Shown here: one piece after another, positions 1 through 64,000 of the stretch
Layout of the letters: the number at the start of each line of letters is the position of its first letter
How positions within the stretch are numbered: position 1 is the first letter of the stretch
IMG/VR virus record: IMGVR_UViG_3300033146_005641
Coordinates: 1-64,000 of that record
Strand: one strand, 5' to 3'
Length of the DNA stretch: 64,000 nucleotides
From: a virus
Notes under the pieces: generated by a model
The model's input: the letters and a program-made list of their open reading frames with translations, nothing else
What the model was told of the DNA's origin: nothing
Database searches by the model: none
Program-made: the position numbers and the translations under genes

Positions 1-483
1 ACCTCTCTAGAAGGGGCTCCTGAGATAGTTAATGGTAGTTTTTACTGTAATGAAAACAATCTAACTTCTCTAGAAGGAGTTCCTAAGGTAGTTAGAGGAG
101 ATTTTAATTGTTCTTACAACGATATATCTTCTCTAGAAGGGGTTCCTGAGTTAGTCGGTGGTATTTTTTATTGTTATAAAAACAATCTAACTTCTCTAGA
201 GGGTTCTCCTAAGGTAGTTAGAGGAGATTTTGATTGCTCTAAAAATAATCTAACTTCTCTAGAAGGGGCTCCTGAGGTAGTCGATGGTATTTTTTATTGT
301 TATAAAAACAATCTAACCTCTCTAGAGGGATCTCCTAAGGTAGTTAATGGTAGTTTTTACTGCTATGATAATCGATTATCTTCCCTAGAGGGACTACCTT
401 ATTCTAAATATGTATACTCTGATTTTAATAAAAATGAAGTTAATGATTACTTAAAATCTAAATTCCCTCAACATTTTATCTAA
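1..483 (+). CDS. Leucine-rich-repeat protein, C-terminal part (5' end outside window)
   Basis: The frame is open from base 1 to TAA at 481-483, so the start lies upstream. It holds about six repeats of about 23 residues with the pattern NLTSLEGxPxVVxGxFYC, a phage leucine-rich-repeat type. A capping segment (LEGLPYSKYVYSDF) and the C-terminal tail KFPQHFI follow. The same architecture recurs at 538-1830 and, broken, at 36939-37628. Such repeats normally form protein-binding solenoids; no partner can be named. The next gene has its own promoter just after this stop. Confidence 0.85.
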   Translation, partial: TSLEGAPEIVNGSFYCNENNLTSLEGVPKVVRGDFNCSYNDISSLEGVPELVGGIFYCYKNNLTSLEGSPKVVRGDFDCSKNNLTSLEGAPEVVDGIFYCYKNNLTSLEGSPKVVNGSFYCYDNRLSSLEGLPYSKYVYSDFNKNEVNDYLKSKFPQHFI

Positions 484-507
484 TTTTAAGTCTCTTTATT
501 CTATAAT
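484..507 (+). promoter_or_regulatory. Early-type promoter
   Basis: TTTTAAG and TATAAT are separated by 11 bases, starting directly after the upstream stop codon. A leader ending in GATAGAAAG precedes the ATG at 538. The same arrangement recurs across the window. Confidence 0.75.
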
Positions 508-537
508 ATGTTAATATAAAGATAGAAGGATAGAAAG

Positions 538-1830
538 ATGAGGTTTAAAGATACTAAATATGGTGATTTAACAGGACAAACCTATGAAGGAGATATTGAT
601 GTAGTTAATTCGGAACTAGCCTCTCTAGAAGGGGCTCCAGAGGTAGTTAAAGGAAGTTTTTACAGCTTTAATAATCAATTAACCTCTCTAGAAGGGGCTC
701 CTGAGATAGTTAATGGTAGTTTTTACTGTAATGAAAACAATCTAACTTCTCTAGAAGGAGTTCCTAAGGTAGTTAGAGGAGATTCTCTAGAAGGTGCTCC
801 AGAGGTAATTGGTGGTAGTTTTTACTGTAATGAAAACAATCTAACTTCTATAGAAGGAGCTCCTAGTGTGGTTGATGGTAATTTTTATTGCTCTAAAAAT
901 AATCTAACTTCTCTAGAGGGGTCTCCTGAGGCGGTCGATGGTAATTTTAATTGTTCTAAAAATAATCTAACTTCTCTAGAAGGTGCTCCAGAGGTCGTTA
1001 AAGGAGATTTTGATTGTTCAGAAAATGATCTAGCTTCTCTAGAAGGAGCTCCTAAGACAGTTAAAGGAGATTTTTATTGTTCTTACAACAATTTAACTTC
1101 TCTAGAGGAAGTTCCGGAGGTAGTCGATGGTAGCTTTTATTGTTCAAACAATCAACTAACTTCTCTAGAGGGAACTCCTGAGGTAGTCGATGGTAGTTTT
1201 GATTGCTCTAAAAATAATCTAACTTCTCTGGAAGGTGTTCCAGAGGTAGTTAATGGTAATGTTAATTGCTCTAAAAATAATCTAACTTCTCTAGAGGGGT
1301 CTCCAGAGGTAATTAAAGGAGGATTTTACTGTAACGAAAACAGTCTAGTCTCTCTAGAAGGATCTCCTGAAGTAGTTAGAGGATATTTTGATTGTTCAAA
1401 CAATCAACTAACTTCTCTAGAGGGGGCTCCTAGGGCGGTTGATGGTAATTTTAATTGCTCTAGCAACAATCTAGCTTCTCTGGAAGGAGCTCCTGAGGTA
1501 GTTAATGGTGTTTTTTATTGTTATAATAATCAATTAGCTTCTCTAGAAGGGTCTCCTGAGGTAATTAGAGGAGATTTTGATTGTTCTTACAATAATTTAA
1601 CTTCTCTAGAAGGTGCTCCTAGGGTGGTCGATGGTAATTTTTATTGCTATGATAATCAATTAACTTCTCTAGAGGGTGCTCCGGAGGTAGTCGATGGTAG
1701 TCTTGACTGTTCTAAAAATAATCTAACTACTCTAGAGGGTCTACCATACTCTAAAAATGTTAGTTCAGATTTTAGTAAATTAGAGGTTGATGAGTATATG
1801 AAGGATGTATTTCCTTATCATTTTATCTAA
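538..1830 (+). CDS. Leucine-rich-repeat protein (complete)
   Basis: This 430-residue protein has a short N-terminal segment (MRFKDTKYGDLTGQTYEGDI) also found on the broken paralogue at 36939. About 17 repeats of about 23 residues follow (LTSLEGAPEVVxGxFxCxxN), then the cap LEGLPYSKNV and the tail VFPYHFI. Near residue 82 a repeat is shortened (VVRGDSLEGAP), a footprint of in-frame deletion between tandem repeats. No signal peptide or enzyme motif is visible. It is probably a protein-interaction solenoid; the Cys at a fixed repeat position suggests a cytoplasmic protein. Function unknown. Confidence 0.85.
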   Translation: MRFKDTKYGDLTGQTYEGDIDVVNSELASLEGAPEVVKGSFYSFNNQLTSLEGAPEIVNGSFYCNENNLTSLEGVPKVVRGDSLEGAPEVIGGSFYCNENNLTSIEGAPSVVDGNFYCSKNNLTSLEGSPEAVDGNFNCSKNNLTSLEGAPEVVKGDFDCSENDLASLEGAPKTVKGDFYCSYNNLTSLEEVPEVVDGSFYCSNNQLTSLEGTPEVVDGSFDCSKNNLTSLEGVPEVVNGNVNCSKNNLTSLEGSPEVIKGGFYCNENSLVSLEGSPEVVRGYFDCSNNQLTSLEGAPRAVDGNFNCSSNNLASLEGAPEVVNGVFYCYNNQLASLEGSPEVIRGDFDCSYNNLTSLEGAPRVVDGNFYCYDNQLTSLEGAPEVVDGSLDCSKNNLTTLEGLPYSKNVSSDFSKLEVDEYMKDVFPYHFI

Positions 1831-1831
1831 C

Positions 1832-1854
1832 TTTAAGTCTTGTTATATTATAAT
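1832..1854 (+). promoter_or_regulatory. Early-type promoter
   Basis: TTTAAGTCTT lies 11 bases upstream of TATAAT, an exact match to the recurring form. It is followed by AGAGAAAAGGATAGAAAG and the ATG of the VWA-domain gene. Confidence 0.8.
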
Positions 1855-1883
1855 ATATTATATAAAGAGAAAAGGATAGAAAG

Positions 1884-3191
1884 ATGAATTCTTTACAAGA
1901 AAAATTTCAAGAAGCCGTAGTAAATTTGATCAGTAATGAAAAATACGTAGATCTTAGCTTTTACGGATTTATTATAGCTAAACTAAATGTTAAATATGCC
2001 AAAAATATGCCTACGGCGGGTGTAAGTTTTAATAAAGATTCATTAAATTATAATTTGATGATTGGACATGCTTTCGATAAATGGAATCTTGAAGAAAGAA
2101 TTGCGGTGCTGATTCACGAATGTAGACATATTTTAGGTCTTCATACAATTCGTAAAGGCGAAAGAGATCATCAATTATTTAATGTAGCTACAGATATTGC
2201 TATTAATCAGTTGATTAGAAACATTCCCGAGGGTGGAGTTTTTCCAGAGACTTTTGATTTTCCCAAAAACGAAAGCGCAGAAACTTATTATGAACTTCTC
2301 AAAAAAGAGAAAGAAAAACAAGAGCAATCTAAAAAAGAGCACGAAGAAAATGAAAAGGATAGTGAGAATGACGAAAATGAAACAGACTCTCAAGAAGATT
2401 CTAATTGTTCTTCTAGCGGATGGAAACCTGATAAAAATTCAAAAGGTGAAACTAAACCTGATTTAACTAGCCTTGATAAAGAGCCTCAAACTTTAGATGT
2501 TCATGATTGGAGCGATGAGGGAAATTCAGATGAGGGATTAGAAGAGCTTCAAAAATCTATAGCCGAAAATATGGTTAGAGAGGCTATAGATCAAACAAGA
2601 GGAAATTTACCACAGGATATTGAAAAAATTCTTGAATTTCTTAAAAAGAAAGCTAAAATTTCCTGGAAAAAAGAGCTTCGTAAAATTATTAGTTCAAGAA
2701 ACGGAGCAAGAATTGAGACTATTAAACGAAAAAATAGAAGATTTCCACACAGAGCAGATCTTAGAGGTAGAAAAGTACAAAAAGATAAACCTGTTGTTTT
2801 TGTAGGTGTAGATACTTCAGGCTCTATGGACGATAGCGATGTACTCAATGGGTTAGTAGAAATTAATGAAGTCATTAAAAATGTAGGTGAGCTTAAAATT
2901 ATCCAAATTGATACTGAGATTAAAGGTATTCAGAGTTTCGATAAAAATAATTTTAAAAGATTTAAAAGAAAAGGTTATGGTGGTACTTATATGGGTGCAT
3001 GTCCCGAATATATTGAAAAAAATAGATTGAAATGTGATGTATTGATAATGATTAGCGATATGTGGATCGAAAATATTCCTTCCGATGATAATTGGAAAAG
3101 TTTTAAAAAATCTGTCCTATGGCTTAGTACTTCAGGCGAAACACCAGAAATTCTAAGACATCATAAAATCTTTAATATCAGAAACGCCTAA
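1884..3191 (+). CDS. DUF2201-type metallopeptidase-like / VWA domain protein
   Basis: The N-terminal half (residues ~1-130) carries VLIHECRHILGLH, a zincin-like HExxH motif typical of DUF2201. A highly charged Glu/Lys/Asp linker spans ~140-215. The C-terminal half is a von Willebrand A domain with the MIDAS start DTSGSM at ~310 and conserved GGTYMG and ISDMW segments. Families of this kind usually pair with MoxR AAA+ ATPases, and one is encoded at 3682-4794. Inference: a chaperone-like pair that remodels or activates a target. It ends without the PQYFI tail. The Arg within the HECRH motif makes peptidase activity uncertain. Confidence 0.8.
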   Translation: MNSLQEKFQEAVVNLISNEKYVDLSFYGFIIAKLNVKYAKNMPTAGVSFNKDSLNYNLMIGHAFDKWNLEERIAVLIHECRHILGLHTIRKGERDHQLFNVATDIAINQLIRNIPEGGVFPETFDFPKNESAETYYELLKKEKEKQEQSKKEHEENEKDSENDENETDSQEDSNCSSSGWKPDKNSKGETKPDLTSLDKEPQTLDVHDWSDEGNSDEGLEELQKSIAENMVREAIDQTRGNLPQDIEKILEFLKKKAKISWKKELRKIISSRNGARIETIKRKNRRFPHRADLRGRKVQKDKPVVFVGVDTSGSMDDSDVLNGLVEINEVIKNVGELKIIQIDTEIKGIQSFDKNNFKRFKRKGYGGTYMGACPEYIEKNRLKCDVLIMISDMWIENIPSDDNWKSFKKSVLWLSTSGETPEILRHHKIFNIRNA

Positions 3192-3229
3192 AGTTTCTGA
3201 TATATTTCACTTATCACTTAGAGGTAAAG

Positions 3230-3628
3230 ATGAACCTAAACGAATTTATTGATCTTATTAGATCTAAAAGAACTATTAGTTTTAGAATAGATTCTCTAGA
3301 AGAGTTTAAAGAGATTTCAACTATTATAAACATTTTAGAAGATATAGGTGTAGTAAAGAAAAAATTACATATTGAGAAAAGAGTAGGAGATATAATACTC
3401 GATTCTTATAAAGATGAGAGTAAAGACTATCATAATATTCCTTGTTATGTTTCTTTAATGGCGAATAATGATGAAATTTTAACAGGACATCAGGGTGTAA
3501 ATACAAAAATGGAAAATCCTCTAAATACTAGTAGCTGGCCCGCCAGGCTATATTATGAGACATATAAAAACGCTAAACATTTGAAAGATTATATCGATAT
3601 TAGTAGATATCCTCAATATTTTATATAA
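3230..3628 (+). CDS. Hypothetical accessory protein with PQYFI tail
   Basis: A 132-residue protein with no recognised domain, lying between the VWA gene and its MoxR partner. It opens with an acidic/basic helix (MNLNEFIDLIRSKRTISFRI) and ends SRYPQYFI, the shared C-terminal tail. The RBS is GAGGTAAAG. The next gene has a separate promoter directly after the stop. The position suggests, but does not show, a link to the VWA-MoxR pair. Confidence 0.75.
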   Translation: MNLNEFIDLIRSKRTISFRIDSLEEFKEISTIINILEDIGVVKKKLHIEKRVGDIILDSYKDESKDYHNIPCYVSLMANNDEILTGHQGVNTKMENPLNTSSWPARLYYETYKNAKHLKDYIDISRYPQYFI

Positions 3629-3629
3629 C

Positions 3630-3652
3630 TTTAAGGTGGACTATATTATAAT
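3630..3652 (+). promoter_or_regulatory. Early-type promoter
   Basis: TTTAAG-N11-TATAAT followed by the conserved leader AGAGAAAAGGATAGAAAG and ATG 3682. Confidence 0.75.
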
Positions 3653-3681
3653 ATGTTATATAAAGAGAAAAGGATAGAAAG

Positions 3682-4794
3682 ATGTTAATTTCAAAAATGA
3701 AAGATGTATTTCAAGTAGCTCATATGAGTAATGATGCTGTACGTATGGTAGGACTTCACGGTATTGGTAAGTCTCAAGTAGTTGAACAATTTGCTAAAGA
3801 TAATGATTATCATATCGAAACATTATTTTTAAGTCAAAATGAGGTAGCTGATCTTATCGGTATTCCAGATATGAGAGATGGTATTACTTATTGGACAAAG
3901 CCGGTATGGTTAAAACGTATGGAAGATGCTAATCAAGCAGGTAAACATTGTGTATTGTTTCTCGATGAGCTTGCTAGAGCACCGATCGAAGTAAGACAAA
4001 GTGCTTTACAACTAGTTCTTGAAGGACGTATTCATGAACATAATCTACCTATACTCGACGGCTTGAGAACATTGATTGTAGCTGCGGACAATCCGAGTGA
4101 TATCTATCAAACAGATGAGCTTGATGATGCTCTACTTGATCGTTTCGGTAATTATAATGTAACCGTTGATGTAAAAGGTTGGTTGAAATGGTCAAGATTA
4201 AATAATATTAATTCTGTAGTAACCGATTATATCGCCGAGTTTAGTGATAAACTTCATTTCATTCCTGAGGATGAAAATGATAAAGGTGCTACACCTAGAT
4301 CTTGGGCAAAACTTTCAGATTTGATTAATAATGCAGAAAAACTAGGTCTTAGTAAAGGCGTTTTTTCAGAAATGCTTAAAAGTAAACTTGGAGAAACTGT
4401 TGGTTATAGTTTCCTTCATTTCTATAATGATTATGTAAAAATCGTAAAACCTGAAGATATTGAAAAAGCTATTATGAAAAAAGCAGGTAAAGATCTTAAA
4501 AAATCTGAAAAAGAATTTACTAAAATTTCTGAATCAATTCAAAGTATTACGAAAAATATCGAAGCTCTAGCCGCGAGTGAACTTGCTAATAAGATGAAAG
4601 AATTAACTAAAGAAGATGAAAAATGGTATGATATCCTTACTATTTATCTTGATTCATTGAATGTCGAAGTTTTTGTAAGTATTATTAAAACTTGGAAAGA
4701 GGGTGAAGATAGTGAGTTTTATTTCAAATGGTCAGAAACAGTACCAAATTTTTATATTTTCCAAAAAGTTCTAAGAATTAAAGAAGATTCTTAG
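3682..4794 (+). CDS. MoxR-type AAA+ ATPase
   Basis: A 370-residue ATPase. Walker A is GLHGIGKS (~24-31), Walker B is VLFLDELARA (~94-103), sensor 1 is in VAADNPSD and the arginine-finger region is LLDRFG (~150). A helical C-terminal part with a Lys/Glu-rich coiled segment spans ~255-310. The 'LARAP..VRQSALQLVLEGR' stretch is typical of MoxR proteins, which work with VWA-domain partners, and that partner lies just upstream (1884-3191). Inference: an ATP-driven remodelling pair acting on a phage or host complex. It has its own early promoter and no PQYFI tail. Confidence 0.85.
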   Translation: MLISKMKDVFQVAHMSNDAVRMVGLHGIGKSQVVEQFAKDNDYHIETLFLSQNEVADLIGIPDMRDGITYWTKPVWLKRMEDANQAGKHCVLFLDELARAPIEVRQSALQLVLEGRIHEHNLPILDGLRTLIVAADNPSDIYQTDELDDALLDRFGNYNVTVDVKGWLKWSRLNNINSVVTDYIAEFSDKLHFIPEDENDKGATPRSWAKLSDLINNAEKLGLSKGVFSEMLKSKLGETVGYSFLHFYNDYVKIVKPEDIEKAIMKKAGKDLKKSEKEFTKISESIQSITKNIEALAASELANKMKELTKEDEKWYDILTIYLDSLNVEVFVSIIKTWKEGEDSEFYFKWSETVPNFYIFQKVLRIKEDS

Positions 4795-4803
4795 GATTTT
4801 CTT

Positions 4804-5022
4804 ATGATGAGTAATAGTATCGAAGAAACGCTTATTAAGAAGCAGGATATAGTCCGAAAGTTGTATTAAAACCTTAGACGGAACTATAACCTTTCTTCGA
4901 GAAAGTAAAATACTTATAATGTCTATAGAGATATTTTACTTTAAAGATAGAATACAAATAGAATTATTGAAATAGAAAATTCAAAAATATTGAGAGAAAA
5001 ATATCCTCAGTATTATATTTAG
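4804..5022 (+). pseudogene. Decayed small gene retaining a YPQYYI tail
   Basis: An ATG at 4804 opens a frame that stops at 4867-4869 (21 residues). The same frame, after a further stop at 4948-4950, ends with REKYPQYYI and TAG at 5020-5022. The C-terminal tail is therefore preserved without an intact gene in front. Start and tail share a frame, so nonsense mutations rather than shifts appear to have broken it. Sequence error cannot be excluded. Confidence 0.5.
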
Positions 5023-5031
5023 GACGTATGC

Positions 5032-5253
5032 GTGACAGATTTTTTTGATATTCCTGCTAAAATAGGAGATAAAATATTATTCGTTAATCAAGATGAGTTT
5101 TGCACGGGAGCTATTCTGGAAAAGATACTTCACTTCGATAATATCAAAGTCTTGGTTAACATTGACAATGAAAAGAAATCTGTATTAGTACATAATAAAA
5201 ACTTTATTATTATAAATGATATTATAAAAAATCATCCTCAATATTTTATGTAG
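5032..5253 (+). CDS. Hypothetical small protein with PQYFM tail
   Basis: 73 residues from a GTG start. It looks like a small beta-rich domain (IGDKILFVNQDEFCTGAIL) and ends KNHPQYFM. It resembles in outline the protein at 14997-15236 (VGDFILYEY...GEIID), which suggests a distant small beta-barrel relationship. Function unknown. Confidence 0.65.
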   Translation: MTDFFDIPAKIGDKILFVNQDEFCTGAILEKILHFDNIKVLVNIDNEKKSVLVHNKNFIIINDIIKNHPQYFM

Positions 5254-5254
5254 T

Positions 5255-5277
5255 TTTAAGTTAAATTATAATATAAT
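5255..5277 (+). promoter_or_regulatory. Early-type promoter
   Basis: TTTAAG, 11 bases, TATAAT (a second overlapping TATAAT lies at 5267). The conserved leader to ATG 5307 follows. It is the last promoter of this type before about 11.5 kb, so it may drive the whole small-gene block up to thyX. Confidence 0.75.
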
Positions 5278-5306
5278 ATATTATATAAAGAGAAAAGGAT
5301 AGAAAG

Positions 5307-5675
5307 ATGACTAAAGAACAAATTAAAAAACATGGTAAAGTAATTAAATGGTTCTGCGATAACCCTGAAAAAGGTGTATGGGTTAAAATATCAAATCGTT
5401 GGGAACAAACAATTGAACCAGCTTTTAATCCTAAACTTATATATATACAAAATGATGAATATGTTGAACTTAGAAAAGCATTGGCTGAAGGTAAAACAGT
5501 ACAATTAGATAATCAGTTTGGATATGATAGTAGCAAATTAAAAAGCTGGATTAAAGTAGACGAAATATACAACCATATACCTATAGCACATTATCGTGTT
5601 AAACTAAATTCAAAGAATGGTATGAAGATGAGTAAATATTTAGATGATAAAGAGATAGAAGATGAAGATAACTAA
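5307..5675 (+). CDS. Hypothetical protein
   Basis: 122 residues, no recognised family. The Trp-rich N-terminus (VIKWFCDNPEKGVWVKISNRW) resembles phage proteins that set out environmental or binding loops, but no function can be assigned. It is the first gene of a tightly packed block with short overlaps. It overlaps the next gene by 14 bases and has no PQYFI tail. Confidence 0.65.
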   Translation: MTKEQIKKHGKVIKWFCDNPEKGVWVKISNRWEQTIEPAFNPKLIYIQNDEYVELRKALAEGKTVQLDNQFGYDSSKLKSWIKVDEIYNHIPIAHYRVKLNSKNGMKMSKYLDDKEIEDEDN

Positions 5676-5850
5676 TGCAATGGTGTTTGTAGAACTAGAT
5701 AATACAAAAGAATTAAGACAGTTATTTATTACAAAGGAAATGACAAAAGTTTTAATCAGCATGATTGAAGCTGGAGCCTTTCATAAAGAAGATGTAACTA
5801 TCAGTGATAAAATCTGTGAAGTATTAAGGATAAAAGATGAAGATAACTAA
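5662..5850 (+). CDS. Hypothetical small protein
   Basis: 62 residues starting in the end of the previous gene (ATGAAGATAACTAA overlap). It ends IKDEDN, as the preceding protein ends IEDEDN, and both ends are encoded by the near-identical run AGATGAAGATAACTAA, a small local duplication. No recognised domain. Confidence 0.55.
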   Translation: MKITNAMVFVELDNTKELRQLFITKEMTKVLISMIEAGAFHKEDVTISDKICEVLRIKDEDN

Positions 5851-5865
5851 AAGTTAGACAAGTTT

Positions 5866-5961
5866 TTGCTTAAGTATGATACGGCTGTTGGAGTAGTTTT
5901 ATTAGTAATGACTGCTTTTGCAGTTATAGGAGCTATATGGGCAGTAGGGAGTATATTATGA
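5866..5961 (+). CDS. Very small membrane protein
   Basis: 31 residues if started at TTG 5866 (LLKYDTAVGVVLL...). Nearly all of it is one hydrophobic helix (VVLLVMTAFAVIGAIWAVG). It overlaps the next tiny gene by ATGA, the translational-coupling pattern used throughout this block. Start codon and RBS are weak, so confidence is moderate. Confidence 0.45.
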   Translation: MLKYDTAVGVVLLVMTAFAVIGAIWAVGSIL

Positions 5962-6056
5962 ACCCAAGTAGCCCTGAAGAAGCGATTGTTGGAATAATAG
6001 GATGTATAGTATTAGTGATACTCGGTAAAATATTCTTAGAAGGCAGGACAGGATAA
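5958..6056 (+). CDS. Very small membrane protein
   Basis: 32 residues (MNPSSPEEAIVGIIG...). An acidic N-terminus is followed by one transmembrane helix (IVGIIGCIVLVILGKIF) and a basic end. It is coupled to the preceding membrane peptide by an ATGA overlap. The pair could act together on the membrane, for example as a holin-like or superinfection-related pair. This is only an inference from size and hydrophobicity. Confidence 0.5.
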   Translation: MNPSSPEEAIVGIIGCIVLVILGKIFLEGRTG

Positions 6057-6080
6057 TATTAAAAATTTAAGGAGTACAAA

Positions 6081-6557
6081 ATGAAAAAATACACAGTAGA
6101 GCTAACAAAAGAACAGTTACAACAATTAGGAATTGAGGTAGAACCTGAATTTACATATCCACTATACAAACGATGGAAAGCTACAGGAGAAGTTGTAAAA
6201 TTCACTTCTATGACAGAAGGTGTTACAGTATGGAGTGGTAATGAAGATAATAAAGTAGGTTATACTTCTGATGCATTTGTAGAGCATACTACCGATATGT
6301 GGGAAGATGTAGCTTATGATTCTGACAGAGATTTATGGGACGGACAACCAATAGAATGTTGGGATAATGCAGGTACTCATCAAAGATTAATTAAGTTTTA
6401 TGATACTGAACATACATGTTCTTTTGACTATACCGGGAAAAGAGATGGCTTGGCTTATAATAATTATAAAGCACTTCCATCCGATAGATACGACAAATGG
6501 ATACTGGAAGCTTATAAAACACTGGAGAAATACAATGACACTCAAACAGCCGATTAA
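6081..6557 (+). CDS. Hypothetical protein
   Basis: 158 residues with a good RBS (AAGGAG). It begins MKKYTVELTKEQLQQLGIEV, a style common in phage accessory proteins of unknown function. A Trp- and Asp-rich centre (WEDVAYDSDRDLWDGQPIECW) follows. No catalytic motif recognised. The next gene starts inside its last codons. Confidence 0.65.
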   Translation: MKKYTVELTKEQLQQLGIEVEPEFTYPLYKRWKATGEVVKFTSMTEGVTVWSGNEDNKVGYTSDAFVEHTTDMWEDVAYDSDRDLWDGQPIECWDNAGTHQRLIKFYDTEHTCSFDYTGKRDGLAYNNYKALPSDRYDKWILEAYKTLEKYNDTQTAD

Positions 6558-6636
6558 AGAGTTTACAAGATGGAAATATGCAAAACCCGTTAAACCTGAA
6601 GATTTATATCAAGGAGAAAAATATGACTGTTGCTAA
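6535..6636 (+). CDS. Very small protein
   Basis: 33 residues from ATG 6535 (MTLKQPIKEFTRWKYAKPVK), overlapping the end of the previous gene. It ends in EKYDCC. Preferred over a longer frame from 6400, which would lie almost wholly inside the preceding gene. Confidence 0.45.
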   Translation: MTLKQPIKEFTRWKYAKPVKPEDLYQGEKYDCC

Positions 6637-6751
6637 AAATAGTTGTGCAAGTATCGGCGATTATCTTCAAATAAGAAGACTAATCAGATACCACATAAGA
6701 CAAAGAGCTGATAGATTTTATCGACTAAGATATTTGAGAAGCAAAAGATGA
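6623..6751 (+). CDS. Very small basic protein
   Basis: 42 residues from ATG 6623 with RBS AAGGAG directly upstream. It is strongly basic and Arg-rich (IRRLIRYHIRQRADRFYRLR), which suggests nucleic-acid or membrane-surface binding. It overlaps its upstream neighbour by 14 bases. Function unknown. Confidence 0.5.
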   Translation: MTVAKNSCASIGDYLQIRRLIRYHIRQRADRFYRLRYLRSKR

Positions 6752-6827
6752 GTGTTACGACAGAAGGTATAAAAAATAGTGGGCTACTTCATAATATAAA
6801 GTTAAGTATTCTTAAAGGAGATAGAAA

Positions 6828-7196
6828 ATGTATCCAAAATATACAAGTTCAGATGGCTACGAATTTGACGATAAAGGTGATTGGGCTATATACGAATTAG
6901 AAAGTTCAAGCAATCCATATTGTAGAGCTGAAAATTATGGTGGAATAAAGCCAGATGACGACGACAATGATAATAGTTATAGCACTTCATATTCACATAA
7001 ACCGACCTATACAATTATTACAAACTTTAAGATTATATATGAAACAGAAAAGGCTATATTATTAAAAGGAGTACCAGATGATTGTTGGATACCAAAAGCT
7101 ATGATATATAATAAAACAAAAGATGCTATCAAAGTATATAGTAATTTTGATGGAAAAGATGCACTGAAACAAAATAGGATTATATGGAATAAATGA
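6828..7196 (+). CDS. Hypothetical protein
   Basis: 122 residues with RBS AAAGGAG. The acidic, Tyr-rich first half (KPDDDDNDNSYSTSYSH) is probably disordered. The second half (FKIIYETEKAILLKGVPDDCWIPKAMI) matches a common phage pattern in which a small fold ends in a 'trp-ile-pro-lys' loop. It overlaps the next start by ATGATG. No function assigned. Confidence 0.6.
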   Translation: MYPKYTSSDGYEFDDKGDWAIYELESSSNPYCRAENYGGIKPDDDDNDNSYSTSYSHKPTYTIITNFKIIYETEKAILLKGVPDDCWIPKAMIYNKTKDAIKVYSNFDGKDALKQNRIIWNK

Positions 7197-7384
7197 TGAC
7201 AGTAGAAGAATTAACAGAAGTTATAAAAAATAGTGGGCTACTTCATTGTGAAATAGCTAAAGCAGTTACAGATGCTATCAAAGAAGATATGGAGAAATAT
7301 TTTAATTCTTCTGCAATGGAAGATTTAGTAAATAATAATGATTATATTTCTTTTTACTTAGCAGCAAGAAGATTTGGAGATTAA
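7193..7384 (+). CDS. Hypothetical small protein
   Basis: 63 residues, predicted helical, starting in the stop of the previous gene. Its first part (IKNSGLLH) is encoded by a 25-base stretch present identically at 6768-6792, where it lies outside an intact gene. That points to a local duplication or gene remnant. Confidence 0.55.
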   Translation: MMTVEELTEVIKNSGLLHCEIAKAVTDAIKEDMEKYFNSSAMEDLVNNNDYISFYLAARRFGD

Positions 7385-7429
7385 TAATAGTAGGAGTAAT
7401 GCTATACTTCCACTATAAGGAGATAGAAG

Positions 7430-7586
7430 ATGAATAATGCAGTTTATGTCAATGGAAAACTTGTTGGATATAGATGTTCTGTTTGTGATGAAATTAAGTC
7501 TAAAATGTGGGGGAACAACATGTAATCAATGTAGAATACTTTTGAAAATTGAAAATATAGCAAGAAGATTTGGAGATAGAAAATGA
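7430..7586 (+). pseudogene. Zinc-ribbon protein split by a one-base shift
   Basis: ATG 7430 has RBS AAGGAG and reads MNNAVYVNGKLVGYRCSVCD, then terminates at 7525. Removing one A from the A run near 7501 would continue the frame as CGGTTCNQC and end at 7586, giving a 51-residue protein with paired CxxC zinc knuckles. The downstream part overlaps the next ATG by ATGA, as neighbours do. This is either a real frameshift, a slippery site or a homopolymer sequencing error. Confidence 0.55.
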
Positions 7587-7852
7587 AGATTAAACAAGAA
7601 GACATAAGAAATAGTATTATATGTATATTTCGTTACTGCTTACACAGAAATACTTATGCAGTATCAACAGCACAAAATATCATAAATTACAATCTGCAAG
7701 ACTTGTCTAACCATGATATAAAGCTTTTTATTAGAGAAATAACTGAAGCTTTTGATGAGTATTCTAAGCATAAATATGCAGGTATAGATAAATCATGGAT
7801 GCAAACAAGAGACCTATTAAAAGATGAATTACAAAGGAGAGACAATGAATAA
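7583..7852 (+). CDS. Hypothetical protein
   Basis: 89 residues, mostly helical (MKIKQEDIRNSIICIFRYCL). Coupled to its neighbours on both sides: it starts in ATGA and its stop overlaps ATG 7845. No recognised family. Confidence 0.6.
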   Translation: MKIKQEDIRNSIICIFRYCLHRNTYAVSTAQNIINYNLQDLSNHDIKLFIREITEAFDEYSKHKYAGIDKSWMQTRDLLKDELQRRDNE

Positions 7853-8009
7853 AGAAAAAGCATTGGAGATATTAAGATTATTATCTAACCTTGAAAGTGT
7901 TATGAACATGAAGATGTTTAGAGACCAAATACCAAGTGGTATTATTGATGAACTTGATAATGAGATATTATGGTTGTTTGACTATATAATGGAGATAGAA
8001 AATGACTAA
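7845..8009 (+). CDS. Hypothetical small protein
   Basis: 54 residues from ATG 7845, chosen because AAAGGAG lies at the right distance; an upstream ATG at 7824 would only add seven residues. All helical (ALEILRLLSNLESVMNMKMF). Function unknown. Confidence 0.5.
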   Translation: MNKEKALEILRLLSNLESVMNMKMFRDQIPSGIIDELDNEILWLFDYIMEIEND

Positions 8010-8044
8010 AAAAGAAATAATTAAAGAATTTAGGAGCATTAAAA

Positions 8045-8434
8045 ATGACAAAAATAGAAACTAAAACAGAAGAGGAAATGATAATACCTCATAAACGATT
8101 TAAAACTGTAATGAGTAGTAATTATAAACAAAGATTAGTAGAAATTATCAAAATTGAAGATAATTTTGTAAATACATATTATGACTGTGGAAAAGGTAAA
8201 CCAACATGTTTAGGTGAAGAAATAAATATCTATGAATTTGTACATATATGTAAAGAATGGGCATTAAGCGAAGGGATTACATTTAATATACAAATGAGCA
8301 AAGACATTACATTGCTTTATATACCTACACATAATATGGACATAGAAGCTAAGACTGAATTTAAAGCTGTTATTAAAGCGTGCAGCTGGTTATTAAATAA
8401 TAAAAGAAGACATAATTATGTATCAAATGAATAA
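8045..8434 (+). CDS. Hypothetical protein
   Basis: 129 residues with RBS AGGAG. Mixed alpha/beta composition with Cys at several sites (YYDCGKGKPTCLG). No catalytic motif or named family recognised. Part of the packed small-gene block. Confidence 0.6.
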   Translation: MTKIETKTEEEMIIPHKRFKTVMSSNYKQRLVEIIKIEDNFVNTYYDCGKGKPTCLGEEINIYEFVHICKEWALSEGITFNIQMSKDITLLYIPTHNMDIEAKTEFKAVIKACSWLLNNKRRHNYVSNE

Positions 8435-8495
8435 TAAATTTGGTTCTAAAAGTTATGTAGTTATTTTAGTAGAATTTAATAAATAAGGAGTTGAA

Positions 8496-8840
8496 GTGTT
8501 AACGCAAGAACAGTGGTTGATATATTTGTATGGAATATACCCAGAAGGTGGTTTAACAATAGCAATGATAGTAATAACATTAATTGGATGGGGATTTATG
8601 ATACCTATAATAAAAATATTTACACGAGAAGATATAGAAGAAGATATAACTATAAATAAAGCTATAACTATAAATAAAGCTATAACAATAGCTACTTTAA
8701 TAATTGCTTGTATAGGATATTTTATACCTCCTAAAAATGTATTCTTCACTATGATTGCTGCACCCTATGTAAAAGAAAATCTTATTGATGAAAAAGGTAA
8801 GTTACATAAGATAGATAATATATCATTGATAAAGCATTAG
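8496..8840 (+). CDS. Small membrane protein with internal tandem repeat
   Basis: 114 residues from GTG 8496 (RBS AAGGAG). Two hydrophobic helices (residues ~21-42 and ~65-90) flank an acidic loop. The loop is made by an 18-base tandem repeat giving ITINKA twice and ITIA once. The frame stops at 8838-8840. A shifted frame continues as DKALEKADKYLDEKEVKDE to about 8885, so the true protein may be longer if a one-base shift is corrected. Function unknown. Confidence 0.55.
   Translation: MLTQEQWLIYLYGIYPEGGLTIAMIVITLIGWGFMIPIIKIFTREDIEEDITINKAITINKAITIATLIIACIGYFIPPKNVFFTMIAAPYVKENLIDEKGKLHKIDNISLIKH
8645..8692 (+). repeat. 18-bp tandem repeat inside a membrane protein gene
   Basis: The unit TATAACTATAAATAAAGC occurs at 8645-8662 and 8663-8680, with a partial third copy to 8692. 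It adds six residues (ITINKA) per copy. Confidence 0.85.
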
Positions 8841-8879
8841 AAAAAGCAGATAAATATTTAGATGAGAAGGAGGTAAAAG

Positions 8880-9134
8880 ATGAATAGAGATGAAGCAATT
8901 GGAGAAGTACACAAATATAAATTTTGGTCTGGCGAAGAAGGATATGCAAACTATGTAGAGGAAACACTATCACTTATTGATGAAATCTATGATGATTTTG
9001 AAAATCAAGTATGTAGTAATTGTAAAGAATTAAAAAGTGGTATAGGGTGTGAAATATATCCTTGTGTTTGGACATGGCTATCAACACATGAAAATGAATT
9101 TGGATGTAATCAATGGAAACCAAAGGGGATATAA
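8880..9134 (+). CDS. Cysteine-rich hypothetical protein
   Basis: 84 residues. The N-terminal helices are acidic. The second half has VCSNCKELKSGIGCEIYPC...FGCNQW, a likely metal-binding cluster of five to six Cys. RBS GGAGG. Similar Cys-rich small proteins occur in phage accessory regions; function unknown. Confidence 0.6.
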   Translation: MNRDEAIGEVHKYKFWSGEEGYANYVEETLSLIDEIYDDFENQVCSNCKELKSGIGCEIYPCVWTWLSTHENEFGCNQWKPKGI

Positions 9135-9137
9135 AAA

Positions 9138-9347
9138 ATGCAACTTGATATTGAACCAAACAATGGAGAGTTATTCAGATGTCAAAAAAACAAGCATAAA
9201 GATACATGGATAACAAAAGATGGTAAAGTATTGATCATTAGTAAATTGACAACAGAATATATTAAAAATGCAATTGAATTATTTGGAGTGGATAATGTTC
9301 CAAGAACAATACTTGAAGAATATTATAACAGAACACAACAAGGATAG
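9138..9347 (+). CDS. Hypothetical small protein
   Basis: 69 residues, three bases after the previous stop. Beta-strand then helix pattern (TWITKDGKVLIISKLTTEYI). No named family. Confidence 0.55.
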   Translation: MQLDIEPNNGELFRCQKNKHKDTWITKDGKVLIISKLTTEYIKNAIELFGVDNVPRTILEEYYNRTQQG

Positions 9348-9350
9348 AAG

Positions 9351-9566
9351 ATGAATAAAACATGTAAAATATGTGGGCAAACAATGCAAATAAAATATAT
9401 ACCTAAAGGTAAAATATTTTTATGGAAGTATCCAGATAATATGAAATCAGATTGGTTCGATAGAAGGGAATTTAGTCTTGGTTCAGATTATAAACTAAAT
9501 AAGGACTTAAAATATCTATATTGTTCTTGTGGATATAGTGAATATAAGGAGATAGAAGATGAATAA
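9351..9566 (+). CDS. Zinc-ribbon protein
   Basis: 71 residues with CKICG near the N-terminus and CSCG near the C-terminus, the four Cys of a small zinc ribbon separated by a long insertion. Overlaps the next start. Probably nucleic-acid or protein binding. Confidence 0.6.
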   Translation: MNKTCKICGQTMQIKYIPKGKIFLWKYPDNMKSDWFDRREFSLGSDYKLNKDLKYLYCSCGYSEYKEIEDE

Positions 9567-10008
9567 AAAAGATGTATTAAACACATTTATAGACAGGTTA
9601 GATAATGAGTTAGTAGAATTAAGAGAGAAGTTTAATAAATTAGAATTATTTCTTAATGATAAAAAGAAGACAAAAAAGATTCCAGAGAAACAGATATTTC
9701 TATTAAGAAAGCAATATAAAATAATGCAAGATTATATTGATGTATTAGTTGAAAGAATATCATTAGCAAGAAATCCAGATAAAGATGAAAAACCTCAAGA
9801 AGCAGGAAAGAAAGTACAAACAATGTGGTCTGATAATGATAGAGAATTGCCTTATGTTTTTGATTTATTATTTGACATAAAAACAGAGGCACAACTTTAT
9901 AATGCTTTAAATTATGAAAAAACCGGTCACAGTAGAGATGTTGATGAAATTTATAGTGTAGCTTTAAATGAAGGATATACTAAAGAATATCTATCTAAAT
10001 ATAAATGA
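9559..10008 (+). CDS. Coiled-coil hypothetical protein
   Basis: 149 residues. The first ~75 are strongly heptad-like and charged (FIDRLDNELVELREKFNKLE), predicting a coiled coil. The C-terminal part is more globular. RBS AAGGAGATAGAAG. No function assigned. Confidence 0.6.
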   Translation: MNKKDVLNTFIDRLDNELVELREKFNKLELFLNDKKKTKKIPEKQIFLLRKQYKIMQDYIDVLVERISLARNPDKDEKPQEAGKKVQTMWSDNDRELPYVFDLLFDIKTEAQLYNALNYEKTGHSRDVDEIYSVALNEGYTKEYLSKYK

Positions 10009-10022
10009 TAAGGAGATAGAAT

Positions 10023-10268
10023 ATGAATAAATATGCAATAGCACAAAGCTCACTAACTAATAATATTTATGTTGGTAGGCTTAACGAAAAACGTACAGAG
10101 TGGCTAGATAAAGAAGATGCAACACTTGAAACTGTAAGTGCGGTAGTAAATCATATATTACAAAACATAGAAGATGAGAATAACAACACTGTCAATATTA
10201 GCAGAGGAGATAAAATATATAGCTTAACTTTAACAGTGGAAACAAAAAAGGAAAATCAAAGGATATAG
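10023..10268 (+). CDS. Hypothetical small protein
   Basis: 81 residues directly before thyX, with a good RBS (AAGGAG). Mixed composition (MNKYAIAQSSLTNNIYVGRL). No domain recognised. Confidence 0.55.
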   Translation: MNKYAIAQSSLTNNIYVGRLNEKRTEWLDKEDATLETVSAVVNHILQNIEDENNNTVNISRGDKIYSLTLTVETKKENQRI

Positions 10269-10271
10269 AAG

Positions 10272-11189
10272 ATGACTCATATAAAATTAAATAAAGGGTT
10301 TTTAAATGGATATAAAAAAGTAGGCGGACTAACTTATAGTCTACCAGAAGTTTGGCTATTGCAAAATACTGGTATTGGTACTTGTGAACTAGCCGCTAGA
10401 ACAGCTTATGACAGTTTTATAAACAGTGAACATGAGGTTATTGCAGAGGATTTTAATAGTGGAGCATTTAATACTGAAAGTATTAACCAACTTAATGATA
10501 TCAAGTCTAGCAGTTTACTTGATGATCTTGCTTGGACTTACTTTCACCATAGTGTATTAGAACATGCAAATCTAACATACTTGATTAAAGGTATTTCAAG
10601 AGGGGTATTACAAGAACATGCAAGACACCGTATTCAAGGTATCACTGTTAGAAGTACTCGCTATACAATGGGTAAACTCATTAATGCTTTTAATACAGAT
10701 AAATATATCAATCAGGGAAATGCTATTCCATCTGATTGGTTCATTGAAACAGTTTTAGGGTTTAATATGTTTGTAACTCAAGATGTAGAATACAATAAAT
10801 TACAAATTCAAGATATTTGGAAAAAACTAACATATCAAAAATCTGCAATGGATGAAGGAACTTTTTTAAAAGATACTATGTCAAGAGAACAACTAAATTG
10901 GATTACAAGTGACCTGTCTTCATCACTGACCCAAGATGATGTATTTACAATGCTGCAACGGCTAAAAAAGAAACGTAATGTAGGTGATATACTAAAACAT
11001 ATAGTTAATGACAATTGGAAAGTTGATATGGTGGTAACCTTTAATCTTCGCTCATTGAAAAACTATTTTGAACTTCGTGACTCAGGTGCTGCATTTTGGC
11101 AAATCCAAAAACTAGCTAAGGCTATGAAAGAAGCCACTCCTGAAAAATATCTCAGACTTATTGATAAGTCATATAAGAAGAATAAATAG
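10272..11189 (+). CDS. thyX: FAD-dependent thymidylate synthase ThyX
   Basis: 305 residues. Makes dTMP from dUMP using methylene-tetrahydrofolate, FAD and NADPH. The family signature RHRx7S is present as RHRIQGITVRS (~residues 116-126). The C-terminal NLRSLKNYFELRDSG segment (~255-270) matches the usual substrate-binding NLR...R region. It is longer than typical ThyX (about 220-250) owing to a central helical insertion. Together with NrdAB, dUTPase and the deoxynucleotidase it supplies DNA precursors. It is the last gene of the promoter-poor block starting at 5.3 kb. Confidence 0.9.
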   Translation: MTHIKLNKGFLNGYKKVGGLTYSLPEVWLLQNTGIGTCELAARTAYDSFINSEHEVIAEDFNSGAFNTESINQLNDIKSSSLLDDLAWTYFHHSVLEHANLTYLIKGISRGVLQEHARHRIQGITVRSTRYTMGKLINAFNTDKYINQGNAIPSDWFIETVLGFNMFVTQDVEYNKLQIQDIWKKLTYQKSAMDEGTFLKDTMSREQLNWITSDLSSSLTQDDVFTMLQRLKKKRNVGDILKHIVNDNWKVDMVVTFNLRSLKNYFELRDSGAAFWQIQKLAKAMKEATPEKYLRLIDKSYKKNK

Positions 11190-11202
11190 TGTTTTGAATA
11201 TT

Positions 11203-11268
11203 ATGGTTTATTTTATCCTTATAGAGTATATACATATCATAAAAAGAAATCCTCAAAGATATATTTAA
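11203..11268 (+). CDS. Very small peptide ending NPQRYI
   Basis: 21 residues from ATG 11203 (MVYFILIEYIHIIKRNPQRYI). It is a hydrophobic helix followed by a variant of the shared tail. The stop TAA overlaps ATG 11268 of the next gene (TAATG). It could be a remnant of a longer tailed gene or a leader peptide. Confidence 0.4.
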   Translation: MVYFILIEYIHIIKRNPQRYI

Positions 11269-11501
11269 TGACTAGAATTAGAAAATTTATTACGAGAGAA
11301 AAAGCGGATTCTATGAGCTTTTATATCCTATTAGATTTATTTGATAGGTTTCCTGAATTAGAAAATAATTATGTGATCTTAGATGATATAGCTTATAATT
11401 ATAAAGGACATCCTATAATAGTTTTAGATTATTATTTTGATGATGATTTAGAACTAAATGAAGAAGAGGCTAAAGCGAAGTTACCTCATCTTTTTATCTA
11501 A
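11268..11501 (+). CDS. Hypothetical small protein with PHLFI tail
   Basis: 77 residues, acidic (DDIAYNYKGHPIIVLDYYFD), ending AKLPHLFI, a variant of the shared tail. Coupled to the preceding peptide by TAATG; followed directly by an early promoter. Function unknown. Confidence 0.6.
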   Translation: MTRIRKFITREKADSMSFYILLDLFDRFPELENNYVILDDIAYNYKGHPIIVLDYYFDDDLELNEEEAKAKLPHLFI

Positions 11502-11502
11502 C

Positions 11503-11525
11503 TTTAAGTCTTATTATAATATAAT
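11503..11525 (+). promoter_or_regulatory. Early-type promoter
   Basis: TTTAAGTCTT, with TATAAT at 11520-11525 giving the standard 11-base spacing; a further TATAAT lies at 11515. A leader AAGAAAGAAGGATATAAAG precedes ATG 11560. Confidence 0.75.
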
Positions 11526-11559
11526 ATAATATATTATATAAAGAAAGAAGGATATAAAG

Positions 11560-12372
11560 ATGAATATTTGTTTACAATGCGGAAAAAATTATAAACGTTC
11601 TCATACGTGTAAAAAACCAGAAACTTTTAAAAATAAATTAAAAGATATAGAAAACTATAAAGAGTTCTGGAATATATTAGAAAATCACTTAAAAGACCTA
11701 AACATTAAAATAGAATTTGATGAATATCCTACAATTTTTTCAGATAACGCTTATGATTCTTATGAATATAAAGGACCTGGGTGGAGTGGAAGATTTGTAG
11801 GAAAGATAGAATCTGAATACGACATTTCTTTCTCTAATGTTTTTGGATGGTTTGATTCTTTATTAGAGGGAGGTGTAGAGACAGGTTCAGGATGCTCGGG
11901 AGAGAGATTTAGTATGAGCAATTCTCGAATAGATATGAGATTGTTTCCTAAGATGTATAAAGAATGGGAGAGAGAAAGTAATTATTTTTATAATGAAAGA
12001 GAACAAATTTCAGATAATATAAAGAATGTTATAAAAGATAGAAAAAGAAAATCTCATCATTATGCTGAGTATAGTGAAGAATATAGAGAGTTATATTGGA
12101 AGGAAAAGGAAATTAGAGAATGTCTTGTAGAGATTTCAAGAGTAAAAGATTTAATTTGGGATAAAAAAGTAAAAGAATTTCAATCAAATAATCCTATAGA
12201 TCTTCCAGATCCGAAAAGTGTTTCAGAAGCCGAATATTTTGAATTAAAGAAATTAAACTATACTATTCCTGAAATGGAATATGAAGATTTACAACACAAA
12301 GTGAGAAAAATAGTCGAGAGACTTAATAAATTAAAAGATTATATAAAAAATCACCCTCAATATTTTATCTGA
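11560..12372 (+). CDS. Hypothetical protein with zinc knuckle and PQYFI tail
   Basis: 270 residues. An N-terminal CLQCGKNYKRSHTC suggests a zinc-binding knuckle. The middle holds a Gly/Trp-rich segment (YKGPGWSGRFVGKI), then long charged helices (~140-260) likely forming a coiled coil. It ends KNHPQYFI. This is one of the larger tail-bearing proteins, so the tail is not limited to tiny genes. Function unknown. Confidence 0.7.
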   Translation: MNICLQCGKNYKRSHTCKKPETFKNKLKDIENYKEFWNILENHLKDLNIKIEFDEYPTIFSDNAYDSYEYKGPGWSGRFVGKIESEYDISFSNVFGWFDSLLEGGVETGSGCSGERFSMSNSRIDMRLFPKMYKEWERESNYFYNEREQISDNIKNVIKDRKRKSHHYAEYSEEYRELYWKEKEIRECLVEISRVKDLIWDKKVKEFQSNNPIDLPDPKSVSEAEYFELKKLNYTIPEMEYEDLQHKVRKIVERLNKLKDYIKNHPQYFI

Positions 12373-12373
12373 T

Positions 12374-12396
12374 TTTAAGTTTTATTATACTATAAT
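12374..12396 (+). promoter_or_regulatory. Early-type promoter
   Basis: TTTAAG, 11 bases, TATAAT. The leader here diverges from the usual one and runs about 105 bases before the next good start at 12503. Confidence 0.65.
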
Positions 12397-12502
12397 ATAC
12401 TATATAAAGAGAGAAGAAGATATTTATTCTGCAGATTGTGTGGATACTATTATTTTGCTCTTAATTATAGTCTCTAAAGATTAGATAGGAGTGATTGTTT
12501 AT

Positions 12503-12790
12503 ATGAAAAAAGTAGAAAAATTTAATGAAATAGATGAAGAAAATGTTATAGTTATTAAAAATATGTGTCACGCTATACCTGAAAGTCATATGTTTGAATA
12601 TACCGTATCTTATGAAATGAGAAATGATGAAGAAATTTTTGAAATATTGGGTATAGTTACTACTTCTCGTTCATATACTACCTTAAAAAATTTAAGAAAC
12701 AATATCAAAATTACTTTATATGAATATGATTTAGATTGGTGCGAAATGTTCGAGGATAACAAATCTGAATATCCTCAATATTTTATATAG
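12503..12790 (+). CDS. Hypothetical protein with PQYFI tail
   Basis: 95 residues from ATG 12503. An in-frame GTG at 12491 sits on top of the AGGAG and is less likely. Acidic, alpha/beta (VEKFNEIDEENVIVIKNM). Ends SEYPQYFI. No promoter follows the stop; the next gene starts 15 bases on after its own RBS. Confidence 0.65.
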   Translation: MKKVEKFNEIDEENVIVIKNMCHAIPESHMFEYTVSYEMRNDEEIFEILGIVTTSRSYTTLKNLRNNIKITLYEYDLDWCEMFEDNKSEYPQYFI

Positions 12791-12805
12791 AACGTAGGAG
12801 GATAA

Positions 12806-13162
12806 ATGTATAGAGCTTCAGAGTTTATTAATAAAGATAATATGATTAGAATTCTTAAAGATAATCTACCTCTATTCTTATTGAGAGATAGTGAAATTAT
12901 AGAAATTAAACATGTTTCTAAAAAATTTTATAGAGATAGAGCACCTTTAGAGACAGATAAAGACCATCCTGAATTTCCCGAAGATACCGGAAAATATGCT
13001 ATAGATACTAGGAAAGATGTATTGTTTGAAAACAGTATTGAGGCTGAGGCGTATAAAAGAATAGAGTATTCTAAACATATTATGAAAAATTTTGATTCTA
13101 TTAGGAGAGAATATTTAAAGATGAAGAAATTTAAGGAGGAGAATCCACAATATTTTATATGA
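12806..13162 (+). CDS. Hypothetical protein with PQYFI tail
   Basis: 118 residues (MYRASEFINKDNMIRILKDN), mixed charge, ending KEENPQYFI. RBS GGAGG. Directly followed by another gene with no promoter between, showing the tail is kept even where no promoter cassette overlaps it. Confidence 0.65.
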   Translation: MYRASEFINKDNMIRILKDNLPLFLLRDSEIIEIKHVSKKFYRDRAPLETDKDHPEFPEDTGKYAIDTRKDVLFENSIEAEAYKRIEYSKHIMKNFDSIRREYLKMKKFKEENPQYFI

Positions 13163-13171
13163 GGAAGAGTA

Positions 13172-13264
13172 ATGGAATATGTGATAATATTTATTATGAT
13201 GGTGATAATTTTAGGTACTACTTTAATATGTGCTGTAGAGTATAGTGAGGATTTAGATGACTAA
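13172..13264 (+). CDS. Very small membrane protein
   Basis: 30 residues, one transmembrane helix (VIIFIMMVIILGTTLICAV) and an acidic C-terminus (EYSEDLDD). RBS GAGGAAG. Overlaps the next ATG by eight bases. Confidence 0.5.
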   Translation: MEYVIIFIMMVIILGTTLICAVEYSEDLDD

Positions 13265-13646
13265 ATATAAAAGAAACGAAAGATTAAATAAAAGCCTTTA
13301 TTGGGGATTCTTTAAAGGTGGATATATCTCACCTAACCTAATTAAAAATAAAACTTCTAAAAATAGAAGTTTGGTACAATGTTCTTTTGAGATAGAAGAA
13401 ATTCCTTGTAAATCTGAGTTTGTGGTTATTAATACTATTGCTGATCCTTTAGAGTCTCTCTTGTTTAATCCTTTAAGAGATAAAAAATATAAATTCCAAT
13501 ATTGGTTATGGGAAGTTGAAAAGAACGGAAAAAGAAAAAGAGCTAAAGAAACCCTATTTAGAGACAGGAAAGATTTAGAAAATTATATCTATAAGATATG
13601 TAAACCTAACATATTAGAAAAAATTATAAAATTTATAGGGATGTAG
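13257..13646 (+). CDS. Hypothetical protein
   Basis: 129 residues, basic at both ends (KYKRNERLNKSLYWGFFKGG and KICKPNILEKIIKFIGM). Translationally coupled to the upstream membrane peptide. No tail and no recognised family. Confidence 0.6.
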   Translation: MTKYKRNERLNKSLYWGFFKGGYISPNLIKNKTSKNRSLVQCSFEIEEIPCKSEFVVINTIADPLESLLFNPLRDKKYKFQYWLWEVEKNGKRKRAKETLFRDRKDLENYIYKICKPNILEKIIKFIGM

Positions 13647-13648
13647 AA

Positions 13649-13821
13649 TGTGGAGATTAATAAAATTTTTATTTACCGGTTATTGGAATGAGCACGAGTG
13701 GGAGATTTTAGGCAAAACTAAAATATATAATGCTGATAGTATAGAATACGATATACCTGTTAGGATTGAATATATTTTACAATGTAAGAAGTGTGGAAAA
13801 TTGAAAAAGACAAAAGGATAA
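13649..13821 (+). pseudogene. Small zinc-binding protein with a one-base shift
   Basis: The start at 13649 reads MWRLIKFY and soon stops. Adding one T to the T run near 13667-13670 restores a frame reading GYWNEHEWEILGKTKIY and ending VLQ-like YILQCKKCGKLKKTKG at 13821. That is a common small phage family with a terminal CxxC. Single-base loss in a homopolymer, real or artefact. Confidence 0.55.
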
Positions 13822-13824
13822 AAT

Positions 13825-14067
13825 ATGAAAATTATAAAAACGATGTGTGATATAGAAAAGTGTAATAATGAAAATTGTAGTGAGAGAACAATTCAATGCA
13901 TTCGAACCACAGATACTACAGAAGGCAGATCATGTAATAGATATTTCGAAACCAATAAAATAGATATTTGTGAAGAGTGTTATAGCGAACTTCTACGCGG
14001 AGGTTACATTATTGTTTATGGCGCTCAAGGATATAATACTTACAAACTATATAAGAGATATAAATGA
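13825..14067 (+). CDS. Cysteine-rich small protein
   Basis: 80 residues with three Cys pairs: CDIEKCNNENC, a central CIR/CNR, and CEECY. This suggests a zinc-binding domain. It ends with a Tyr/Lys-rich strand. The next gene starts inside it in another frame. Confidence 0.55.
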   Translation: MKIIKTMCDIEKCNNENCSERTIQCIRTTDTTEGRSCNRYFETNKIDICEECYSELLRGGYIIVYGAQGYNTYKLYKRYK

Positions 14068-14269
14068 AAAAATAGAGATAGAAAATAAAATAAAAAAATT
14101 ATATAGAGAGATAGGTCATTTAGAATCAAGACTTCAGGAATATCCACAGATAGGCGATATCATTCAACATATATCAGAAGGAGATCCTTTTATATTGACT
14201 TCGAAGGAATCTGAAAAGATTGATTTTTATGATGACTGGTCTTATTACAGAAAGGTAGAAGATGAGTAA
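14018..14269 (+). CDS. Hypothetical small protein
   Basis: 83 residues if started at ATG 14018 (MALKDIILTNYIRDINEKIE). Charged helix then an acidic C-terminal part (DFYDDWSYYRKVEDE). The start is uncertain because the frame is open further upstream inside the preceding gene. Overlaps the phosphoesterase start by eight bases. Confidence 0.5.
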   Translation: MALKDIILTNYIRDINEKIEIENKIKKLYREIGHLESRLQEYPQIGDIIQHISEGDPFILTSKESEKIDFYDDWSYYRKVEDE

Positions 14270-14768
14270 AACATATTTCACGTCGGACTGGCATTTAGGT
14301 CATAAAAATATTTGCAACTACAGACCTAAATTTAAAACACCTGAAGAAAATGATCAACATTTTATTGATGAATTTAATAAGATTATTCGAAAAAGAGATA
14401 CAGTTTATTTTCTTGGTGATATAGCTTTTACAGAAGAAGCTTTAGAAAAACTAAAAGATCTTAATTACTGTAATAAGAAAATCTTATATTTAGGTAATCA
14501 TGATTATTTATCTACCGAAAAATATTTAGAAGTATTTGATGAGGTTTATGGATTAAGATCTTGGAATTCTTACTGGTTAAGTCATTGTCCTATTCATCCA
14601 CAGGAATTAAGAAATCGTAAAGGAAATATTCACGGACATCTTCATGCTAGCGTCTTAGAAGATATTGATAAAAGATATTTTGATGTTTCACCAGAAAAAA
14701 ATAATTATTCTTTAGTAGATTATGAGATTATTAGGGGGTATTTTGAGGAGTCAGAGAATGATAGTTAA
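14262..14768 (+). CDS. Calcineurin-like metallophosphoesterase
   Basis: 168 residues with the full set of metal-binding motifs: DxH in SDWHLGH (~8-14), GDI (~52), GNHD (~79-82), H in LSHCPIH (~107) and GHLH (~125-128). It matches the small phosphoesterase type seen in many phages. Probable hydrolysis of a phosphodiester or nucleotide; substrate unknown. It lies in a run of overlapping genes (next start at 14758). Confidence 0.85.
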   Translation: MSKTYFTSDWHLGHKNICNYRPKFKTPEENDQHFIDEFNKIIRKRDTVYFLGDIAFTEEALEKLKDLNYCNKKILYLGNHDYLSTEKYLEVFDEVYGLRSWNSYWLSHCPIHPQELRNRKGNIHGHLHASVLEDIDKRYFDVSPEKNNYSLVDYEIIRGYFEESENDS

Positions 14769-15000
14769 AAATGTAGATATGAACTATAATAATTTAGACG
14801 GTAATTCTTACAGCTATTATCCTCTAGAGATACATATTTGTTTAGGCTTATCGTTAGATGAGATGAAAGCTATAGGCACTTCATCTCCGGGAGAGATTAT
14901 GCAAGACGTTATTAAGATTTATTTTAAGAGTATAGGTTTTGATAGAGATGTATCTATAAATGAAATATTAAAAAAAGCATATCCACAGGATTTTATATGA
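14758..15000 (+). CDS. Hypothetical protein with PQDFI tail
   Basis: 80 residues from ATG 14758, chosen for the GAGGAG upstream. Ends KKAYPQDFI, a tail variant encoded by CCACAGGATTTTATATGA, so the codons differ from the common CCTCAATATTTTATATAA. Overlaps the next start by ATGA. Confidence 0.6.
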   Translation: MIVKNVDMNYNNLDGNSYSYYPLEIHICLGLSLDEMKAIGTSSPGEIMQDVIKIYFKSIGFDRDVSINEILKKAYPQDFI

Positions 15001-15236
15001 TTAGAATAGAAGTAGGAGATTTTATACTATATGAATATGATGAAAACAAATATATCGGTGAGATTATAGATATTAAAAAACATATTCTATTAGTTAATCC
15101 GGAGATTAGCCTCGATAAGGAAGAATTCTATACGGATACTATAGAGGTAAAGAGGTCACGGGTATTGAAAAAGCTTGAGGGTGTTAAAAGTGTATATAAT
15201 CAAGTAAAAGAAAAATTTCCATATTACACTATTTAA
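14997..15236 (+). CDS. Hypothetical small beta protein with FPYYTI tail
   Basis: 79 residues (MIRIEVGDFILYEYDENKYI) with a predicted small beta-barrel start, ending KEKFPYYTI, a diverged tail. Similar in outline to 5032-5253. The stop overlaps the promoter of nrdA. Confidence 0.6.
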   Translation: MIRIEVGDFILYEYDENKYIGEIIDIKKHILLVNPEISLDKEEFYTDTIEVKRSRVLKKLEGVKSVYNQVKEKFPYYTI

Positions 15237-15248
15237 GCCTAGTATAAT
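15232..15248 (+). promoter_or_regulatory. Early-type promoter of nrdA, variant
   Basis: TTTAAG overlaps the upstream stop. A TATAAT lies at 15243 and a TATTAT about 10 bases from the TTTAAG. Spacing to the best TATAAT is shorter than elsewhere, so this is a weaker match. Confidence 0.5.
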
Positions 15249-15292
15249 ATTATTATTATACAATTAAACAATTAAATGATTAAGGAGTTAGT

Positions 15293-17545
15293 TTGAACGT
15301 AAGGAAAAGAAGCGGAAATGTTGAGCCTTTCACAGTAGAAAAAACAAGAGGTCAAACAGAATTCGCAGTACTCGGAACTAGTATTCCCCATATTGAATTT
15401 GAATCTAGCATTCATTTTCCTCAAAAAGATACTATTACTTCTGATGATATTCAGAAGACTATTATTAGCACGGCAGTAAATAAGATTTCGGTTGAAGAAC
15501 CCGAATGGAATTATGTAGCAGGTAAAGCTAATATGTTTAATCTTTATAGACACGTATATAAAAATACTAAACATGATGTAAGAGAATGGGAAAAGCATAT
15601 TAGATATCTTATTAGAAACGATTACTATCGTTCAGATATTGGAGAATATTTAGATAATCTAGATGCAAAACAGAAGAGAAAAATAGATAATATTATTAGT
15701 TCTGTCAATGCTTCTAAAAATTATGATTTTAGTATGGTATTTGCTCAAGTAGAAGTATTAAAAACTAAATATCTTATTAAAAATAAAAGAGGTGTTATTG
15801 AATATCCTATTTTATCAGATATCGCTAATGCTTTAATTTTATCTAAAGGAGATAAAACTTTTGATAAGATTTTTTATTATATTCACAATCAATACATTTC
15901 GCTAGCATCCCCTTTTAAAAGAAATCTCAGAAGACCTAATGGAAATGTTGGTTCTTGTTTTATAGGCGAAAATATAGATTCTCTAACGGGACTAGCTAAA
16001 TCGTGGGCTGATATGGCGAACATCTCTAAAAACGGCGGAGGAATCGGATGGTATTTAGGTAAAGTTAGACCTGAAGATACTTGGAGTTATAGTGTAGTAA
16101 AAGCTAATAATATTACTAAATGGGTTAAAGTTATTAATGATATTGCGGTAGCTGTAAATCAAGGAGGCCAAAGACCAGGTGCTATTACTTTGGGATTAGA
16201 TTGGTGGCATATGGATATTGAGTCATTCCTTGATGTTAAATCTGAACTGAATGGTGATTTACGAGATAAGGCTTTTGACATTTTTCCTCAAATTGTAGTA
16301 GATTCATTTTTCATAAAAATGAAGAAAGTCAAAAAAGATGTATGGTTATTTAATCAACATGAATATCTTCAAAAGACGGGTAAAGATATTACCGAGTTAG
16401 TAGACGAAGAATTACAAGAGGCTATCTTAGAAGCTCAGGATATGGCAGAAAGGGGTACAATCTCCGGAAGAAAAGTTAACGCTAACGAACTTTGGAAGAA
16501 AGTTATGTGGACTTGGATAGAAATTGGTGATTTATTTATTACTCATAAAGATAATCTTAATAAATCTAACTACGTCAAATATGATCCTGAGGGCGGAATT
16601 ACTAAACAAGGTAATCTTTGTGTAGAATCTTTCAGTTTATCTAGGGCTCCTACAAAATGGAAGGAAGAGGTAGATGGTAGAACCAGAAAAACTACAGAAA
16701 CCAATGGATGGTATCACTCCTGTAACCTATGTTCAATAGTAGTTACAAATTTAGTTGGTGCTTCTGACAAGCTAATTGAAGACGTTTGTTATTATACTAC
16801 GCTAATTCTTGATAAAAGCATTGACGAAGGAAAGATGCCTGTTTTAGAAGCTAAAAGGTCTTCAGATGCTATTAGAAATATTGGTATTGGTGTTGTAGGA
16901 ATGGGTGACTTAATGGCATATAATAATAAAATGTATGATACAGAAGACGGTCAAAAATTTGGAGAGAAATTTGTAGAAAAAATTTCATGGTATTGTTATA
17001 ATGCTAGTGTAAGATTAGCAGAACAATTTGAACCTTATCCTATGTTTAAGCCTGAAAATTATGATAAAATTTTAGGATATGACCCTAAAGAACTAAATAA
17101 AATGTCTTTAAATGGATATGATTGGACAGGATTACAAAAAGATATCAAAGAGAAAGGTATTAGAAACTTTTATCTTTTAGCTTTTGCTCCAAACTCAACA
17201 ACCGGAGTTATGATGAATGCTGTAGCTAGTTATCTTCCGGTTTATAATAAAGAAATGTATCAAACTTTTGGAGATATGTCAGTACCTATTATTCCTAGAT
17301 TTATTAAATCTAAATATTGGGGGTATAAAACTAAATTTCAATATCATCCAAAAGATATTATTAAATTTACTAGAGGAATTCAAAGATGGATTGATACCGG
17401 CTGTTCAATGGAAATCAATATGTCTCCCGAAGTGATAAAAATTAATGAAGTATCTGATGCTATTATCGAAGGCTTTGAATCTGGAGAACTTAAGACTGTT
17501 TATTATAGTATGAGTGCCGAAGGATGCTCCGATTGTTCGAACTAG
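15293..17545 (+). CDS. nrdA: Ribonucleotide reductase class Ia, large subunit
   Basis: 750 residues from a TTG start with AAGGAG upstream. Reduces ribonucleoside diphosphates. Class Ia landmarks: GSCFIGENIDS (first redox Cys), NLCVES (active-site Asn-Cys-Glu), CNLCSIVV (second redox Cys), the APNSTTGVMMNAVASY phosphate-binding loop, TVYYS (radical-transfer tyrosines) and a C-terminal CSDC pair for re-reduction. The N-terminal region is short relative to host enzymes. Next to nrdB; supplies dNTPs for phage replication. Confidence 0.95.
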   Translation: MNVRKRSGNVEPFTVEKTRGQTEFAVLGTSIPHIEFESSIHFPQKDTITSDDIQKTIISTAVNKISVEEPEWNYVAGKANMFNLYRHVYKNTKHDVREWEKHIRYLIRNDYYRSDIGEYLDNLDAKQKRKIDNIISSVNASKNYDFSMVFAQVEVLKTKYLIKNKRGVIEYPILSDIANALILSKGDKTFDKIFYYIHNQYISLASPFKRNLRRPNGNVGSCFIGENIDSLTGLAKSWADMANISKNGGGIGWYLGKVRPEDTWSYSVVKANNITKWVKVINDIAVAVNQGGQRPGAITLGLDWWHMDIESFLDVKSELNGDLRDKAFDIFPQIVVDSFFIKMKKVKKDVWLFNQHEYLQKTGKDITELVDEELQEAILEAQDMAERGTISGRKVNANELWKKVMWTWIEIGDLFITHKDNLNKSNYVKYDPEGGITKQGNLCVESFSLSRAPTKWKEEVDGRTRKTTETNGWYHSCNLCSIVVTNLVGASDKLIEDVCYYTTLILDKSIDEGKMPVLEAKRSSDAIRNIGIGVVGMGDLMAYNNKMYDTEDGQKFGEKFVEKISWYCYNASVRLAEQFEPYPMFKPENYDKILGYDPKELNKMSLNGYDWTGLQKDIKEKGIRNFYLLAFAPNSTTGVMMNAVASYLPVYNKEMYQTFGDMSVPIIPRFIKSKYWGYKTKFQYHPKDIIKFTRGIQRWIDTGCSMEINMSPEVIKINEVSDAIIEGFESGELKTVYYSMSAEGCSDCSN

Positions 17546-17597
17546 GAACTTATAGATTCAAAAACATAAAATAAAAAACAATAAAGGAAAAATAAAA

Positions 17598-18626
17598 ATG
17601 AAACCACTATACAATCCAGACGTAGACGATAAAAAACAAAAAATATATAATGGAGAGACGACTAACTTATTAAATTTAAGTAATGTTAAGTATCCTCAAT
17701 TTATCGAGTATGTAAATACTGCATACTCTAATAATTGGCTTCCACAAAAAGTAGATATGTCTAAAGATAGAAAACAATATGAAAATGTTCTCTCGACAGA
17801 TGAAAGAGATGCTTTTGATAATCTTATCAGCTTTCTAACATTCCTAGATAGTATTCAAACTAATAATTTACCTAATATTAGTGATTATATTACTTTACCA
17901 GAAATTGTATATTTTCTTGCTAGACAAACTTGGGATGAGGCTCTACACTCTAGAAGCTACGGTCACATTCTACAGAATATGTTAAGTAAAGAAGAAGCAG
18001 ACGAAATTGTTTATAAATTTAGAGAAAATTCAATTCTAGCTAATAGAAACAAATATATTGCTGATACCTATACAGAGTCTAGAGATAATCATAATGATAA
18101 AAACTTTATTAGTGCACTAATCGCTAACTATCTTCTAGAGGGTGTTTATTTTTATAATGGATTTCAATTTTTTCATAATCTTGCTAATAGAGGATTAATG
18201 ATTGGAACAGATACTCAAATTAGATATATTCAAAGAGATGAAAATGTACACCTTGTAGCTTTTAAGGAAATTATTAGTCTCTTTCAACAAGAAGATCCTG
18301 AGATCTGGGAGAAACATACAGAAACAGTTTATGACATGTTTAAAAAAGCTGTTGAATGGGAATTAGAATTTAGTCTAGATGCTTTAGGCGATAAAATTCT
18401 AGGAATTACTAAACAAAGTATTACAGATTATACGTACTATCTTGCTAATAAGAGACTAAAAGACATCAATATGACTCCTATCTTTCCAAAAGTAAAGAAT
18501 CCTTACGAGCATCTTGAAAAAATTGCTGCTGTTGATGATGAAAGCTCTAATAGAAGTAATCAATTTGAGGTAACTAGTATTACATATAAATCACCAGAGA
18601 TTTTTGATGGTTGGGAGGATTTATAA
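17598..18626 (+). CDS. nrdB: Ribonucleotide reductase class Ia, small subunit
   Basis: 342 residues. Provides the diiron-tyrosyl radical for NrdA. Visible ligands: FLDSIQ (Asp), WDEALHSRSYGHIL (Glu, His and the radical Tyr), LLEGVYFY (Glu) and QRDENVH (Glu, His). Follows nrdA after 52 bases with RBS AAAGGAAAAA. A perfect 22-base palindrome spans its stop codon. Confidence 0.95.
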   Translation: MKPLYNPDVDDKKQKIYNGETTNLLNLSNVKYPQFIEYVNTAYSNNWLPQKVDMSKDRKQYENVLSTDERDAFDNLISFLTFLDSIQTNNLPNISDYITLPEIVYFLARQTWDEALHSRSYGHILQNMLSKEEADEIVYKFRENSILANRNKYIADTYTESRDNHNDKNFISALIANYLLEGVYFYNGFQFFHNLANRGLMIGTDTQIRYIQRDENVHLVAFKEIISLFQQEDPEIWEKHTETVYDMFKKAVEWELEFSLDALGDKILGITKQSITDYTYYLANKRLKDINMTPIFPKVKNPYEHLEKIAAVDDESSNRSNQFEVTSITYKSPEIFDGWEDL

Positions 18627-18634
18627 ATCCTCCC
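18613..18634. terminator. Perfect palindrome over the nrdB stop codon
   Basis: A 22-base perfect palindrome (GGGAGGATTT and its complement) includes the TAA at 18624-18626. It makes a strong hairpin without a following T run. It may act as transcript 3'-end protection, an RNase processing point or a weak terminator. Confidence 0.55.
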
Positions 18635-18749
18635 GAAAGCAATATATTGTTGTGACAGAAACAATAATACAAAAGGCAGGACTAACATTATAAGACGTTA
18701 GAACACCTAGGAGGTGTAGGTGTACCAGCTATAAAAGAATAAGGTTTAA

Positions 18750-18890
18750 AAGATACTTAAAGAAAAACTTAATTCTAAGATAATAGAATTTAATAAAGTT
18801 TTTAAAACTAAATTTGTAATAGACGCGGAGGATTTAGGAAAGATTCTTAAAAGGTTCGCTGAATTACATATGCCTCAAATTTTAGTTTAA
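18750..18890 (+). pseudogene. Open frame without start codon
   Basis: After nrdB one frame is open from 18750 to TAA 18888-18890 and reads as a charged helical protein end (FNKVFKTKFVIDAEDLGKIL...MPQILV). No ATG, GTG or TTG opens it properly. Probably the remains of a small gene. The rest of 18627-18915 holds nothing I recognise. Confidence 0.3.
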
Positions 18891-18915
18891 AATATAAAAA
18901 TATTAAGGTAGTAGT

Positions 18916-19062
18916 ATGGAATGGTATTATATTATAATTTATAGTATTTTAATTATTGGTGCAGTGAGCTCATATATGAATTATAAATTACAAAAGAAAT
19001 GGTTTGATCTAACTCATCCTCCAAAAGATGTAGAATATAAAACCGAACCTCATAAAGATTAA
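18916..19062 (+). CDS. Small membrane protein
   Basis: 48 residues. One N-terminal transmembrane helix (WYYIIIYSILIIGAVSSY) and a charged tail (KDVEYKTEPHKD). RBS AAGGTAG. Precedes another tiny membrane protein by two bases. Confidence 0.5.
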   Translation: MEWYYIIIYSILIIGAVSSYMNYKLQKKWFDLTHPPKDVEYKTEPHKD

Positions 19063-19064
19063 AT

Positions 19065-19157
19065 ATGAATAGAATTTTAGAAGTATTAATGATTTTACTT
19101 ATAGTTTTTGGAGTAAGCTTATGTACATTTTTTCTTACTTTAATATTTCTTTTATAG
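19065..19157 (+). CDS. Very small membrane protein
   Basis: 30 residues, almost entirely hydrophobic (VLMILLIVFGVSLCTFFLTL). Directly follows another membrane peptide. No motif beyond a single transmembrane segment. Confidence 0.45.
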   Translation: MNRILEVLMILLIVFGVSLCTFFLTLIFLL

Positions 19158-19160
19158 TAT

Positions 19161-19183
19161 TTTAAGTTTCTTTATTATATAAT
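19161..19183 (+). promoter_or_regulatory. Early-type promoter
   Basis: TTTAAGTTTC, TATAAT 11 bases after the G. Precedes GTG 19216 with RBS AGGAGGAT. Confidence 0.7.
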
Positions 19184-19215
19184 ATAGAACTTAACATAGG
19201 AATACAGGAGGATAG

Positions 19216-19560
19216 GTGTTAATATTTGCGAATAGAAAAATATGGAGAGCGCTTCCAGAAGAGCTAAAAATAGATTATATTAGAGATAATATGAATGATC
19301 TTATAGAAGAAGAGAACCTAGAAGAAGCCGATATTAAAAATATATCAGATATGATTAATAATATTATTCGAAGAAATGAAAAAGCTATTGATACTTTCGG
19401 TATAGAAAAATATTATAATATGGATTATCCGGCGGAATTTCACGAATGCGGATTTAGACATTCTACGGGCATTTATGCTGTTGGTGTTTTTGATTGGAGT
19501 ATGGAATCGTTTACTGATACGTCGTGGAACTACTCTTTCAATATCTATAAGGTTCTATAA
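19216..19560 (+). CDS. Hypothetical protein
   Basis: 114 residues from GTG 19216 (RBS AGGAGG). The acidic helical N-terminal half (LIEEENLEEADIKNISDMIN) is followed by an aromatic-rich half (HECGFRHSTGIYAVGVFDWS). No family recognised. Stop and next start overlap (TAATG). Confidence 0.6.
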   Translation: MLIFANRKIWRALPEELKIDYIRDNMNDLIEEENLEEADIKNISDMINNIIRRNEKAIDTFGIEKYYNMDYPAEFHECGFRHSTGIYAVGVFDWSMESFTDTSWNYSFNIYKVL

Positions 19561-19805
19561 TGTCTTTAGCTGTTATTGGTGGACTGCTAATGATCGTAGG
19601 ATCTTTTACTATGTATAGGGGTTTTATATTTTATAGTGTATTTTCTTATCTTGTAGCTGATCTTATATGGGCTGTTCTAGCATTTCAATCTGGAGATATG
19701 TTTGGAGGAATTACAATAGTATTGGGTACTATTTTTGGTATATTAACGTTTTTAAAAATGCATAAAGGCGAATTTGTAAAACATTTAAGGATAGATTATG
19801 AATAA
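19560..19805 (+). CDS. Membrane protein, about three helices
   Basis: 81 residues with hydrophobic segments at ~4-22, ~25-42 and ~48-66 and a basic C-terminus (KMHKGEFVKHLRI). Coupled to both neighbours by overlaps. Function unknown. Confidence 0.6.
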   Translation: MSLAVIGGLLMIVGSFTMYRGFIFYSVFSYLVADLIWAVLAFQSGDMFGGITIVLGTIFGILTFLKMHKGEFVKHLRIDYE

Positions 19806-19977
19806 ATTAAACGTTTTTAGTGATTTAACTATAGAAGATATTAGAAAACACTCTCCTCAACAAATTAAAAATTTTGCAGAAGTACTAAAGGAATATAAAA
19901 ACTTAAAAAATAATTTTGATGTTGTTTTAGTTAATATTAAAATTATGGAAGAAAACTATCCATATCTTTTTATCTGA
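19798..19977 (+). CDS. Small protein with PYLFI tail
   Basis: 59 residues (MNKLNVFSDLTIEDIRKHSP...). Helical, ending EENYPYLFI, a variant of the shared tail. Starts inside the membrane protein gene. A weak promoter-like GGCTTC...TATTATGTAGTATG follows. Confidence 0.55.
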   Translation: MNKLNVFSDLTIEDIRKHSPQQIKNFAEVLKEYKNLKNNFDVVLVNIKIMEENYPYLFI

Positions 19978-20060
19978 CCTCAGGCTTCTTTATTATGTAG
20001 TATGTGTATAAGAGATAGTGAGGCTCGCTACGTAAATGAGAAAAATGGTGTTTGAAACAG

Positions 20061-20163
20061 ATTACTTTAAATAGGGATCTATATTATATAAATCAAACCA
20101 AGCTTTTAGAGATTTGCTAGGCTTCCCGGATTTTGGATATTTTTCTTTAAAGAATTTTTTACA
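20061..20163 (-). pseudogene. Out-of-frame C-terminal fragment downstream of the endonuclease
   Basis: On the minus strand just beyond the stop of the 20165-21532 gene, another frame reads KKFFKEKYPKSGKPSKSLKA...YNIDPYLK and ends at 20061. It has the look of the end of a homing-endonuclease DNA-binding module. It may be the original C-terminus cut off by a one-base shift, or a remnant of another gene. Confidence 0.35.
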
Positions 20164-20164
20164 T

Positions 20165-21532
20165 TTATTCTAATTTTGTAATAGATAAATACTCATTATT
20201 TATCCATTTATACTTACCTTTTTTTCTAAATAATTTTCCATCTTTTCTTAATGCCTCCATCCATATATTTTTAGGTATACTATTATCATTTATAAGATAC
20301 TGCTCTAGATATCCTTTAAAAATTATTTTATTTTTCTTTTTGATTTTAACTTTTTGTGTTTTTATACCTACTAAATATTTATTATTTTTCATCTCGTCTT
20401 TAGATACTGTTACTTTAGTGTCTGTTCTTATATCTATTGCAAATACTTTATCGTTTGTATTAAAGTTTTCTCTATATAATTGTCCTTTTTTCCAACCACT
20501 ATTACTATTTAGAAATTCATTTCTTTCCTGTTCAGATCCAAAGTGTTTCTGAATAATACCATCAGTCACATGAAAACGTCTACCTATAATGATATTGGTT
20601 CCTTTTTGCCATCCTTTTTCTATATAAGAATTTACGTCTTCTATATCGATAAACCTATAAACCTCATCCTTAAAAACAGCTACTTTATTCTTTATATATA
20701 TATTACTTCTTCCAGGATAATATCCTTCAAATAGTGATATATCGTTTACCCTAACTTTTTTATCTTCTACACCATTAGTTATCCATATCATATTATTATT
20801 ACCAGAGAAACCGCAATACCAGTCAGTATTATTTTTTAAGAAAATCTCTGCTTCTTCAATGGTCATTAATTTATTATTTATTCCATTAGTAATTCTTTTT
20901 TTAATATGACCTAAATTATAGTTATCTATCTCTTCTTTTTCTACATATAGATTTCTTATTCCGTCGTTAACCGGTATTTTTTTACGTATTTTACCATAAA
21001 CCCAATTACTATTTTTAACTAGTTTTTCAGCATTTCTTATGCTCATAACCTTATTAACATTTCCATTATTAACCCATTTTTTATTTTTATTACCTTCAAT
21101 ATTTTCCGAGTTAAAATAATTTCTTAAATCACCTTCTAAATTATACATAACGGGCGATTTAAAATATTTTCCTAAAATGTTTTTATTATAATAAAGAGAA
21201 TCCTCGCTCAAAACATCTCTTTCTATCTGCTCTTTTACTTCTAAATATCCGCTCTCTCCTCGTGTTCGACATAAATAAAGTATTTCTCTCTTAAAATTAT
21301 GTTTACCATATTTTTTTATATCCTCTTGAAGATCTTTAGACGAGCCGTAGTAATCTTGCCAATCAGATTCTTTCTTTACTCCACCTTTTAACTTATTAAA
21401 AAATACCTTTTTACCTATATAATATATGGGTCTATTAGGTTCTTCTATATAATTTAACCTCGTAATTAAATATACAAAGCTTTCAAATTCCTCTATAATA
21501 TCACTAAATACTTGATTATTATATGTCCACAT
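20165..21532 (-). CDS. GIY-YIG-like homing endonuclease with repeated C-terminal modules
   Basis: 455 residues. The N-terminal region (~15-125) has VYLITRLNYI..PIYYIGKK, a GIY-YIG motif. Next come SDWQDYYGSSKDLQEDIKKY and FKREILYLC, the pattern of Seg-type phage endonucleases. From ~145 onward four or more short modules repeat with a core like W(V/I)(N/T)NG...K.M..A, probably DNA-contacting NUMOD-like units. It is the only minus-strand gene in this part and is inserted between small accessory genes, as expected of a mobile free-standing endonuclease. It has no PQYFI tail. Confidence 0.75.
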   Translation of the reverse strand: MWTYNNQVFSDIIEEFESFVYLITRLNYIEEPNRPIYYIGKKVFFNKLKGGVKKESDWQDYYGSSKDLQEDIKKYGKHNFKREILYLCRTRGESGYLEVKEQIERDVLSEDSLYYNKNILGKYFKSPVMYNLEGDLRNYFNSENIEGNKNKKWVNNGNVNKVMSIRNAEKLVKNSNWVYGKIRKKIPVNDGIRNLYVEKEEIDNYNLGHIKKRITNGINNKLMTIEEAEIFLKNNTDWYCGFSGNNNMIWITNGVEDKKVRVNDISLFEGYYPGRSNIYIKNKVAVFKDEVYRFIDIEDVNSYIEKGWQKGTNIIIGRRFHVTDGIIQKHFGSEQERNEFLNSNSGWKKGQLYRENFNTNDKVFAIDIRTDTKVTVSKDEMKNNKYLVGIKTQKVKIKKKNKIIFKGYLEQYLINDNSIPKNIWMEALRKDGKLFRKKGKYKWINNEYLSITKLE

Positions 21533-21587
21533 ATTCTTCTCTAATATTAATAATGTCTTTTGATTTTAGTTGAGTAAGATTTTGCAT
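21519..21587 (-). CDS. Leader peptide of the endonuclease
   Basis: 22 residues (MQNLTQLKSKDIINIREEYV...). A strong GGAGG lies just upstream and its stop overlaps the start of the endonuclease gene, so translation is probably coupled. Could also be a remnant. Confidence 0.35.
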   Translation of the reverse strand: MQNLTQLKSKDIINIREEYVDI

Positions 21588-21617
21588 TTTCCCTCCAATT
21601 CCTCTATTTTATTTATA

Positions 21618-21640
21618 TTTAAGTTAAATTATAATATAAT
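21618..21640 (+). promoter_or_regulatory. Early-type promoter
   Basis: TTTAAG, TATAAT at 21635-21640 (11-base spacing), second TATAAT at 21630. Followed by AAAGAGATAAGGATGGAAG. Confidence 0.75.
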
Positions 21641-21668
21641 ATGATATATAAAGAGATAAGGATGGAAG

Positions 21669-21893
21669 GTGATATTATTGAAGATTAGAGATATTGATGA
21701 CGTTGAATTAAATATTGATGATAAAATTCAATTAGTTGATGAAAATACTTATGAACCTATTGGAGATATATCTAGCGTTAGATTATCTTTAACGGATGAG
21801 GGTGCTTATGAGATTAAAGCATTTGAAAAAGAATATTCATACGTAAGAATTTATGAAGGCGCTTTCGCTCCTTTATTTAAAATTATTAAATGA
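21669..21893 (+). CDS. Hypothetical small acidic protein
   Basis: 74 residues if started at GTG 21669; a TTG at 21678 is the alternative. Beta-rich and acidic (IDDVELNIDDKIQLVDENTY). No recognised family. Confidence 0.55.
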   Translation: MILLKIRDIDDVELNIDDKIQLVDENTYEPIGDISSVRLSLTDEGAYEIKAFEKEYSYVRIYEGAFAPLFKIIK

Positions 21894-21900
21894 TAGAGAG

Positions 21901-21999
21901 ATGTTTTTATTAATAGCTTTAATTTTATTATTTTCTGGGAATATTCCCTGGGCTATAGGAATGATAATTTTACATATGTTGTTAGACGAGGATTGTTGA
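21901..21999 (+). CDS. Very small membrane protein
   Basis: 32 residues, one or two short hydrophobic stretches (FLLIALILLFSGNIPWAIGM), acidic end DEDC. No further motif. Confidence 0.45.
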   Translation: MFLLIALILLFSGNIPWAIGMIILHMLLDEDC

Positions 22000-22155
22000 A
22001 TGGATTTAATTATAAATCCTGTCTATAATTGATATCCGTCGAATATTTATTATAGATCTGTAAATTGTAATGAGTCTATTAACCAAAATATAGAATCCGT
22101 TTATAGTTATTTTTACTATATTAGTGATGATGTTAATTATAGCATACGTTTATAA
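22000..22155 (+). pseudogene. Small gene interrupted by in-frame TGA
   Basis: ATG 22000 opens directly after the previous stop and reads MDLIINPVYN, then TGA at 22030-22032. The same frame continues for 40 codons (YPSNIYYRSVNCNESINQNI...) to 22155. Neighbouring genes use TGA as a genuine stop and the phage tRNA-Trp has anticodon CCA, so a nonsense mutation is likelier than recoding. Confidence 0.45.
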
Positions 22156-22168
22156 AAAGGAAATATAA

Positions 22169-23452
22169 ATGATTAAACAAATATTAGATGAGCTGAATTT
22201 AGAAAATGGCTCTAATTATAAAATAGCGGTTCTTGAAAAATATAAGGATAACGAGCTTCTTAAAAGAGTCCTTAAAATGACATATGATAAAGTATGTTAT
22301 ACCTACGGTATAACTATGAAAAATATTATTTGGGAGTCTGAGTCTCAAAGAGATATTAACGCTACCCTAATAGATGCTTTAGATTATTTGGAGGAATTTT
22401 TAAATACTAGGGAGCATACGGGTCATAAAGCTTTAAAAGGAGTTACTAATTTATTAGAAAGACTACCTAAAGATGATGCTGAAATTTTAGAAAAAATCAT
22501 TAATAGAGACTTGAGAATCAATCTCGGTACTAAGCAGATTAATAAGGTATTTAAAAATCTAATATTTGAAGTTCCCTATCAAAGATGTTCTCTACCTTCA
22601 GAAAAAACTTTCAAAAATATTAATTATCCCGCATATTCTCAAGAAAAATGCGATGGTCGATTCTGTTATGTTGTAAAGGATACCGATATTAGATTCTTTG
22701 CTAGAAGCGGAGAAGAAAATTATTTTCCAGAGTTAGCTAAAGAATTTGAAAATATTCCTAATGGAGTGTATACCGGTGAGTTATTAGTACACTCAGAAAC
22801 TAATAGATTTCTCGCTAATGGATTAATAAATTCTGATAATCCTCCGAGCGATATTTTTATGGTTTGCTGGGATTATTTAACTATTGAAGAATTTAATAAT
22901 AAAAGGTCAAATAGAATATATAAAGATAGATTTAGTGATCTGATGAAAAATATTAGACAATCAGGAATTCATCTGGTAGATACTAAAATAGTTCAAAACT
23001 ATGAAGAAGCGTATCATCACTTTACAGGTTTATTGAAGGAAGGAAAGGAAGGAACTATATTAAAAGATATGAGTTCTAAGTGGAAATCTAATACAGCTAC
23101 AGATCAAATCAAAATGAAAATGGAGATGACTATAGATGTTCGTTGTGTCGGTTTTGTTGAGGGAAAGGGTCGATTAAAAAATAGCCTTGGAGCCCTCGAG
23201 TTTCAAACAGATGATAAAACGGTTATTGGTACGTGTTCAGGTTTTTCAGATGAGCAACGACAAACGATATGGAATAATAAAGAAAAATATTTAAATAGAG
23301 TTTTTGAGGTTAAGTGTAATGAAGTTACTAAAGCTAAGAATAAAGATACATATGGGTTAAGCTATCCAAATTTTGTAGAGTTTCGTGATAAGGATACTAC
23401 AGATAATATTGAAAGAGTATTAGAAATTAGAGATTCTGTTTTAGGAGTATAG
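22169..23452 (+). CDS. ATP-dependent DNA ligase
   Basis: 427 residues. Seals nicks using ATP. The adenylation motif I is EKCDGRF with the catalytic Lys near residue 159. Downstream are GELLV (motif III type), GTILKDM (motif IV) and IKMKMEM (motif V). It resembles T4 gp30 in layout but is about 60 residues shorter, mainly in the N-terminal domain. It starts the replication and nucleotide cluster. Confidence 0.88.
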   Translation: MIKQILDELNLENGSNYKIAVLEKYKDNELLKRVLKMTYDKVCYTYGITMKNIIWESESQRDINATLIDALDYLEEFLNTREHTGHKALKGVTNLLERLPKDDAEILEKIINRDLRINLGTKQINKVFKNLIFEVPYQRCSLPSEKTFKNINYPAYSQEKCDGRFCYVVKDTDIRFFARSGEENYFPELAKEFENIPNGVYTGELLVHSETNRFLANGLINSDNPPSDIFMVCWDYLTIEEFNNKRSNRIYKDRFSDLMKNIRQSGIHLVDTKIVQNYEEAYHHFTGLLKEGKEGTILKDMSSKWKSNTATDQIKMKMEMTIDVRCVGFVEGKGRLKNSLGALEFQTDDKTVIGTCSGFSDEQRQTIWNNKEKYLNRVFEVKCNEVTKAKNKDTYGLSYPNFVEFRDKDTTDNIERVLEIRDSVLGV

Positions 23453-23456
23453 AATT

Positions 23457-23753
23457 ATGAATGCAAAGACGATTTATATAAGAAAATATCAAACACCTAT
23501 GAAAATCACCACGTATTTTAAAATAATTAAGAAATGGGGACCTTTTAGATGGATTTTACATAAAGAGGTTGATTTACATATAGAACATATGTCGTATGAA
23601 TATACACCTATAAAAATAAGAGAAGTACATGAAGTTGTTAAGAATAGAATAGATGATTTTGTTTGGAGACTAATTTTTAAAAAAAGTTCAGAATTTGTTA
23701 AAGAATATACTATAAAAGAATTTGAGAGAGAATATGGAGCATATTTAATATGA
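23457..23753 (+). CDS. Hypothetical protein
   Basis: 98 residues, basic and aromatic (MKITTYFKIIKKWGPFRWIL). Ends FEREYGAYLI, which is reminiscent of but does not match the shared tail. Overlaps the next start by ATGA. Function unknown. Confidence 0.55.
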   Translation: MNAKTIYIRKYQTPMKITTYFKIIKKWGPFRWILHKEVDLHIEHMSYEYTPIKIREVHEVVKNRIDDFVWRLIFKKSSEFVKEYTIKEFEREYGAYLI

Positions 23754-24088
23754 TTATAGAAGAACATAAAGGAATGAAAATATTTAGAAACGTCTCTGAA
23801 TCTACTACACCCAAAGATATTAAAATGATATCTATCGATGAAAAAGATATCTCAAATTTTTTATGTATATATAAAGGCACTACGTTTGACGTATATAATA
23901 ATGATCCTATGAAATCTAAAGAAATTGAGTATTATTATATTTATTTAGATGATAGTGACGAATTCGGATTAAGATTTGATAATATAGAAATAGCTAAGTG
24001 GTATTTTGAGAAATTAAGAGAGAGTCATATACCGCATTTTAAAACTAAAGAAACTATTGAAAAAGATAAACCTAGCTTTTTTATATAG
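23750..24088 (+). CDS. Hypothetical protein with PSFFI tail
   Basis: 112 residues, alpha/beta (MIIEEHKGMKIFRNVSESTT), ending EKDKPSFFI, a variant of the shared tail. Coupled to the preceding gene. No family recognised. Confidence 0.6.
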   Translation: MIIEEHKGMKIFRNVSESTTPKDIKMISIDEKDISNFLCIYKGTTFDVYNNDPMKSKEIEYYYIYLDDSDEFGLRFDNIEIAKWYFEKLRESHIPHFKTKETIEKDKPSFFI

Positions 24089-24103
24089 TTCGTATAGGAG
24101 ATA

Positions 24104-24331
24104 AATGGAATTACGAATGGGCGATTTATTATTTAGGGAGGTCCTGTTGGTCTAAAGATATAAGAAGACTAGAGAAATATATTATCTATACAGTTCATCC
24201 TATTTATTATAAATGTATTATTTTAGATGAAGAGGATAGATATAATGATAGATATAAACAAGTTAAAAATTGGAGGAGATTTTCTTACTAAATCACAAAC
24301 AAAAGTAAAATTTCCTCAATATTTTATATAA
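24104..24331 (+). pseudogene. Frameshifted small gene retaining a FPQYFI tail
   Basis: ATG 24104 with RBS AGGAG reads MELRMGDLLF and soon stops. A shifted frame continues GRSCWSKDIRRLEKYIIYTV...NWRRF. A second shift gives GGDFLTKSQTKVKFPQYFI and stops at 24329-24331. Two frame changes are needed to read it through. The tail itself is intact. Confidence 0.5.
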
Positions 24332-24332
24332 A

Positions 24333-24354
24333 CTTAATAATATTATATTATAAT
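24333..24354 (+). promoter_or_regulatory. Early-type promoter of the deazaguanine/nucleotide cluster
   Basis: CTTAAT, 10 bases, TATAAT, right after the tail of the broken gene. Followed by AAAAGGAGAAAAG and TTG 24376. The next eight genes overlap or abut and probably form one operon. Confidence 0.55.
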
Positions 24355-24375
24355 AAATCATAAAAGGAGAAAAGA

Positions 24376-24789
24376 TTGAATAAACCAATAATTTATTTGT
24401 CGGGTAACATGACGCCTTCACCAGAATTTTATAATAGTTGGACCGAAAAGATTATACATAAGGTGGGTTCTAAGTTTCGGTGTACTCATTCAAGATATAA
24501 GGAAGGTGGTAGTTTTATAGTTCAAACAGATTTAGCCAGATTAAAAAATTCACACATTTTAGTAGTTAATTTAGGTGTACAAGATAAATCTCATCACTTA
24601 ACAGGTTCAATAGTAGAAATCTATGAAGCATTTAAGAGAAATATACCCGTATATGCTTTTACCTGTAATAATTTAATAAGAAGCGAACAAGCAGACTCTC
24701 CATGGATTCAATCCTTCATAGCTAAAGAATTTAGTTCAGAAATAGAACTAGTCAGATATTTAATGATTAATGAGAATTTAGTAGTATGA
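24376..24789 (+). CDS. Nucleoside 2-deoxyribosyltransferase-like protein
   Basis: 137 residues from TTG 24376. The start IIYLSGNM, the central VQTDLARLKNSHILVVNLG and the TGSIVEIYEAFKRNIPVYAF segment follow the pattern of the nucleoside deoxyribosyltransferase superfamily: a Gly-rich first loop, an Asp in the D.....S..lv.n pattern and a Glu in G...E...A. Probably acts on modified nucleosides or nucleotides. As first gene of the QueC/DpdA/QueE operon it may handle the modified base. Specific substrate not visible. Confidence 0.65.
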   Translation: MNKPIIYLSGNMTPSPEFYNSWTEKIIHKVGSKFRCTHSRYKEGGSFIVQTDLARLKNSHILVVNLGVQDKSHHLTGSIVEIYEAFKRNIPVYAFTCNNLIRSEQADSPWIQSFIAKEFSSEIELVRYLMINENLVV

Positions 24790-25274
24790 AGACATTAATA
24801 ATAGATGTAGATGAAACTATAGTATCTCTACGCAAAAAATGGAATAAATGGAGTGAAGATAATCTAGGATATTCTCTAGACTTTACTAAAGAGATTAATG
24901 ATGATAGAGCTCTAGAGTTCTGGAAAAGAGATAGTTTATATGATAATCTTGAACCTATTCCGGAGGCTCTTAATACTATTAAAAAGATAAGTAAAGATTA
25001 TAATATTATATTCTGTAGTCATTGTTTTGATGAGCATGTGGAATCTAAGAAAAAATTTATACAAAAATATTTTGATGATATTGAATATAGGTTTATTAAT
25101 ACAGGAGATAAACATAATGTAGAGGGAGATATTATAATTGATGATAGAGAAAGATTTCTGACATCTGATGAACACATAACAATTTTACTTAAGACAGAGT
25201 TTAATAGTACAGGTATAGCTGATTATGAAATGAACTGGAAAGAAATCGAAAAATTTTTAGAAAAGGAAGTATAG
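24786..25274 (+). CDS. 5'(3')-deoxyribonucleotidase-like HAD phosphatase
   Basis: 162 residues. HAD motif I is IDVDETI (~6-12), with a Ser/Cys motif II near FCSHCF and the acidic motif IV IIIDDRERF (~118-126). The layout matches the small NT5C-type deoxyribonucleotidases common in phages. Likely removes phosphate from dNMPs to steer the pool. Starts in the previous stop (ATGA). Confidence 0.75.
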   Translation: MKTLIIDVDETIVSLRKKWNKWSEDNLGYSLDFTKEINDDRALEFWKRDSLYDNLEPIPEALNTIKKISKDYNIIFCSHCFDEHVESKKKFIQKYFDDIEYRFINTGDKHNVEGDIIIDDRERFLTSDEHITILLKTEFNSTGIADYEMNWKEIEKFLEKEV

Positions 25275-26045
25275 ATGATTAAAGATATAGATAATATATT
25301 TAATAAGTCGCTAGATAAGAAATGTTTATTATATAGTGGAGGATTAGATTCTTATATTATATATCAGCTAGAAAAAGATAATTTAGATTTTATTTTATAT
25401 ATAGACTCTAAATCTAAATATAGTAAGTATGAAATTGAATATCTAAAGAAGCAGAAATTAGATATTCCTATTATTATAGATGATAGATTAGATCTATCAG
25501 ATGTAGAGATGTCTAATAGTTATGTGCCTCTACGAAACCTATTTTTTAGTATGATAGCTGTTTTACACGGTGCAAGCGATATTCTTATTGGTGTAACTAG
25601 CGGAGATAGAGCTAAAGATAAAGATACTACCTTTAAAAAATTAACCGAAGATGTAATAAATTATCAACTTGAATCTCAGTGGTGGCATCCAGGATCTAAA
25701 ATTAATATTAATATGAAATATAAAAATTTTACTAAAAAAGATTTAATAGAGGAATATATTAGAAGGAGATATGATGTTAGAGATTTAATAGATAAATCAT
25801 TTAGTTGTTATCATCCTACCAAAGAAGGAAAAGAATGTCTATCATGTAAACCGGACATTAGAAAGTATACATTCTTGAGTAAGTATATAGATATTGGACA
25901 AGAAAGAAAAACAGCTTTAAGAAAATTTTATACTAAAGATATTATAATTGAGATAAAAGAAAGAGTAAATACTTCTAATAGTAGAGGTCAAGAAGATTTA
26001 GAAACTTTAGAAGCTATAGAAAGGAATTTTGAATGTCAAAAATAA
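25275..26045 (+). CDS. queC: QueC-like 7-cyano-7-deazaguanine synthase
   Basis: 256 residues. PP-loop ATPase motif SGGLDS (~20-25). C-terminal zinc-site region SFSCYHPTKEGKECLSCKPD (~183-202) resembles the QueC cysteine cluster. QueC turns 7-carboxy-7-deazaguanine into preQ0 with ATP and ammonia. It lies with QueE and a transglycosylase-like protein, which supports a DNA-base modification role. It is diverged, so a different PP-loop substrate is possible. Confidence 0.75.
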   Translation: MIKDIDNIFNKSLDKKCLLYSGGLDSYIIYQLEKDNLDFILYIDSKSKYSKYEIEYLKKQKLDIPIIIDDRLDLSDVEMSNSYVPLRNLFFSMIAVLHGASDILIGVTSGDRAKDKDTTFKKLTEDVINYQLESQWWHPGSKININMKYKNFTKKDLIEEYIRRRYDVRDLIDKSFSCYHPTKEGKECLSCKPDIRKYTFLSKYIDIGQERKTALRKFYTKDIIIEIKERVNTSNSRGQEDLETLEAIERNFECQK

Positions 26046-26584
26046 TTTTTGTTGGAGCTCAAGGAACAGGTAAGACTACTATGAATAATATAATAAGTTC
26101 TTACCTTCCCGATTATAGAGTTATTGATAGTATGTCAGAGAAGTTTTTTAAGAAGGATTTCTTTAAAGATGTTAATTCTGATAGGTATCTAAGAGCTCAG
26201 ATAGATATATATAACTATGCTTCTAGTGAGTATCTACAGAATGCAGATATTATAAGTTCTAGAGGATTTGCAGATAGTTACGGATATGTAAAGCATAGTT
26301 TAGATCAAACAGGAAAAGAGGAATTTAGAGAAATAATCAGAAGAATATTTTTAGATCAAGAAGCACTTTTAAAACAAGATGTGGTTCATTTCTATTTTCC
26401 GATTGAGTTTGATATAGAGAGTAAAGAACTTAGAAGTACTAATAAAGAATTCCAAGAGAAAACAGATAAGAATATATTAAAGTTTTTAAAAATGACAGAT
26501 ACTCCATTTTATGAAGTTAGAGGAACGGTTGAAGATAGAGAAAAATATATTCTAAAAATATTAAAAGCGAGGAAAATTATATGA
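26033..26584 (+). CDS. P-loop kinase-like protein (AAA_28 / nucleotide kinase type)
   Basis: 183 residues. Walker A GAQGTGKTT (~8-16), an SRGFADSYGY segment (~83) in the place of the DR-type kinase motif, and a C-terminal region like deoxynucleoside or NadR-type kinases. Probably phosphorylates a nucleoside, nucleotide or cofactor. In this operon it could act on deazaguanine nucleotides. It overlaps queC by 13 bases. Confidence 0.65.
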   Translation: MSKIIFVGAQGTGKTTMNNIISSYLPDYRVIDSMSEKFFKKDFFKDVNSDRYLRAQIDIYNYASSEYLQNADIISSRGFADSYGYVKHSLDQTGKEEFREIIRRIFLDQEALLKQDVVHFYFPIEFDIESKELRSTNKEFQEKTDKNILKFLKMTDTPFYEVRGTVEDREKYILKILKARKII

Positions 26585-27330
26585 TTTTCAGTCATGAAAT
26601 TCCTAAAAACCTATTAGACGTTTCTAGGTTTTTTAATCATTATGATTATGCATTAGACATACACTTCGATGATGAGAAATACTATAATTTTTTTAAAGAA
26701 AGTATAGAACTAGGCAGAACTGTAATATTAGATAATAGTTTATATGAGCGTAGAATTACTAATATATCTTTCGACGAAGAAAAGTATGCAAAATATATAA
26801 AAGACCTAAATCCTACATATTATATAATTCCTGATGCTTATGAATCTAGTGAGAAAAATATTATGTTATTTGAAAATTGGATGAAAAAGTTTAATATAGA
26901 TATTATAGGTAATAGTAAAATAGTCGTAATTCATGGTAGGGATTATAGTGACTATGTAAAATGCTATAAGTATTTTGATACTCATATACGAGATGAGGAT
27001 ATTATAGCTTTTAGTGGCGGAGATTCAAATATAGATAGAGAAAAGGTAATTCGTAGGATGTATTTAGAAGGACATATTAATCTAAAACGAAAACATCATC
27101 TATTAGGATTAGTACATCCTAAAGAACTAGAATCATATAAACATTTTAGTTTTATTACAAGTGTAGATACAAGCTTACCTATTATTTGTGCTGTAGAAAA
27201 TCATAAAATAGACGAGATAACAGAAAAACCTAAAACAGTAATTACTAAGATATTTAATGAAGATGTTAAATTAGATTTTAGATTACTATATTATAATATA
27301 TATAAATTAAGAGAGGTAGTTAATGATTAG
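26581..27330 (+). CDS. TGT/DpdA-like base transglycosylase
   Basis: 249 residues. The pattern VILDNSLYERR (~50-60), YYIIPDAYES (~79-88), IVVIHGRDYSDY (~116-127), HHLLGLVHPKELESY (~180-194) and SVDTS (~203-207) fits the DpdA branch of the tRNA-guanine transglycosylase fold, which swaps guanine for preQ0 in phage DNA. The fixed Asp residues in LDNS, IPD and VDTS are plausible catalytic positions. Between kinase-like and QueE genes. The assignment rests on motif pattern only. Confidence 0.65.
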   Translation: MIFSHEIPKNLLDVSRFFNHYDYALDIHFDDEKYYNFFKESIELGRTVILDNSLYERRITNISFDEEKYAKYIKDLNPTYYIIPDAYESSEKNIMLFENWMKKFNIDIIGNSKIVVIHGRDYSDYVKCYKYFDTHIRDEDIIAFSGGDSNIDREKVIRRMYLEGHINLKRKHHLLGLVHPKELESYKHFSFITSVDTSLPIICAVENHKIDEITEKPKTVITKIFNEDVKLDFRLLYYNIYKLREVVND

Positions 27331-28099
27331 TATAATGGAGATATTTTACTCGGTTCAGGGTGAAGGTGAAAGAACCGGTAGACCGAGTATTTTTGTAAGA
27401 TCGGGATTATGTAATTTTACATGTCAGGGATTCGGCGTAGAATACGAAGATCCTAGAACAGGAGAATCTAAATATGGGTGTGATAGTTATTATTCAGTAA
27501 ATCCCGGATTTGCTAAGAGTTGGGACCTTTATGAAAATTATATAGATATTGTATATAGAATAGATGGTTGTATTCCTAAATTTAGTAAGCATAATTTGAT
27601 TAAACCCGATATAGTATTTACAGGTGGAGAACCTCTTATTCTCTGGAAAGATAAGGAATATCAGAAGCTTTTAGCTCACTATATTAGTAGAGGACATCAC
27701 GTTACTATTGAAACTAATGCTTCTATAGATATTGAATTCACTAGAAAATATCAAGAACAAATACAATTCAGTATGTCAGTTAAACTTAGTAACTCGGGAG
27801 AGCCTAAACATAAACGTATTAATATTAATAATATAACAAATATATTAGAAAATAGTACTAATAGTTATCTAAAATTTGTAGTTGATAGAGATACATGGTA
27901 TACAGACTTCGACGAAATTAAAGAAATTTTAAAAGATATTCCATACTATGTAGAAGATGTATATCTAATGCCCTTAGGAGATACTAGAGAAAAACTAGAG
28001 CAGAACGCAAAATTTGCTATGGAGAAATGTATAGAGATAGGTTTTTTATATAGTGATAGAGTACATATTAGAGTATGGGATAATAAAGGAGGAGTATAA
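27323..28099 (+). CDS. queE: 7-carboxy-7-deazaguanine synthase, radical SAM
   Basis: 258 residues. Starts IMEIFYSVQGEGERTGRPSI, the QueE opening. The cluster Cys are in GLCNFTC, with the third in YGCDSYYS after an insertion of about 15 residues. The SAM-binding FTGGEPLI is at ~95 and IETNAS at ~130. Makes 7-carboxy-7-deazaguanine from 6-carboxytetrahydropterin. QueD and FolE are not in the window, so the precursor probably comes from the host or from elsewhere in the genome. Confidence 0.85.
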   Translation: MISIMEIFYSVQGEGERTGRPSIFVRSGLCNFTCQGFGVEYEDPRTGESKYGCDSYYSVNPGFAKSWDLYENYIDIVYRIDGCIPKFSKHNLIKPDIVFTGGEPLILWKDKEYQKLLAHYISRGHHVTIETNASIDIEFTRKYQEQIQFSMSVKLSNSGEPKHKRININNITNILENSTNSYLKFVVDRDTWYTDFDEIKEILKDIPYYVEDVYLMPLGDTREKLEQNAKFAMEKCIEIGFLYSDRVHIRVWDNKGGV

Positions 28100-28330
28100 G
28101 TGAAAAATAATGGAGGAGATACAGACTACTATAAAGTAAAGCCTGAATGGAAAATGGCTCAGGATATTATAGAAGATAGAGATATGAACTTCAGTCAAGG
28201 TAACATACTTAAAGTGGCTTTTACATTTAATCTAGGAAGACATTCCGGTACAGACTATGAAAGAGATCTAAATAAAATTATATATTTTGCTCGAAGAGAA
28301 TTAAATAAAATTAAAAATAAAGGAAATTAA
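28100..28330 (+). CDS. DUF3310 family protein
   Basis: 76 residues from GTG. DYYKVKPEWKMAQDIIEDRD then FNLGRHSGTDYERDLNKIIY matches the DUF3310 phage family, found alone or fused to nucleotide kinases. Function not established; often near nucleotide metabolism genes, as here (between queE and dut). Confidence 0.75.
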   Translation: MKNNGGDTDYYKVKPEWKMAQDIIEDRDMNFSQGNILKVAFTFNLGRHSGTDYERDLNKIIYFARRELNKIKNKGN

Positions 28331-28782
28331 TGGTAACGGTATATATTCATAAAGAAAACAAAAACGCGGTAACACCGGAGGTAGCATATAACAATACGAG
28401 TGCATGTTTTGATTTAACGTGTACGGAGACAGTAACGATTCCTGCCGGTGAATCCCGAGTAGTAGAAAACGGTTTAAACGTTTGTATAGATCAAGGAGAC
28501 CCATATTGGATGCAAATCCAGCTAAGAAGTTCTAAGGGATTTAAGTATGATTTAATACCTCACTATGGAACAGTAGATGCGGGATATACAGGTCCTTTAG
28601 GAGTAAAAGTATATAATGTTGGTAAGGAAGATGTAACTATTCAAAAAGGTGAAAGATATGCACAAATTGCAGTAATTCCTAAACCACAATATAACATTAG
28701 AGAACTATCTGATGATGAGTTTAAAGAATTTGAACAAAAGCAACATAGAGGTTCAGGCGGTTTTGGTAGTTCTGGTAAGTAA
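28330..28782 (+). CDS. dut: dUTPase (trimeric)
   Basis: 150 residues. Motifs in order: SACFDLTC (I), RSSKGF (II), GTVDAGYTGPLGVKV (III), KGERYAQIAVIP (IV), RGSGGFGSSG (V). Hydrolyses dUTP to dUMP, feeding ThyX and keeping uracil out of DNA. Start overlaps the previous stop (TAATG). Confidence 0.92.
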   Translation: MVTVYIHKENKNAVTPEVAYNNTSACFDLTCTETVTIPAGESRVVENGLNVCIDQGDPYWMQIQLRSSKGFKYDLIPHYGTVDAGYTGPLGVKVYNVGKEDVTIQKGERYAQIAVIPKPQYNIRELSDDEFKEFEQKQHRGSGGFGSSGK

Positions 28783-28811
28783 TTAATATAATATTAATAC
28801 AAAAGTTATAT

Positions 28812-28817
28812 TATAAT
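28812..28817 (+). promoter_or_regulatory. Possible promoter of the DNA polymerase gene (-10 only)
   Basis: TATAAT follows TTATAT in a T-rich stretch, but no clear TTTAAG lies upstream. RBS AAAGGAG precedes ATG 28834. Confidence 0.4.
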
Positions 28818-28833
28818 AGTAGAAAGGAGCGTA

Positions 28834-31800
28834 ATGGAGTTTACTAAATATCAATATGAAAATATCTTTCAGGTTAGTAGAAAAGAGGGTAGAAAAAATA
28901 TAGTTGAGGTAAAGGCTCGGATTTTTGATCCCGAATCTAAAGAATCTTTTTTTATAGACGTGACAAGTGATAGTATACCAGATTTATATACTATCACAAC
29001 CCAAGATACACTATGGAAATCATATTTAGATAGTAATGTTAGCCTACAAAAACACTCATTTGAAAGTATTCAAGAATATAAAAAATTTTTAAAAGACTAT
29101 AAGTATAATGTACTTGATGAGGAGGGTAGTCAAGTATATAAAACTATCGATTTTGATGGTGAAGAAATAGAAATACCTGTAACAGAGTTTAAAGATACTA
29201 TATTTGGATATCAGAATTTGTCTCATACGTTTATTCGAAATAAATTTAAAGATTCTGAAAAAAGTAATCATACTCATAGAGTATGGTTCTTAGATATTGA
29301 AACTAGAGCTAATCAAGCAGTTGACCACTTTCCGTGGCCAGAAACAGCACCTGAAGAAATTACTATGATTCAGATATATGATAATTTCGATAATATGTAT
29401 TATATATTTGGTAGAAAGGATTTTACGGGAGCTTTCGAAAAGAGTAATGTAAAATATATTAAAATAGCCGAAGAAAAAGATCTTTTAGAAATATTTCTGA
29501 GACTCCTAGAAAAGAAGAAACCGTCTGTTATATCTGGGTGGAACTCTCTAGGTTTTGATATGACATATATAACAAATCGTATAGCTATAGTCTTAGATGG
29601 TGTACGAGCAACAGAAAATGAACTAAAAGAAATTCTAAATCATAAGCATAGTTATAAAGAACTTAAAAATGTAAAAAGATTAAGTCCTGTAGGCATTGTA
29701 GAAGCTAAATCTAGCTTTACTATGGACGGTATGGACTGTACGGAAGTAAAATGGTATGGTATTAATCTTATAGATTATAGAGAACTTACAATCAAGTATG
29801 GATTTTTAGGACTGCCTAGTTATAGTTTAAAAAATGTTGCTAAACATTTTGATCTATCTCAAAAACTTGATAATAGTATGTATAAATCTTTTGATGGATT
29901 TTATACAGGAGAGGGTTGGATTCAGCCACCCGAGGATGAAACAGACCTAGATGATATAGTTACAAGATATCAACTAGGATATAAATCAGGTAAATATTCT
30001 AAAAAAGAATTACAACAGGTAGTATATAATAGATTCGTTGACTATTCCTTAAGAGACGTGGAAATACTTGTTGAACTAGATGAACTGACTAAATATTTAG
30101 ATTCACATAAACAAATTGCATATTTTGCTGGTGTATCTATGGATGATAATTGGGGAACGCAAAAACACTGGGTTTCTATGATGTATAGAGAATCTCTAAA
30201 TAAAGGATTAGTTCTTCCCCTAAAACAACAGTATGGTGATGAGAGCACTCCGTGGTTAGCAGGATGGGTTCGTACAATTCCTGGTAGATATAGATATATT
30301 AGCTCGTTCGACTTTACCTCTCTATATCCTAGTCTTATTAGAGCGTGGAATATTGGAGGAGATACATACCTAAAAGAATATCAGATTCCTCAAGAATTAA
30401 AAGATCTAAGAGATAAATATTTCTGGTATTTTACAAGAAAAAACCTTAATAGGGATGAAGCGTTTGGAGAGCTAGGCGAAACCGTTAAGAAATATGATGA
30501 TAAAATCAATGATATACCTGAAGAGAAGAAATTTTATTTAGAACTTATGGAGAATAGAGATATTATCTCTAAAACTCTTAAAAAATATAATGTTCAAATT
30601 ACACCTAATGGATATTTTTATAGAAAAGATACCCAGAGTATTTTCTCGGGACAGATGGAGAAATTTTTTAAAGAGAGACTTAAAGAAAAAAGACTAGGTC
30701 AAAAATATGAAGCTATTTTATCAGATACAGATAAAGATAATGATAAATATCAAGAGATAAAACAAAAGAAAGAATATCATGAAAATAGATCTATCGTACT
30801 TAAAGTACTATTAAATAGTGCATATGGTGTTTCAGCCTTAAGTAGTAATCCTTTCGGACAGGGAAGAATTACGGGAGGTAGTATTACTATTAGTGGTAGA
30901 ATGAGTAATAATCTTGTCTCTATGAATCTGAATAAATATATAGCAGAGGTCGTTGACGATAAAGAGACTGTCAAAAATCCGTGGAATATGAAGTATATTA
31001 TTCAAGCCGATACAGATAGTTGCTACGTTAATCTGGGATCTATTATAGAGAAAAAGTTTAAAAATCTAGAGGAATCTAAAAAAATTAAGCTTTTACTTAA
31101 ATTAAGTAGTGAAAAACTTCAAGATATTATTAATAATACTATACAGGAGATAGGAGATACTTTTAATCTTTCAGAGCCTGAAGCACTAAAGATGGAAAAT
31201 GAGGTAATTACAGAAAGTTTTGTATCTCTAGCTTTAAAGAGATACTTTACAGATGTAGTAGTAAATGATGGACATATACTATCTAAACCTAAAAGAAAAA
31301 TAGTAGGTGTTTCTTTGGTATCATATAGTACTCCACCTGCCTTAAAGAGGTTACTATCACCTGTTGTGGATATTGCTTTAGAGGGAGGAGAGACAGAGGT
31401 AAGAGAATATATACATAAGTCAAGACACGAATTTGCTGAATTAGATCCTGTTGAATTTGCTAGAACAGCTAAAGTGAATAATTTAAATTATATGGAAAGA
31501 GATGGAAAGTATAAAAGACAAAAAGAGGATGGTACGTGGTTAACAGCACCTCTAGGTAGTACGGCCGCTCTTAATCATAATAAAATTACTAAAATGTTAA
31601 ATATTCAAGAGATATTCCCGCCTGTAGAAAAAGGTGATTCTTTAAGCTATGTATATATAAAAGAACCTAATAAATTAAATATACGTTCTGCACTAGGATG
31701 GACAGATCCTAAATTAAGTAAAAAGATAAACTTGAAATCATTTGCAGACTATGATTTACACTGGGAAAAAGATTTTATAAATAAGATAGATATAATTATT

Positions 31801-31854
31801 AAACCATTAAATTGGAATATTCACGCCAGAACTCAAGAAATTGATGAATGGTAG
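28834..31854 (+). CDS. Family B DNA polymerase, T4 gp43-like
   Basis: 1006 residues. The exonuclease domain has FLDIETR (Exo I, ~150) and VISGWNSLGFDMTYI (Exo II, ~232). Polymerase motif A is FDFTSLYPSLI (~492), motif B KVLLNSAYGVSAL (~657) and motif C QADTDSCYV (~725). Length and layout match the T4-type replicative polymerase. Its C-terminus (RTQEIDEW) is unlike the PQYFI tail. Replicates the phage genome with the helicase at 41062 and the clamp-loader-like protein at 40631. Confidence 0.95.
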   Translation: MEFTKYQYENIFQVSRKEGRKNIVEVKARIFDPESKESFFIDVTSDSIPDLYTITTQDTLWKSYLDSNVSLQKHSFESIQEYKKFLKDYKYNVLDEEGSQVYKTIDFDGEEIEIPVTEFKDTIFGYQNLSHTFIRNKFKDSEKSNHTHRVWFLDIETRANQAVDHFPWPETAPEEITMIQIYDNFDNMYYIFGRKDFTGAFEKSNVKYIKIAEEKDLLEIFLRLLEKKKPSVISGWNSLGFDMTYITNRIAIVLDGVRATENELKEILNHKHSYKELKNVKRLSPVGIVEAKSSFTMDGMDCTEVKWYGINLIDYRELTIKYGFLGLPSYSLKNVAKHFDLSQKLDNSMYKSFDGFYTGEGWIQPPEDETDLDDIVTRYQLGYKSGKYSKKELQQVVYNRFVDYSLRDVEILVELDELTKYLDSHKQIAYFAGVSMDDNWGTQKHWVSMMYRESLNKGLVLPLKQQYGDESTPWLAGWVRTIPGRYRYISSFDFTSLYPSLIRAWNIGGDTYLKEYQIPQELKDLRDKYFWYFTRKNLNRDEAFGELGETVKKYDDKINDIPEEKKFYLELMENRDIISKTLKKYNVQITPNGYFYRKDTQSIFSGQMEKFFKERLKEKRLGQKYEAILSDTDKDNDKYQEIKQKKEYHENRSIVLKVLLNSAYGVSALSSNPFGQGRITGGSITISGRMSNNLVSMNLNKYIAEVVDDKETVKNPWNMKYIIQADTDSCYVNLGSIIEKKFKNLEESKKIKLLLKLSSEKLQDIINNTIQEIGDTFNLSEPEALKMENEVITESFVSLALKRYFTDVVVNDGHILSKPKRKIVGVSLVSYSTPPALKRLLSPVVDIALEGGETEVREYIHKSRHEFAELDPVEFARTAKVNNLNYMERDGKYKRQKEDGTWLTAPLGSTAALNHNKITKMLNIQEIFPPVEKGDSLSYVYIKEPNKLNIRSALGWTDPKLSKKINLKSFADYDLHWEKDFINKIDIIIKPLNWNIHARTQEIDEW

Positions 31855-31870
31855 CGATATTTAATCTTAT

Positions 31871-31892
31871 CTTAAGATTATTATTATATAAT
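31871..31892 (+). promoter_or_regulatory. Early-type promoter before the tRNA cluster
   Basis: CTTAAG, 10 bases, TATAAT. First promoter after DNA polymerase; may drive the small gene at 31945 and the first tRNAs. Confidence 0.6.
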
Positions 31893-31944
31893 TATAAAAG
31901 TTAAAAAGATATAAATAACTAAAATTTAAAAAAGGAAAGCTAAT

Positions 31945-32109
31945 ATGTGTAAATATATAAGACAAGATTTATTACAACCGTCATCATATAGTTATAGTAT
32001 TGGTTTTCCCAGTGATATAAAACAGTCACATAACTCTTGTGATGAGTATATGAAAGCTAATACGGTCGAATTTAAGGCCTGTATTAATTTTCAAGGTCTC
32101 ACCGAGTAG
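31945..32109 (+). CDS. Hypothetical small protein
   Basis: 54 residues with RBS AAAGGAAAG. Polar, Ser/Tyr-rich (MCKYIRQDLLQPSSYSYSIG). No family; its stop codon lies in a hairpin. Confidence 0.4.
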   Translation: MCKYIRQDLLQPSSYSYSIGFPSDIKQSHNSCDEYMKANTVEFKACINFQGLTE

Positions 32110-32166
32110 TTCCTATTATCAGGAACTACGAAAGTGGTTCCTGACTTCAAAATCAGAAATCACTTC
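32106..32166 (+). terminator. Two consecutive hairpins before the first tRNA
   Basis: GTAGTTCCT/AGGAACTAC (9 bp, 32106-32129) is followed by an imperfect stem GAAAGTGGTTCCTGA/TCAGAAATCACTTC (32130-32166). Only A-rich sequence follows, so this looks more like a processing or attenuation structure than a classical terminator. Confidence 0.5.
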
Positions 32167-32179
32167 AAAAAAATTTAAT

Positions 32180-32256
32180 GCCGGTTTAGCTCAGTTGGCC
32201 AGAGTGCTTCACTTGTAATGAAGAGGCCGAGGGTTCGAATCCTTCAACCGGCACCA
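32180..32256 (+). tRNA. tRNA-Thr (UGU)
   Basis: Acceptor GCCGGTT/AACCGGC, D-stem GCTC, anticodon loop CTTGTAA, T-loop TTCGAAT, discriminator A, encoded CCA. Confidence 0.95.
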
Positions 32257-32265
32257 CTTAAATAT

Positions 32266-32342
32266 CTAGGTATAGTTCAGTTAGGCAGAACACCTGGTTT
32301 GGGACCAGGAGGTCGTAGGTTCGATCCCTACTACCTAGACCA
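32266..32342 (+). tRNA. tRNA-Pro (UGG)
   Basis: Acceptor CTAGGTA/TACCTAG, anticodon stem CCTGG/CCAGG with loop TTTGGGA, discriminator A, encoded CCA. Confidence 0.95.
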
Positions 32343-32345
32343 TAT

Positions 32346-32420
32346 ACACCTATAACTCAGTGGTAGAGTACTTCTCTTACAAGGAAGGAGTCGATAGTTC
32401 GAGTCTATCTAGGTGTACCA
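32346..32420 (+). tRNA. tRNA-Val (UAC)
   Basis: Acceptor ACACCTA/TAGGTGT, D-stem ACTC/GAGT, anticodon loop CTTACAA, encoded CCA. Confidence 0.93.
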
Positions 32421-32434
32421 TGTAGATCGTAAAT

Positions 32435-32510
32435 GGGGTGTTAGCTCAGCGGGTAGAGCGCTTGTTTTGCAAGCAAGAGGTCCAGAGTTCGATTCTCTGA
32501 CATTCCACCA
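32435..32510 (+). tRNA. tRNA-Ala (UGC)
   Basis: Acceptor GGGGTGT/ACATTCC includes a G3-U70 pair, the alanine identity element. Loop TTTGCAA, encoded CCA. Confidence 0.95.
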
Positions 32511-32514
32511 TTTT

Positions 32515-32601
32515 GGATACGTCGTCAGTAGGGAGACAGCCGGTCTTGAAAACCGTGTGCGGATCAAACCGTTGTGAGTTCGAGTCTCACCGTATCCTCC
32601 A
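32515..32601 (+). tRNA. tRNA-Ser (UGA)
   Basis: Acceptor GGATACG/CGTATCC, anticodon loop CTTGAAA, long variable arm as in serine tRNAs, T-stem GTGAG/CTCAC, discriminator T (unusual for Ser), encoded CCA. Confidence 0.88.
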
Positions 32602-32702
32602 TAAAATAAAAAGGGTTTATAAATGGAAAAGAGTTTAGAGTTTAAAGGTAGCTTTAGATAATAAAATAGTTGTTTTGTGAAGCTTTTTAGATGATTTATT
32701 AC

Positions 32703-32778
<76 letters not shown>

Positions 32779-32781
32779 TTT

Positions 32782-32857
<76 letters not shown>

Positions 32858-32862
32858 GGTGG

Positions 32863-32946
32863 GCTCCGATGGCGAAATTGGTAGACGCGCTAGATTTAGG
32901 ATCTAGTACATTGAGTGTGAGAGTTCGAGTCTCTCTCGGAGTACCA
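32863..32946 (+). tRNA. tRNA-Leu (UAG)
   Basis: Acceptor GCTCCGA/TCGGAGT, anticodon stem CTAGA/TCTAG with loop TTTAGGA, extended variable arm, encoded CCA. Confidence 0.93.
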
Positions 32947-32970
32947 AAGAAATTTAATATTTTATTTGTT

Positions 32971-32993
32971 TTTAAGGTATATTACTATATAAT
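32971..32993 (+). promoter_or_regulatory. Early-type promoter inside the tRNA cluster
   Basis: TTTAAG-N11-TATAAT after tRNA-Leu(UAG), so the cluster is read from several promoters. Confidence 0.7.
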
Positions 32994-33058
32994 ATATGTA
33001 TAAAAAGAGATAGATAATATTTTAGGTTATTTAAGTTATAATTGTTAATAATACATTT

Positions 33059-33186
33059 TATATAAACTCAAATTATATGAAGATTGGATAGACTGAGCGA
33101 ATGAGTTCGATTCTCATTAACAAAGGTATGGTACAGATCGCGAGGTAGTTAGTCGGTTCGATTCCGACATAATTTGAGTTTATATA
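33059..33186 (+). ncRNA. tRNA-like relic with an 18-bp closing stem
   Basis: Perfect 18-bp inverted repeat (33059-33076 with 33169-33186) closes a 92-base region. Inside, one T-arm (GTCGG-TTCGATT-CCGAC) abuts the 3' strand exactly as in a tRNA, with AAATTAT/ATAATTT as a 7-bp acceptor. A second T-arm-like hairpin (GAGTTCGATTCTC) occurs at about 33102. No anticodon arm or CCA. Either a fused or decayed tRNA or a tRNA mimic. Confidence 0.55.
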
Positions 33187-33307
33187 AGGCGTTGATTTTT
33201 CTCTTGTAGTGAGAGTTTCCTGTCTCGTCTGAAGCCGAATTATTAGATAGTCGTTCTAACCAAACGATACTTTTAATTTGAGGGATATTAAATAGGAAAA
33301 AATAAAC

Positions 33308-33384
33308 GTACTGGTAGCTCAGCGGGTAGTAGCATCCGATTTTTAATCGGAAGGTCGTGAGTTCGATTCTCACTCAGTACACCA
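33308..33384 (+). tRNA. tRNA-Lys (UUU)
   Basis: Acceptor GTACTGG/TCAGTAC, anticodon stem TCCGA/TCGGA with loop TTTTTAA, encoded CCA. The D-arm carries an extra base pair of nucleotides (GGGTAGTAGC). Confidence 0.92.
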
Positions 33385-33386
33385 AA

Positions 33387-33460
33387 CCTCAGTTAGTTCA
33401 ATGGTAGAACGTTCGACTGATAATCGGAAAACGGAAGTTCAATTCTTCCACTGAGGACCA
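33387..33460 (+). tRNA. tRNA-Ile (GAU)
   Basis: Acceptor CCTCAGT/ACTGAGG, D-stem GTTC/GAAC, anticodon loop CTGATAA, encoded CCA. Confidence 0.93.
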
Positions 33461-33465
33461 TAAAC

Positions 33466-33550
33466 GTAGTCTAAAAGCTGATCGGATTCAGCAGCGGGAC
33501 TGTAAATCCCGTCCTTAAAGGGGGTGGTTCGAGTCCACTAGACTACACCA
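33466..33550 (+). tRNA. tRNA-Tyr (GUA)
   Basis: Acceptor GTAGTCT/AGACTAC, anticodon stem CGGGA/TCCCG with loop CTGTAAA, long variable arm, encoded CCA. Confidence 0.94.
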
Positions 33551-33555
33551 TTAAT

Positions 33556-33640
33556 GCATCTATGGCGGAATTGGTAGACGCGCTGGACTTAAAATCCAGT
33601 TCTTTAGAGAGTTCCGGTTCAAATCCGGATAGATGCACCA
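33556..33640 (+). tRNA. tRNA-Leu (UAA)
   Basis: Acceptor GCATCTA/TAGATGC, anticodon stem CTGGA/TCCAG with loop CTTAAAA, extended variable arm, encoded CCA. Confidence 0.94.
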
Positions 33641-33731
33641 GACAATATAAAAGAACGTTTTATAAAAGTTTAAGAAAATTTTTGTAAAGCGTTCTAAAAT
33701 AAGTCCTAGGTTTATTTTGGAGCGTGAGATC

Positions 33732-33817
33732 ACAAATAAAGTTCTTGGTTAGACGTGCGGTGCAAATCCGTTTTACCATAGTAGGTGCGGAAGGTTCAAT
33801 CCCTTCGCTTTATTTGT
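33732..33817 (+). ncRNA. tRNA-like relic with a T-arm but no usable anticodon
   Basis: Inverted repeat ACAAATAAAG/CTTTATTTGT closes an 86-base region. A T-arm GAAGG-TTCAATC-CCTTC abuts an acceptor-like 7-bp stem ATAAAGT/GCTTTAT. The centre has CGG-TGCAAAT-CCG but no U33, and the 3' end reads TGT rather than CCA. Likely a decayed tRNA or a structural mimic. Confidence 0.5.
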
Positions 33818-33882
33818 TAAAACTTATAATGAAGGCCAAGTTATAAGGATTTCCGGTTAGGTCTTCCGTAAAAAGACTATCA

Positions 33883-33967
33883 GGAAGTGGCACGTAAGGT
33901 ACGTAAGAGGTTTGCTAAACCTTGGCCGGTAAAACGGTAGTGAGTTCGATTCTCACCATTTCCACCA
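33883..33967 (+). tRNA. tRNA-Ser (GCU)
   Basis: Acceptor GGAAGTG/CATTTCC, anticodon stem GAGGT/ACCTT with loop TTGCTAA, long variable arm, T-stem GTGAG/CTCAC, encoded CCA. The 65 bases before it hold small inverted repeats, including GGCCAAG complementary to its own CTTGGCC. Confidence 0.88.
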
Positions 33968-33980
33968 TATTTAATTGTAT

Positions 33981-34003
33981 TTTAAGCAAGATTATTATAT
34001 AAT
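33981..34003 (+). promoter_or_regulatory. Early-type promoter inside the tRNA cluster
   Basis: TTTAAG-N11-TATAAT between tRNA-Ser(GCU) and tRNA-Glu. Confidence 0.7.
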
Positions 34004-34014
34004 ATGTGTATAAT

Positions 34015-34088
34015 GGCTCCTTAGATTATTGGTAGATCGACGCTCTTTCACAGCGTAGAGACCGGGTCAGTACCGGTAGGAGTCACCA
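34015..34088 (+). tRNA. tRNA-Glu (UUC)
   Basis: Acceptor GGCTCCT/AGGAGTC, D-stem GATT/GATC, anticodon stem ACGCT/AGCGT with loop CTTTCAC, encoded CCA. Confidence 0.93.
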
Positions 34089-34090
34089 TT

Positions 34091-34165
34091 GCTCTCATAG
34101 TATAGTGGTTATTACGCCGGTTTGTCACATCGGTAACCGGAGTTCAATTCTCCGTGGGAGCGCCA
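34091..34165 (+). tRNA. tRNA-Asp (GUC)
   Basis: Acceptor GCTCTCA/TGGGAGC, anticodon loop TTGTCAC, discriminator G as expected for Asp, encoded CCA. Confidence 0.93.
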
Positions 34166-34169
34166 TTAA

Positions 34170-34246
34170 GGACTAATAGCTCAGTTGGTTAGAGCCCTCT
34201 GCTCATAACGGAGTGGTCGTAAGTTCGAATCTTACTTAGTCCACCA
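34170..34246 (+). tRNA. tRNA with CAU anticodon (Ile2 or elongator Met)
   Basis: Acceptor GGACTAA/TTAGTCC, anticodon stem CTCTG/CGGAG with loop CTCATAA, encoded CCA. The GGAC...GTCC ends and the TTGGTTAGAGC D-arm resemble bacterial tRNA-Ile2, in which C34 is lysidine-modified. Met cannot be excluded. Confidence 0.9.
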
Positions 34247-34254
34247 TTTTATAT

Positions 34255-34326
34255 TCCGGTGTACTCAATTGGCACGAGGCGGAGCTGTTAACTCTAAATA
34301 TGCTGGTTCAAATCCAGCCACCGGAG
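34255..34326 (+). tRNA. tRNA-Asn (GUU)
   Basis: Acceptor TCCGGTG/CACCGGA, anticodon loop CTGTTAA, T-stem GCTGG/CCAGC, discriminator G. What follows is CCCACCA, so the CCA is not encoded in the usual place. A hairpin with GAAC/GTTC follows. Confidence 0.88.
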
Positions 34327-34389
34327 CCCACCACCAAGTTTTGACTTATTGAACTTCAAAGTTCAGGTGGTGACCATCATAAAAAATAA

Positions 34390-34465
34390 GGATGAGTAGC
34401 ACAACTGGCAGTGCAACAGGTTTTGAGCCTGTGGGTTAGAGGTTCGAATCCTCTCTCATCTTCCA
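34390..34465 (+). tRNA. tRNA-Gln (UUG)
   Basis: Acceptor GGATGAG/CTCATCT, D-stem GCAC/GTGC, anticodon stem ACAGG/CCTGT with loop TTTTGAG, encoded CCA. Confidence 0.92.
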
Positions 34466-34475
34466 TTTTAAATAT

Positions 34476-34552
34476 CGCTGGCGGGAGGTAGGTATCTCAC
34501 GAGGGCTCATAACCCTTGTTAACTCGGTTCAATTCCGAGGCTTCAGTAACCA
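34476..34552 (+). tRNA. Initiator tRNA-fMet (CAU), diverged acceptor
   Basis: The anticodon stem has GGG/CCC pairs around loop CTCATAA, the initiator signature. The first base C faces A (C1xA72), also typical. T-arm CTCGG-TTCAATT-CCGAG is sound. Acceptor pairing is imperfect (one C:T mismatch, two G:U). CCA is encoded. Confidence 0.7.
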
Positions 34553-34555
34553 AAT

Positions 34556-34631
34556 ATATCAGTAGCTCTAATGGTAGAGCAGGAGATTCCAAATCTTCAG
34601 GTTGTGGGTTCAAATCCTACCTGGTATGCCA
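34556..34631 (+). tRNA. tRNA-Trp (CCA)
   Basis: Acceptor ATATCAG/CTGGTAT, D-stem GCTC/GAGC, anticodon loop TTCCAAA, discriminator G, encoded CCA. The CCA anticodon reads UGG only, so UGA stays a stop. Confidence 0.92.
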
Positions 34632-34787
34632 AAAAATTAAAAAATTTTAGTTAAGTTTTTCGACATTAAATAAAGTTTATAGGAGGCTACTCGAGCAGAA
34701 TCTAATATTCTGTGCTTCTGAAAAAGTTCCTGTGGAGATAGGACAATTATTATAGTTAACTCAGAAATTTTCTAGAAAATTTTTAGG

Positions 34788-34862
34788 GTGACTATAGTAC
34801 AACGGTTAGTACACTCGTCTGTGGAACGAGGTATTGGAGTTCGATTCTCCATAGTCACACCA
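34788..34862 (+). tRNA. tRNA-His (GUG)
   Basis: Acceptor GTGACTA/TAGTCAC with an extra G just before position 1, as usual for His. Anticodon stem CTCGT/ACGAG with loop CTGTGGA, encoded CCA. Confidence 0.93.
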
Positions 34863-34865
34863 AAT

Positions 34866-34942
34866 GCCGCCTTATCTCAGCCGGATAGAGCAGAGAACTT
34901 CTAATTCTCGGGTCACACGTTCAAATCGTGTAGATGGTACCA
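34866..34942 (+). tRNA. tRNA-Arg (UCU)
   Basis: Anticodon stem GAGAA/TTCTC with loop CTTCTAA, T-loop TTCAAAT, encoded CCA. The acceptor GCCGCCT/AGATGGT has one mismatch and two G:U pairs. Confidence 0.85.
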
Positions 34943-35297
34943 TAGAAAATTTTAATAGGTCTTCATATTAGGTTGAAGATCTACAAAGTTTTCTTATTTT
35001 TGATGAAAAATAAGTGGTGAGTCCTAATAGGCAATCAGCGCCTCTCAATCATATAATATCTGTATGTAAAACATCGACTTAGTATGATAAGCGGGAACCT
35101 AAAATAGTTTTATATTTGGCTTCAAACAAATATAAATTAAAAGTAATTCTATTGAAACTACTGACAATCTATGACAAACAGGATAAAACACTCCATTGTA
35201 TCTCTGTGATAGAAGGAAGCGGGAAAATCCTTACAAATCCTGTAGTTAAGTTATTAAAAGACCTTGAAAGAGGTCGCTTAACTTTAAGATATATAAT
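34943..35297 (+). other. 355-base stretch, probably structured RNA, unassigned
   Basis: No convincing gene. It contains GTTAAG/CTTAAC around an inner GACCT/AGGTC hairpin (about 35243-35283), TATATTTG/CAAATATA (about 35111-35134) and two AGCGGGAA motifs. An ATG-free frame opens late (35116) but reads through the next tRNA-like gene, so I do not call it coding. A diverged self-splicing intron or tRNA debris are both possible; neither is shown. Confidence 0.4.
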
Positions 35298-35370
35298 GGC
35301 TAGATTCAATGGAGAAAACTCAGATCTCATAAGTCAGAGAAGTGCGGGTCGGTGCCGCATCTAGTCACCA
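35298..35370 (+). tRNA. Degenerate tRNA-Met (CAU) candidate
   Basis: Acceptor GGCTAGA/TCTAGTC with discriminator A and encoded CCA. The anticodon loop CTCATAA is in the right place. The T-stem TGCGG/CCGCA abuts the acceptor, but its loop is GTCGGTG instead of TTCRANN, the D-arm is reduced and the anticodon stem has an A:A mismatch. The 73-base geometry fits a tRNA. It could be the elongator tRNA-Met or a dying copy. Confidence 0.55.
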
Positions 35371-35386
35371 TCGGAAGGAAAAATAA

Positions 35387-35674
35387 ATGCTAAAAGATGT
35401 CAAGAATGTAGAAGATTGTGAGATTGGAAACTATCTTTTCATTTTATTTCGACGTTCTAGGGGAAGATTTTCAGAAGCGTTTATTAGTAAAGTGATAGAT
35501 GATAACATATTTAAAAATACCCTAGTTCTGAAAGATATTAAGAATTTTACAAATCCTGAAGATATTAATCAAGAATGGTATTGTAATTTTAATTCTGAAT
35601 TTAAAGTTATTAAAAAAATAAAGAAAGAAAATATTGAAAATTTTGAAGAAAAGTTTCCTCAATATTTTATATAA
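35387..35674 (+). CDS. Hypothetical protein with PQYFI tail, within the tRNA cluster
   Basis: 95 residues (RBS GGAAGGAAA). Alpha/beta, ending FEEKFPQYFI. It lies between tRNA genes; tRNA-Cys starts two bases after its stop. Function unknown. Confidence 0.65.
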   Translation: MLKDVKNVEDCEIGNYLFILFRRSRGRFSEAFISKVIDDNIFKNTLVLKDIKNFTNPEDINQEWYCNFNSEFKVIKKIKKENIENFEEKFPQYFI

Positions 35675-35676
35675 AC

Positions 35677-35751
35677 GTCGCAATGTCTGAATGGTAAAGA
35701 ACCTGATTGCAAACCGGGTATTAGTGAGTTCGATTCTCACTTGCGACTCCA
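35677..35751 (+). tRNA. tRNA-Cys (GCA)
   Basis: Acceptor GTCGCAA/TTGCGAC, anticodon loop TTGCAAA (closing pair A:C mismatched), T-stem GTGAG/CTCAC, discriminator T, encoded CCA. Starts two bases after a stop codon. Confidence 0.9.
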
Positions 35752-35756
35752 TAGAC

Positions 35757-35833
35757 GTCTCGATAGTTCAACTGGATAGAATATTCGGCTACGGACCGAA
35801 AGGCTGAGGGTTCGAATCCTTCTCGGGACACCA
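35757..35833 (+). tRNA. tRNA-Arg (ACG)
   Basis: Acceptor GTCTCGA/TCGGGAC, anticodon stem TTCGG/CCGAA with loop CTACGGA (A34 normally becomes inosine), encoded CCA. Last tRNA of the cluster. Confidence 0.93.
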
Positions 35834-35841
35834 AAGGGAAA

Positions 35842-36018
35842 ATGAAAGCTTTAGACTTAGATTCTTTAGAAAGAGAAGTAGTTATCTTAAGATCATATCT
35901 ATCTTTTAGAGAATGCGTTTTGCAAAACGCAAAACGCAAAACGCAAAACAAACAGGATACTTATAGAATTAGTTTTAAAAAGAAGAAAGTTAAAAAATTT
36001 CAAATATATAAAGAATAA
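35842..36018 (+). CDS. Hypothetical small basic protein with tandem-repeat core
   Basis: 58 residues. The middle (LQNAKRKTQNKQ) is encoded by four tandem copies of GCAAAAC (35922-35949). The C-terminal end is Lys-rich (ISFKKKKVKKFQIYKE). It abuts the RNase H-like gene by two bases. Confidence 0.45.
   Translation: MKALDLDSLEREVVILRSYLSFRECVLQNAKRKTQNKQDTYRISFKKKKVKKFQIYKE
35922..35949 (+). repeat. Heptanucleotide tandem repeat (GCAAAAC)x4
   Basis: Four exact tandem copies, preceded by GTTTTGC, so the start can also fold on itself. As the unit is not a multiple of three, changes in copy number would shift the reading frame of the gene it lies in. Confidence 0.9.
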
Positions 36019-36020
36019 AA

Positions 36021-36488
36021 ATGAAAAAAAGAGAAAGAAAAGTTCATACGATGGATGTAGAGGAAGTGAGGAAGTTTATATTAGATTATCCAACAGCTAA
36101 AATTTATCTCGGAGCCGATTCTCAAAGAATCCGAAAGAAAAGAGTAAAATTTGTCGTTGTTGTTGTTGTTCACTATGAGGGTCATTGCGGAGCTAAAATA
36201 TTTTATGAAACATCTTATGATCACATTACAGATGCTAAACTTTCAAGACCCTTCAATAGAATGATGAAGGAAGTTCAGCTTTTAACAGAATTATATACTC
36301 AATTAGAAGATATTTTATGGAATAGAGATTTTGAAATTCATATCGATGTTAATCCTGAAAAAGGTACCGGTTCTAATGTTGCTTATCAGGCAGCTAAAGG
36401 TGTTATTTGGGGTATGATAGGTGTAGAGCCTGTATGTAAACCTGAGGCATGGTGTGCCTCAACTGTGGCGGATAAATATTCGAAATAA
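36021..36488 (+). CDS. DUF458 / YkuK-type RNase H-like protein
   Basis: 155 residues. The YLGADSQRIRKKRVKFVVVVVVH segment (~30-52), then the IHIDVNPEKGTGSN acidic stretch (~108-121) and AWCASTVADKYSK end follow the DUF458 (YkuK) family, which has an RNase H-like fold. Asp33, Asp110 and Asp150 are candidate metal ligands. Lying next to the tRNA cluster it might process structured RNA; that is inference. Confidence 0.75.
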   Translation: MKKRERKVHTMDVEEVRKFILDYPTAKIYLGADSQRIRKKRVKFVVVVVVHYEGHCGAKIFYETSYDHITDAKLSRPFNRMMKEVQLLTELYTQLEDILWNRDFEIHIDVNPEKGTGSNVAYQAAKGVIWGMIGVEPVCKPEAWCASTVADKYSK

Positions 36489-36490
36489 GT

Positions 36491-36706
36491 ATGAAAAAGA
36501 GTATATACCTATACGTTATTAATAATAAACTCTATGAGGTTTACTATAAATATAATAAAAATATTACTTATAGATATGTAAAAGAGTATGGATCACGAGA
36601 TAAACCTATAAGATATTATGATTATGGAAGAAAAAAATCATTAGGTATGGCCCGGGTTCTTACTAAAGAACAAGCTAGAGAAAAATTTCCTCAATATTTT
36701 ATTTGA
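36491..36706 (+). CDS. Hypothetical small protein with PQYFI tail
   Basis: 71 residues, very Tyr/Lys-rich (YLYVINNKLYEVYYKYNKNI), ending REKFPQYFI. Three bases after the previous stop; a promoter follows directly. Confidence 0.6.
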   Translation: MKKSIYLYVINNKLYEVYYKYNKNITYRYVKEYGSRDKPIRYYDYGRKKSLGMARVLTKEQAREKFPQYFI

Positions 36707-36707
36707 T

Positions 36708-36730
36708 TTTAAGTTTTATTACACTATAAT
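36708..36730 (+). promoter_or_regulatory. Early-type promoter
   Basis: TTTAAGTTTT, TATAAT at 11-base spacing, followed by the conserved leader AGAGAAAAGGATAGAAAG. Confidence 0.75.
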
Positions 36731-36759
36731 ATATTATATAAAGAGAAAAGGATAGAAAG

Positions 36760-36927
36760 ATGAAAACGAGATTTAACAATGCTGAATATTATGATTTTAT
36801 ATATGGTGAAGATATTGTAATAACTTCATTAGAAGGATATCCATATTCTGAAGATATTAATTCAGATTTCAACGAAAACGATAGTAATTAATATTTTAAA
36901 TCTAAAATTAATCAATATTTTATTTGA
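36760..36927 (+). pseudogene. LRR gene reduced to its ends, with in-frame stop
   Basis: ATG 36760 reads a short N-terminus, then SLEGYPYSEDINSDFNENDSN and TAA (36889-36891). The same frame continues YFKSKINQYFI to TGA 36925-36927. This is the cap and tail of the LRR family without its repeats, plus a nonsense mutation. Confidence 0.6.
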
Positions 36928-36938
36928 TTTATAGAAAG

Positions 36939-37628
36939 ATGAAGTTCAGAGACACTAAATATGGTGATTTAACGGGACAAACTTATGAAGGAGATATTGA
37001 TGTAAGCGAATTAAGTCTTACTTCTCTAGAGGGGCTCCGGAGACAGTTAATGGTAATTTTTATTGTACTCATAACAATCTAACTTCTCTAAAAGGATCTC
37101 CTAAGGTAGTTAATGGTAATTTTAGTTGCTCAGATAACAATTTAACTTCTCTAGAGGGGGCTCCAGAGACAGTTAATGGTAGTTTTAATTGTTTAAACAA
37201 TCAACTAACCTCTCTAGAGGGGGTTCCAGAGGTAGTTAACGGAAGCTTTTATTGTTCAAACAATCGATTAACATCTCTAGAAGGGGTTCCGAAGGTAATC
37301 GATGGTAGTTTTTATTGCTCTTACAACAATTTAACTTCTCTAGAGGGGGCTCCGGAGACAGTTAATGGTAATTTTTATTGTACTCCATAACAATCTAGCC
37401 TCTCTAGAGGGATCTCTGAGAGAAGCTAATGGTAATTTTAATTGTTCTTACAACGATCTAGCTTCTCTAGAGGAGGTTCCGGAGGTAGTTATTGGTAATT
37501 TTTATTGTACTCATAACAATCTAGCCTCTCTAGAGGGATTACCTTATTCTAAATATGTATACTCTGATTTTAGTGATAAAGAAGTTAATGATTATTTAAA
37601 ATCTAAATTTCCTCAATATTTTATATAA
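36939..37628 (+). pseudogene. LRR paralogue broken by two compensating frameshifts
   Basis: ATG 36939 gives the family N-terminus (MKFRDTKYGDLTGQTYEGDI). At about 37030 the repeat core reads GAGGGGCTCC where other copies have GAGGGGGCTCC, a lost G that shifts the frame. At about 37384 TACTCCATAAC has an extra C relative to TACTCATAAC and restores the frame. About nine repeats, cap and KSKFPQYFI are otherwise intact. Real decay, slippage or sequencing error. Confidence 0.65.
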
Positions 37629-37629
37629 C

Positions 37630-37652
37630 TTTAAGGTATATTACACTATAAT
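37630..37652 (+). promoter_or_regulatory. Early-type promoter
   Basis: TTTAAG-N11-TATAAT after the LRR pseudogene. The leader is cut short (AAAGAGAGG) before ATG 37671. The nearest stable product downstream is the tmRNA. Confidence 0.7.
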
Positions 37653-37670
37653 ATATTATATAAAGAGAGG

Positions 37671-37801
37671 ATGAAACCTTTCAATATTATATTTTGGAAT
37701 ATCGTTAGTAGTCTTTTTAGGTCAGATAATTGTTTCTATTTGACTTGGAGTAAAAGTTGTTAATGAGGGTATGAAATAACTATAAATATTAAGCGTTGGT
37801 T
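37671..37801 (+). pseudogene. Decayed small membrane protein gene
   Basis: ATG 37671 has RBS AGAGAGG but gives only 30 codons with no clear fold. A neighbouring frame reads GISLVVFLGQIIVSI, then TGA, then LGVKVVNEGMK and a stop, a typical single-helix membrane protein. A shift plus a nonsense change would explain it. Confidence 0.35.
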
Positions 37802-37841
37802 CGTCAGTGACGACGCTATATAAAAGAACTGCTGACGTTAT

Positions 37842-38129
37842 GGGGTTGATAGGTTTCGATTAGATTCTTATTAATTTTCAAAATCAAGCGGTTTAGAGTA
37901 ACCTAAAAGCTCACCAAAAAATAACTGTAAACAACACAGACTATACGCCAGCGGCGCAAGTAGCCTAATACTACAGGGTTATATAGTACCTAGTAACAGA
38001 AACTATATAAAGTGTCTACTTAAAAATTCAAAGCGTTATGATTCGTTAAAAATCTATCCTTAAAGCTTGTATAAATTTTAATTATAAACGGGATTTAAGA
38101 CTGGAGTTCGATTCTCCACAACTCCACCA
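37842..38129 (+). ncRNA. ssrA: Phage-encoded tmRNA
   Basis: 288 bases. 5' GGGGTTG pairs with 3' CAACTCC including a G3-U70 pair (alanine identity). AGGTTTCGAT, the tmRNA D-loop hallmark, follows. The 3' end has a T-arm GGAG-TTCGATT-CTCC and encoded ACCA. The resume frame at 37927 (GTA) reads VNNTDYTPAAQVA, stop TAA 37966-37968. The start of the tag matches the Helicobacter tag VNNTDYAP as I know it. The end, QVA, departs from the usual KAA/LAA degron. Confidence 0.9.
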
Positions 38130-38289
38130 ATTAAGAAAAAAAATATGAAAAAACAGATTTAAAAATCAACTCAGACGTACTCGCTTTAAGAAGATCTCTT
38201 ATGAATAGATTTTAGAATGTTTTTATCTATTATAACTGAAGATAATTTCTACGGTTAGAAATATATTTTTAAAAAATATGACTACTAAA

Positions 38290-38333
38290 AAATTCAAGAT
38301 TATTTTAATAATCGTCCTCAATATTTCATTTAA
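38290..38333 (+). pseudogene. Orphan PQYFI tail remnant
   Basis: A frame without a start reads KIQDYFNNRPQYFI and stops at TAA 38331-38333, just upstream of the capsid-like gene's late promoter. Only the tail of a lost gene remains. Confidence 0.5.
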
Positions 38334-38345
38334 ATATCTAAAACA

Positions 38346-38353
38346 TATAAATA
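38346..38353 (+). promoter_or_regulatory. Late promoter (TATAAATA)
   Basis: T4-type late promoter sequence 20 bases upstream of ATG 38374, with RBS ATAGGAAAA. Confidence 0.75.
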
Positions 38354-38373
38354 AAATAAAAATAGGAAAATTT

Positions 38374-39465
38374 ATGCCTAAAGAAATTTTATTATATGAA
38401 GAAGATATTAACACCACTTCTTTGACAGAAGGAACAGATGTTCAAGATGTTGCTCCTACTGCTTCAAATCTAACTAATATAGCAGTACCTACAGTTTCTC
38501 AAACTTTACCTTTTATGGTAGGATATGTTCAAAATATTAATGCACCTCAAGGATTTGTTTTCGGATTAACTTCTAGAGATAGAACATCTATATCTAACCC
38601 TGATTACCCAGCCACTCCTGATAATTCTGCTAGTCCCGATACTCCAGATGATTTAATAGTTACAAGATCACTAATCAAAACTTCTGAAAGAGGAGTAAAT
38701 ATTTCAGTAACTAATGAAGTGGAACATGATGTTATGACTTTATTTAATCCTATTTCTAGTAATACTGAATTTTATGGTAGTGAAAACGGTAAGGTAGGTC
38801 AATTCTTTTTAGAGTACGGAAACTGGAGACTTAATAATAAAACTAATGTTGATTTTATGAATTGGTTAGATAGTGTATGTACAGTAAAGGGTTCAGCAAC
38901 TATAGATAATTATGCTGAGATGAATAAAATACTTGGAATTATTGGTGAATTAAAGGAAGCTCTTTTTAAACAATCTGAAAAATCAGGTAGAACCTGGGTA
39001 ATTGTAACACCAAGAATAGCTAATTATTTATCTACAGTAAACGGATTCATAAACCATAATAATTCTGACTGGTTTATGAATGGTAGAAAAATACCTAGCA
39101 CTAGCATTAATCCTTATGTAGGTACTTTTGGAGATACTGATGTATTCATTTATAATAGTACAAGTCTAAAAGGAGGAACTTCTAATACTACAGAAACCTC
39201 AGGAGAAATTTTTATGGGATTATCGGGAGGACCTGGCACATCATCTATATTCTACTCACCTTATAAAAAGTTCGTTATAAAAGGTGGTAGTGATAGTTAT
39301 ACAGGTCAAAGTGTTATGTTCTTTAGAATTAGAGATGCTTGGATGCTAAACCCTCAAGATACTTTAGACGAAAATACAACGGGGACTGAACTTCCTGAAC
39401 CTAATAATAACTCTAAGTTTGTGGTTAAGGCTGATATAACATTTACAGAAACTTTATTATCATAA
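38374..39465 (+). CDS. gp23-like capsid protein
   Basis: 363 residues from ATG 38374, chosen because a late promoter and an RBS lie just upstream; a longer frame from 38278 overlaps the tail remnant. Landmarks of T4-type capsid proteins: long N-terminal arm (LLYEEDINTTSLTEGTDVQD), SGRTWVIVTPRIANYL in the core, and SSIFYSPYKKFVIKGGSDSY...IRDAWMLNPQD near the end. Either the major capsid protein or a vertex-type paralogue. No PQYFI tail. Confidence 0.65.
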   Translation: MPKEILLYEEDINTTSLTEGTDVQDVAPTASNLTNIAVPTVSQTLPFMVGYVQNINAPQGFVFGLTSRDRTSISNPDYPATPDNSASPDTPDDLIVTRSLIKTSERGVNISVTNEVEHDVMTLFNPISSNTEFYGSENGKVGQFFLEYGNWRLNNKTNVDFMNWLDSVCTVKGSATIDNYAEMNKILGIIGELKEALFKQSEKSGRTWVIVTPRIANYLSTVNGFINHNNSDWFMNGRKIPSTSINPYVGTFGDTDVFIYNSTSLKGGTSNTTETSGEIFMGLSGGPGTSSIFYSPYKKFVIKGGSDSYTGQSVMFFRIRDAWMLNPQDTLDENTTGTELPEPNNNSKFVVKADITFTETLLS

Positions 39466-39480
39466 TATAGGAAAATAATA

Positions 39481-39957
39481 GTGTCATATAAAGATGAGCT
39501 CCAAGAATTAGTTAAAAAAAGAATGATAGACGAAATTTCGGCAGCAACTTTTTATTTAGATGCTGCATCTCTTATCAGAGATCTTGAGTTAGCAGAAGAA
39601 ATACAAAAACACGCATTAGAAGAATTTGATCATTTTTCAAGATTGATAACGTTTGCTAGAGCTCACGGATTAGAGGTTAAATATGATTTTGATAGGAGTG
39701 TAATAAAAAATGTACCTCCTAGAGAAAAAGCACTAATATCTATTATCCAAAATCTAGAAAGAAAAGCCATTACCGATTATAGAGAAATGGTTTTACTATG
39801 TAGAAATAATGAAGATATAGAAGGTGAGAAGTTTTTTAAAGAAATAATGTTAGAAGAAATAGAGCATTTTGATGATGTAGCGCAAAAGACAGGCGAAACT
39901 AGAAAACTAGGAGAGTCTTTTAAGAAATTTAAAAAATTTAAAGATAGATTTAAGTAA
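39481..39957 (+). CDS. Ferritin-like four-helix protein
   Basis: 158 residues from a GTG start. Four helices carry the carboxylate/His pattern of ferritin-like diiron proteins: DEISAATFYLDAAS (Glu ~18), LEEFDHFSRLI (Glu ~47, His ~50), ERKAITDYREM (Glu ~95) and MLEEIEHFDDV (Glu ~128, His ~131). Resembles bacterioferritin/rubrerythrin-type domains. A role in iron storage, peroxide defence or scaffold use is possible. Co-transcribed with the capsid-like gene from a late promoter. Confidence 0.7.
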   Translation: MSYKDELQELVKKRMIDEISAATFYLDAASLIRDLELAEEIQKHALEEFDHFSRLITFARAHGLEVKYDFDRSVIKNVPPREKALISIIQNLERKAITDYREMVLLCRNNEDIEGEKFFKEIMLEEIEHFDDVAQKTGETRKLGESFKKFKKFKDRFK

Positions 39958-39959
39958 TT

Positions 39960-39981
39960 TTTAAACTCCTTATATTATAAT
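39960..39981 (+). promoter_or_regulatory. Early-type promoter
   Basis: TTTAAA, 10 bases, TATAAT. RBS AAGGAG before ATG 40008. Confidence 0.6.
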
Positions 39982-40007
39982 ACTAATATATAAAATAAGG
40001 AGACCAA

Positions 40008-40274
40008 ATGACAGAACAAACAGAACAACCTAGAGAAATAGCTACAATCAATAATAAACACTATTTTAAAGATTCCATGTCCGAGGATGCTCAGGTAGCT
40101 TTTGAACAAGCTATAGAAATGAATCAAAAGATTGCAGCTAAAGAAACTGAAATTAGAGATTTAAAATATGCTAGACAGTTTTTAATTAATTTTGTAGAAG
40201 ATAAGTCATCAGAATTTAAAGAATATATTCCAGAGGAAGAGGATTCTAGAGAGGATTCTAAAGATGGTGAGTAA
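40008..40274 (+). CDS. Hypothetical acidic helical protein (DUF6447-like)
   Basis: 88 residues. IATINNKHYFKDSMSEDAQV then helical ETEIRDLKYARQFLINFVED and an acidic end (EEEDSREDSKDGE). The layout resembles small T4-type/cyanophage proteins of the DUF6447 kind; function unknown. Overlaps the next start. Confidence 0.5.
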   Translation: MTEQTEQPREIATINNKHYFKDSMSEDAQVAFEQAIEMNQKIAAKETEIRDLKYARQFLINFVEDKSSEFKEYIPEEEDSREDSKDGE

Positions 40275-40557
40275 TTACGAATACATAATACTCACTAATA
40301 ATGTTATCCTAATCGGTAAAACTTCTTTTGAGGAAAATTTTACTACTATAGAAAATCCATACCTGGTTCAAAATAATGGTACGGAGGTGCTGCTTTTACC
40401 TTTCTTAGAAGCGGCTTTAAAACAAAAAGTACCTACTTTTAAAACTCACAATAGAAATATTCTTTCTACAATACCTGTAGAAAAAAATGATATATTAGAT
40501 ACATATCTTTCCTCAATTACTAATATAGAACTTCCAAAACAAGAGATCGTCGTTTAG
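40264..40557 (+). CDS. Sm-like (LSm) domain protein
   Basis: 97 residues. ILTNNVILIGKTSFEENFTTIENPYLV is an Sm1-type five-strand start; LLLPFLEAALKQKVPTF...ILSTIPVEKNDILDTYLSS matches phage Sm-like proteins of marine T4-type phages. Possible RNA-binding role; ligands unknown. A strong terminator overlaps its stop. Confidence 0.6.
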   Translation: MVSNYEYIILTNNVILIGKTSFEENFTTIENPYLVQNNGTEVLLLPFLEAALKQKVPTFKTHNRNILSTIPVEKNDILDTYLSSITNIELPKQEIVV

Positions 40558-40572
40558 ACGATCTCTTTTATC
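40542..40572 (+). terminator. Rho-independent terminator
   Basis: AGAGATCGTC/GACGATCTCT, 10 bp with a 5-base loop, followed by TTTATCTT. Overlaps the stop codon of the Sm-like gene. Confidence 0.85.
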
Positions 40573-40576
40573 TTAT

Positions 40577-40598
40577 TTTAATAAATTTACTATATAAT
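40577..40598 (+). promoter_or_regulatory. Early-type promoter
   Basis: TTTAAT, 10 bases, TATAAT, directly after the terminator; serves the clamp-loader-like and helicase genes. Confidence 0.6.
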
Positions 40599-40630
40599 AT
40601 AATAATAATATATTAAAACTAGGAAACGAA

Positions 40631-41029
40631 TTGTCAACAAAACTAAATCAAAAACTTAGCCCCTATAAAATTATGACATCTGTTCTAACCTCGTACTCAC
40701 CTACTAGAGAAGAAAAAAACTCTATAAATTCTTTCTTTCTTTGTAGATGGTTATCTAACTCTCCTAGAGCCATTTTCATAAGTAGTATAATTAATAGGTA
40801 TTACAAGGAAATTCCTCCAAGCATACAATATGATTTCGTAAAAGATACTTTATCTAGAGACGGAATAAAATATATAAAATATAGTAAAAAAGAGCAATCT
40901 CCCGAACAAACCGTAGAAAATATTTCTAAATTTTATAAAATATCTATAGTAGATGCTAAATCTTATTTTGATTTAATGGATAACGAAGAAAAAAATAAAT
41001 TTAAACATCTATATGATGGGCTAGAATAG
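40631..41029 (+). CDS. gp62-like clamp loader subunit (tentative)
   Basis: 132 residues from a TTG start. INSFFLCRWLSNSPRAIFIS and YKEIPPSIQYDFVKDT resemble the small clamp-loader subunit of T4-type phages, in which a helical protein follows the gp44 ring. Placed just before the helicase gene. No gp44 or gp45 is in the window. Assignment rests on pattern and context only. Confidence 0.5.
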   Translation: MSTKLNQKLSPYKIMTSVLTSYSPTREEKNSINSFFLCRWLSNSPRAIFISSIINRYYKEIPPSIQYDFVKDTLSRDGIKYIKYSKKEQSPEQTVENISKFYKISIVDAKSYFDLMDNEEKNKFKHLYDGLE

Positions 41030-41061
41030 AAACAAAGAAACAAAGGAGAAAAAGGAGAAAA

Positions 41062-42519
41062 ATGGAAGATATTAACACATCAAACGTAACTAAAATTTTT
41101 GAAGAAGAGGTATTAACTCATTTAGTTAATGATTCTAAATATTTTAAATCTGTAATGCCGTATTTAAAGAATAATTATTTTTCTAAAGCAGGAACTGCTG
41201 AATTATTTACGGTAATAAAAGATATATATTTAAAATACGATTCAATACCAACGCTAAAAGACATAGTACTAACAGTTAAAGATTTACCTAAAAGAGTAAA
41301 GGAAGATGTAGTACCTGTTCTAAAAGAGGTATCATCTAACGCTACTAAAAATGAATCATCTGTGAATTATAAGCTTTTATTAGATAGAACGGAAGAGTTT
41401 ATTAGTAGATCTATTCATACCGAGGCTTTATTATTAGGTGCTGAAGCTATGGGCGAAGATGATAAAGACAAATTATTAGAATCCTTTAGATTATCAGAAG
41501 AGGCATTGAAGGTATCTTTAGATGAGGATTTTGGAGTTAGTTTAGATCAAATTGACGAAGCTATAGATAAATATCAAGATAAACAAATACAACTACTAAC
41601 AGGTATTGATAGTTTTGACTATATGATAGGAAGAGGATATGTTACTAAAACTTTACATAACTTTTTAGCACCTCCGGGAATTGGAAAGTCTGCAACTATG
41701 GCTGCTTTTGTATGTCAATTTTTAAGACAAGGAAAAGATGTTGCTGTTTTTACACTAGAAATGGATGAATACGAATGGTTAAAAAGAATATATGCTAATA
41801 TAGTAGATATTCCTATTAGTGATCTTGAAAATGTTCCGAAAGAGACTATTCTTAAAAAATGGGATGAGGTTAAAAACGGTTTAGGTAGATTAGTGGTTAA
41901 AGAGTATCCTTCATATACAGCGTCTTCTTTAACTATTGAAAATTTCTTAGATAAATACGCTTCAAAAACAGGAATAACTAATCCTATAGTATTCATAGAC
42001 TATTTAGGATTAATGAACTCGTCAAGACTGCCGGCTAATACACAATCTTATGAATATATTAAAAGTATTACAGCAGAAGTAAGAAGCATAGCTCAAAAAT
42101 TAGATATAGTTATCTTTTCGGCTCATCAGTTAAACAGAAGCGCTATTGGTAATCTAGAAGCAGGACAAGAGGCTGTTTCAGATTCCGCGGGTATTTCTAT
42201 GTTCTCAGATAGTATGGTATTTTTATTACAAACTAAAGAAATGAAAGAATTAGGTGAGATTGTAGTTAATTTTGAAAAAAATAGGATGTCAGGTAAGACC
42301 ACATCTTTTAAAATAGGGTTTGATTATTCTAAAATGAGATTTGAGGATAGATTTATAGACCCTCAAATTAGCGAGAAACTACATAAAAATATAGGTGAAA
42401 ACACTAAACATATATTTAATATAGATACCGGACTATCTTTAAGAAAAGACAAAAATGAAGAGGATGAATTTTTAAAATCGTCTACTAGTGATTTAGATGA
42501 TCTTTTGAACGACTTTTAA
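41062..42519 (+). CDS. Replicative DNA helicase, gp41/DnaB-like
   Basis: 485 residues. The N-terminal helical domain (~1-170) precedes a RecA-type core: Walker A APPGIGKSA (~205), TLEMDEYEWLKR (~230), Walker B IVFIDYLGLM (~313), SAHQLNRSAIG (~355) and the C-terminal arginine-finger segment EKNRMSGKT (~410). Unwinds DNA at the fork with a primase not seen here. Acidic C-terminus (STSDLDDLLNDF). Confidence 0.9.
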   Translation: MEDINTSNVTKIFEEEVLTHLVNDSKYFKSVMPYLKNNYFSKAGTAELFTVIKDIYLKYDSIPTLKDIVLTVKDLPKRVKEDVVPVLKEVSSNATKNESSVNYKLLLDRTEEFISRSIHTEALLLGAEAMGEDDKDKLLESFRLSEEALKVSLDEDFGVSLDQIDEAIDKYQDKQIQLLTGIDSFDYMIGRGYVTKTLHNFLAPPGIGKSATMAAFVCQFLRQGKDVAVFTLEMDEYEWLKRIYANIVDIPISDLENVPKETILKKWDEVKNGLGRLVVKEYPSYTASSLTIENFLDKYASKTGITNPIVFIDYLGLMNSSRLPANTQSYEYIKSITAEVRSIAQKLDIVIFSAHQLNRSAIGNLEAGQEAVSDSAGISMFSDSMVFLLQTKEMKELGEIVVNFEKNRMSGKTTSFKIGFDYSKMRFEDRFIDPQISEKLHKNIGENTKHIFNIDTGLSLRKDKNEEDEFLKSSTSDLDDLLNDF

Positions 42520-42545
42520 GAATAGGATTAGGCTCCTATTCTTTT
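42518..42545. terminator. Bidirectional terminator between convergent genes
   Basis: AAGAATAGGA/TCCTATTCTT with a 6-base loop, A run on one side and T run on the other. It ends the helicase transcript and the minus-strand gene starting at 43034. Confidence 0.8.
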
Positions 42546-43034
42546 CTTAGTATTATGTAAACCTCTTTTTATAGCATCATTACGAGATTTTTGATATTTT
42601 TTAATCTTCATTTTATTTTTTCTTCTATATAATTTATTTTTAATTTTATTTTTTCTATTTCTAATCTTATTTTTGATTTTTTCTTTTCTTAATTGAGATT
42701 TAGTTTTTGTAAATTTACGAAGACCTTTTCGCTTGTTTTTAAATCTAGCGGAGACTGTTTCGTCTAGCTCATCATCAGATTCATCGTCTTCCCTGTCTTC
42801 CTCATTGAAGCTCACCCCGTCGAGGTCGTCGTCGAGGTCGTCGTCGAGGTCGTCATCAAGGTCATATTCATCATCAAGGTCATATTCATCCTCAATAAGA
42901 TCTACTATTAGCTCAGCCACTTCAGCATAGTCTTCAGGCTCTAAATCTTCTAATAGATCTCTTAGATCTTCTATAGTGATATTTTCATCCTCCTCTTTAA
43001 TTTGAGGTCTTAATATTTCTTTGAAACTTTTCAT
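42528..43034 (-). CDS. Acidic-then-basic low-complexity protein, possibly prohead core
   Basis: 168 residues. The N-terminal part (~1-95) is strongly acidic with DDLDDDLDDDLD repeats; the C-terminal part (~100-168) is strongly basic (NKIRNRKNKIKNKLYRRKNK). Such charge-segregated proteins occur in T4 prohead cores (gp67/gp68 type). It has its own late promoter. No enzymatic motif; the prohead role is an inference. Confidence 0.5.
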   Translation of the reverse strand: MKSFKEILRPQIKEEDENITIEDLRDLLEDLEPEDYAEVAELIVDLIEDEYDLDDEYDLDDDLDDDLDDDLDGVSFNEEDREDDESDDELDETVSARFKNKRKGLRKFTKTKSQLRKEKIKNKIRNRKNKIKNKLYRRKNKMKIKKYQKSRNDAIKRGLHNTKKRIGA

Positions 43035-43052
43035 TTGATTCCTTTAAACTTT

Positions 43053-43074
43053 TTTAAGTTTATTAATATATAAT
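43053..43074 (+). promoter_or_regulatory. Early-type promoter
   Basis: TTTAAG, 10 bases, TATAAT, for the small gene at 43102. It sits beside a minus-strand late promoter. Confidence 0.6.
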
Positions 43075-43075
43075 A

Positions 43076-43083
43076 TATTTATA
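43076..43083 (-). promoter_or_regulatory. Late promoter (TATAAATA)
   Basis: Minus-strand TATAAATA 42 bases upstream of the acidic/basic gene. Confidence 0.65.
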
Positions 43084-43101
43084 AAATAAAAAGGTTATAA
43101 T

Positions 43102-43344
43102 ATGAATAAAGGGCTAGAGTATGATAAATTTGTTAGTCTATTATCAGAATTTCAGCTGAAAAATCCGAAAGAGTTAATTTTAGATATTAAAGAAACATCT
43201 TTTAAGGATAAATATAAAGAAGAAGAGATAGAATTATTAGTTAGTGATTTATTTATAGAATATTTTGAGATGAGATATCCGGAGAAAGATTTCGATCTTT
43301 CTCTAGATAATTATATTGAACGGAAATTTTTAAGATCTATTTAA
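43102..43344 (+). CDS. Hypothetical small acidic protein
   Basis: 80 residues, helical (LEYDKFVSLLSEFQLKNPKE) with a basic end (RKFLRSI). RBS AAAAGG. Convergent with the fibre genes; no family. Confidence 0.55.
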   Translation: MNKGLEYDKFVSLLSEFQLKNPKELILDIKETSFKDKYKEEEIELLVSDLFIEYFEMRYPEKDFDLSLDNYIERKFLRSI

Positions 43345-43352
43345 TATTATGT

Positions 43353-44141
43353 TTATGCTCCTTCAGATACTTTAACATATCCGCCATCATTCCACAATTT
43401 TCCTGCTACTCCAGGATCAGAGTGCGGAAGAGAGTTTCCAAACTCTGCACTAAATAGGTATTCCAGAGTAACTAAACACTCGTTATCTATAATTTCATCA
43501 GGTCTTATCGAAGGAGCTAAAATAGCACCCGTAGAATGAACCTCTAAGGCATTAGAACGTGTAGAATCACTATTACCGTTTCCTACCTCGAATAGAGTTC
43601 CTAAAACTGGAGAATTATACTGACCTATAGCCGTCTGGTTGTTATTAACGGCTTTAGTATATAATCCACCAGCATGTGAGTAATCACCACTAGCTTCTAC
43701 AAAATATCCTTCTGCATGAGCGCTGTTACCCGACGCATTAGCACCAGACCCTTCCGCATGAGACGCATAACCGTATGCCTTAGTCCACGCACCTTCTGCA
43801 TGTGAGTAAAGACCCGATGCATCAGTATCCCATCCTTCTGCATGAGACGCCATACCGAAGGATTTAGTATACGCGCCTTCCGCATGCGAGTAAAGACCCG
43901 ATGCATCCGTTCCGTATCCTACAGCAACAGAACATTCTCTTGATGCCTCTACATTCTTACCAATAGCAACAGAACATTCTCCTGATGCCTCTACATTCTT
44001 ACCAATAGCAACAGAACATTCTCCCGTTGCACCATATGATGATCCGCCTCCGCCTCCGCCTCCGCCTCCGCCTTCACCTTTACCTAAATTAAACGTAAAA
44101 CTATCTATAAATAGTTTTCTAAAAATTTTAAATAACATCAT
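43353..44141 (-). CDS. Tail fibre/tip protein with YadA-like head repeats
   Basis: 262 residues. A short N-terminus and a run of ten or so Gly (~21-33) are followed by about ten repeats of AxG..xxASG.xSHAEG type (~40-190), the left-handed roll found in trimeric adhesins and phage fibres. The C-terminal domain has LEVHSTGAILAPSIRPDEII. Likely a trimeric receptor-contacting tip; last gene of the fibre array. Confidence 0.75.
   Translation of the reverse strand: MMLFKIFRKLFIDSFTFNLGKGEGGGGGGGGGGSSYGATGECSVAIGKNVEASGECSVAIGKNVEASRECSVAVGYGTDASGLYSHAEGAYTKSFGMASHAEGWDTDASGLYSHAEGAWTKAYGYASHAEGSGANASGNSAHAEGYFVEASGDYSHAGGLYTKAVNNNQTAIGQYNSPVLGTLFEVGNGNSDSTRSNALEVHSTGAILAPSIRPDEIIDNECLVTLEYLFSAEFGNSLPHSDPGVAGKLWNDGGYVKVSEGA
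44044..44073 (-). repeat. Hexanucleotide repeat encoding poly-glycine
   Basis: Five tandem CCGCCT units (plus-strand reading) encode the glycine run of the fibre protein. As the unit is six bases, slippage changes linker length without shifting the frame. Confidence 0.85.
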
Positions 44142-44144
44142 TTT

Positions 44145-44558
44145 TTAAAAGCCTCCCTGTTCTTCTTCGTATATTGAAAGATCTATAGCATGATTACCTA
44201 TAGGACCCTTATTAGATCTATCATCACCTGCTAAATAATATCCTTCTCCGTTACCCTCATCAACCTTCACTAGTCCTTCGCCTCCTCCGGTTCCTCCTCC
44301 AGGAGTTCCACTAACAGGGTCACTCCAGATAACATCTCCGTCGATATTAGTGTTTTTAGTAAGAACTTGTCCGGCTATTCCGCCTGTAGGTATCTCGTCT
44401 TCTAATTTACCCCATTTTATTGTTACACCATCTTCATCAAGAAAACCAAAATTAGTAGTATTTAAATCCATTACTAATTCGCCAGGGATAGGTGTTTCCT
44501 CTCCCGTGAATAGATTTTTTCCTAATTTTCTCCTTAAAATAATTCCCGTACTAGCCAT
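44145..44558 (-). CDS. Small tail fibre protein with virion-attachment-type N-terminus
   Basis: 137 residues. GIILRRKLGKNLFTGEETPIPGELVMDL...FGFLDEDGVTIKWGKL is the beta-rich N-terminal domain shared with 44587-47901 and related to that of phage tropism-determinant proteins. A Gly-rich linker (GTPGGGTGGGEG) and a short C-terminal domain follow. Confidence 0.65.
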   Translation of the reverse strand: MASTGIILRRKLGKNLFTGEETPIPGELVMDLNTTNFGFLDEDGVTIKWGKLEDEIPTGGIAGQVLTKNTNIDGDVIWSDPVSGTPGGGTGGGEGLVKVDEGNGEGYYLAGDDRSNKGPIGNHAIDLSIYEEEQGGF

Positions 44559-44583
44559 TATTTCACCTTATCTTCAATTATCA

Positions 44584-44591
44584 TATTTATA
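44584..44591 (-). promoter_or_regulatory. Late promoter (TATAAATA)
   Basis: Minus-strand TATAAATA about 26 bases upstream of the small fibre gene. Confidence 0.65.
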
Positions 44592-47500
44592 TTATATAAT
44601 TAACTCTTACCCAGTCACCGCCTACGAAAGAATTGACGAAAGTAATAGTGGTGTCTGTACCGTCATCTGAAATAGAATAGTCTGTTGTAATTCTTTTTAG
44701 AGTACCGTTTACAAACACATCCATAATTTTATCATCATTTAAAACTTTACCAGATATTACAACTGTAGCATCTAAAGCGGCGGGATCAAAATCTTCTTTA
44801 TTAATTGTAAAATGGATTGAGGAGTCACTAGTATGATTATCAATATGACTATCTACTTCATTAATTGCATTAACGGTGTTATCTTGAACATCTGTAGTTA
44901 AATTAGATAGTGTACCTATATTAGTAGCGTTAGTATCTGAATGACTATCTACTTCATTAATAGCTGAAACCAGATCTGTTTGAACATCTGTAGTTAAACT
45001 AGATAGTGTACCTTCTACACCTGTCGCTCTATTCACCTCATTATCTATATTAGTTTGAAGAGTAGAATCTGATGAATCAACATATGTAATTAAAGCATAG
45101 TCATCTATATTATATTGTTCAGTAGTATAAATTCTGAAATCTTTAGTTCCCGGATTACCGGAACCATCATCATCAAAATATTTTCTAACGATAGGGTCTA
45201 ATCCATAATTAAGAGCTTCCGTAGAATATAGTACAGTCTGAACATCTTTATCACCTACTTGTACATCATTATTTCTATAAAAATTGCCTGTACTTGTAGT
45301 AGTTCTCTTAATTAAATTAACCGTCTCTGTTAAATCTGACGCATTTTCTTTAAGACCTTTAATGGAAAAATCATTGTATACTAATATATCTGAAATAATA
45401 GTTCCTGATAGTTTAATACCCTGATCGTCTTGTGAGATATCTACATATTTTAAATCAGTACCAAAAGGTGGAAGATTTACTGGTTCTTTATTCCACTTAA
45501 TTACATTATTAGTAGTGATAGAACCGTCATTTATAGTAATACCTATATTATCTACAAAAGAATAATCCGCTTTTAAATCTAAAGCTATCTGTGTTAGGTT
45601 ATTGATTGGTTTATCTAAATCAGCAGTATTATCACAACTACCTAGTCCTACGTCAGATTTCGTTACATTATGAGGATTACCTACTATTTGAGATATATGA
45701 TTATCGACATGACTATCTACTTCATTAATTGCATTAACGATATTATCTTGAGCATCTGTAGTTAAATTAGATAGTGTACCTATATTAGTAGTATGATTAT
45801 CGACATGACTATCTACTTCATTAATTGCATTAACGATATTATCTCTAACATCAGTAGTTAAACTACTTAATGTTCCTACGTTAGTTTCATTTTGTAACGC
45901 TAAATCTCTAGTATCGTAATAATTTTGATAAGTAAATCCCTCATCAGTATGAATCATATAGTCAGCTTCTGCACCTGAAGATCCTTTTCTAACTATAGGA
46001 TTTAAAGTACTATTTTCGGCTCTTATAAAGGATTTTATTCCGAAATCGCCAATTTCTAAATCATTATTAGAGTTTAATTTAACTAAATTTTTAACATCAT
46101 TATAAAATGAATTATTAGAAGAAATGCTTATATCATTATTTAATTTAATATTAGATTTAATATCACTATCTATAGAAACTAAAGATAAAGAATCTCCTAA
46201 TTTTATTTCTGAAATCGATGAAGTCTTACCAAAAGACGTTCCGTCTATAATAGAATATTTTAAAATACTTTCAGTAGAGTCTGTACCTTCAGTTACTAAA
46301 GAAGCATCGGTATTTAAAATAAATTCTCCTACTCTATCGCTTCCACCAATTCTTTCGTTAAGTTTTTGTTGAAGGACACTAGGATTAGTAGTTTCGTCTC
46401 CTGAAATATCTATCATACCTATATCATTAATAGATAAAGAATTAAATTCTAATCCATCTTCTGTATGTTTTACTCTAGGAAAAAGATATTGTGAACCAGT
46501 ATACGTTTCTGGAGTATCGTGAAGATCGTTAAATCTTTTTTCACCTGTTAGGAATATCTCTACATTTAATTCAACACCATCCAACCAAGGTCCTCCTGAC
46601 GCTGAAAGTGGCGTTACTGAAATATTATAATAAGACGGATCTGTTCCTGCTATAGGTGGTGTATTAACTACAAATATCATATAACTATTATCAGTAGAGT
46701 CTCTGAATCCTATTAGATCATCTTTTTGTAATGATTCTATTCCAAAAGCCCTATCGTTTAAATATCTATCTAATTTAGAAATATATAAAACACTTATAGA
46801 TGAAAAATCGGAATTATTAGTTCTTGCTTGACTATCATACTGTCCGGCAGGATCAACAGTTTCGCTATCAAAATAATAATCAGCAGATAATATAGAATTT
46901 CCAGCAGATGGTTCAAAAATTAACCCATCTTCATTGTCATTAACTGTTACTCTCATACCTTTATAGCCTAGATAAGGTTTTAAAGTATCTTGCGAAACAG
47001 GGGTATCTTCTAAGGTTACGAATTTAGTTTTATGTGGATTAGATCCATCTTGTAGAGAAATATGTGCTTGAATGGCTGAATCATAAGGTTCATATTCTAT
47101 TTCGGAACCGTTTCCTGGATTATGTGAGTGACCTATATTAGATTTTAAATCTAAACCTGTCTGTAGTGTTTGTTGATTAACCGCATCTAGAGGATTTTCA
47201 GGATCTTTAACATTTCTTACTAAATGATTATTAACATCAATATCGCCAAACATAGAAGTAGTTCCGTCTCTTCTTAAATAGGCGTCGGGATTTACATTTC
47301 CCGGTACTACCATCCATCCTGAAGTAGAATAAGTTAATTGATCATTATTAAAAACCGTTTCTGATTGTAGTTCACCTGTTTGATATGTGTAACCATTATT
47401 TACATCTACATTAATAACTAAGAAAAAATCTCCAGTAACTAATCCCGAAACTTCTGGATATTCATTGCCTATTTCAGGTGTAAATTGTCCTTTTAAAGTA

Positions 47501-47901
47501 AATGAAGTAGATTCTATTAATGTATTATCTATTAAACCGTTAGAATTAGTTTTAACAGGTTGACCTGATATGCCTGTTTTATGATCTATAAAATCAGTTT
47601 TAAGATATCTACTATTCAGTTCAGAGTCTAAATTATTAACATCGTCAATTGAATGAGAGTGATTAATATCTGACTTAAATGCTAGAGCATCTTTAAGATC
47701 TATTTGATTATCTAAAAATCCTTGAATATCCCCCCATTCTACAGAGTTTTCTCCTAAAGTAGTCCAATTTACTACATCACCATCAAATTTTACATATCCA
47801 AATTCATCAGTATCTGTAGCGTATACTAATTCACCTTCAACAGGCGGTGTAGCTACCAATTCTGCTTTAAAGCCTCTTCTTAATACTATTCCTGTTGCCA
47901 T
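44587..47901 (-). CDS. Long tail fibre protein
   Basis: 1104 residues. The N-terminal attachment domain (ATGIVLRRGFKAELVATPPV) is followed by a long fibrous body. At ~690-790 and ~1000-1060 it holds near-identical repeats NIGTLSNLTTDxQDNIVNAI with a NEVDSHVDNH helix, typical of trimeric fibre shafts. The C-terminal domain (FVNGTLKRITTDYSISDDGT) is a small beta-sandwich like those closing phage fibres. Binds host surface structures. Confidence 0.8.
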   Translation of the reverse strand: MATGIVLRRGFKAELVATPPVEGELVYATDTDEFGYVKFDGDVVNWTTLGENSVEWGDIQGFLDNQIDLKDALAFKSDINHSHSIDDVNNLDSELNSRYLKTDFIDHKTGISGQPVKTNSNGLIDNTLIESTSFTLKGQFTPEIGNEYPEVSGLVTGDFFLVINVDVNNGYTYQTGELQSETVFNNDQLTYSTSGWMVVPGNVNPDAYLRRDGTTSMFGDIDVNNHLVRNVKDPENPLDAVNQQTLQTGLDLKSNIGHSHNPGNGSEIEYEPYDSAIQAHISLQDGSNPHKTKFVTLEDTPVSQDTLKPYLGYKGMRVTVNDNEDGLIFEPSAGNSILSADYYFDSETVDPAGQYDSQARTNNSDFSSISVLYISKLDRYLNDRAFGIESLQKDDLIGFRDSTDNSYMIFVVNTPPIAGTDPSYYNISVTPLSASGGPWLDGVELNVEIFLTGEKRFNDLHDTPETYTGSQYLFPRVKHTEDGLEFNSLSINDIGMIDISGDETTNPSVLQQKLNERIGGSDRVGEFILNTDASLVTEGTDSTESILKYSIIDGTSFGKTSSISEIKLGDSLSLVSIDSDIKSNIKLNNDISISSNNSFYNDVKNLVKLNSNNDLEIGDFGIKSFIRAENSTLNPIVRKGSSGAEADYMIHTDEGFTYQNYYDTRDLALQNETNVGTLSSLTTDVRDNIVNAINEVDSHVDNHTTNIGTLSNLTTDAQDNIVNAINEVDSHVDNHISQIVGNPHNVTKSDVGLGSCDNTADLDKPINNLTQIALDLKADYSFVDNIGITINDGSITTNNVIKWNKEPVNLPPFGTDLKYVDISQDDQGIKLSGTIISDILVYNDFSIKGLKENASDLTETVNLIKRTTTSTGNFYRNNDVQVGDKDVQTVLYSTEALNYGLDPIVRKYFDDDGSGNPGTKDFRIYTTEQYNIDDYALITYVDSSDSTLQTNIDNEVNRATGVEGTLSSLTTDVQTDLVSAINEVDSHSDTNATNIGTLSNLTTDVQDNTVNAINEVDSHIDNHTSDSSIHFTINKEDFDPAALDATVVISGKVLNDDKIMDVFVNGTLKRITTDYSISDDGTDTTITFVNSFVGGDWVRVNYII

Positions 47902-47916
47902 TATTATTCCTTTCCG

Positions 47917-48492
47917 TTATTCACAATTTGTAGAAGGTTCGTTACCGTCTACATCATCTATATTTCCGTCGACTAAAACATCATCACCATAAATTCTACA
48001 ATCTAAAATGACGCCATCGCCTGTCTCGTTGATATTATAATCTGTATTAAAAGATTCGGCAAATTCTTTAGATACACTCTCACAAATATTAATCATTTCG
48101 TGTTTGTCAAAAAAGCTAAAACTAAAAGACTCGTCAAATCCTCTCTTATATGTTAAGCACTCATCTTCTCTTTCTAAAAAAGATACAAATTTTTTCGATT
48201 CACATTCACACTCTACTAACACACCTCCAAGATGTATTAATAACTCGGAACCAGATAGACATTTATTAGATATTGGGAGTTTTTTAGTTATGAACGTTCT
48301 TCTATAGATGTCCAAATAAACATTTAAATTGTTATATCCTTCTTCAAGTTCTTTACAATTTATTTGTATTAATGAATCAGATATAAAACCCCTTACATCT
48401 ACACCCTTAAAAGATCCTCCAGCAATATATAATTCATTATATTTTAAAGATTTATCTTTATCTATATCTATATTACTAGTTAAAATATACAT
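47917..48492 (-). CDS. Hypothetical tail-associated protein
   Basis: 191 residues with six or more Cys (LNVYLDIYR..., VECECESKK). Beta-rich first half. No family recognised; position in the fibre array suggests a virion or fibre-assembly role. Confidence 0.55.
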   Translation of the reverse strand: MYILTSNIDIDKDKSLKYNELYIAGGSFKGVDVRGFISDSLIQINCKELEEGYNNLNVYLDIYRRTFITKKLPISNKCLSGSELLIHLGGVLVECECESKKFVSFLEREDECLTYKRGFDESFSFSFFDKHEMINICESVSKEFAESFNTDYNINETGDGVILDCRIYGDDVLVDGNIDDVDGNEPSTNCE

Positions 48493-48494
48493 AA

Positions 48495-49007
48495 TTACTC
48501 TTTAATTATCGTTAGGATTTCTACTTCATCATCTTTATTAAGAGGACTTAATAACGTTACCGATGTACCTGTATTAGTGATAATTTGAGATTTTTTAATT
48601 TTCCTACCGTTTACATAAACCTCTACTAAATCTTCAGAATAATTACAAGCAAAAACATTCTGATTTTTAGAAGCTATATATTCATAGTTTTCACGTTTTT
48701 CGCTTACAGGTGATATATTATTTGATATTTGTGTGAGAAATTTTCTATCTTTAGGTTGATTTATCTGAGAAATATATAAACCATTTTCTTTAGGAGTGGA
48801 TTTATAGATAGAAACTAAAGAACCCTCATAAATCGTAGGATTATCTTGCTCTTCAAATTTTTCTAATGTAGTAAATTTATTAATAATAACCTCTTTATCT
48901 TCGAATATATCATCAATAAATTTTCTTAACGTTTCTGCCGTAATATTACCTACAGTATTATCGGCAAAAAGACGTAAGAGAATATCTTTTTTATTATTGT
49001 TAGTCAT
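48495..49007 (-). CDS. Tail protein with MTNNNxKD-type N-terminal domain
   Basis: 170 residues. The first ~85 residues (MTNNNKKDILLRLFADNTVG, ITAETLRKFIDDIF, DKEVIINKF) are paralogous to those of 53344-54204. The C-terminal part (VYVNGRKIKKSQIITNTGTS) is a fibre-type beta-sandwich, like the end of the long fibre. A short two-module fibre protein. Confidence 0.65.
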   Translation of the reverse strand: MTNNNKKDILLRLFADNTVGNITAETLRKFIDDIFEDKEVIINKFTTLEKFEEQDNPTIYEGSLVSIYKSTPKENGLYISQINQPKDRKFLTQISNNISPVSEKRENYEYIASKNQNVFACNYSEDLVEVYVNGRKIKKSQIITNTGTSVTLLSPLNKDDEVEILTIIKE

Positions 49008-49032
49008 GTTTATTAGACCTCTACTTTTTTAA

Positions 49033-49040
49033 TATTTATA
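49033..49040 (-). promoter_or_regulatory. Late promoter (TATAAATA)
   Basis: Minus-strand TATAAATA 26 bases upstream of 49007, set within an inverted repeat CTACTTTT/AAAAGTAG. Confidence 0.7.
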
Positions 49041-49056
49041 AAAAGTAGAGTCCTGG

Positions 49057-49560
49057 TTATTGTGTTGGTGTTATAGGAAGTATAGGAAGTTCATTAACGA
49101 GATCTGTCTTAGTAGAAGGGAAAGTTCTTATGCCTGCTTGTATATCACTAAAAGCCTGAATAGTATACGTCCAACATTCGGTACACCATCGAGCAATATC
49201 GGTACACTCCGCCTGAAAAGGATTAGAGAATCCGGTATAGCTCCTAACGGACTTTATATCATCATATCCAAAAGATAGAGATGTTTCGTCTAAATATTCT
49301 TGAATCCACTTCTTCATTTCTTCTACTTTATTAGAAAAAATTAGAGCATCTTTATCTTCTTTCGTTAAATCAAAATACGATTCAGCTAAATCAAATATTT
49401 TCTCTTCACTAACGTCACTAGAACATGTTATAACTAAATATCCGTTATTTATAGCCATATCATAAATTAAATCTATATTTTTAAAGAAAACAGTATATTT
49501 TAATTCCAATAAATCAAAGCCGTTATCATATATTTTTATATTTTTTGTTTGTAAAATCAT
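49057..49560 (-). CDS. Hypothetical tail-fibre-associated protein
   Basis: 167 residues. The N-terminal part is alpha/beta; the C-terminal part (FSNPFQAECTDIARWCTECW...IRTFPSTKTDLVNELPILP) resembles the end of phage tail-fibre assembly or attachment proteins, in which a helix and a 'fPs..eLi.eLP' segment close the chain. A chaperone or a small virion protein. Confidence 0.5.
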   Translation of the reverse strand: MILQTKNIKIYDNGFDLLELKYTVFFKNIDLIYDMAINNGYLVITCSSDVSEEKIFDLAESYFDLTKEDKDALIFSNKVEEMKKWIQEYLDETSLSFGYDDIKSVRSYTGFSNPFQAECTDIARWCTECWTYTIQAFSDIQAGIRTFPSTKTDLVNELPILPITPTQ

Positions 49561-49569
49561 TTAAACTTC

Positions 49570-50466
49570 CTATATACTAGTTAAGGTGAGTTTATCTATA
49601 CATAAATCTCCCTGATATCCTGTAGCTCCTACGTATTCAAATCTTATAGCCTCTATCTTTTTTCCTGTGGTATCTATGTTAACGTATTTCCATTCTTCAC
49701 CCTGACTATCAGAGACAATAAAAATCTGCTGCCATGCTCCTTGAATATTTCCTAGGATCTTAAATTGACCCGAATTAGATCCTGATAAATAATAATATAG
49801 TTCAATAGTAGTCAATTCAGCAAAATCTTCAGTTTCTAACAAAAAGTCTGTAGTGTTAGCTCCGCTAGATACTTCAGCATATATAAAATTAGTACCACTG
49901 TATGCGCTTGGAGCTCCCGTGTTAGATGATGGTGTTTTATTATTAATATTCCATAATCCTGGAGTGGTAGAACCAATACTATTCGAAATCGTTGTACTAG
50001 TAAGATATCCAGCGTCAAAATCACTTAAATCATCAAACTCGTAAATTTTAACTCCTGGTAAACCTAATCCTTTACCGATATAATTTAATCTCGTGCCTTT
50101 GAATGTTAGCCATGCTCCTGTTAACTCACTCCAATATCCTGGTTCTCCTAGATCGGTAATATATACTATCTCACCAGGATACGCAGCAACAGCATCTTGA
50201 GCATCTGTAGATAATAATCTTCTCATACCATTTTCTGGTGAAATTTTTCCTGCTAGTATTAAGAAAGAATCTGTAGTAGGAATCTCATTTCCGTAATTAT
50301 CTACTAGTACTATATTACCTGAAGCTAAATTATCAGACAAATCTATAGAATACCTATACTGAACCTCGATATCTTCATCAAAAGATAAATCAGAATTAGC
50401 TAGAACAGTTATTCCTCCCAAATCACCTAATTCTATATCTTCAGAGGTTTTATTTCTTAATAACAT
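49570..50466 (-). CDS. Tail tip protein with carbohydrate-binding-like C-terminal domain
   Basis: 298 residues. N-terminal module (LLRNKTSEDIELGDLGGITV) is shared with 50468-51118. C-terminal ~170 residues (VKIYEFDDLSDFDAGYLTST ... WKYVNIDTTGKKIEAIRFEY) form a beta-sandwich with the look of MAM/CBM-type sugar-binding domains. Likely receptor binding. Confidence 0.6.
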   Translation of the reverse strand: MLLRNKTSEDIELGDLGGITVLANSDLSFDEDIEVQYRYSIDLSDNLASGNIVLVDNYGNEIPTTDSFLILAGKISPENGMRRLLSTDAQDAVAAYPGEIVYITDLGEPGYWSELTGAWLTFKGTRLNYIGKGLGLPGVKIYEFDDLSDFDAGYLTSTTISNSIGSTTPGLWNINNKTPSSNTGAPSAYSGTNFIYAEVSSGANTTDFLLETEDFAELTTIELYYYLSGSNSGQFKILGNIQGAWQQIFIVSDSQGEEWKYVNIDTTGKKIEAIRFEYVGATGYQGDLCIDKLTLTSI

Positions 50467-50467
50467 A

Positions 50468-51118
50468 TTATAGTCTCCATCTTATTCTCAGCTCTATTAT
50501 AGTGTCTTGTATAGTATGACCACTATTACACTTTAATCTTAATTTTTGCCCTGCATCTACATCTATATTTATGGTATTATCTATCTGTCGATCTTCAGTA
50601 CTAGTACCTGCAAAGGAAAATAGGGTTCCGTTGTTGTTATCATCTATATATAAATCTATAGGTTTAGCAGAAGAGTCTACTTTTGAAGATTGAGCCATAA
50701 CACCGACAATAGTACAATTCATAGAAGCTACCCATCCGGATAACCTATCTACCGCTCTAGACAATCCTATCCACTCTTTTGAACTTAGTTTATTCTCAGA
50801 CCATAGTACGTTTTGAGTCTCTACAGATAAAAATTTATTTCTATCTATGTCTCTAAAAAAATATATAGTTTGTCCGTCTATATTTCTAGATATTTGATGT
50901 ATACCTACATTTTGTAGAGCATTTAGTGTATCTATAGTCTCTCCAAAATCTCCTATAATGCTTAAGTCACCTAAACTTATTAAATTTTTTAATTCGTTGT
51001 TATGTCTCCAAACATTACTTATTCTATGATTAATTAAATAGTCAGAAGAAGCAGGAATTGTGATTCCTTTTAAACTAATAATATGTATATCTGATGCAGT
51101 GTTATTTCTAATTACCAT
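50468..51118 (-). CDS. Tail tip protein, modular
   Basis: 216 residues. N-terminal module (VIRNNTASDIHIISLKGITI) is shared with 49570-50466. The C-terminal module (INIDVDAGQKLRLKC...IIELRIRWRL) is shared with 51123-51860. It thus joins two modules that occur in different combinations next door. Confidence 0.6.
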   Translation of the reverse strand: MVIRNNTASDIHIISLKGITIPASSDYLINHRISNVWRHNNELKNLISLGDLSIIGDFGETIDTLNALQNVGIHQISRNIDGQTIYFFRDIDRNKFLSVETQNVLWSENKLSSKEWIGLSRAVDRLSGWVASMNCTIVGVMAQSSKVDSSAKPIDLYIDDNNNGTLFSFAGTSTEDRQIDNTINIDVDAGQKLRLKCNSGHTIQDTIIELRIRWRL

Positions 51119-51122
51119 TTAT

Positions 51123-51860
51123 TTAAATCCTATATCTTAATCTTATTTCTATCATAGTATTATCTATAGATGCTAAGAAACCACTAAAATCACCAGACTT
51201 GATTCTTAGTTTATCACCCTGATTAATATTTATATTTAAATTATTAACTATAATAGTTTCTTCGCCACTATTTCCTACTAGTGTATTATTATATACTGAA
51301 GTTCCTCCAACAAACAAATTAAAAGGAACAGCGTGTCCATTAGCGTCTATCGTATATATTGTGATACCTATAATTGTAGCATTATAGGGTACGATATAAC
51401 CAAAATTACCATTAGAACCATTTCCAAAAGATATCCACTGATTCTTACTTACCGAAGAATCTGTAAAAATGATATGATTTATGTTTGTACTTAATTCTTT
51501 ATTCCTAGTGTCATTAAATACCGTAAAGTTTTCAGTATTAATAATTTTTATATTTACATTTTGAGAGATCCAGCTTCGAACACCTGAAGCGGATGATGAT
51601 AGAATTAATCCGTCGGTAGAAGGATTATTTAGGTAGTTTTCTTTACCGTTTAATGCGGTTTGTAAATCTGATTGATTAGAGAGAATACCATTAATATTAC
51701 CCCATACCGCGTTTTCATCTTTTCCTGAAAAAGAAATTAGGTTTCCGGAGCTATTTGCAGAATATATTATCTTATCTGATAGATTCCATGCTAATTCTCT
51801 TTCGCCTAATCCTGTAGGTACTGCTCCAGATGTTTCAGAGCCTTTAAATTTTATTGCCAT
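51123..51860 (-). CDS. Tail fibre/tip protein, modular
   Basis: 245 residues. N-terminal attachment domain (AIKFKGSETSGAVPTGLGER) of the type also on 52271-53311. C-terminal beta module (LNININQGDKLRIKS...MIEIRLRYRI) shared with 50468-51118. The linker contains SNQSDLQTALNGKE, common in fibre proteins. Confidence 0.6.
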   Translation of the reverse strand: MAIKFKGSETSGAVPTGLGERELAWNLSDKIIYSANSSGNLISFSGKDENAVWGNINGILSNQSDLQTALNGKENYLNNPSTDGLILSSSASGVRSWISQNVNIKIINTENFTVFNDTRNKELSTNINHIIFTDSSVSKNQWISFGNGSNGNFGYIVPYNATIIGITIYTIDANGHAVPFNLFVGGTSVYNNTLVGNSGEETIIVNNLNININQGDKLRIKSGDFSGFLASIDNTMIEIRLRYRI

Positions 51861-51910
51861 ATTTTACCTTATGCTTTCGCTATACACTAAAGTGTTTCGG
51901 TTAATTTTAG

Positions 51911-52240
51911 TTATTTATTATATTTTAATTTGTGATATATTCTCACACCATAATAAAATATTGTAATAATTGTTTTATTGATTCTAATTTCCCGCATAAT
52001 ATCTTTGAAATATTGATCTGCTTTTTGATACTCTTTCATATCAGTTAAATAGTCGTGTATTATTACGGCAGGCATATAATCACTCTTATTAGGAGGAAAT
52101 ATGCTCCAGAATATTCTAGGTATATTAGCGCCGTTAGTCATATATCCCTTAGGTACTATTATATCTTTATATTTTATGTCTTTTAGAATTTTATATCTGT
52201 TATTTCTGAGAGGTTGTATTTGTATATCTGTATATTTCAT
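51911..52240 (-). CDS. DUF1353 family protein
   Basis: 109 residues. GYMTNGANIPRIFWSIFPPN and VIIHDYLTD match DUF1353, a phage family in which 'TdGaSiPr.fW' and 'HD' are conserved. Exact role unknown; often near tail genes. It lies within the fibre array. Confidence 0.75.
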   Translation of the reverse strand: MKYTDIQIQPLRNNRYKILKDIKYKDIIVPKGYMTNGANIPRIFWSIFPPNKSDYMPAVIIHDYLTDMKEYQKADQYFKDIMREIRINKTIITIFYYGVRIYHKLKYNK

Positions 52241-52270
52241 TTTACTCTCCTCTTAGTGACCTACCCGTCA

Positions 52271-53311
52271 CTAGGTGTATAAACCGTAGTCTACATCGAT
52301 AGGCATAAATGATGCGTTAAGTTTATTAACAGACCATGTTTTAGTAGTATTTGCAGCAGTAGCAGTATCATCTACTTCTGTAGCTCCTGTTACTAAAGAT
52401 TCGATTTGTTGACTAGAATATGTAGTTGTAGATGAAATATTAGCATCGTCTATTTTAGCAAACCCCATAGTATTTACATACGTATCAACCCTATTATCTG
52501 TATAATATAAACTAGTAGAACCTTCAACAATATCGTCTGTCGTTAAAACTACTACGCCTTTTTTACCATTAACGCTTTGTACCTCATTACTATTAATAGA
52601 TCTTTCCCATACAGCCGAAACACCATCATAAATTACTGCGTCACCAACGTTAAAAGTTATAGAACCCGAACCTAGGTCTTGAGTTCCTGCTACAGATACG
52701 ATATAATAATCGCCGTTATTACCTGTACCGTCCGCGATAGTCGGTGTATTAGTACTAGCATCCCAATGACCCTTATACTTAACACCCGATGTTACTAGAG
52801 CTTCTATTTTTTGACTAGAATATAGTGTTGTAGAAGAAGACGTAGTATCGTCGATTAGTGTACCTGTTACATATGTATCAACTCTAGCATCCGTATAATA
52901 TAAATTAGTAGAGCCTTCTGTTAAGTCATCTGTAGTCGCTGCAGCTAATTTATTATCAAACATCGACTCACCGCGAGCTACGGTCCAATATAAATTAACC
53001 CCTTCTGTTAGATTAGACGTTGTTTTAGTACTAAAAGAGGTATCGAATCTAGTTTCTGTATAATAAAAATTAGTAGAGCCTTCACTAATATCGTCAGTAG
53101 ATAAAGTTACATTTCCGTTAGTGTCAGGTCCGATAGTATTAACTGACAGTACTGTACCGGCACCACCACCCGCAATTTCAATAACGTTTGTACCATCGCT
53201 TGAAGTATATATTTTTTTATCAAACGTATTTAACGCGATCTCACCTGCTAATAATGAACCGGACGCCGGAGCACCCGATGCGGAAGTTTTCCTTTTAAAC
53301 TGAATAGCCAT
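52271..53311 (-). CDS. Tail fibre protein with repeated shaft motifs
   Basis: 346 residues. N-terminal attachment domain (AIQFKRKTSASGAPASGSLL), then a Gly-rich hinge (GGGAG). Four copies of a shaft repeat follow (TDD...EGSTNFYYTETRFD and variants), and a CBM-like segment YKGHWDASTNTP...GDYYIVSVAG. A late promoter lies upstream. Confidence 0.7.
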   Translation of the reverse strand: MAIQFKRKTSASGAPASGSLLAGEIALNTFDKKIYTSSDGTNVIEIAGGGAGTVLSVNTIGPDTNGNVTLSTDDISEGSTNFYYTETRFDTSFSTKTTSNLTEGVNLYWTVARGESMFDNKLAAATTDDLTEGSTNLYYTDARVDTYVTGTLIDDTTSSSTTLYSSQKIEALVTSGVKYKGHWDASTNTPTIADGTGNNGDYYIVSVAGTQDLGSGSITFNVGDAVIYDGVSAVWERSINSNEVQSVNGKKGVVVLTTDDIVEGSTSLYYTDNRVDTYVNTMGFAKIDDANISSTTTYSSQQIESLVTGATEVDDTATAANTTKTWSVNKLNASFMPIDVDYGLYT

Positions 53312-53331
53312 TCTAGTTTTCCTTTTTTATT

Positions 53332-53339
53332 TATTTATA
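53332..53339 (-). promoter_or_regulatory. Late promoter (TATAAATA)
   Basis: Minus-strand TATAAATA 21 bases upstream of the fibre start at 53311. Confidence 0.75.
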
Positions 53340-53343
53340 AAGA

Positions 53344-54204
53344 TTATAGATATTCGCCGTAGTCTGCGGTACTAGTCCATGATTTATATTTTCTCCAGTA
53401 TACGTTTCCATCGTCAGGAACATCGGGTAGAAGCACGTTTTCCCAAAATGAAGGAGAGGTATCTGGCTGATTACCTGTATTAGTTTGAAGTGCTTTCCAC
53501 ATAAATCCATTAAAAGATACCAGAGAGTTAGCATTATACATTATACCTGAGGCCCACTCTATAGCTCCAGGTATAGTCGGTTGCCAAAGCTTAGTTCCAT
53601 TGGTATCTAGTGTTAATATATATCCTGCAGAACCGGAAGGTAATTTATCTTCTTTTGTATCATTTAGTAGTTTACCCATACTAGCTGACAGTGCATCTGA
53701 ATCTGAGGACGAGTCTAAACTGTTTATCACACTTATGTTACCCGAACTTACGAGAATCCAGTAAGAACCGTCAAATGCTCCGGCAGGAATAGGAGTATTT
53801 TGAATACATATATATGCGTTATTTTGGTTTGAGGCGATATCTCCTACAAGATAATATTTTAGTTCATCGTATGGTAAACCTCCTCTTTCAAATCCTCCAC
53901 TAAACGCCCCTGTTATTCTAGATACTTGTATTAAATCTGTTGGCAATACGGGTTGATTAACTTTAGATAGATATATTCCTACATTGTTAACATCATCATC
54001 GTTATATATAACTAGAAGAGATCCTTCGTATATATTAGAATTATTAGCCGCCAGATCTGAGAGTTGTTTTATTTTTATAATAACAACCTCTTTATCATTA
54101 AAAATAGCCTCTACATATGTTCTCATGTCTGATGCAGTAATTTCAAAATTGTTATTATCTGGAAATAGTGCTAGTATTTGATCTTTTAAATTATTATTCG
54201 TCAT
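53344..54204 (-). CDS. Tail protein with chitin-binding-like (CBM5/12) C-terminal domain
   Basis: 286 residues. N-terminal domain MTNNNLKDQILALFPDNNNF is paralogous to that of 48495-49007. The C-terminal part WASGIMYNANSLVSFNGFMW ...NTGNQPDTSPSFWENV has the spaced Trp/Tyr pattern of CBM5/12 sugar-binding modules. Likely a receptor-binding tip. Confidence 0.68.
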   Translation of the reverse strand: MTNNNLKDQILALFPDNNNFEITASDMRTYVEAIFNDKEVVIIKIKQLSDLAANNSNIYEGSLLVIYNDDDVNNVGIYLSKVNQPVLPTDLIQVSRITGAFSGGFERGGLPYDELKYYLVGDIASNQNNAYICIQNTPIPAGAFDGSYWILVSSGNISVINSLDSSSDSDALSASMGKLLNDTKEDKLPSGSAGYILTLDTNGTKLWQPTIPGAIEWASGIMYNANSLVSFNGFMWKALQTNTGNQPDTSPSFWENVLLPDVPDDGNVYWRKYKSWTSTADYGEYL

Positions 54205-54214
54205 TTATCTCTCC

Positions 54215-55156
54215 CTATTGTATCTCGAACCTATATAATAGTTTTTTACTAGAGGATAGATCACTTTGAGGATTTTCTACTAAACCGAATCTATTATATA
54301 AAAACATACTAAAATCACCTGAATCTGGATTAATAATGTCTTGGATCTCATATTGATATGGCGCAAAGATTAGAGAACTATATCCTATTTCTTTAGATTT
54401 TAAACCTACATAACAATAGTCTTTATCATTTGAGCTATTAGAGTTTTCATAGTCATTACTAAAATCATTATTAAATTGATTTCTATTCGGCGAAATAGGG
54501 TTAATATAGAAATCGGTTCTACCATATCTTCCTACAAAATACGTGCTATTATTATCTTTATTATCTAGTACAAAAGAAGCGGTACCTAGAAAAGCCTCAG
54601 CCCATTTAGCAGGAAGGATACAAAAACTATCTAAGGTTTTAAAAGATTTTGAATTCATTTCTATGACACATTCGGCTACTTTCATAGATATTTGAGATGT
54701 AATCCATCCTGTATTGGTAGAATTAATCGCTAAGATAGATTTAGATATAGAGTTATTTCTCAAATAGTCTATTAAATAAAAATTTTCTTGATCATCTGAA
54801 ATACCTCTAAGAATAGAGGCGGCTTTTTTAGAACTATCATCTTTAAACATTCGTATTATATCTTGCCATGCCTCTCTCGTGAATCCTGTAGGTATTTTAA
54901 TATTTTGAGTATATATATCTTTTCTTAAAATTTCAAAATTAGTTGTATCTGGATTTCTAAATGTAGTGAAGAAGCTTCCCCAGGTACTATCTAACGGAAA
55001 TACTTCACATACAGAATACATCAGACTATTATTATATTTTTCATCTATTAAGCGAGATAAAATATCTTGTGTACTAGCAATATCAAAAGAATTTGTACCT
55101 TCCGTAAGGTCGATTCCTGAATTTTTTTTAATTATCTCTAGGCTATTTTCTTCCAA
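54215..55156 (-). CDS. gp23-like capsid-fold protein, second copy
   Basis: 313 residues. N-terminal IIKKNSGIDLTEGTNSFDIA mirrors the arm of the protein at 38374. IEMNSKSFKTLDSFCILPAKWAEAFL corresponds to its core, and IGYSSLIFAPYQYEIQDIINPDSG...MFLYNRFGLVENPQS to its C-terminal part. Either the major capsid or a vertex/decoration relative. Its place among tail genes is unlike T4. Confidence 0.55.
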   Translation of the reverse strand: MEENSLEIIKKNSGIDLTEGTNSFDIASTQDILSRLIDEKYNNSLMYSVCEVFPLDSTWGSFFTTFRNPDTTNFEILRKDIYTQNIKIPTGFTREAWQDIIRMFKDDSSKKAASILRGISDDQENFYLIDYLRNNSISKSILAINSTNTGWITSQISMKVAECVIEMNSKSFKTLDSFCILPAKWAEAFLGTASFVLDNKDNNSTYFVGRYGRTDFYINPISPNRNQFNNDFSNDYENSNSSNDKDYCYVGLKSKEIGYSSLIFAPYQYEIQDIINPDSGDFSMFLYNRFGLVENPQSDLSSSKKLLYRFEIQ

Positions 55157-55173
55157 GTTTTCTCCTTACTAAT

Positions 55174-55181
55174 TATTTATA
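55174..55181 (-). promoter_or_regulatory. Late promoter (TATAAATA)
   Basis: Minus-strand TATAAATA 18 bases upstream of the capsid-fold gene, back to back with an early promoter on the plus strand. Confidence 0.7.
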
Positions 55182-55185
55182 TATT

Positions 55186-55208
55186 TTTAAGTTAAATTAC
55201 TATATAAT
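55186..55208 (+). promoter_or_regulatory. Early-type promoter
   Basis: TTTAAG-N11-TATAAT for the coiled-coil gene at 55231. Confidence 0.7.
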
Positions 55209-55230
55209 ATAATAATAAAAAGGAGTTGTG

Positions 55231-55530
55231 ATGTATAGTATTAGTGAGGAGGAGTGGAATAAAGTTTTAAAAAGATTTAAAAATAAATCTAAAGAGATTG
55301 ATCTTTTAGAGAAAGAAATTTTAGAGTTAAATAAAAAACTAGAAAAACAAGAAGAGGTTAAAAAAGAATTAAAAGAAGAAAAGGAAAAATTAGAGAAAGA
55401 AAATTTTATTCTTCTAAATACTCAAAAAACTCTTTTAGAAAACCTTAACGATTCTTTGCTTTTGTTAGAAACTTATAATATAAAACAATATAAAACAATA
55501 ACTTCTAATAGCTTGGATGAATATGTATAA
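55231..55530 (+). CDS. Coiled-coil protein
   Basis: About 99 residues (start at ATG 55231; an ATG three bases earlier at 55228 is equivalent). Nearly the whole chain is a Lys/Glu-rich heptad coiled coil (LEKEILELNKKLEKQEEVKK). RBS AAGGAG. It is an early gene set inside the late region on the opposite strand. Confidence 0.6.
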   Translation: MYSISEEEWNKVLKRFKNKSKEIDLLEKEILELNKKLEKQEEVKKELKEEKEKLEKENFILLNTQKTLLENLNDSLLLLETYNIKQYKTITSNSLDEYV

Positions 55531-55688
55531 ATTAGAATAGAATGTATTATATTATCTTTTTTAGTAGGTTTATCGATTGAATTAATCGTTTCATCTATAT
55601 TATACTCTATTAGTTTTAATAAGATGTATGAAGACTATCAAAGTAAACTGCTTTGGGCGATGTCGTATCTATAGAAAATTAAGATGAT

Positions 55689-55710
55689 TTTAAGTTTTTT
55701 ATATTATAAT
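55689..55710 (+). promoter_or_regulatory. Early-type promoter
   Basis: TTTAAGTTTT, 10 bases, TATAAT for the gene at 55739. The 150 bases before it hold a hydrophobic frame without a start codon, perhaps a lost membrane peptide. Confidence 0.65.
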
Positions 55711-55738
55711 ATATAATATATAAAATGAAGTATTGAAG

Positions 55739-55954
55739 ATGACTGATACAAAAGAATTAGCAAAGCTAATATGGCTAGAAGATGATCTAGACGCCAAAAA
55801 AGAGCTATCATATAAAATGATTGATAGTTTAGTTGCTAAAAATGAAACCAAAGAAAGGTTTAGAAAAAATATTTCTAATTGTAAATCTAAAAATAAAATA
55901 GATAAGCTGGCCGCAGATATTACATTAGTCGGATATAACCTGAAGGTATTATGA
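55739..55954 (+). CDS. Hypothetical small protein
   Basis: 71 residues from ATG 55739 (MTDTKELAKLIWLEDDLDAK); an upstream TTG would add two residues. All helical. Overlaps a short ORF at 55951. No family. Confidence 0.5.
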   Translation: MTDTKELAKLIWLEDDLDAKKELSYKMIDSLVAKNETKERFRKNISNCKSKNKIDKLAADITLVGYNLKVL

Positions 55955-56043
55955 TAGATGATTTAGATGCTAAAATTTTAGGTATAATTGAGACATTGAT
56001 GATATAGCAATAGATCTTAATTCTAGTGAGAATAATCTAATTT

Positions 56044-56130
56044 ATGATTATAAAAAAATTTAATATACCTATTTTAAAAGAATATAATGATCAGTTACTC
56101 TCTTTAAATAAATTAGAAGAGATATTATAG
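56044..56130 (+). CDS. Very small peptide
   Basis: 28 residues (MIIKKFNIPILKEYNDQLLS...), no clear RBS. Its stop lies in the terminator hairpin. Low confidence. Confidence 0.3.
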   Translation: MIIKKFNIPILKEYNDQLLSLNKLEEIL

Positions 56131-56149
56131 AGACTGAAGTCTCTATAAT
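56124..56149. terminator. Bidirectional terminator
   Basis: ATTATAGAGACT/AGTCTCTATAAT, 12 bp with almost no loop, between the plus-strand small genes and the convergent tail sheath gene. Confidence 0.75.
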
Positions 56150-58255
56150 TTAAGCACCTATAACAGTTGCAAATGATCTAGTTCCAACATTATTAAAATT
56201 CAGCTTAATAAATTCAGCAGCATATTTAGGCTTAATGTAAATATCTACAACTAATTCGTTTCTACTAATCACATCTGGAGTATTGTTAGTTTCATCACAA
56301 ACAACTAAGAAATCCTCTATACCTCTTCCTGCCTTAACAGAACTTAGGAACGGATTAAACATTGCTAAAATGGCATTTCTTGTGAAAGAATCATTAAATT
56401 CAAAAGTTTGAGATTTTGCGGCTTTAGCCATAGCTCTTTCAAGAACATTAAATAATCCTCTTACATTGATTCTATCAAATGAAGAAGCATAATTAATCAT
56501 AGTCTTTTGACCCCAAACTAAATTACCTTCACCCGGAAAATTAACTATAGGATTAATATTATTAGAATACAAAGAGTCTCTTTGAGGTTGATTAGGACTA
56601 AAAGAGATTCTATCAATATTTCTTAATCTACCTCTTTTAAGACCCGCCGAAGCCCACCAAGAAGCTTGATTAGTATTAGTATTAGCTCTAAGACCTGCTA
56701 CATCACCCGCAATATTAATCCATCTAAATTTTTTAGCATATCCGTCATAAATTCTAACATAATTTCCAAAGTAAGATGCAAACATAGTTCTTAGGAATGG
56801 TGGATTATTTTTAATTTTTCTAGTTATTCCCTCAACAACTACTGCAGCCTTCTTACCCACTACGTCTGAATAAGATGCTCCAATGAAAGCAATACAATCT
56901 TTTCTATTATCGGCTAGTAGTGCTGCTGAACCTCCTTCATCGTTTTCGTTACCAATAACTATATCTATAAGATATAATTCTTTATCTTCTACGGTCATAT
57001 ATGCATCTTGAATAGAACCTTGATCAGTAATAATAGGTGAAACTCCGCCCCATAAACTTAAAGGTCCTTGTACATAATTAGTATTAGGTAAAGAGGGATC
57101 ATCATTTACGTCAAATCCTTGAGAATCTTTAAAGACTGCAGAATATACATATGATTTATACGTACTTGTAGTAATTTCACCTGTAATCGGATTAGGTTTA
57201 GAGTGAACTTCTACATCAAAAGTACTTAAAGACCGATTATCTATAACGTAAACAAGTTCAGAGTTTTCATTAATTACTGTTTCTATATATTTAGACTTTC
57301 CGTTTCCGTCCACGGCTTCAGGATTAAAAGATACTATAAAGGTTTCGTATGATTCGTCCTTTTTAATAATAATTCCTACTTCATCTTCTTCGGTAGGAGG
57401 ATAGTCGAATAAATCTAAAACAGAAACACCTTCAAAAGCCTCACTCGCTGAGCTAACATTTTCGTATCCTATAACTTGATCTACAAAGTCATAAGAATTA
57501 ACTATTGCTATTTCAATTCCATTATTAACGCTACCAGCAGTTTTAGAGAAGAATCTTAATTTAACTTCATCTTCAAATCCGTAGAAGTCTTTAGAATATT
57601 CAAAATCATTAAAATTTTTAATCAATTCATATTTTTGATTAAAATCAGGTTCTTTAACCACTGCAGGATTAGTTATATCTCTATAAGCATAAACTCCTGA
57701 ATTTTGATGTTGTGAATATACTATAATTTTACTTCCTGGAAGGATTTCATATTGTAAACCTTCGTCAACCTCTGATTGAGTATTTGTATCCCATAAAATA
57801 AAAGTTAATGCGTAAGATTGTGTAGCTTCATCGAAATCTATCTTCTTTACTTTGTATTTAGATTGATTTTCTTGACCCTCAAAAGTAATAATAGAACCTC
57901 TATAGATATCTTTCACACTTGATAAACCGTTTACTAATCTATCTCCAACAGTATGATTCCCCGGTACTTCAATAGTAGTCTTATTATATACACCTGATTC
58001 TGAAAATACTCTAGAAATTACTAATTTATCTGAATAATCTAAAAATTTAGAACATTGAAACCACTCATTGTAGTTTTTATCTGTAGGTTTTCCGAAGTAA
58101 TATTCTAGCTCTTTTTTATTAGTTATTAAAAAAGGTTGTTCAATCGCACCCTTTTCAAAATTACCTGCGAAAAACGCTACCGATGTAGAAACGCTAGGTA
58201 CAATCGCGGAATTGTCAATTTCGTTTATATAAACGCCCGGACTTAAATATGCCAT
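56150..58255 (-). CDS. Tail sheath protein, T4 gp18-like
   Basis: 701 residues. Starts MAYLSPGVYINEIDNSAIVP, the universal sheath opening, followed by ATSVAFFAG-type. The C-terminal domain (~500-700) has GRLRNIDRISFSPNQPQRDS, ARGLFNVLERAMAKAAKSQTF-like helices and the terminal strand DIYIKPKYAAEFIKLNF. Polymerises around the tube and contracts at injection. A 117-base leader separates it from its late promoter. Confidence 0.95.
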   Translation of the reverse strand: MAYLSPGVYINEIDNSAIVPSVSTSVAFFAGNFEKGAIEQPFLITNKKELEYYFGKPTDKNYNEWFQCSKFLDYSDKLVISRVFSESGVYNKTTIEVPGNHTVGDRLVNGLSSVKDIYRGSIITFEGQENQSKYKVKKIDFDEATQSYALTFILWDTNTQSEVDEGLQYEILPGSKIIVYSQHQNSGVYAYRDITNPAVVKEPDFNQKYELIKNFNDFEYSKDFYGFEDEVKLRFFSKTAGSVNNGIEIAIVNSYDFVDQVIGYENVSSASEAFEGVSVLDLFDYPPTEEDEVGIIIKKDESYETFIVSFNPEAVDGNGKSKYIETVINENSELVYVIDNRSLSTFDVEVHSKPNPITGEITTSTYKSYVYSAVFKDSQGFDVNDDPSLPNTNYVQGPLSLWGGVSPIITDQGSIQDAYMTVEDKELYLIDIVIGNENDEGGSAALLADNRKDCIAFIGASYSDVVGKKAAVVVEGITRKIKNNPPFLRTMFASYFGNYVRIYDGYAKKFRWINIAGDVAGLRANTNTNQASWWASAGLKRGRLRNIDRISFSPNQPQRDSLYSNNINPIVNFPGEGNLVWGQKTMINYASSFDRINVRGLFNVLERAMAKAAKSQTFEFNDSFTRNAILAMFNPFLSSVKAGRGIEDFLVVCDETNNTPDVISRNELVVDIYIKPKYAAEFIKLNFNNVGTRSFATVIGA

Positions 58256-58371
58256 TATATTTCCTTAATTTTAGTCAATAGGAAAGTGTAATTCTTGATA
58301 CTTTTTCTGAGGTTAGGGCTCTTCACCGTTAACAGCATCTCGAAGCCTATCACTACTCACTATTGCTAAAA

Positions 58372-58379
58372 TATTTATA
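58372..58379 (-). promoter_or_regulatory. Late promoter (TATAAATA) of the sheath gene
   Basis: Minus-strand TATAAATA about 117 bases upstream of the start, much further than other late promoters here (about 20-40 bases). Confidence 0.65.
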
Positions 58380-58386
58380 AAATATA

Positions 58387-58962
58387 TTAAAGAGCGTTTT
58401 CGTTTTCTGATGCGTTTTTAGGCTCGTAAGAAGATGATTCTTCATTACCTATAACCCAGTCACTGTAAGCGAAGGTCATATCAAATTCAGCAATTGTATC
58501 TGAAGAGTCATCGCCATAAGAAATCTCACCGATGCTTTGAGGAAAACAATTGTGAAGTGTATAAGTAGCTACAGGTTTTCCTGCTGAATCTAATTGTTCA
58601 ACTCTTAAATCAGCTAAAACCGAGCCAGGGTTTCCTGCGTGTTTATTTTCTTGAAAATTGTCGCAGGCGTCAGCCCATTTAATCATATCTAATCTGAATG
58701 AATGATTTTCTTGTAGATAGAAACTTAAACTCCAAGCATTATCGAATGTAGTATCGCCAGGTAAGATTAATTTTCTACCTTGACTCCATACTTCAATTTG
58801 TCCTACTTCTTTACCCGGTGCTGTAGCACTTTTCGCTAAAACGTCTACTTCATTCAAAGCTGTAGCACCTGAAACTGAAGAAGGAAAAGAAAATGTTACT
58901 CTATATTTATTTGCTCTTGCTCCTGCTCCAAGTGCAGCAGAAAGTTCTTTGATTGTAGCCAT
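58387..58962 (-). CDS. Tail tube protein, T4 gp19-like
   Basis: 191 residues. MATIKELSAALGAGARANKY, VDVLAKSATAPGKEVGQIEV and RKLILPGDTTFDNAWSLSFY follow the gp19 pattern. IGEISYGDDSSDTIAEFDMT lies near the end. Forms the inner tube of the contractile tail, downstream of the sheath's promoter and with its own late promoter. Confidence 0.88.
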   Translation of the reverse strand: MATIKELSAALGAGARANKYRVTFSFPSSVSGATALNEVDVLAKSATAPGKEVGQIEVWSQGRKLILPGDTTFDNAWSLSFYLQENHSFRLDMIKWADACDNFQENKHAGNPGSVLADLRVEQLDSAGKPVATYTLHNCFPQSIGEISYGDDSSDTIAEFDMTFAYSDWVIGNEESSSYEPKNASENENAL

Positions 58963-58983
58963 AAGGATATTCCTTTTTTTATT

Positions 58984-58991
58984 TATTTATA
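58984..58991 (-). promoter_or_regulatory. Late promoter (TATAAATA) of the tube gene
   Basis: Minus-strand TATAAATA 22 bases upstream of ATG 58962, RBS AAGGAAT-type. Confidence 0.75.
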
Positions 58992-58993
58992 AA

Positions 58994-59674
58994 CTAACTT
59001 ATTAAGCCGCCTAGGCGATCGCCTAGTATATTTTCAGCGGCCTGTTTCTCTACGCTATTACCGATTATTACATCTGAAAATGCAAAAGTAATAGATGTAG
59101 AAGATATCTCTGATGTACTATCATCTAATTGTATATCTTCTACATTTATGGGAAAAGCGCCTATAATGGTAGCTTCTAATATTATGTTTTCCGAATTTCC
59201 TAACTGCTGTATTTTTATATCTTTTTGATATTCGGGTGCAACACCCGATAATAATAGTTGTGTATGATCTTTTACTATAGCTTTTACTTCTTTTACAGCA
59301 TCTTTTAAAGAGTTGATTTCGCTTAATGCTAAACCAGATAAAGTATCTAGTCCTTTAAAATATCCGCCCTGATTTTTTAGTGCTAGAGAGTGCATATCTT
59401 CCATCCATTGTGTAAAATATCTTCTCGCTACCATCTCAGAATCATTATAAAATACTACTGTCCAGGAGCCGGATAAAGAGGTCTCACCTATTATTTGAGT
59501 TTTTTTACCCTTAATAGTTACATCTACAGGAGTTATTACTCTACCGGGAAGTGCGGCAGCATGACACATAACGTCTAAGCTTCTAGAGATTTCAATCGTA
59601 GGAACTAATAATCTATACTTATTAGACCTAGCACCACTTTTAAGAGTATTGATTAAGTTTTTTATTTTAGACAC
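58994..59674 (-). CDS. Tail tube-like protein, second copy
   Basis: 226 residues from GTG. SKIKNLINTLKSGARSNKYR, MCHAAALPGRVITPVDVTIK and KKTQIIGETSLSGSWTVVFY match the tube fold. VEDIQLDDSTSEISSTSITF closes it. A middle helical insertion (~100-145) is absent from the 58387 protein. Perhaps a tube-initiator or terminator (gp54/gp3-type position). Its GTG overlaps the previous TAG by one base. Confidence 0.75.
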   Translation of the reverse strand: MSKIKNLINTLKSGARSNKYRLLVPTIEISRSLDVMCHAAALPGRVITPVDVTIKGKKTQIIGETSLSGSWTVVFYNDSEMVARRYFTQWMEDMHSLALKNQGGYFKGLDTLSGLALSEINSLKDAVKEVKAIVKDHTQLLLSGVAPEYQKDIKIQQLGNSENIILEATIIGAFPINVEDIQLDDSTSEISSTSITFAFSDVIIGNSVEKQAAENILGDRLGGLIS

Positions 59675-60432
59675 TATACACCTTTATTTAATAAATTAGA
59701 AAAAGATTTTATCATTTCTTTTTTATCTTTTAATAATTCAGGAATATCTGGAAGACTATCTGAAAATATATCACCTAAAGAATTTTCAATACCTGAAGTA
59801 GCTGAACGTACTCTTTTATCTAATGCTGTTACGGCAGCCCTAACCAATCTTTGAACAGCACCTACACTCATATTTTCAAAAGACTCATCTTTAGTCATGA
59901 TTAAAAAAGAGAATTCGACGTGTAGTTCTAAGAATCCTGATACACTACTTGTATCAAATTCTATATTAGATACTTTAGTAGGATATACACCCTCGAAAAT
60001 ATATTTAGCTACTTCGTTTTCATTCCAATCTTTTACTATTAAATTGATAGATCCTAAAATATCTTGCTTAACTTGTCTGCTAAACATTAATTTAATGTCT
60101 TCGTTTGGTTTAATTGTATTTTTATCTAAACCTTTCTGCCAAGTAATTAGATCTCTTAAAATTTCATGTTTTTCATCTATTATTAGAGTTACACTTAAAG
60201 ATCTATTATAATCCACTCTAGTCATAATAGGAATAGTAGAACCTTTATAATTTATTTCTACTTTTTTTGTATCAATTTCAGGAATTGATATATTTTTACA
60301 TAATATATCGTACTGATGTGAAGTTTTTTGATTATTGAGATTTTTAGGAAAAGTTATTTCTACAGAAAAATTGGCAGGCCTTGATAAATTCCCACCAGCG
60401 TCAAATAATAAATTTCCTATAGAATTACTCAT
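59674..60432 (-). CDS. Tail tube-like protein, third copy
   Basis: 252 residues. SRPANFSVEITFPKNLNNQK, ISIPEIDTKKVEINYKGSTI and VSNIEFDTSSVSGFLELHVE give a tube-type fold; a helical C-terminal extension (~190-252) is unique to this copy. Probably a baseplate-proximal or distal adaptor of the tube. Confidence 0.65.
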   Translation of the reverse strand: MSNSIGNLLFDAGGNLSRPANFSVEITFPKNLNNQKTSHQYDILCKNISIPEIDTKKVEINYKGSTIPIMTRVDYNRSLSVTLIIDEKHEILRDLITWQKGLDKNTIKPNEDIKLMFSRQVKQDILGSINLIVKDWNENEVAKYIFEGVYPTKVSNIEFDTSSVSGFLELHVEFSFLIMTKDESFENMSVGAVQRLVRAAVTALDKRVRSATSGIENSLGDIFSDSLPDIPELLKDKKEMIKSFSNLLNKGV

Positions 60433-60457
60433 TTATTTTTTCCTTTTTATATTTAAA

Positions 60458-60465
60458 TATTTATA
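60458..60465 (-). promoter_or_regulatory. Late promoter (TATAAATA), minus strand
   Basis: Overlaps the plus-strand late promoter in the palindrome TATTTATAAATA; 26 bases from the minus-strand tube-like gene. Confidence 0.75.
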
Positions 60466-60469
60466 AATA
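60462..60469 (+). promoter_or_regulatory. Late promoter (TATAAATA), plus strand
   Basis: Shares four bases with the minus-strand promoter and serves ATG 60488, RBS AAAGGA. Confidence 0.75.
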
Positions 60470-60487
60470 TCCTAATAAAGGAACTAA

Positions 60488-61045
60488 ATGAAAGTAGAAG
60501 ATATTGTTCAAAATATTTATAATACTAATTGGGTACTATCTGATGAATTTGAAATAGAAATAGATAATCCCGGCGAAATAAAACAAGAAGTATGGAATAT
60601 GTGTGTTATATCTTTTTCTATGCCTGAATTGTCGTCGGCGGCAGGTAGTTCTGTTTTAGGAGGAATTAGAAAACTTACATCACGAATGTATGATACTTTC
60701 ATAATTAATATAGCTTTTAGAGATATCGGCCATACCAAACTTAGAAAATATTTTGAAAGAAAATTTGCTTTACAACAAAAAATGTATTATGATCAAATAT
60801 CTACTAAAATAGGCTTATTTCATATTGATTCTTCTGAAGGAAGTAGAAGAAAGTTATTTTCAGCAGATGCGTTAATAACCAATATATCAGGATTAACTTT
60901 CAATAATGCAGAAAGTAATATTCAGGAGTTTACGGTGAGTTTTTCGGCTAGCTCTTTCAGTACTGATGAACTATTAAATTTCGGTACTTCTGAATTCGAA
61001 TCAGAGGTAATTGATAACTTAATTGCTAACTTAAAAGATGATTAA
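60488..61045 (+). CDS. Tail tube-like/baseplate protein
   Basis: 185 residues. LSDEFEIEIDNPGEIKQEVW, ISFSMPELSSAAGSSVLGGI and ITNISGLTFNNAESNIQEFT follow the tube-type arrangement (strand, loop, aligned final beta segment). Divergent from the other tube-like genes. Could be a gp48/gp54-type tube-baseplate connector. Confidence 0.6.
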   Translation: MKVEDIVQNIYNTNWVLSDEFEIEIDNPGEIKQEVWNMCVISFSMPELSSAAGSSVLGGIRKLTSRMYDTFIINIAFRDIGHTKLRKYFERKFALQQKMYYDQISTKIGLFHIDSSEGSRRKLFSADALITNISGLTFNNAESNIQEFTVSFSASSFSTDELLNFGTSEFESEVIDNLIANLKDD

Positions 61046-61062
61046 GATTATTATTATATAAT
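61041..61062 (+). promoter_or_regulatory. Early-type promoter before the hub genes
   Basis: ATTAAG, 10 bases, TATAAT, and no TATAAATA nearby: an early-type signal ahead of a structural gene. Confidence 0.5.
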
Positions 61063-61083
61063 AAAATATTAGAGGAGAAAAAT

Positions 61084-61827
61084 ATGGCAGTAGTAATAAA
61101 TACTCAGAGTAAACAAGATAACCTAAAATCACAGACGTCAACGAATAAAACATCGGACTCAATGAATAAGACTTTACAATTAGGTCCTAGAAAAAGCGTT
61201 ACTATTCATCCGTGGAAAGCAAAAGCTAAAAAGGATTTTATTAAGGTTTTTAAGAAAAAAGGTAAAAATGTATCGGAAAGAGATGTTTTAGACGTTTTGG
61301 TGTATCCGTATATCGAAGAAAAAATATTTTTAAATTCTGCAGAAGTTCAATATATTTTAACTGAATTAAGAAAGATTTCGATAAAAGATCAGAATATTGA
61401 GTTTATTCTTACTTGTGATAAGTGTACAAAAGAGTTTGATGTAGAAACTAATATAGATAATTTAGTACACTATAAAGAAACTCTAATACCTATAAAAGAC
61501 GATAATATTGAATGGAAAGAAGTTTCGTCGCTAAAGGAATTAGAAAATAATTTAAAGAAATTTTCTGAAGAACCTCCTAGTATAATTAACATGGCTATGA
61601 ATATAAAAAACTATAATGGGAATGAAATAGATTCTATTGAAAAATTTATAGAGATTTATGATGATATGAGCATGGGTGAAGTCGATATTATCGAAACTAG
61701 ATGGAAGGAAGTTTCTTCAAACTTTGAAATATATCAAGAATTAGAATGTCCTCATTGTAAATATAAGACGGCATATTTATTTGATATTATACCTTCGTTT
61801 TTTGATCCTCTTTTGCCTAAAGAGTAA
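61084..61827 (+). CDS. Baseplate hub protein, T4 gp26-like
   Basis: 247 residues. A disordered N-terminus (~1-35), then a helical domain, with a zinc site made by LTCDKCTKEF (~118) and LECPHCKYKTAYLFD (~221-236). The end DIIPSFFDPLLP resembles the terminal 'FFwp' segment of gp26-type baseplate hub proteins of T4-type phages. Acts in hub assembly. Confidence 0.6.
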   Translation: MAVVINTQSKQDNLKSQTSTNKTSDSMNKTLQLGPRKSVTIHPWKAKAKKDFIKVFKKKGKNVSERDVLDVLVYPYIEEKIFLNSAEVQYILTELRKISIKDQNIEFILTCDKCTKEFDVETNIDNLVHYKETLIPIKDDNIEWKEVSSLKELENNLKKFSEEPPSIINMAMNIKNYNGNEIDSIEKFIEIYDDMSMGEVDIIETRWKEVSSNFEIYQELECPHCKYKTAYLFDIIPSFFDPLLPKE

Positions 61828-61835
61828 TATTTATT

Positions 61836-62477
61836 ATGTGTTTCAGAGATAAATTAAAAAAAGTAAAAAGATATAATTCATTTCAAGAAAAAGAAGCACT
61901 ATTATCTATATTAGACGAGGATAGCGTTGATATAATTAATACCTCGAAAATTTTAGGTCTAACTCCGACTAATAAATTAGAAGCTGAAGCACTTATTATG
62001 AAGGCTAGAGAAATTTCTGTTTCAGAATCTATTGACTTAACTAGTTCTTGTCCTAATTGTGACTATATTAACATGACTAGTATTGATATACCTTCTATGT
62101 TTTTTAAGGGGGAGATTGATTCAAAAATACCCGAAGGTATTTATGAAGATTTATCAGAAGCAAATATTGAAGGCTTGGAAGATTTAGAACTAGATAAATA
62201 TAATGAATTAGAAAATAAATTAGAAAGTAATAATAAAAATATTTTTGATAATGTAGTTGAAATTAATTGTTTATCTTGTAAATATAAATATCAAACTAAA
62301 ATAGAGCCACTAAAGTTTATTTCTAAATTCTCTATATCTAACCTGTATGAACAATATTCTGATATTACTTACTATTCTCATATGAATAAGTCTGACGTAG
62401 ATAATATGTATCCTTTTGAGAGAGAAATATTCATTGGATTAATACAGAAAAAAGAAGATGAAAAAGACTCTGTCTAA
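61836..62477 (+). CDS. Baseplate hub assembly protein, gp51/gp26-like
   Basis: 213 residues. Zinc-type pairs SCPNCDYINM (~70) and INCLSCKYKYQT (~150). The C-terminal helix LYEQYSDITYYSHMNKSDVD...MYPFEREIF follows the 'Y...h..g.s..di..mp..ER' pattern of T4-type hub assembly proteins. Probably pairs with the preceding gene. Confidence 0.6.
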   Translation: MCFRDKLKKVKRYNSFQEKEALLSILDEDSVDIINTSKILGLTPTNKLEAEALIMKAREISVSESIDLTSSCPNCDYINMTSIDIPSMFFKGEIDSKIPEGIYEDLSEANIEGLEDLELDKYNELENKLESNNKNIFDNVVEINCLSCKYKYQTKIEPLKFISKFSISNLYEQYSDITYYSHMNKSDVDNMYPFEREIFIGLIQKKEDEKDSV

Positions 62478-62478
62478 A

Positions 62479-62486
62479 ATATAAAT
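62479..62486 (+). promoter_or_regulatory. Late promoter (TATAAATA)
   Basis: TATAAATACT 21 bases before GTG 62507; the strongest match to the T4 late consensus in the window. Confidence 0.8.
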
Positions 62487-62506
62487 ACTTAAAAACTAGG
62501 AGACTA

Positions 62507-64000
62507 AGTGATTTTAGGTATTGTTAAAGCTATCGGAAAGGTGGCTATTAAAGGCTCTATAAAATCTTTTTCTGCAATAGGTAAATCTCTTTCATCAGTA
62601 GCTAAAATATCTAAAAAAGGTGTCTCGGCGGGTATCAAAAAAGGTATTAGGGCTAAAGTTAGAGCTAGAGCTAGGTCTAAAAAAGCATCTTCTTCGAATC
62701 GAGAAAATCAAAAAACATCTTCTAATAAAACAGAATATCAAGATGAGACTGGCGAAAACACCCCATTAGATAATAGTTCTAAAAAATATAATAAACAAAT
62801 ATCAATAAAAGACGAAACTCTAGATAAGTTAGGAAACTTACTAACTTTAGCAGATATTAATGGAGGTACTGGTGGTACTAAAGCAGATCAGAGACAAGAA
62901 TCTATAGCTAGAGCTAAATTTAGAGATAAATCTATAGATATTTTAGAAGAAATTAAAGATGAAATTAAAGACGGGATTAATGATGATACGGACGAGAATC
63001 AATGTGTTAGTAATGGAGCCTTAAAAGATGAAAGTAAAGATGCGGGAACTTTTATATCCGACTCAATTCCGAATATAGGTAAAAAAATAAATTCTAATAA
63101 AGGCGATATGTTTGCAATCCTACTCTTAGCTGTAAGAAGCATATGGAAAACGATTCAGAATATTTTAGGATCTATTGCAGATGCTGGAGGATTTATTCCT
63201 TGGATTAGAGATAATATAGGAACGTTTTGGAATAATTTTCAAGAGCTAATCAATGAAGAGTATGGCGGATGGGTTCAATTTATATGGGCTCAAATAAAAG
63301 AAAGCGCAGAGATGATACTTTGGATAGCGGATAAAATAGGAGAGTTTTTATTTGGTCCTACCTGGAAAGAATCGTTAGAATGGTGGAAGTTAAATTTTGG
63401 ATTATTAACTGCTTGGTGGAATAATTACGGTCAACAGCTTTCTGACTGGTGGAAATATGTTCAGGATATCGGTATTACGAAATATATATTAGAGATTATT
63501 AAGAATTCAATAAACGATGTCGCTAAAATGATTTTAGGAGATAGTGTTATCTCTGAAATGATCGACTGGTGGAATGAAGTAAATGACTCTGGTGGATTTT
63601 TAGATTATTTATCTATCAAAATTCAAAGATGGTGGGAGGATTTTATTATAAACTCCTCAATGTATGATTGGTTAAAAAAAGCGTTACTAGGCGGAAAGTC
63701 TATAAGAGATATTCAAATAGCTAGAGCTGAACAAGATAAGATAATTTTACAGCGAAAAGAATCAAGACTGGAAAAAGAGAAAAGAGAGAAAGAATCTAAA
63801 CAAAAGGCTTTAGATGACTATAATAAGAGAAGAAAAAAGACAAAAAGTCAATATAATAGAGAAAGATCAGGAATTTATAAACAATATTATAAAAATATGT
63901 ATAACATAGGACATAAACATAAAAAATATATTAATACTAGTCAGAATCTTATTACGCCTACTAAAGAAAAAAATAGATTCGCATACGTTGGTAGTAATTC
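62507..64000 (+). CDS. Large tail structural protein, 5' part (runs off the window)
   Basis: 498 codons from GTG 62507 (RBS TAGGAG), open to the last base. Gly/Ala/Lys-rich start (ILGIVKAIGKVAIKGSIKSF), basic linker (~45-75), acidic segment (~150-165), hydrophobic Trp-rich helices (~205-380; AILLLAVRSIWKTIQ, WWNNYGQQLSDWWK), then a long charged coiled coil (~405-460). The composition fits a tape-measure or baseplate-hub scaffold; its place after hub genes supports a tail role. Confidence 0.6.

Follow-up and report, generated by a model that had tools for sequence, protein, structure and literature searches.

The window, the 64,000-nt stretch analyzed here (positions 1 to 64,000 of IMG/VR record IMGVR_UViG_3300033146_005641, a virus contig of 183,351 bases), encodes a real, conventional tmRNA of phage origin. 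The 49 nt directly before it (37793–37841), which lie outside the coordinates first given for this locus, are predicted to form an H-type pseudoknot. We find copies of this leader in 11 virus records. The combined reading that we favor, and consider probable, is a conventional phage tmRNA adjoined on its 5′ side by a conserved H-type pseudoknot, which would act as an RNA of its own after 5′ maturation. The leader is a compact and testable 45-nt RNA: its pairing covaries strongly, its core is invariant, and in five of the 11 copies it has a fixed position at phage tRNA or tmRNA 5′ ends. Should it act as an RNA of its own or as a ribozyme, it would add a new player to the ways in which phages use their tRNA islands.

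tmRNA gene and virus record

The phage tmRNA proposed in the preliminary description is borne out by ARAGORN and Rfam, which agree on its span. ARAGORN called a tmRNA at exactly 37842–38129 on the plus strand, with the tag VNNTDYTPAAQVA. The covariance model RF00023 matched the same positions over its whole length (1–374 of 374) and supported the expected tmRNA fold with 89.3 bits, above the gathering score of 47 (E 2.4e-33). In tmRNAs, the resume codon comes after a conserved A-containing stretch; here, AAAAAATAACT is followed by GTA at 37927, a short frame with a hydrophobic end, the last sense codon GCC and the stop codon TAA at 37966–37968. The acceptor stem consists of seven pairs (GC GC GT GC TA TA GC) with an ACCA end, and its third pair is the G-U pair G3-U70, which we take to be the identity pair of alanyl-tRNA synthetase. 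Among the pseudoknots flanking the tag frame, PK1-like pairs were read by eye, and the later ones align poorly to RF00023. At the likely pseudoknot upstream of the tag, the letters of the sister phage L010 differ yet still pair (by eye). The features are collected in Table 1.

Table 1. Features of the tmRNA locus and of the predicted leader in the window
Feature	Position	Strand	Remark
RNase H-like protein (PF04308)	36021..36488	+	between tRNA array and tmRNA
Leader stem P1, 5′ strand GCGTTG	37793..37798	+	
Leader stem P2, 5′ strand CGTCAGTG	37802..37809	+	within the P1 loop
Leader stem P1, 3′ strand CGACGC	37811..37816	+	
Leader linker TATATAAAAGAAC	37817..37829	+	near-invariant, 13 nt
Leader stem P2, 3′ strand TGCTGACG	37830..37837	+	then 4 nt TTAT up to the tmRNA 5′ end
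One-piece tmRNA gene (ssrA)	37842..38129	+	CCA encoded; ARAGORN, Rfam RF00023
Acceptor stem, 5′ strand GGGGTTG	37842..37848	+	G3 at 37844
Likely pseudoknot upstream of tag, GGTT/AACC + GAGT/GCTC	37890..37912	+	read by eye
Tag reading frame VNNTDYTPAAQVA, GTA...GCC TAA	37927..37968	+	preceded by AAAAAATAACT
T arm GGAGTTCGATTCTCC	38103..38117	+	Rfam RF00023
Acceptor stem, 3′ strand CAACTCC + A + CCA	38119..38129	+	U70 at 38123

The virus record was assigned to the T4-like phages by its sheath, Gp23 capsid and DNA polymerase. Its nearest annotated relatives are distant, namely Campylobacter phages for the polymerase (28%) and Vibrio phages for the sheath (44%), and no close IMG/VR relatives of the window’s capsid and polymerase were found. 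From the resemblance of the tag and these distant phage relatives, the only two lines that bear on the host, we infer the phylum Campylobacterota. Besides the tmRNA, ARAGORN detected 23 tRNAs in the window. A further tRNA-Ser (GCT) at 33883–33967 emerged when the ARAGORN settings were relaxed and also matched RF00023 weakly; it is missing from the standard ARAGORN run and from RF00005 at its gathering score. The RNase H-like protein has 64% identity over 152 aa to a gene of L010, which there also lies between the tRNAs and the tmRNA. Elsewhere in the window, the gene for a Gp23-like major capsid protein is immediately followed by one for a ferritin-like protein (PF00210, E 3.8e-8; 39481–39957). 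The first 128 residues of the minus-strand ORF at 20165–21532 match a PHROG labelled NAD synthetase; the overlapping part matches homing endonucleases, so this label may be wrong.

With tag-based search patterns, a tmRNA was found only in L010 among six viral stretches, in none of the 8 genome stretches scanned among 29 matched, and in none of four other stretches. A search of the 183 kb record for SmpB gave no match (10 of 14 control genomes gave one), and host SmpB must therefore serve if the tmRNA works. The gene, its fold match, the G3-U70 pair and the tag frame make the ribosome rescue suggested in the preliminary description plausible. Charged with alanine and using host SmpB, the phage tmRNA would enter ribosomes stalled on non-stop mRNA, add a 13-residue tag of the Campylobacterota type and then free the ribosome.

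The tag and its C-terminal end

The preliminary description had placed the tag near the Helicobacter type, and the best-scoring tag in the ARAGORN list is indeed VNNTDYAPAYAKVA of Helicobacter acinonychis. It had further read the end of the tag as altered, which could give the tagged products a different fate or protection. That the tag ends in QVA, and in neither KAA nor LAA, is correct; as a yardstick, KAA/LAA does not hold, since other endings also occur among the closest tags. About 600 distinct tags were parsed from the ARAGORN list (598; 596 with a stricter filter), and 20 of them end in -VA. The Campylobacterota tags, taken solely from this built-in list with genera picked by name, comprise 22 distinct sequences (30 entries), of which 11 end in -VA, nine in -AA and two otherwise; with Nitratifractor (-AA), missed by the genus filter, the -VA share becomes 11/23. 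The list gives ANNTDYRPAYAVA with its -VA end for Sulfurovum, also of the Campylobacterota, and ANNTNYRPALAVA for Sulfurimonas autotrophica, and one Helicobacter tag differs from that of H. pylori only by KVA for KAA. The sole -QVA tag listed is that of Bacillus phage G.

The tmRNA of the sister phage L010 carries the tag VNNTDYTPAALVA, with an -LVA end. Between the two phages, the codons for Asp and the final Ala show synonymous changes, as expected of a frame under selection, and the Q/L position reads CAA in the window and CTT in L010. In E. coli, AANDENYALVA is destabilizing: at 37 °C, LacI fused to it had an apparent half-life of about 13 min, compared with about 8 min for the LAA form, according to the part of the source available (PMC3511798).

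Taken together, the ARAGORN tag list, phage G, L010 and the loss of -LVA-tagged protein in E. coli identify the tag as an ordinary Campylobacterota type, with no special fate indicated. By analogy with these cases, it is most likely an ordinary, probably degradative tag, and its -QVA end would most likely act as an ordinary C-terminal degron, in the manner of the Campylobacterota endings -AVA and -KVA. A tag of altered fate, whose -QVA end weakens ClpX/ClpA recognition so that phage-tagged products are spared or routed to another protease, appears highly unlikely. It would fit an end outside KAA and LAA and a difference between the sister phages precisely at Q/L; against it stand the half share of -VA ends among the 22 distinct Campylobacterota tags, the same -QVA end in phage G and the continued degradation of -LVA in the E. 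coli data available. As the main reading, the altered tag was rejected on ARAGORN’s tag list, and the right yardstick thereby removes a tempting but weak story of a tag that protects phage products.

Copies of the leader and their structure

In an alignment of the window with L010, an uninterrupted stretch of 21 identical bases stood out upstream of the tmRNA, within DNA that is otherwise diverged. A 19-base core of this leader was detected in the present record and in three others of the viral_contigs collection, and a search of these four records over their whole length gave one occurrence apiece; the record of L010 has a second core match, with 3 mismatches and without P1. Looser scans, two of which listed each contig once, brought the total to 11 copies in 11 virus records (the window, L010, L044, L045, L051, L054, L058, L069, L073, L090 and L139). 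These counts include two weak copies, L058 with 3 pairs in P2 and L069 with a long loop and 4 pairs. The matches in L052, L053, L055, L056 and L057, without P1 and without P2 in register, were dropped as chance before counting, as were 106 of the 117 matches of the loosest pattern.

The copies follow the plan xCGTTG-loop(10–20)-CGACGx′, T(A/C)TA(T/C)AAAAGAA(C/T) and a tail that pairs with the loop through its first bases; written as RNA, xCGUUG-loop-CGACGx′ is followed by the near-invariant UAUAUAAAAGAAC linker and then by the strand pairing with the loop. The loop pairing always ends one base before the P1 3′ strand, and this base is A in nine copies and C in two.

The loop–tail pairing was absent from every search pattern. 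Across five P2 positions in the 11 copies, 53 of 55 cells (96%) pair in register, compared with 29–48% when the strands are slid by 1–3 positions, and each position shows four to five types of pair. When loops and tails of the first seven copies were shuffled, a single one of the 5040 assignments, the true one, reached the observed pairing. Among the 117 loosest-pattern matches, at least four pairs in the fixed register occur in 10 of the 11 with the linker consensus and in none of the 106 without it. This consensus was formulated once the copies were already known; the exact linker TATATAAAAGAA gives at least four fixed-register pairs in seven of eight matches. The outer P1 pair is Watson–Crick in all 11 matches with the consensus, versus 28 of the 106 without it, and covaries between G-C (seven copies) and C-G (four), while the inner five P1 pairs are invariant. 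Because an invariant P1 alone says nothing for or against pairing, the argument for the structure comes from P2 and from the outer pair of P1. This covariation among sequences is strong evidence that the leader is an RNA pseudoknot whose core is invariant.

Rfam, searched with E values up to 10, returned only snoRNA noise for the leader, and in nine other leader loci only tRNA, tmRNA and permuted tmRNA exceeded their gathering scores. BLAST of two leader copies against 50,697 phage records and of one copy against 72,556 plasmids gave no credible match: the E values were 0.2–9 only, and nearly all matches fell within annotated genes (one phage record was unannotated). A relaxed leader pattern found no match in 395 and 398 sampled bacterial genomes of two phyla (793 in total), nor in the three of a further set. 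Nothing alike was found in the literature on the linker sequence or on pseudoknots by phage tRNAs, within a coverage that mostly excludes subscription papers. On sequence grounds, the leader is a credible new phage RNA element.

Genomic context and possible role of the leader

Five of the 11 leader copies directly adjoin an RNA gene on its 5′ side, and P1 lies 44–50 nt before the start of that gene. The abutting genes encode the tmRNA (window and L010), tRNA-Pro (L051), tRNA-Met (L054) and tRNA-Tyr (L090); in L090, the leader fills the gap between tRNA-Ile and tRNA-Tyr. In three more copies, the next downstream tRNA called by standard ARAGORN lies at 149 nt (L073), 203 nt (L139) and 442 nt (L069). 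Standard ARAGORN called no tRNA within 700 nt downstream of the leader in L044, L045 and L058, where relaxed settings gave only doubtful intron-bearing calls. P2 is separated from the mature end by 4 nt in three copies (window, L010 and L090) and by 5 nt in L051, a spacing that would suit RNase P cutting.

Several further observations concern these loci. The tRNA island of the L090 leader also contains another phage tmRNA (8745–9115, minus strand) with the long tag GNGYEYDYGFSGNRAAALLAA, and the L069 record, with its weak leader copy, has a circularly permuted tmRNA (RF04321, tag ANDNVYSLAA) at 1099–1513 on the minus strand. The L044 record (102 kb) has no RF00005 match and encodes, at 2472–3095 on the minus strand, a protein resembling a tRNA nucleotidyltransferase (CCA-adding type, by eye). 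Long stretches without clear genes surround the leader copies of L044 (1–1072), L045 (1942–3007) and L058 (2200–3000). Those of L044 and L045 gave no Rfam match up to E 1 except a CRISPR-repeat at E 0.61, and all three possibly contain further noncoding RNAs.

We hypothesize that the leader is most likely co-transcribed within the tRNA/tmRNA precursor. Maturation of the 5′ end, presumably by RNase P, would then separate it as a compact RNA whose 3′ end is defined, and the freed leader may act in its own right, as a protein-binding or regulatory RNA. The leader occurs once per record although arrays can hold tens of tRNAs, as in the L051 record with 34 tRNA matches and one leader copy, which argues for an RNA of its own over a processing signal that each tRNA needs. 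A broader proposal sees the leader as a member of a new class of small structured phage RNAs. Such RNAs would share the H-type pseudoknot and its invariant core, occur once per genome in the tRNA/tmRNA islands of different phages, be freed by 5′ maturation or by themselves, and act on a host or phage factor. We regard the chances of this proposal as evenly balanced.

The location of the leader, mostly in tRNA-rich DNA, and its TATA-rich linker would also suit a cis-acting element for the downstream RNA, such as an attenuator, a promoter-overlapping element or an exonuclease block. We consider such an element possible but rather unlikely: a promoter leaves the loop–tail covariation unexplained, and neither a sigma-70-like site on the plus strand of 37600–38280 nor a terminator at the leader was found. 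The promoter-only version was rejected on the loop–tail covariation.

Comparison with known systems

Like the Campylobacterota-type tmRNAs (RF00023), the tmRNA of the window matches the whole model, has G3-U70 and carries a tag closest to VNNTDYAPAYAKVA and near ANNTDYRPAYAVA; in contrast, it is encoded on a phage, and Q stands third from the end where the bacterial -VA relatives have K or A. Phage-encoded tmRNAs are known in Bacillus phage G and mycobacteriophages (PMC4131195, as far as the part available goes), and a survey, in its available part, counts tmRNA in 402 of 18,146 phage genomes (PMC9004378). The phage G tag likewise ends in QVA; these phages belong to another lineage, and the available portions of the sources mention no 5′ pseudoknot leader.

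The type III antitoxins ToxI and AntiQ are H-type pseudoknots similar in topology and size to the leader. This likeness, together with the single copy per contig, would fit an antitoxin RNA or a decoy for a defence that cleaves RNA. We nevertheless find this role quite improbable: the four records searched whole hold one full leader copy each, with no tandem repeat, and ToxN-family matches exceeded the cut-off in none of the 11 records, with one weak match in that of L090.

According to the available part of the source, phages use HDV-like theta ribozymes at tRNA 3′ ends (PMC10879173), which are likewise small structured RNAs abutting phage tRNAs. The leader could be their 5′ counterpart, a ribozyme that frees itself by self-cleavage from the 5′ end of the tRNA or tmRNA. 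Its compact pseudoknot, the near-invariant linker of 13 nt and, in five of 11 copies, its place directly at an RNA 5′ end would be compatible with this. There is, to our judgment, little chance that the leader is such a ribozyme, since it matches no Rfam ribozyme, is listed once per contig in the collection scans even where the record has as many tRNA matches as that of L051, and abuts no called RNA gene in six copies. Theta ribozymes, as described there, lie 3′ of the tRNA and have an HDV-like fold, whereas the leader is directly 5′ of the RNA gene in five copies and, in three more, precedes the nearest tRNA downstream. It forms a single H-type pseudoknot, in place of the HDV-like double pseudoknot, from P1 and P2 only, and its 13-nt linker leaves no room for a P4 stem. 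A leader released by 5′ maturation and acting as its own RNA remains the reading that we prefer.

Neither the window nor the nine loci matched the GOLLD and ROOL Rfam models above the gathering score, and the gene-poor stretches around the L044 and L045 copies gave no such match with E values up to 1. GOLLD and ROOL share with the leader a noncoding nature and a place near phage tRNA islands, and differ from it in size, measuring hundreds of nucleotides against about 45 nt for the leader (PMC12286853, available part).
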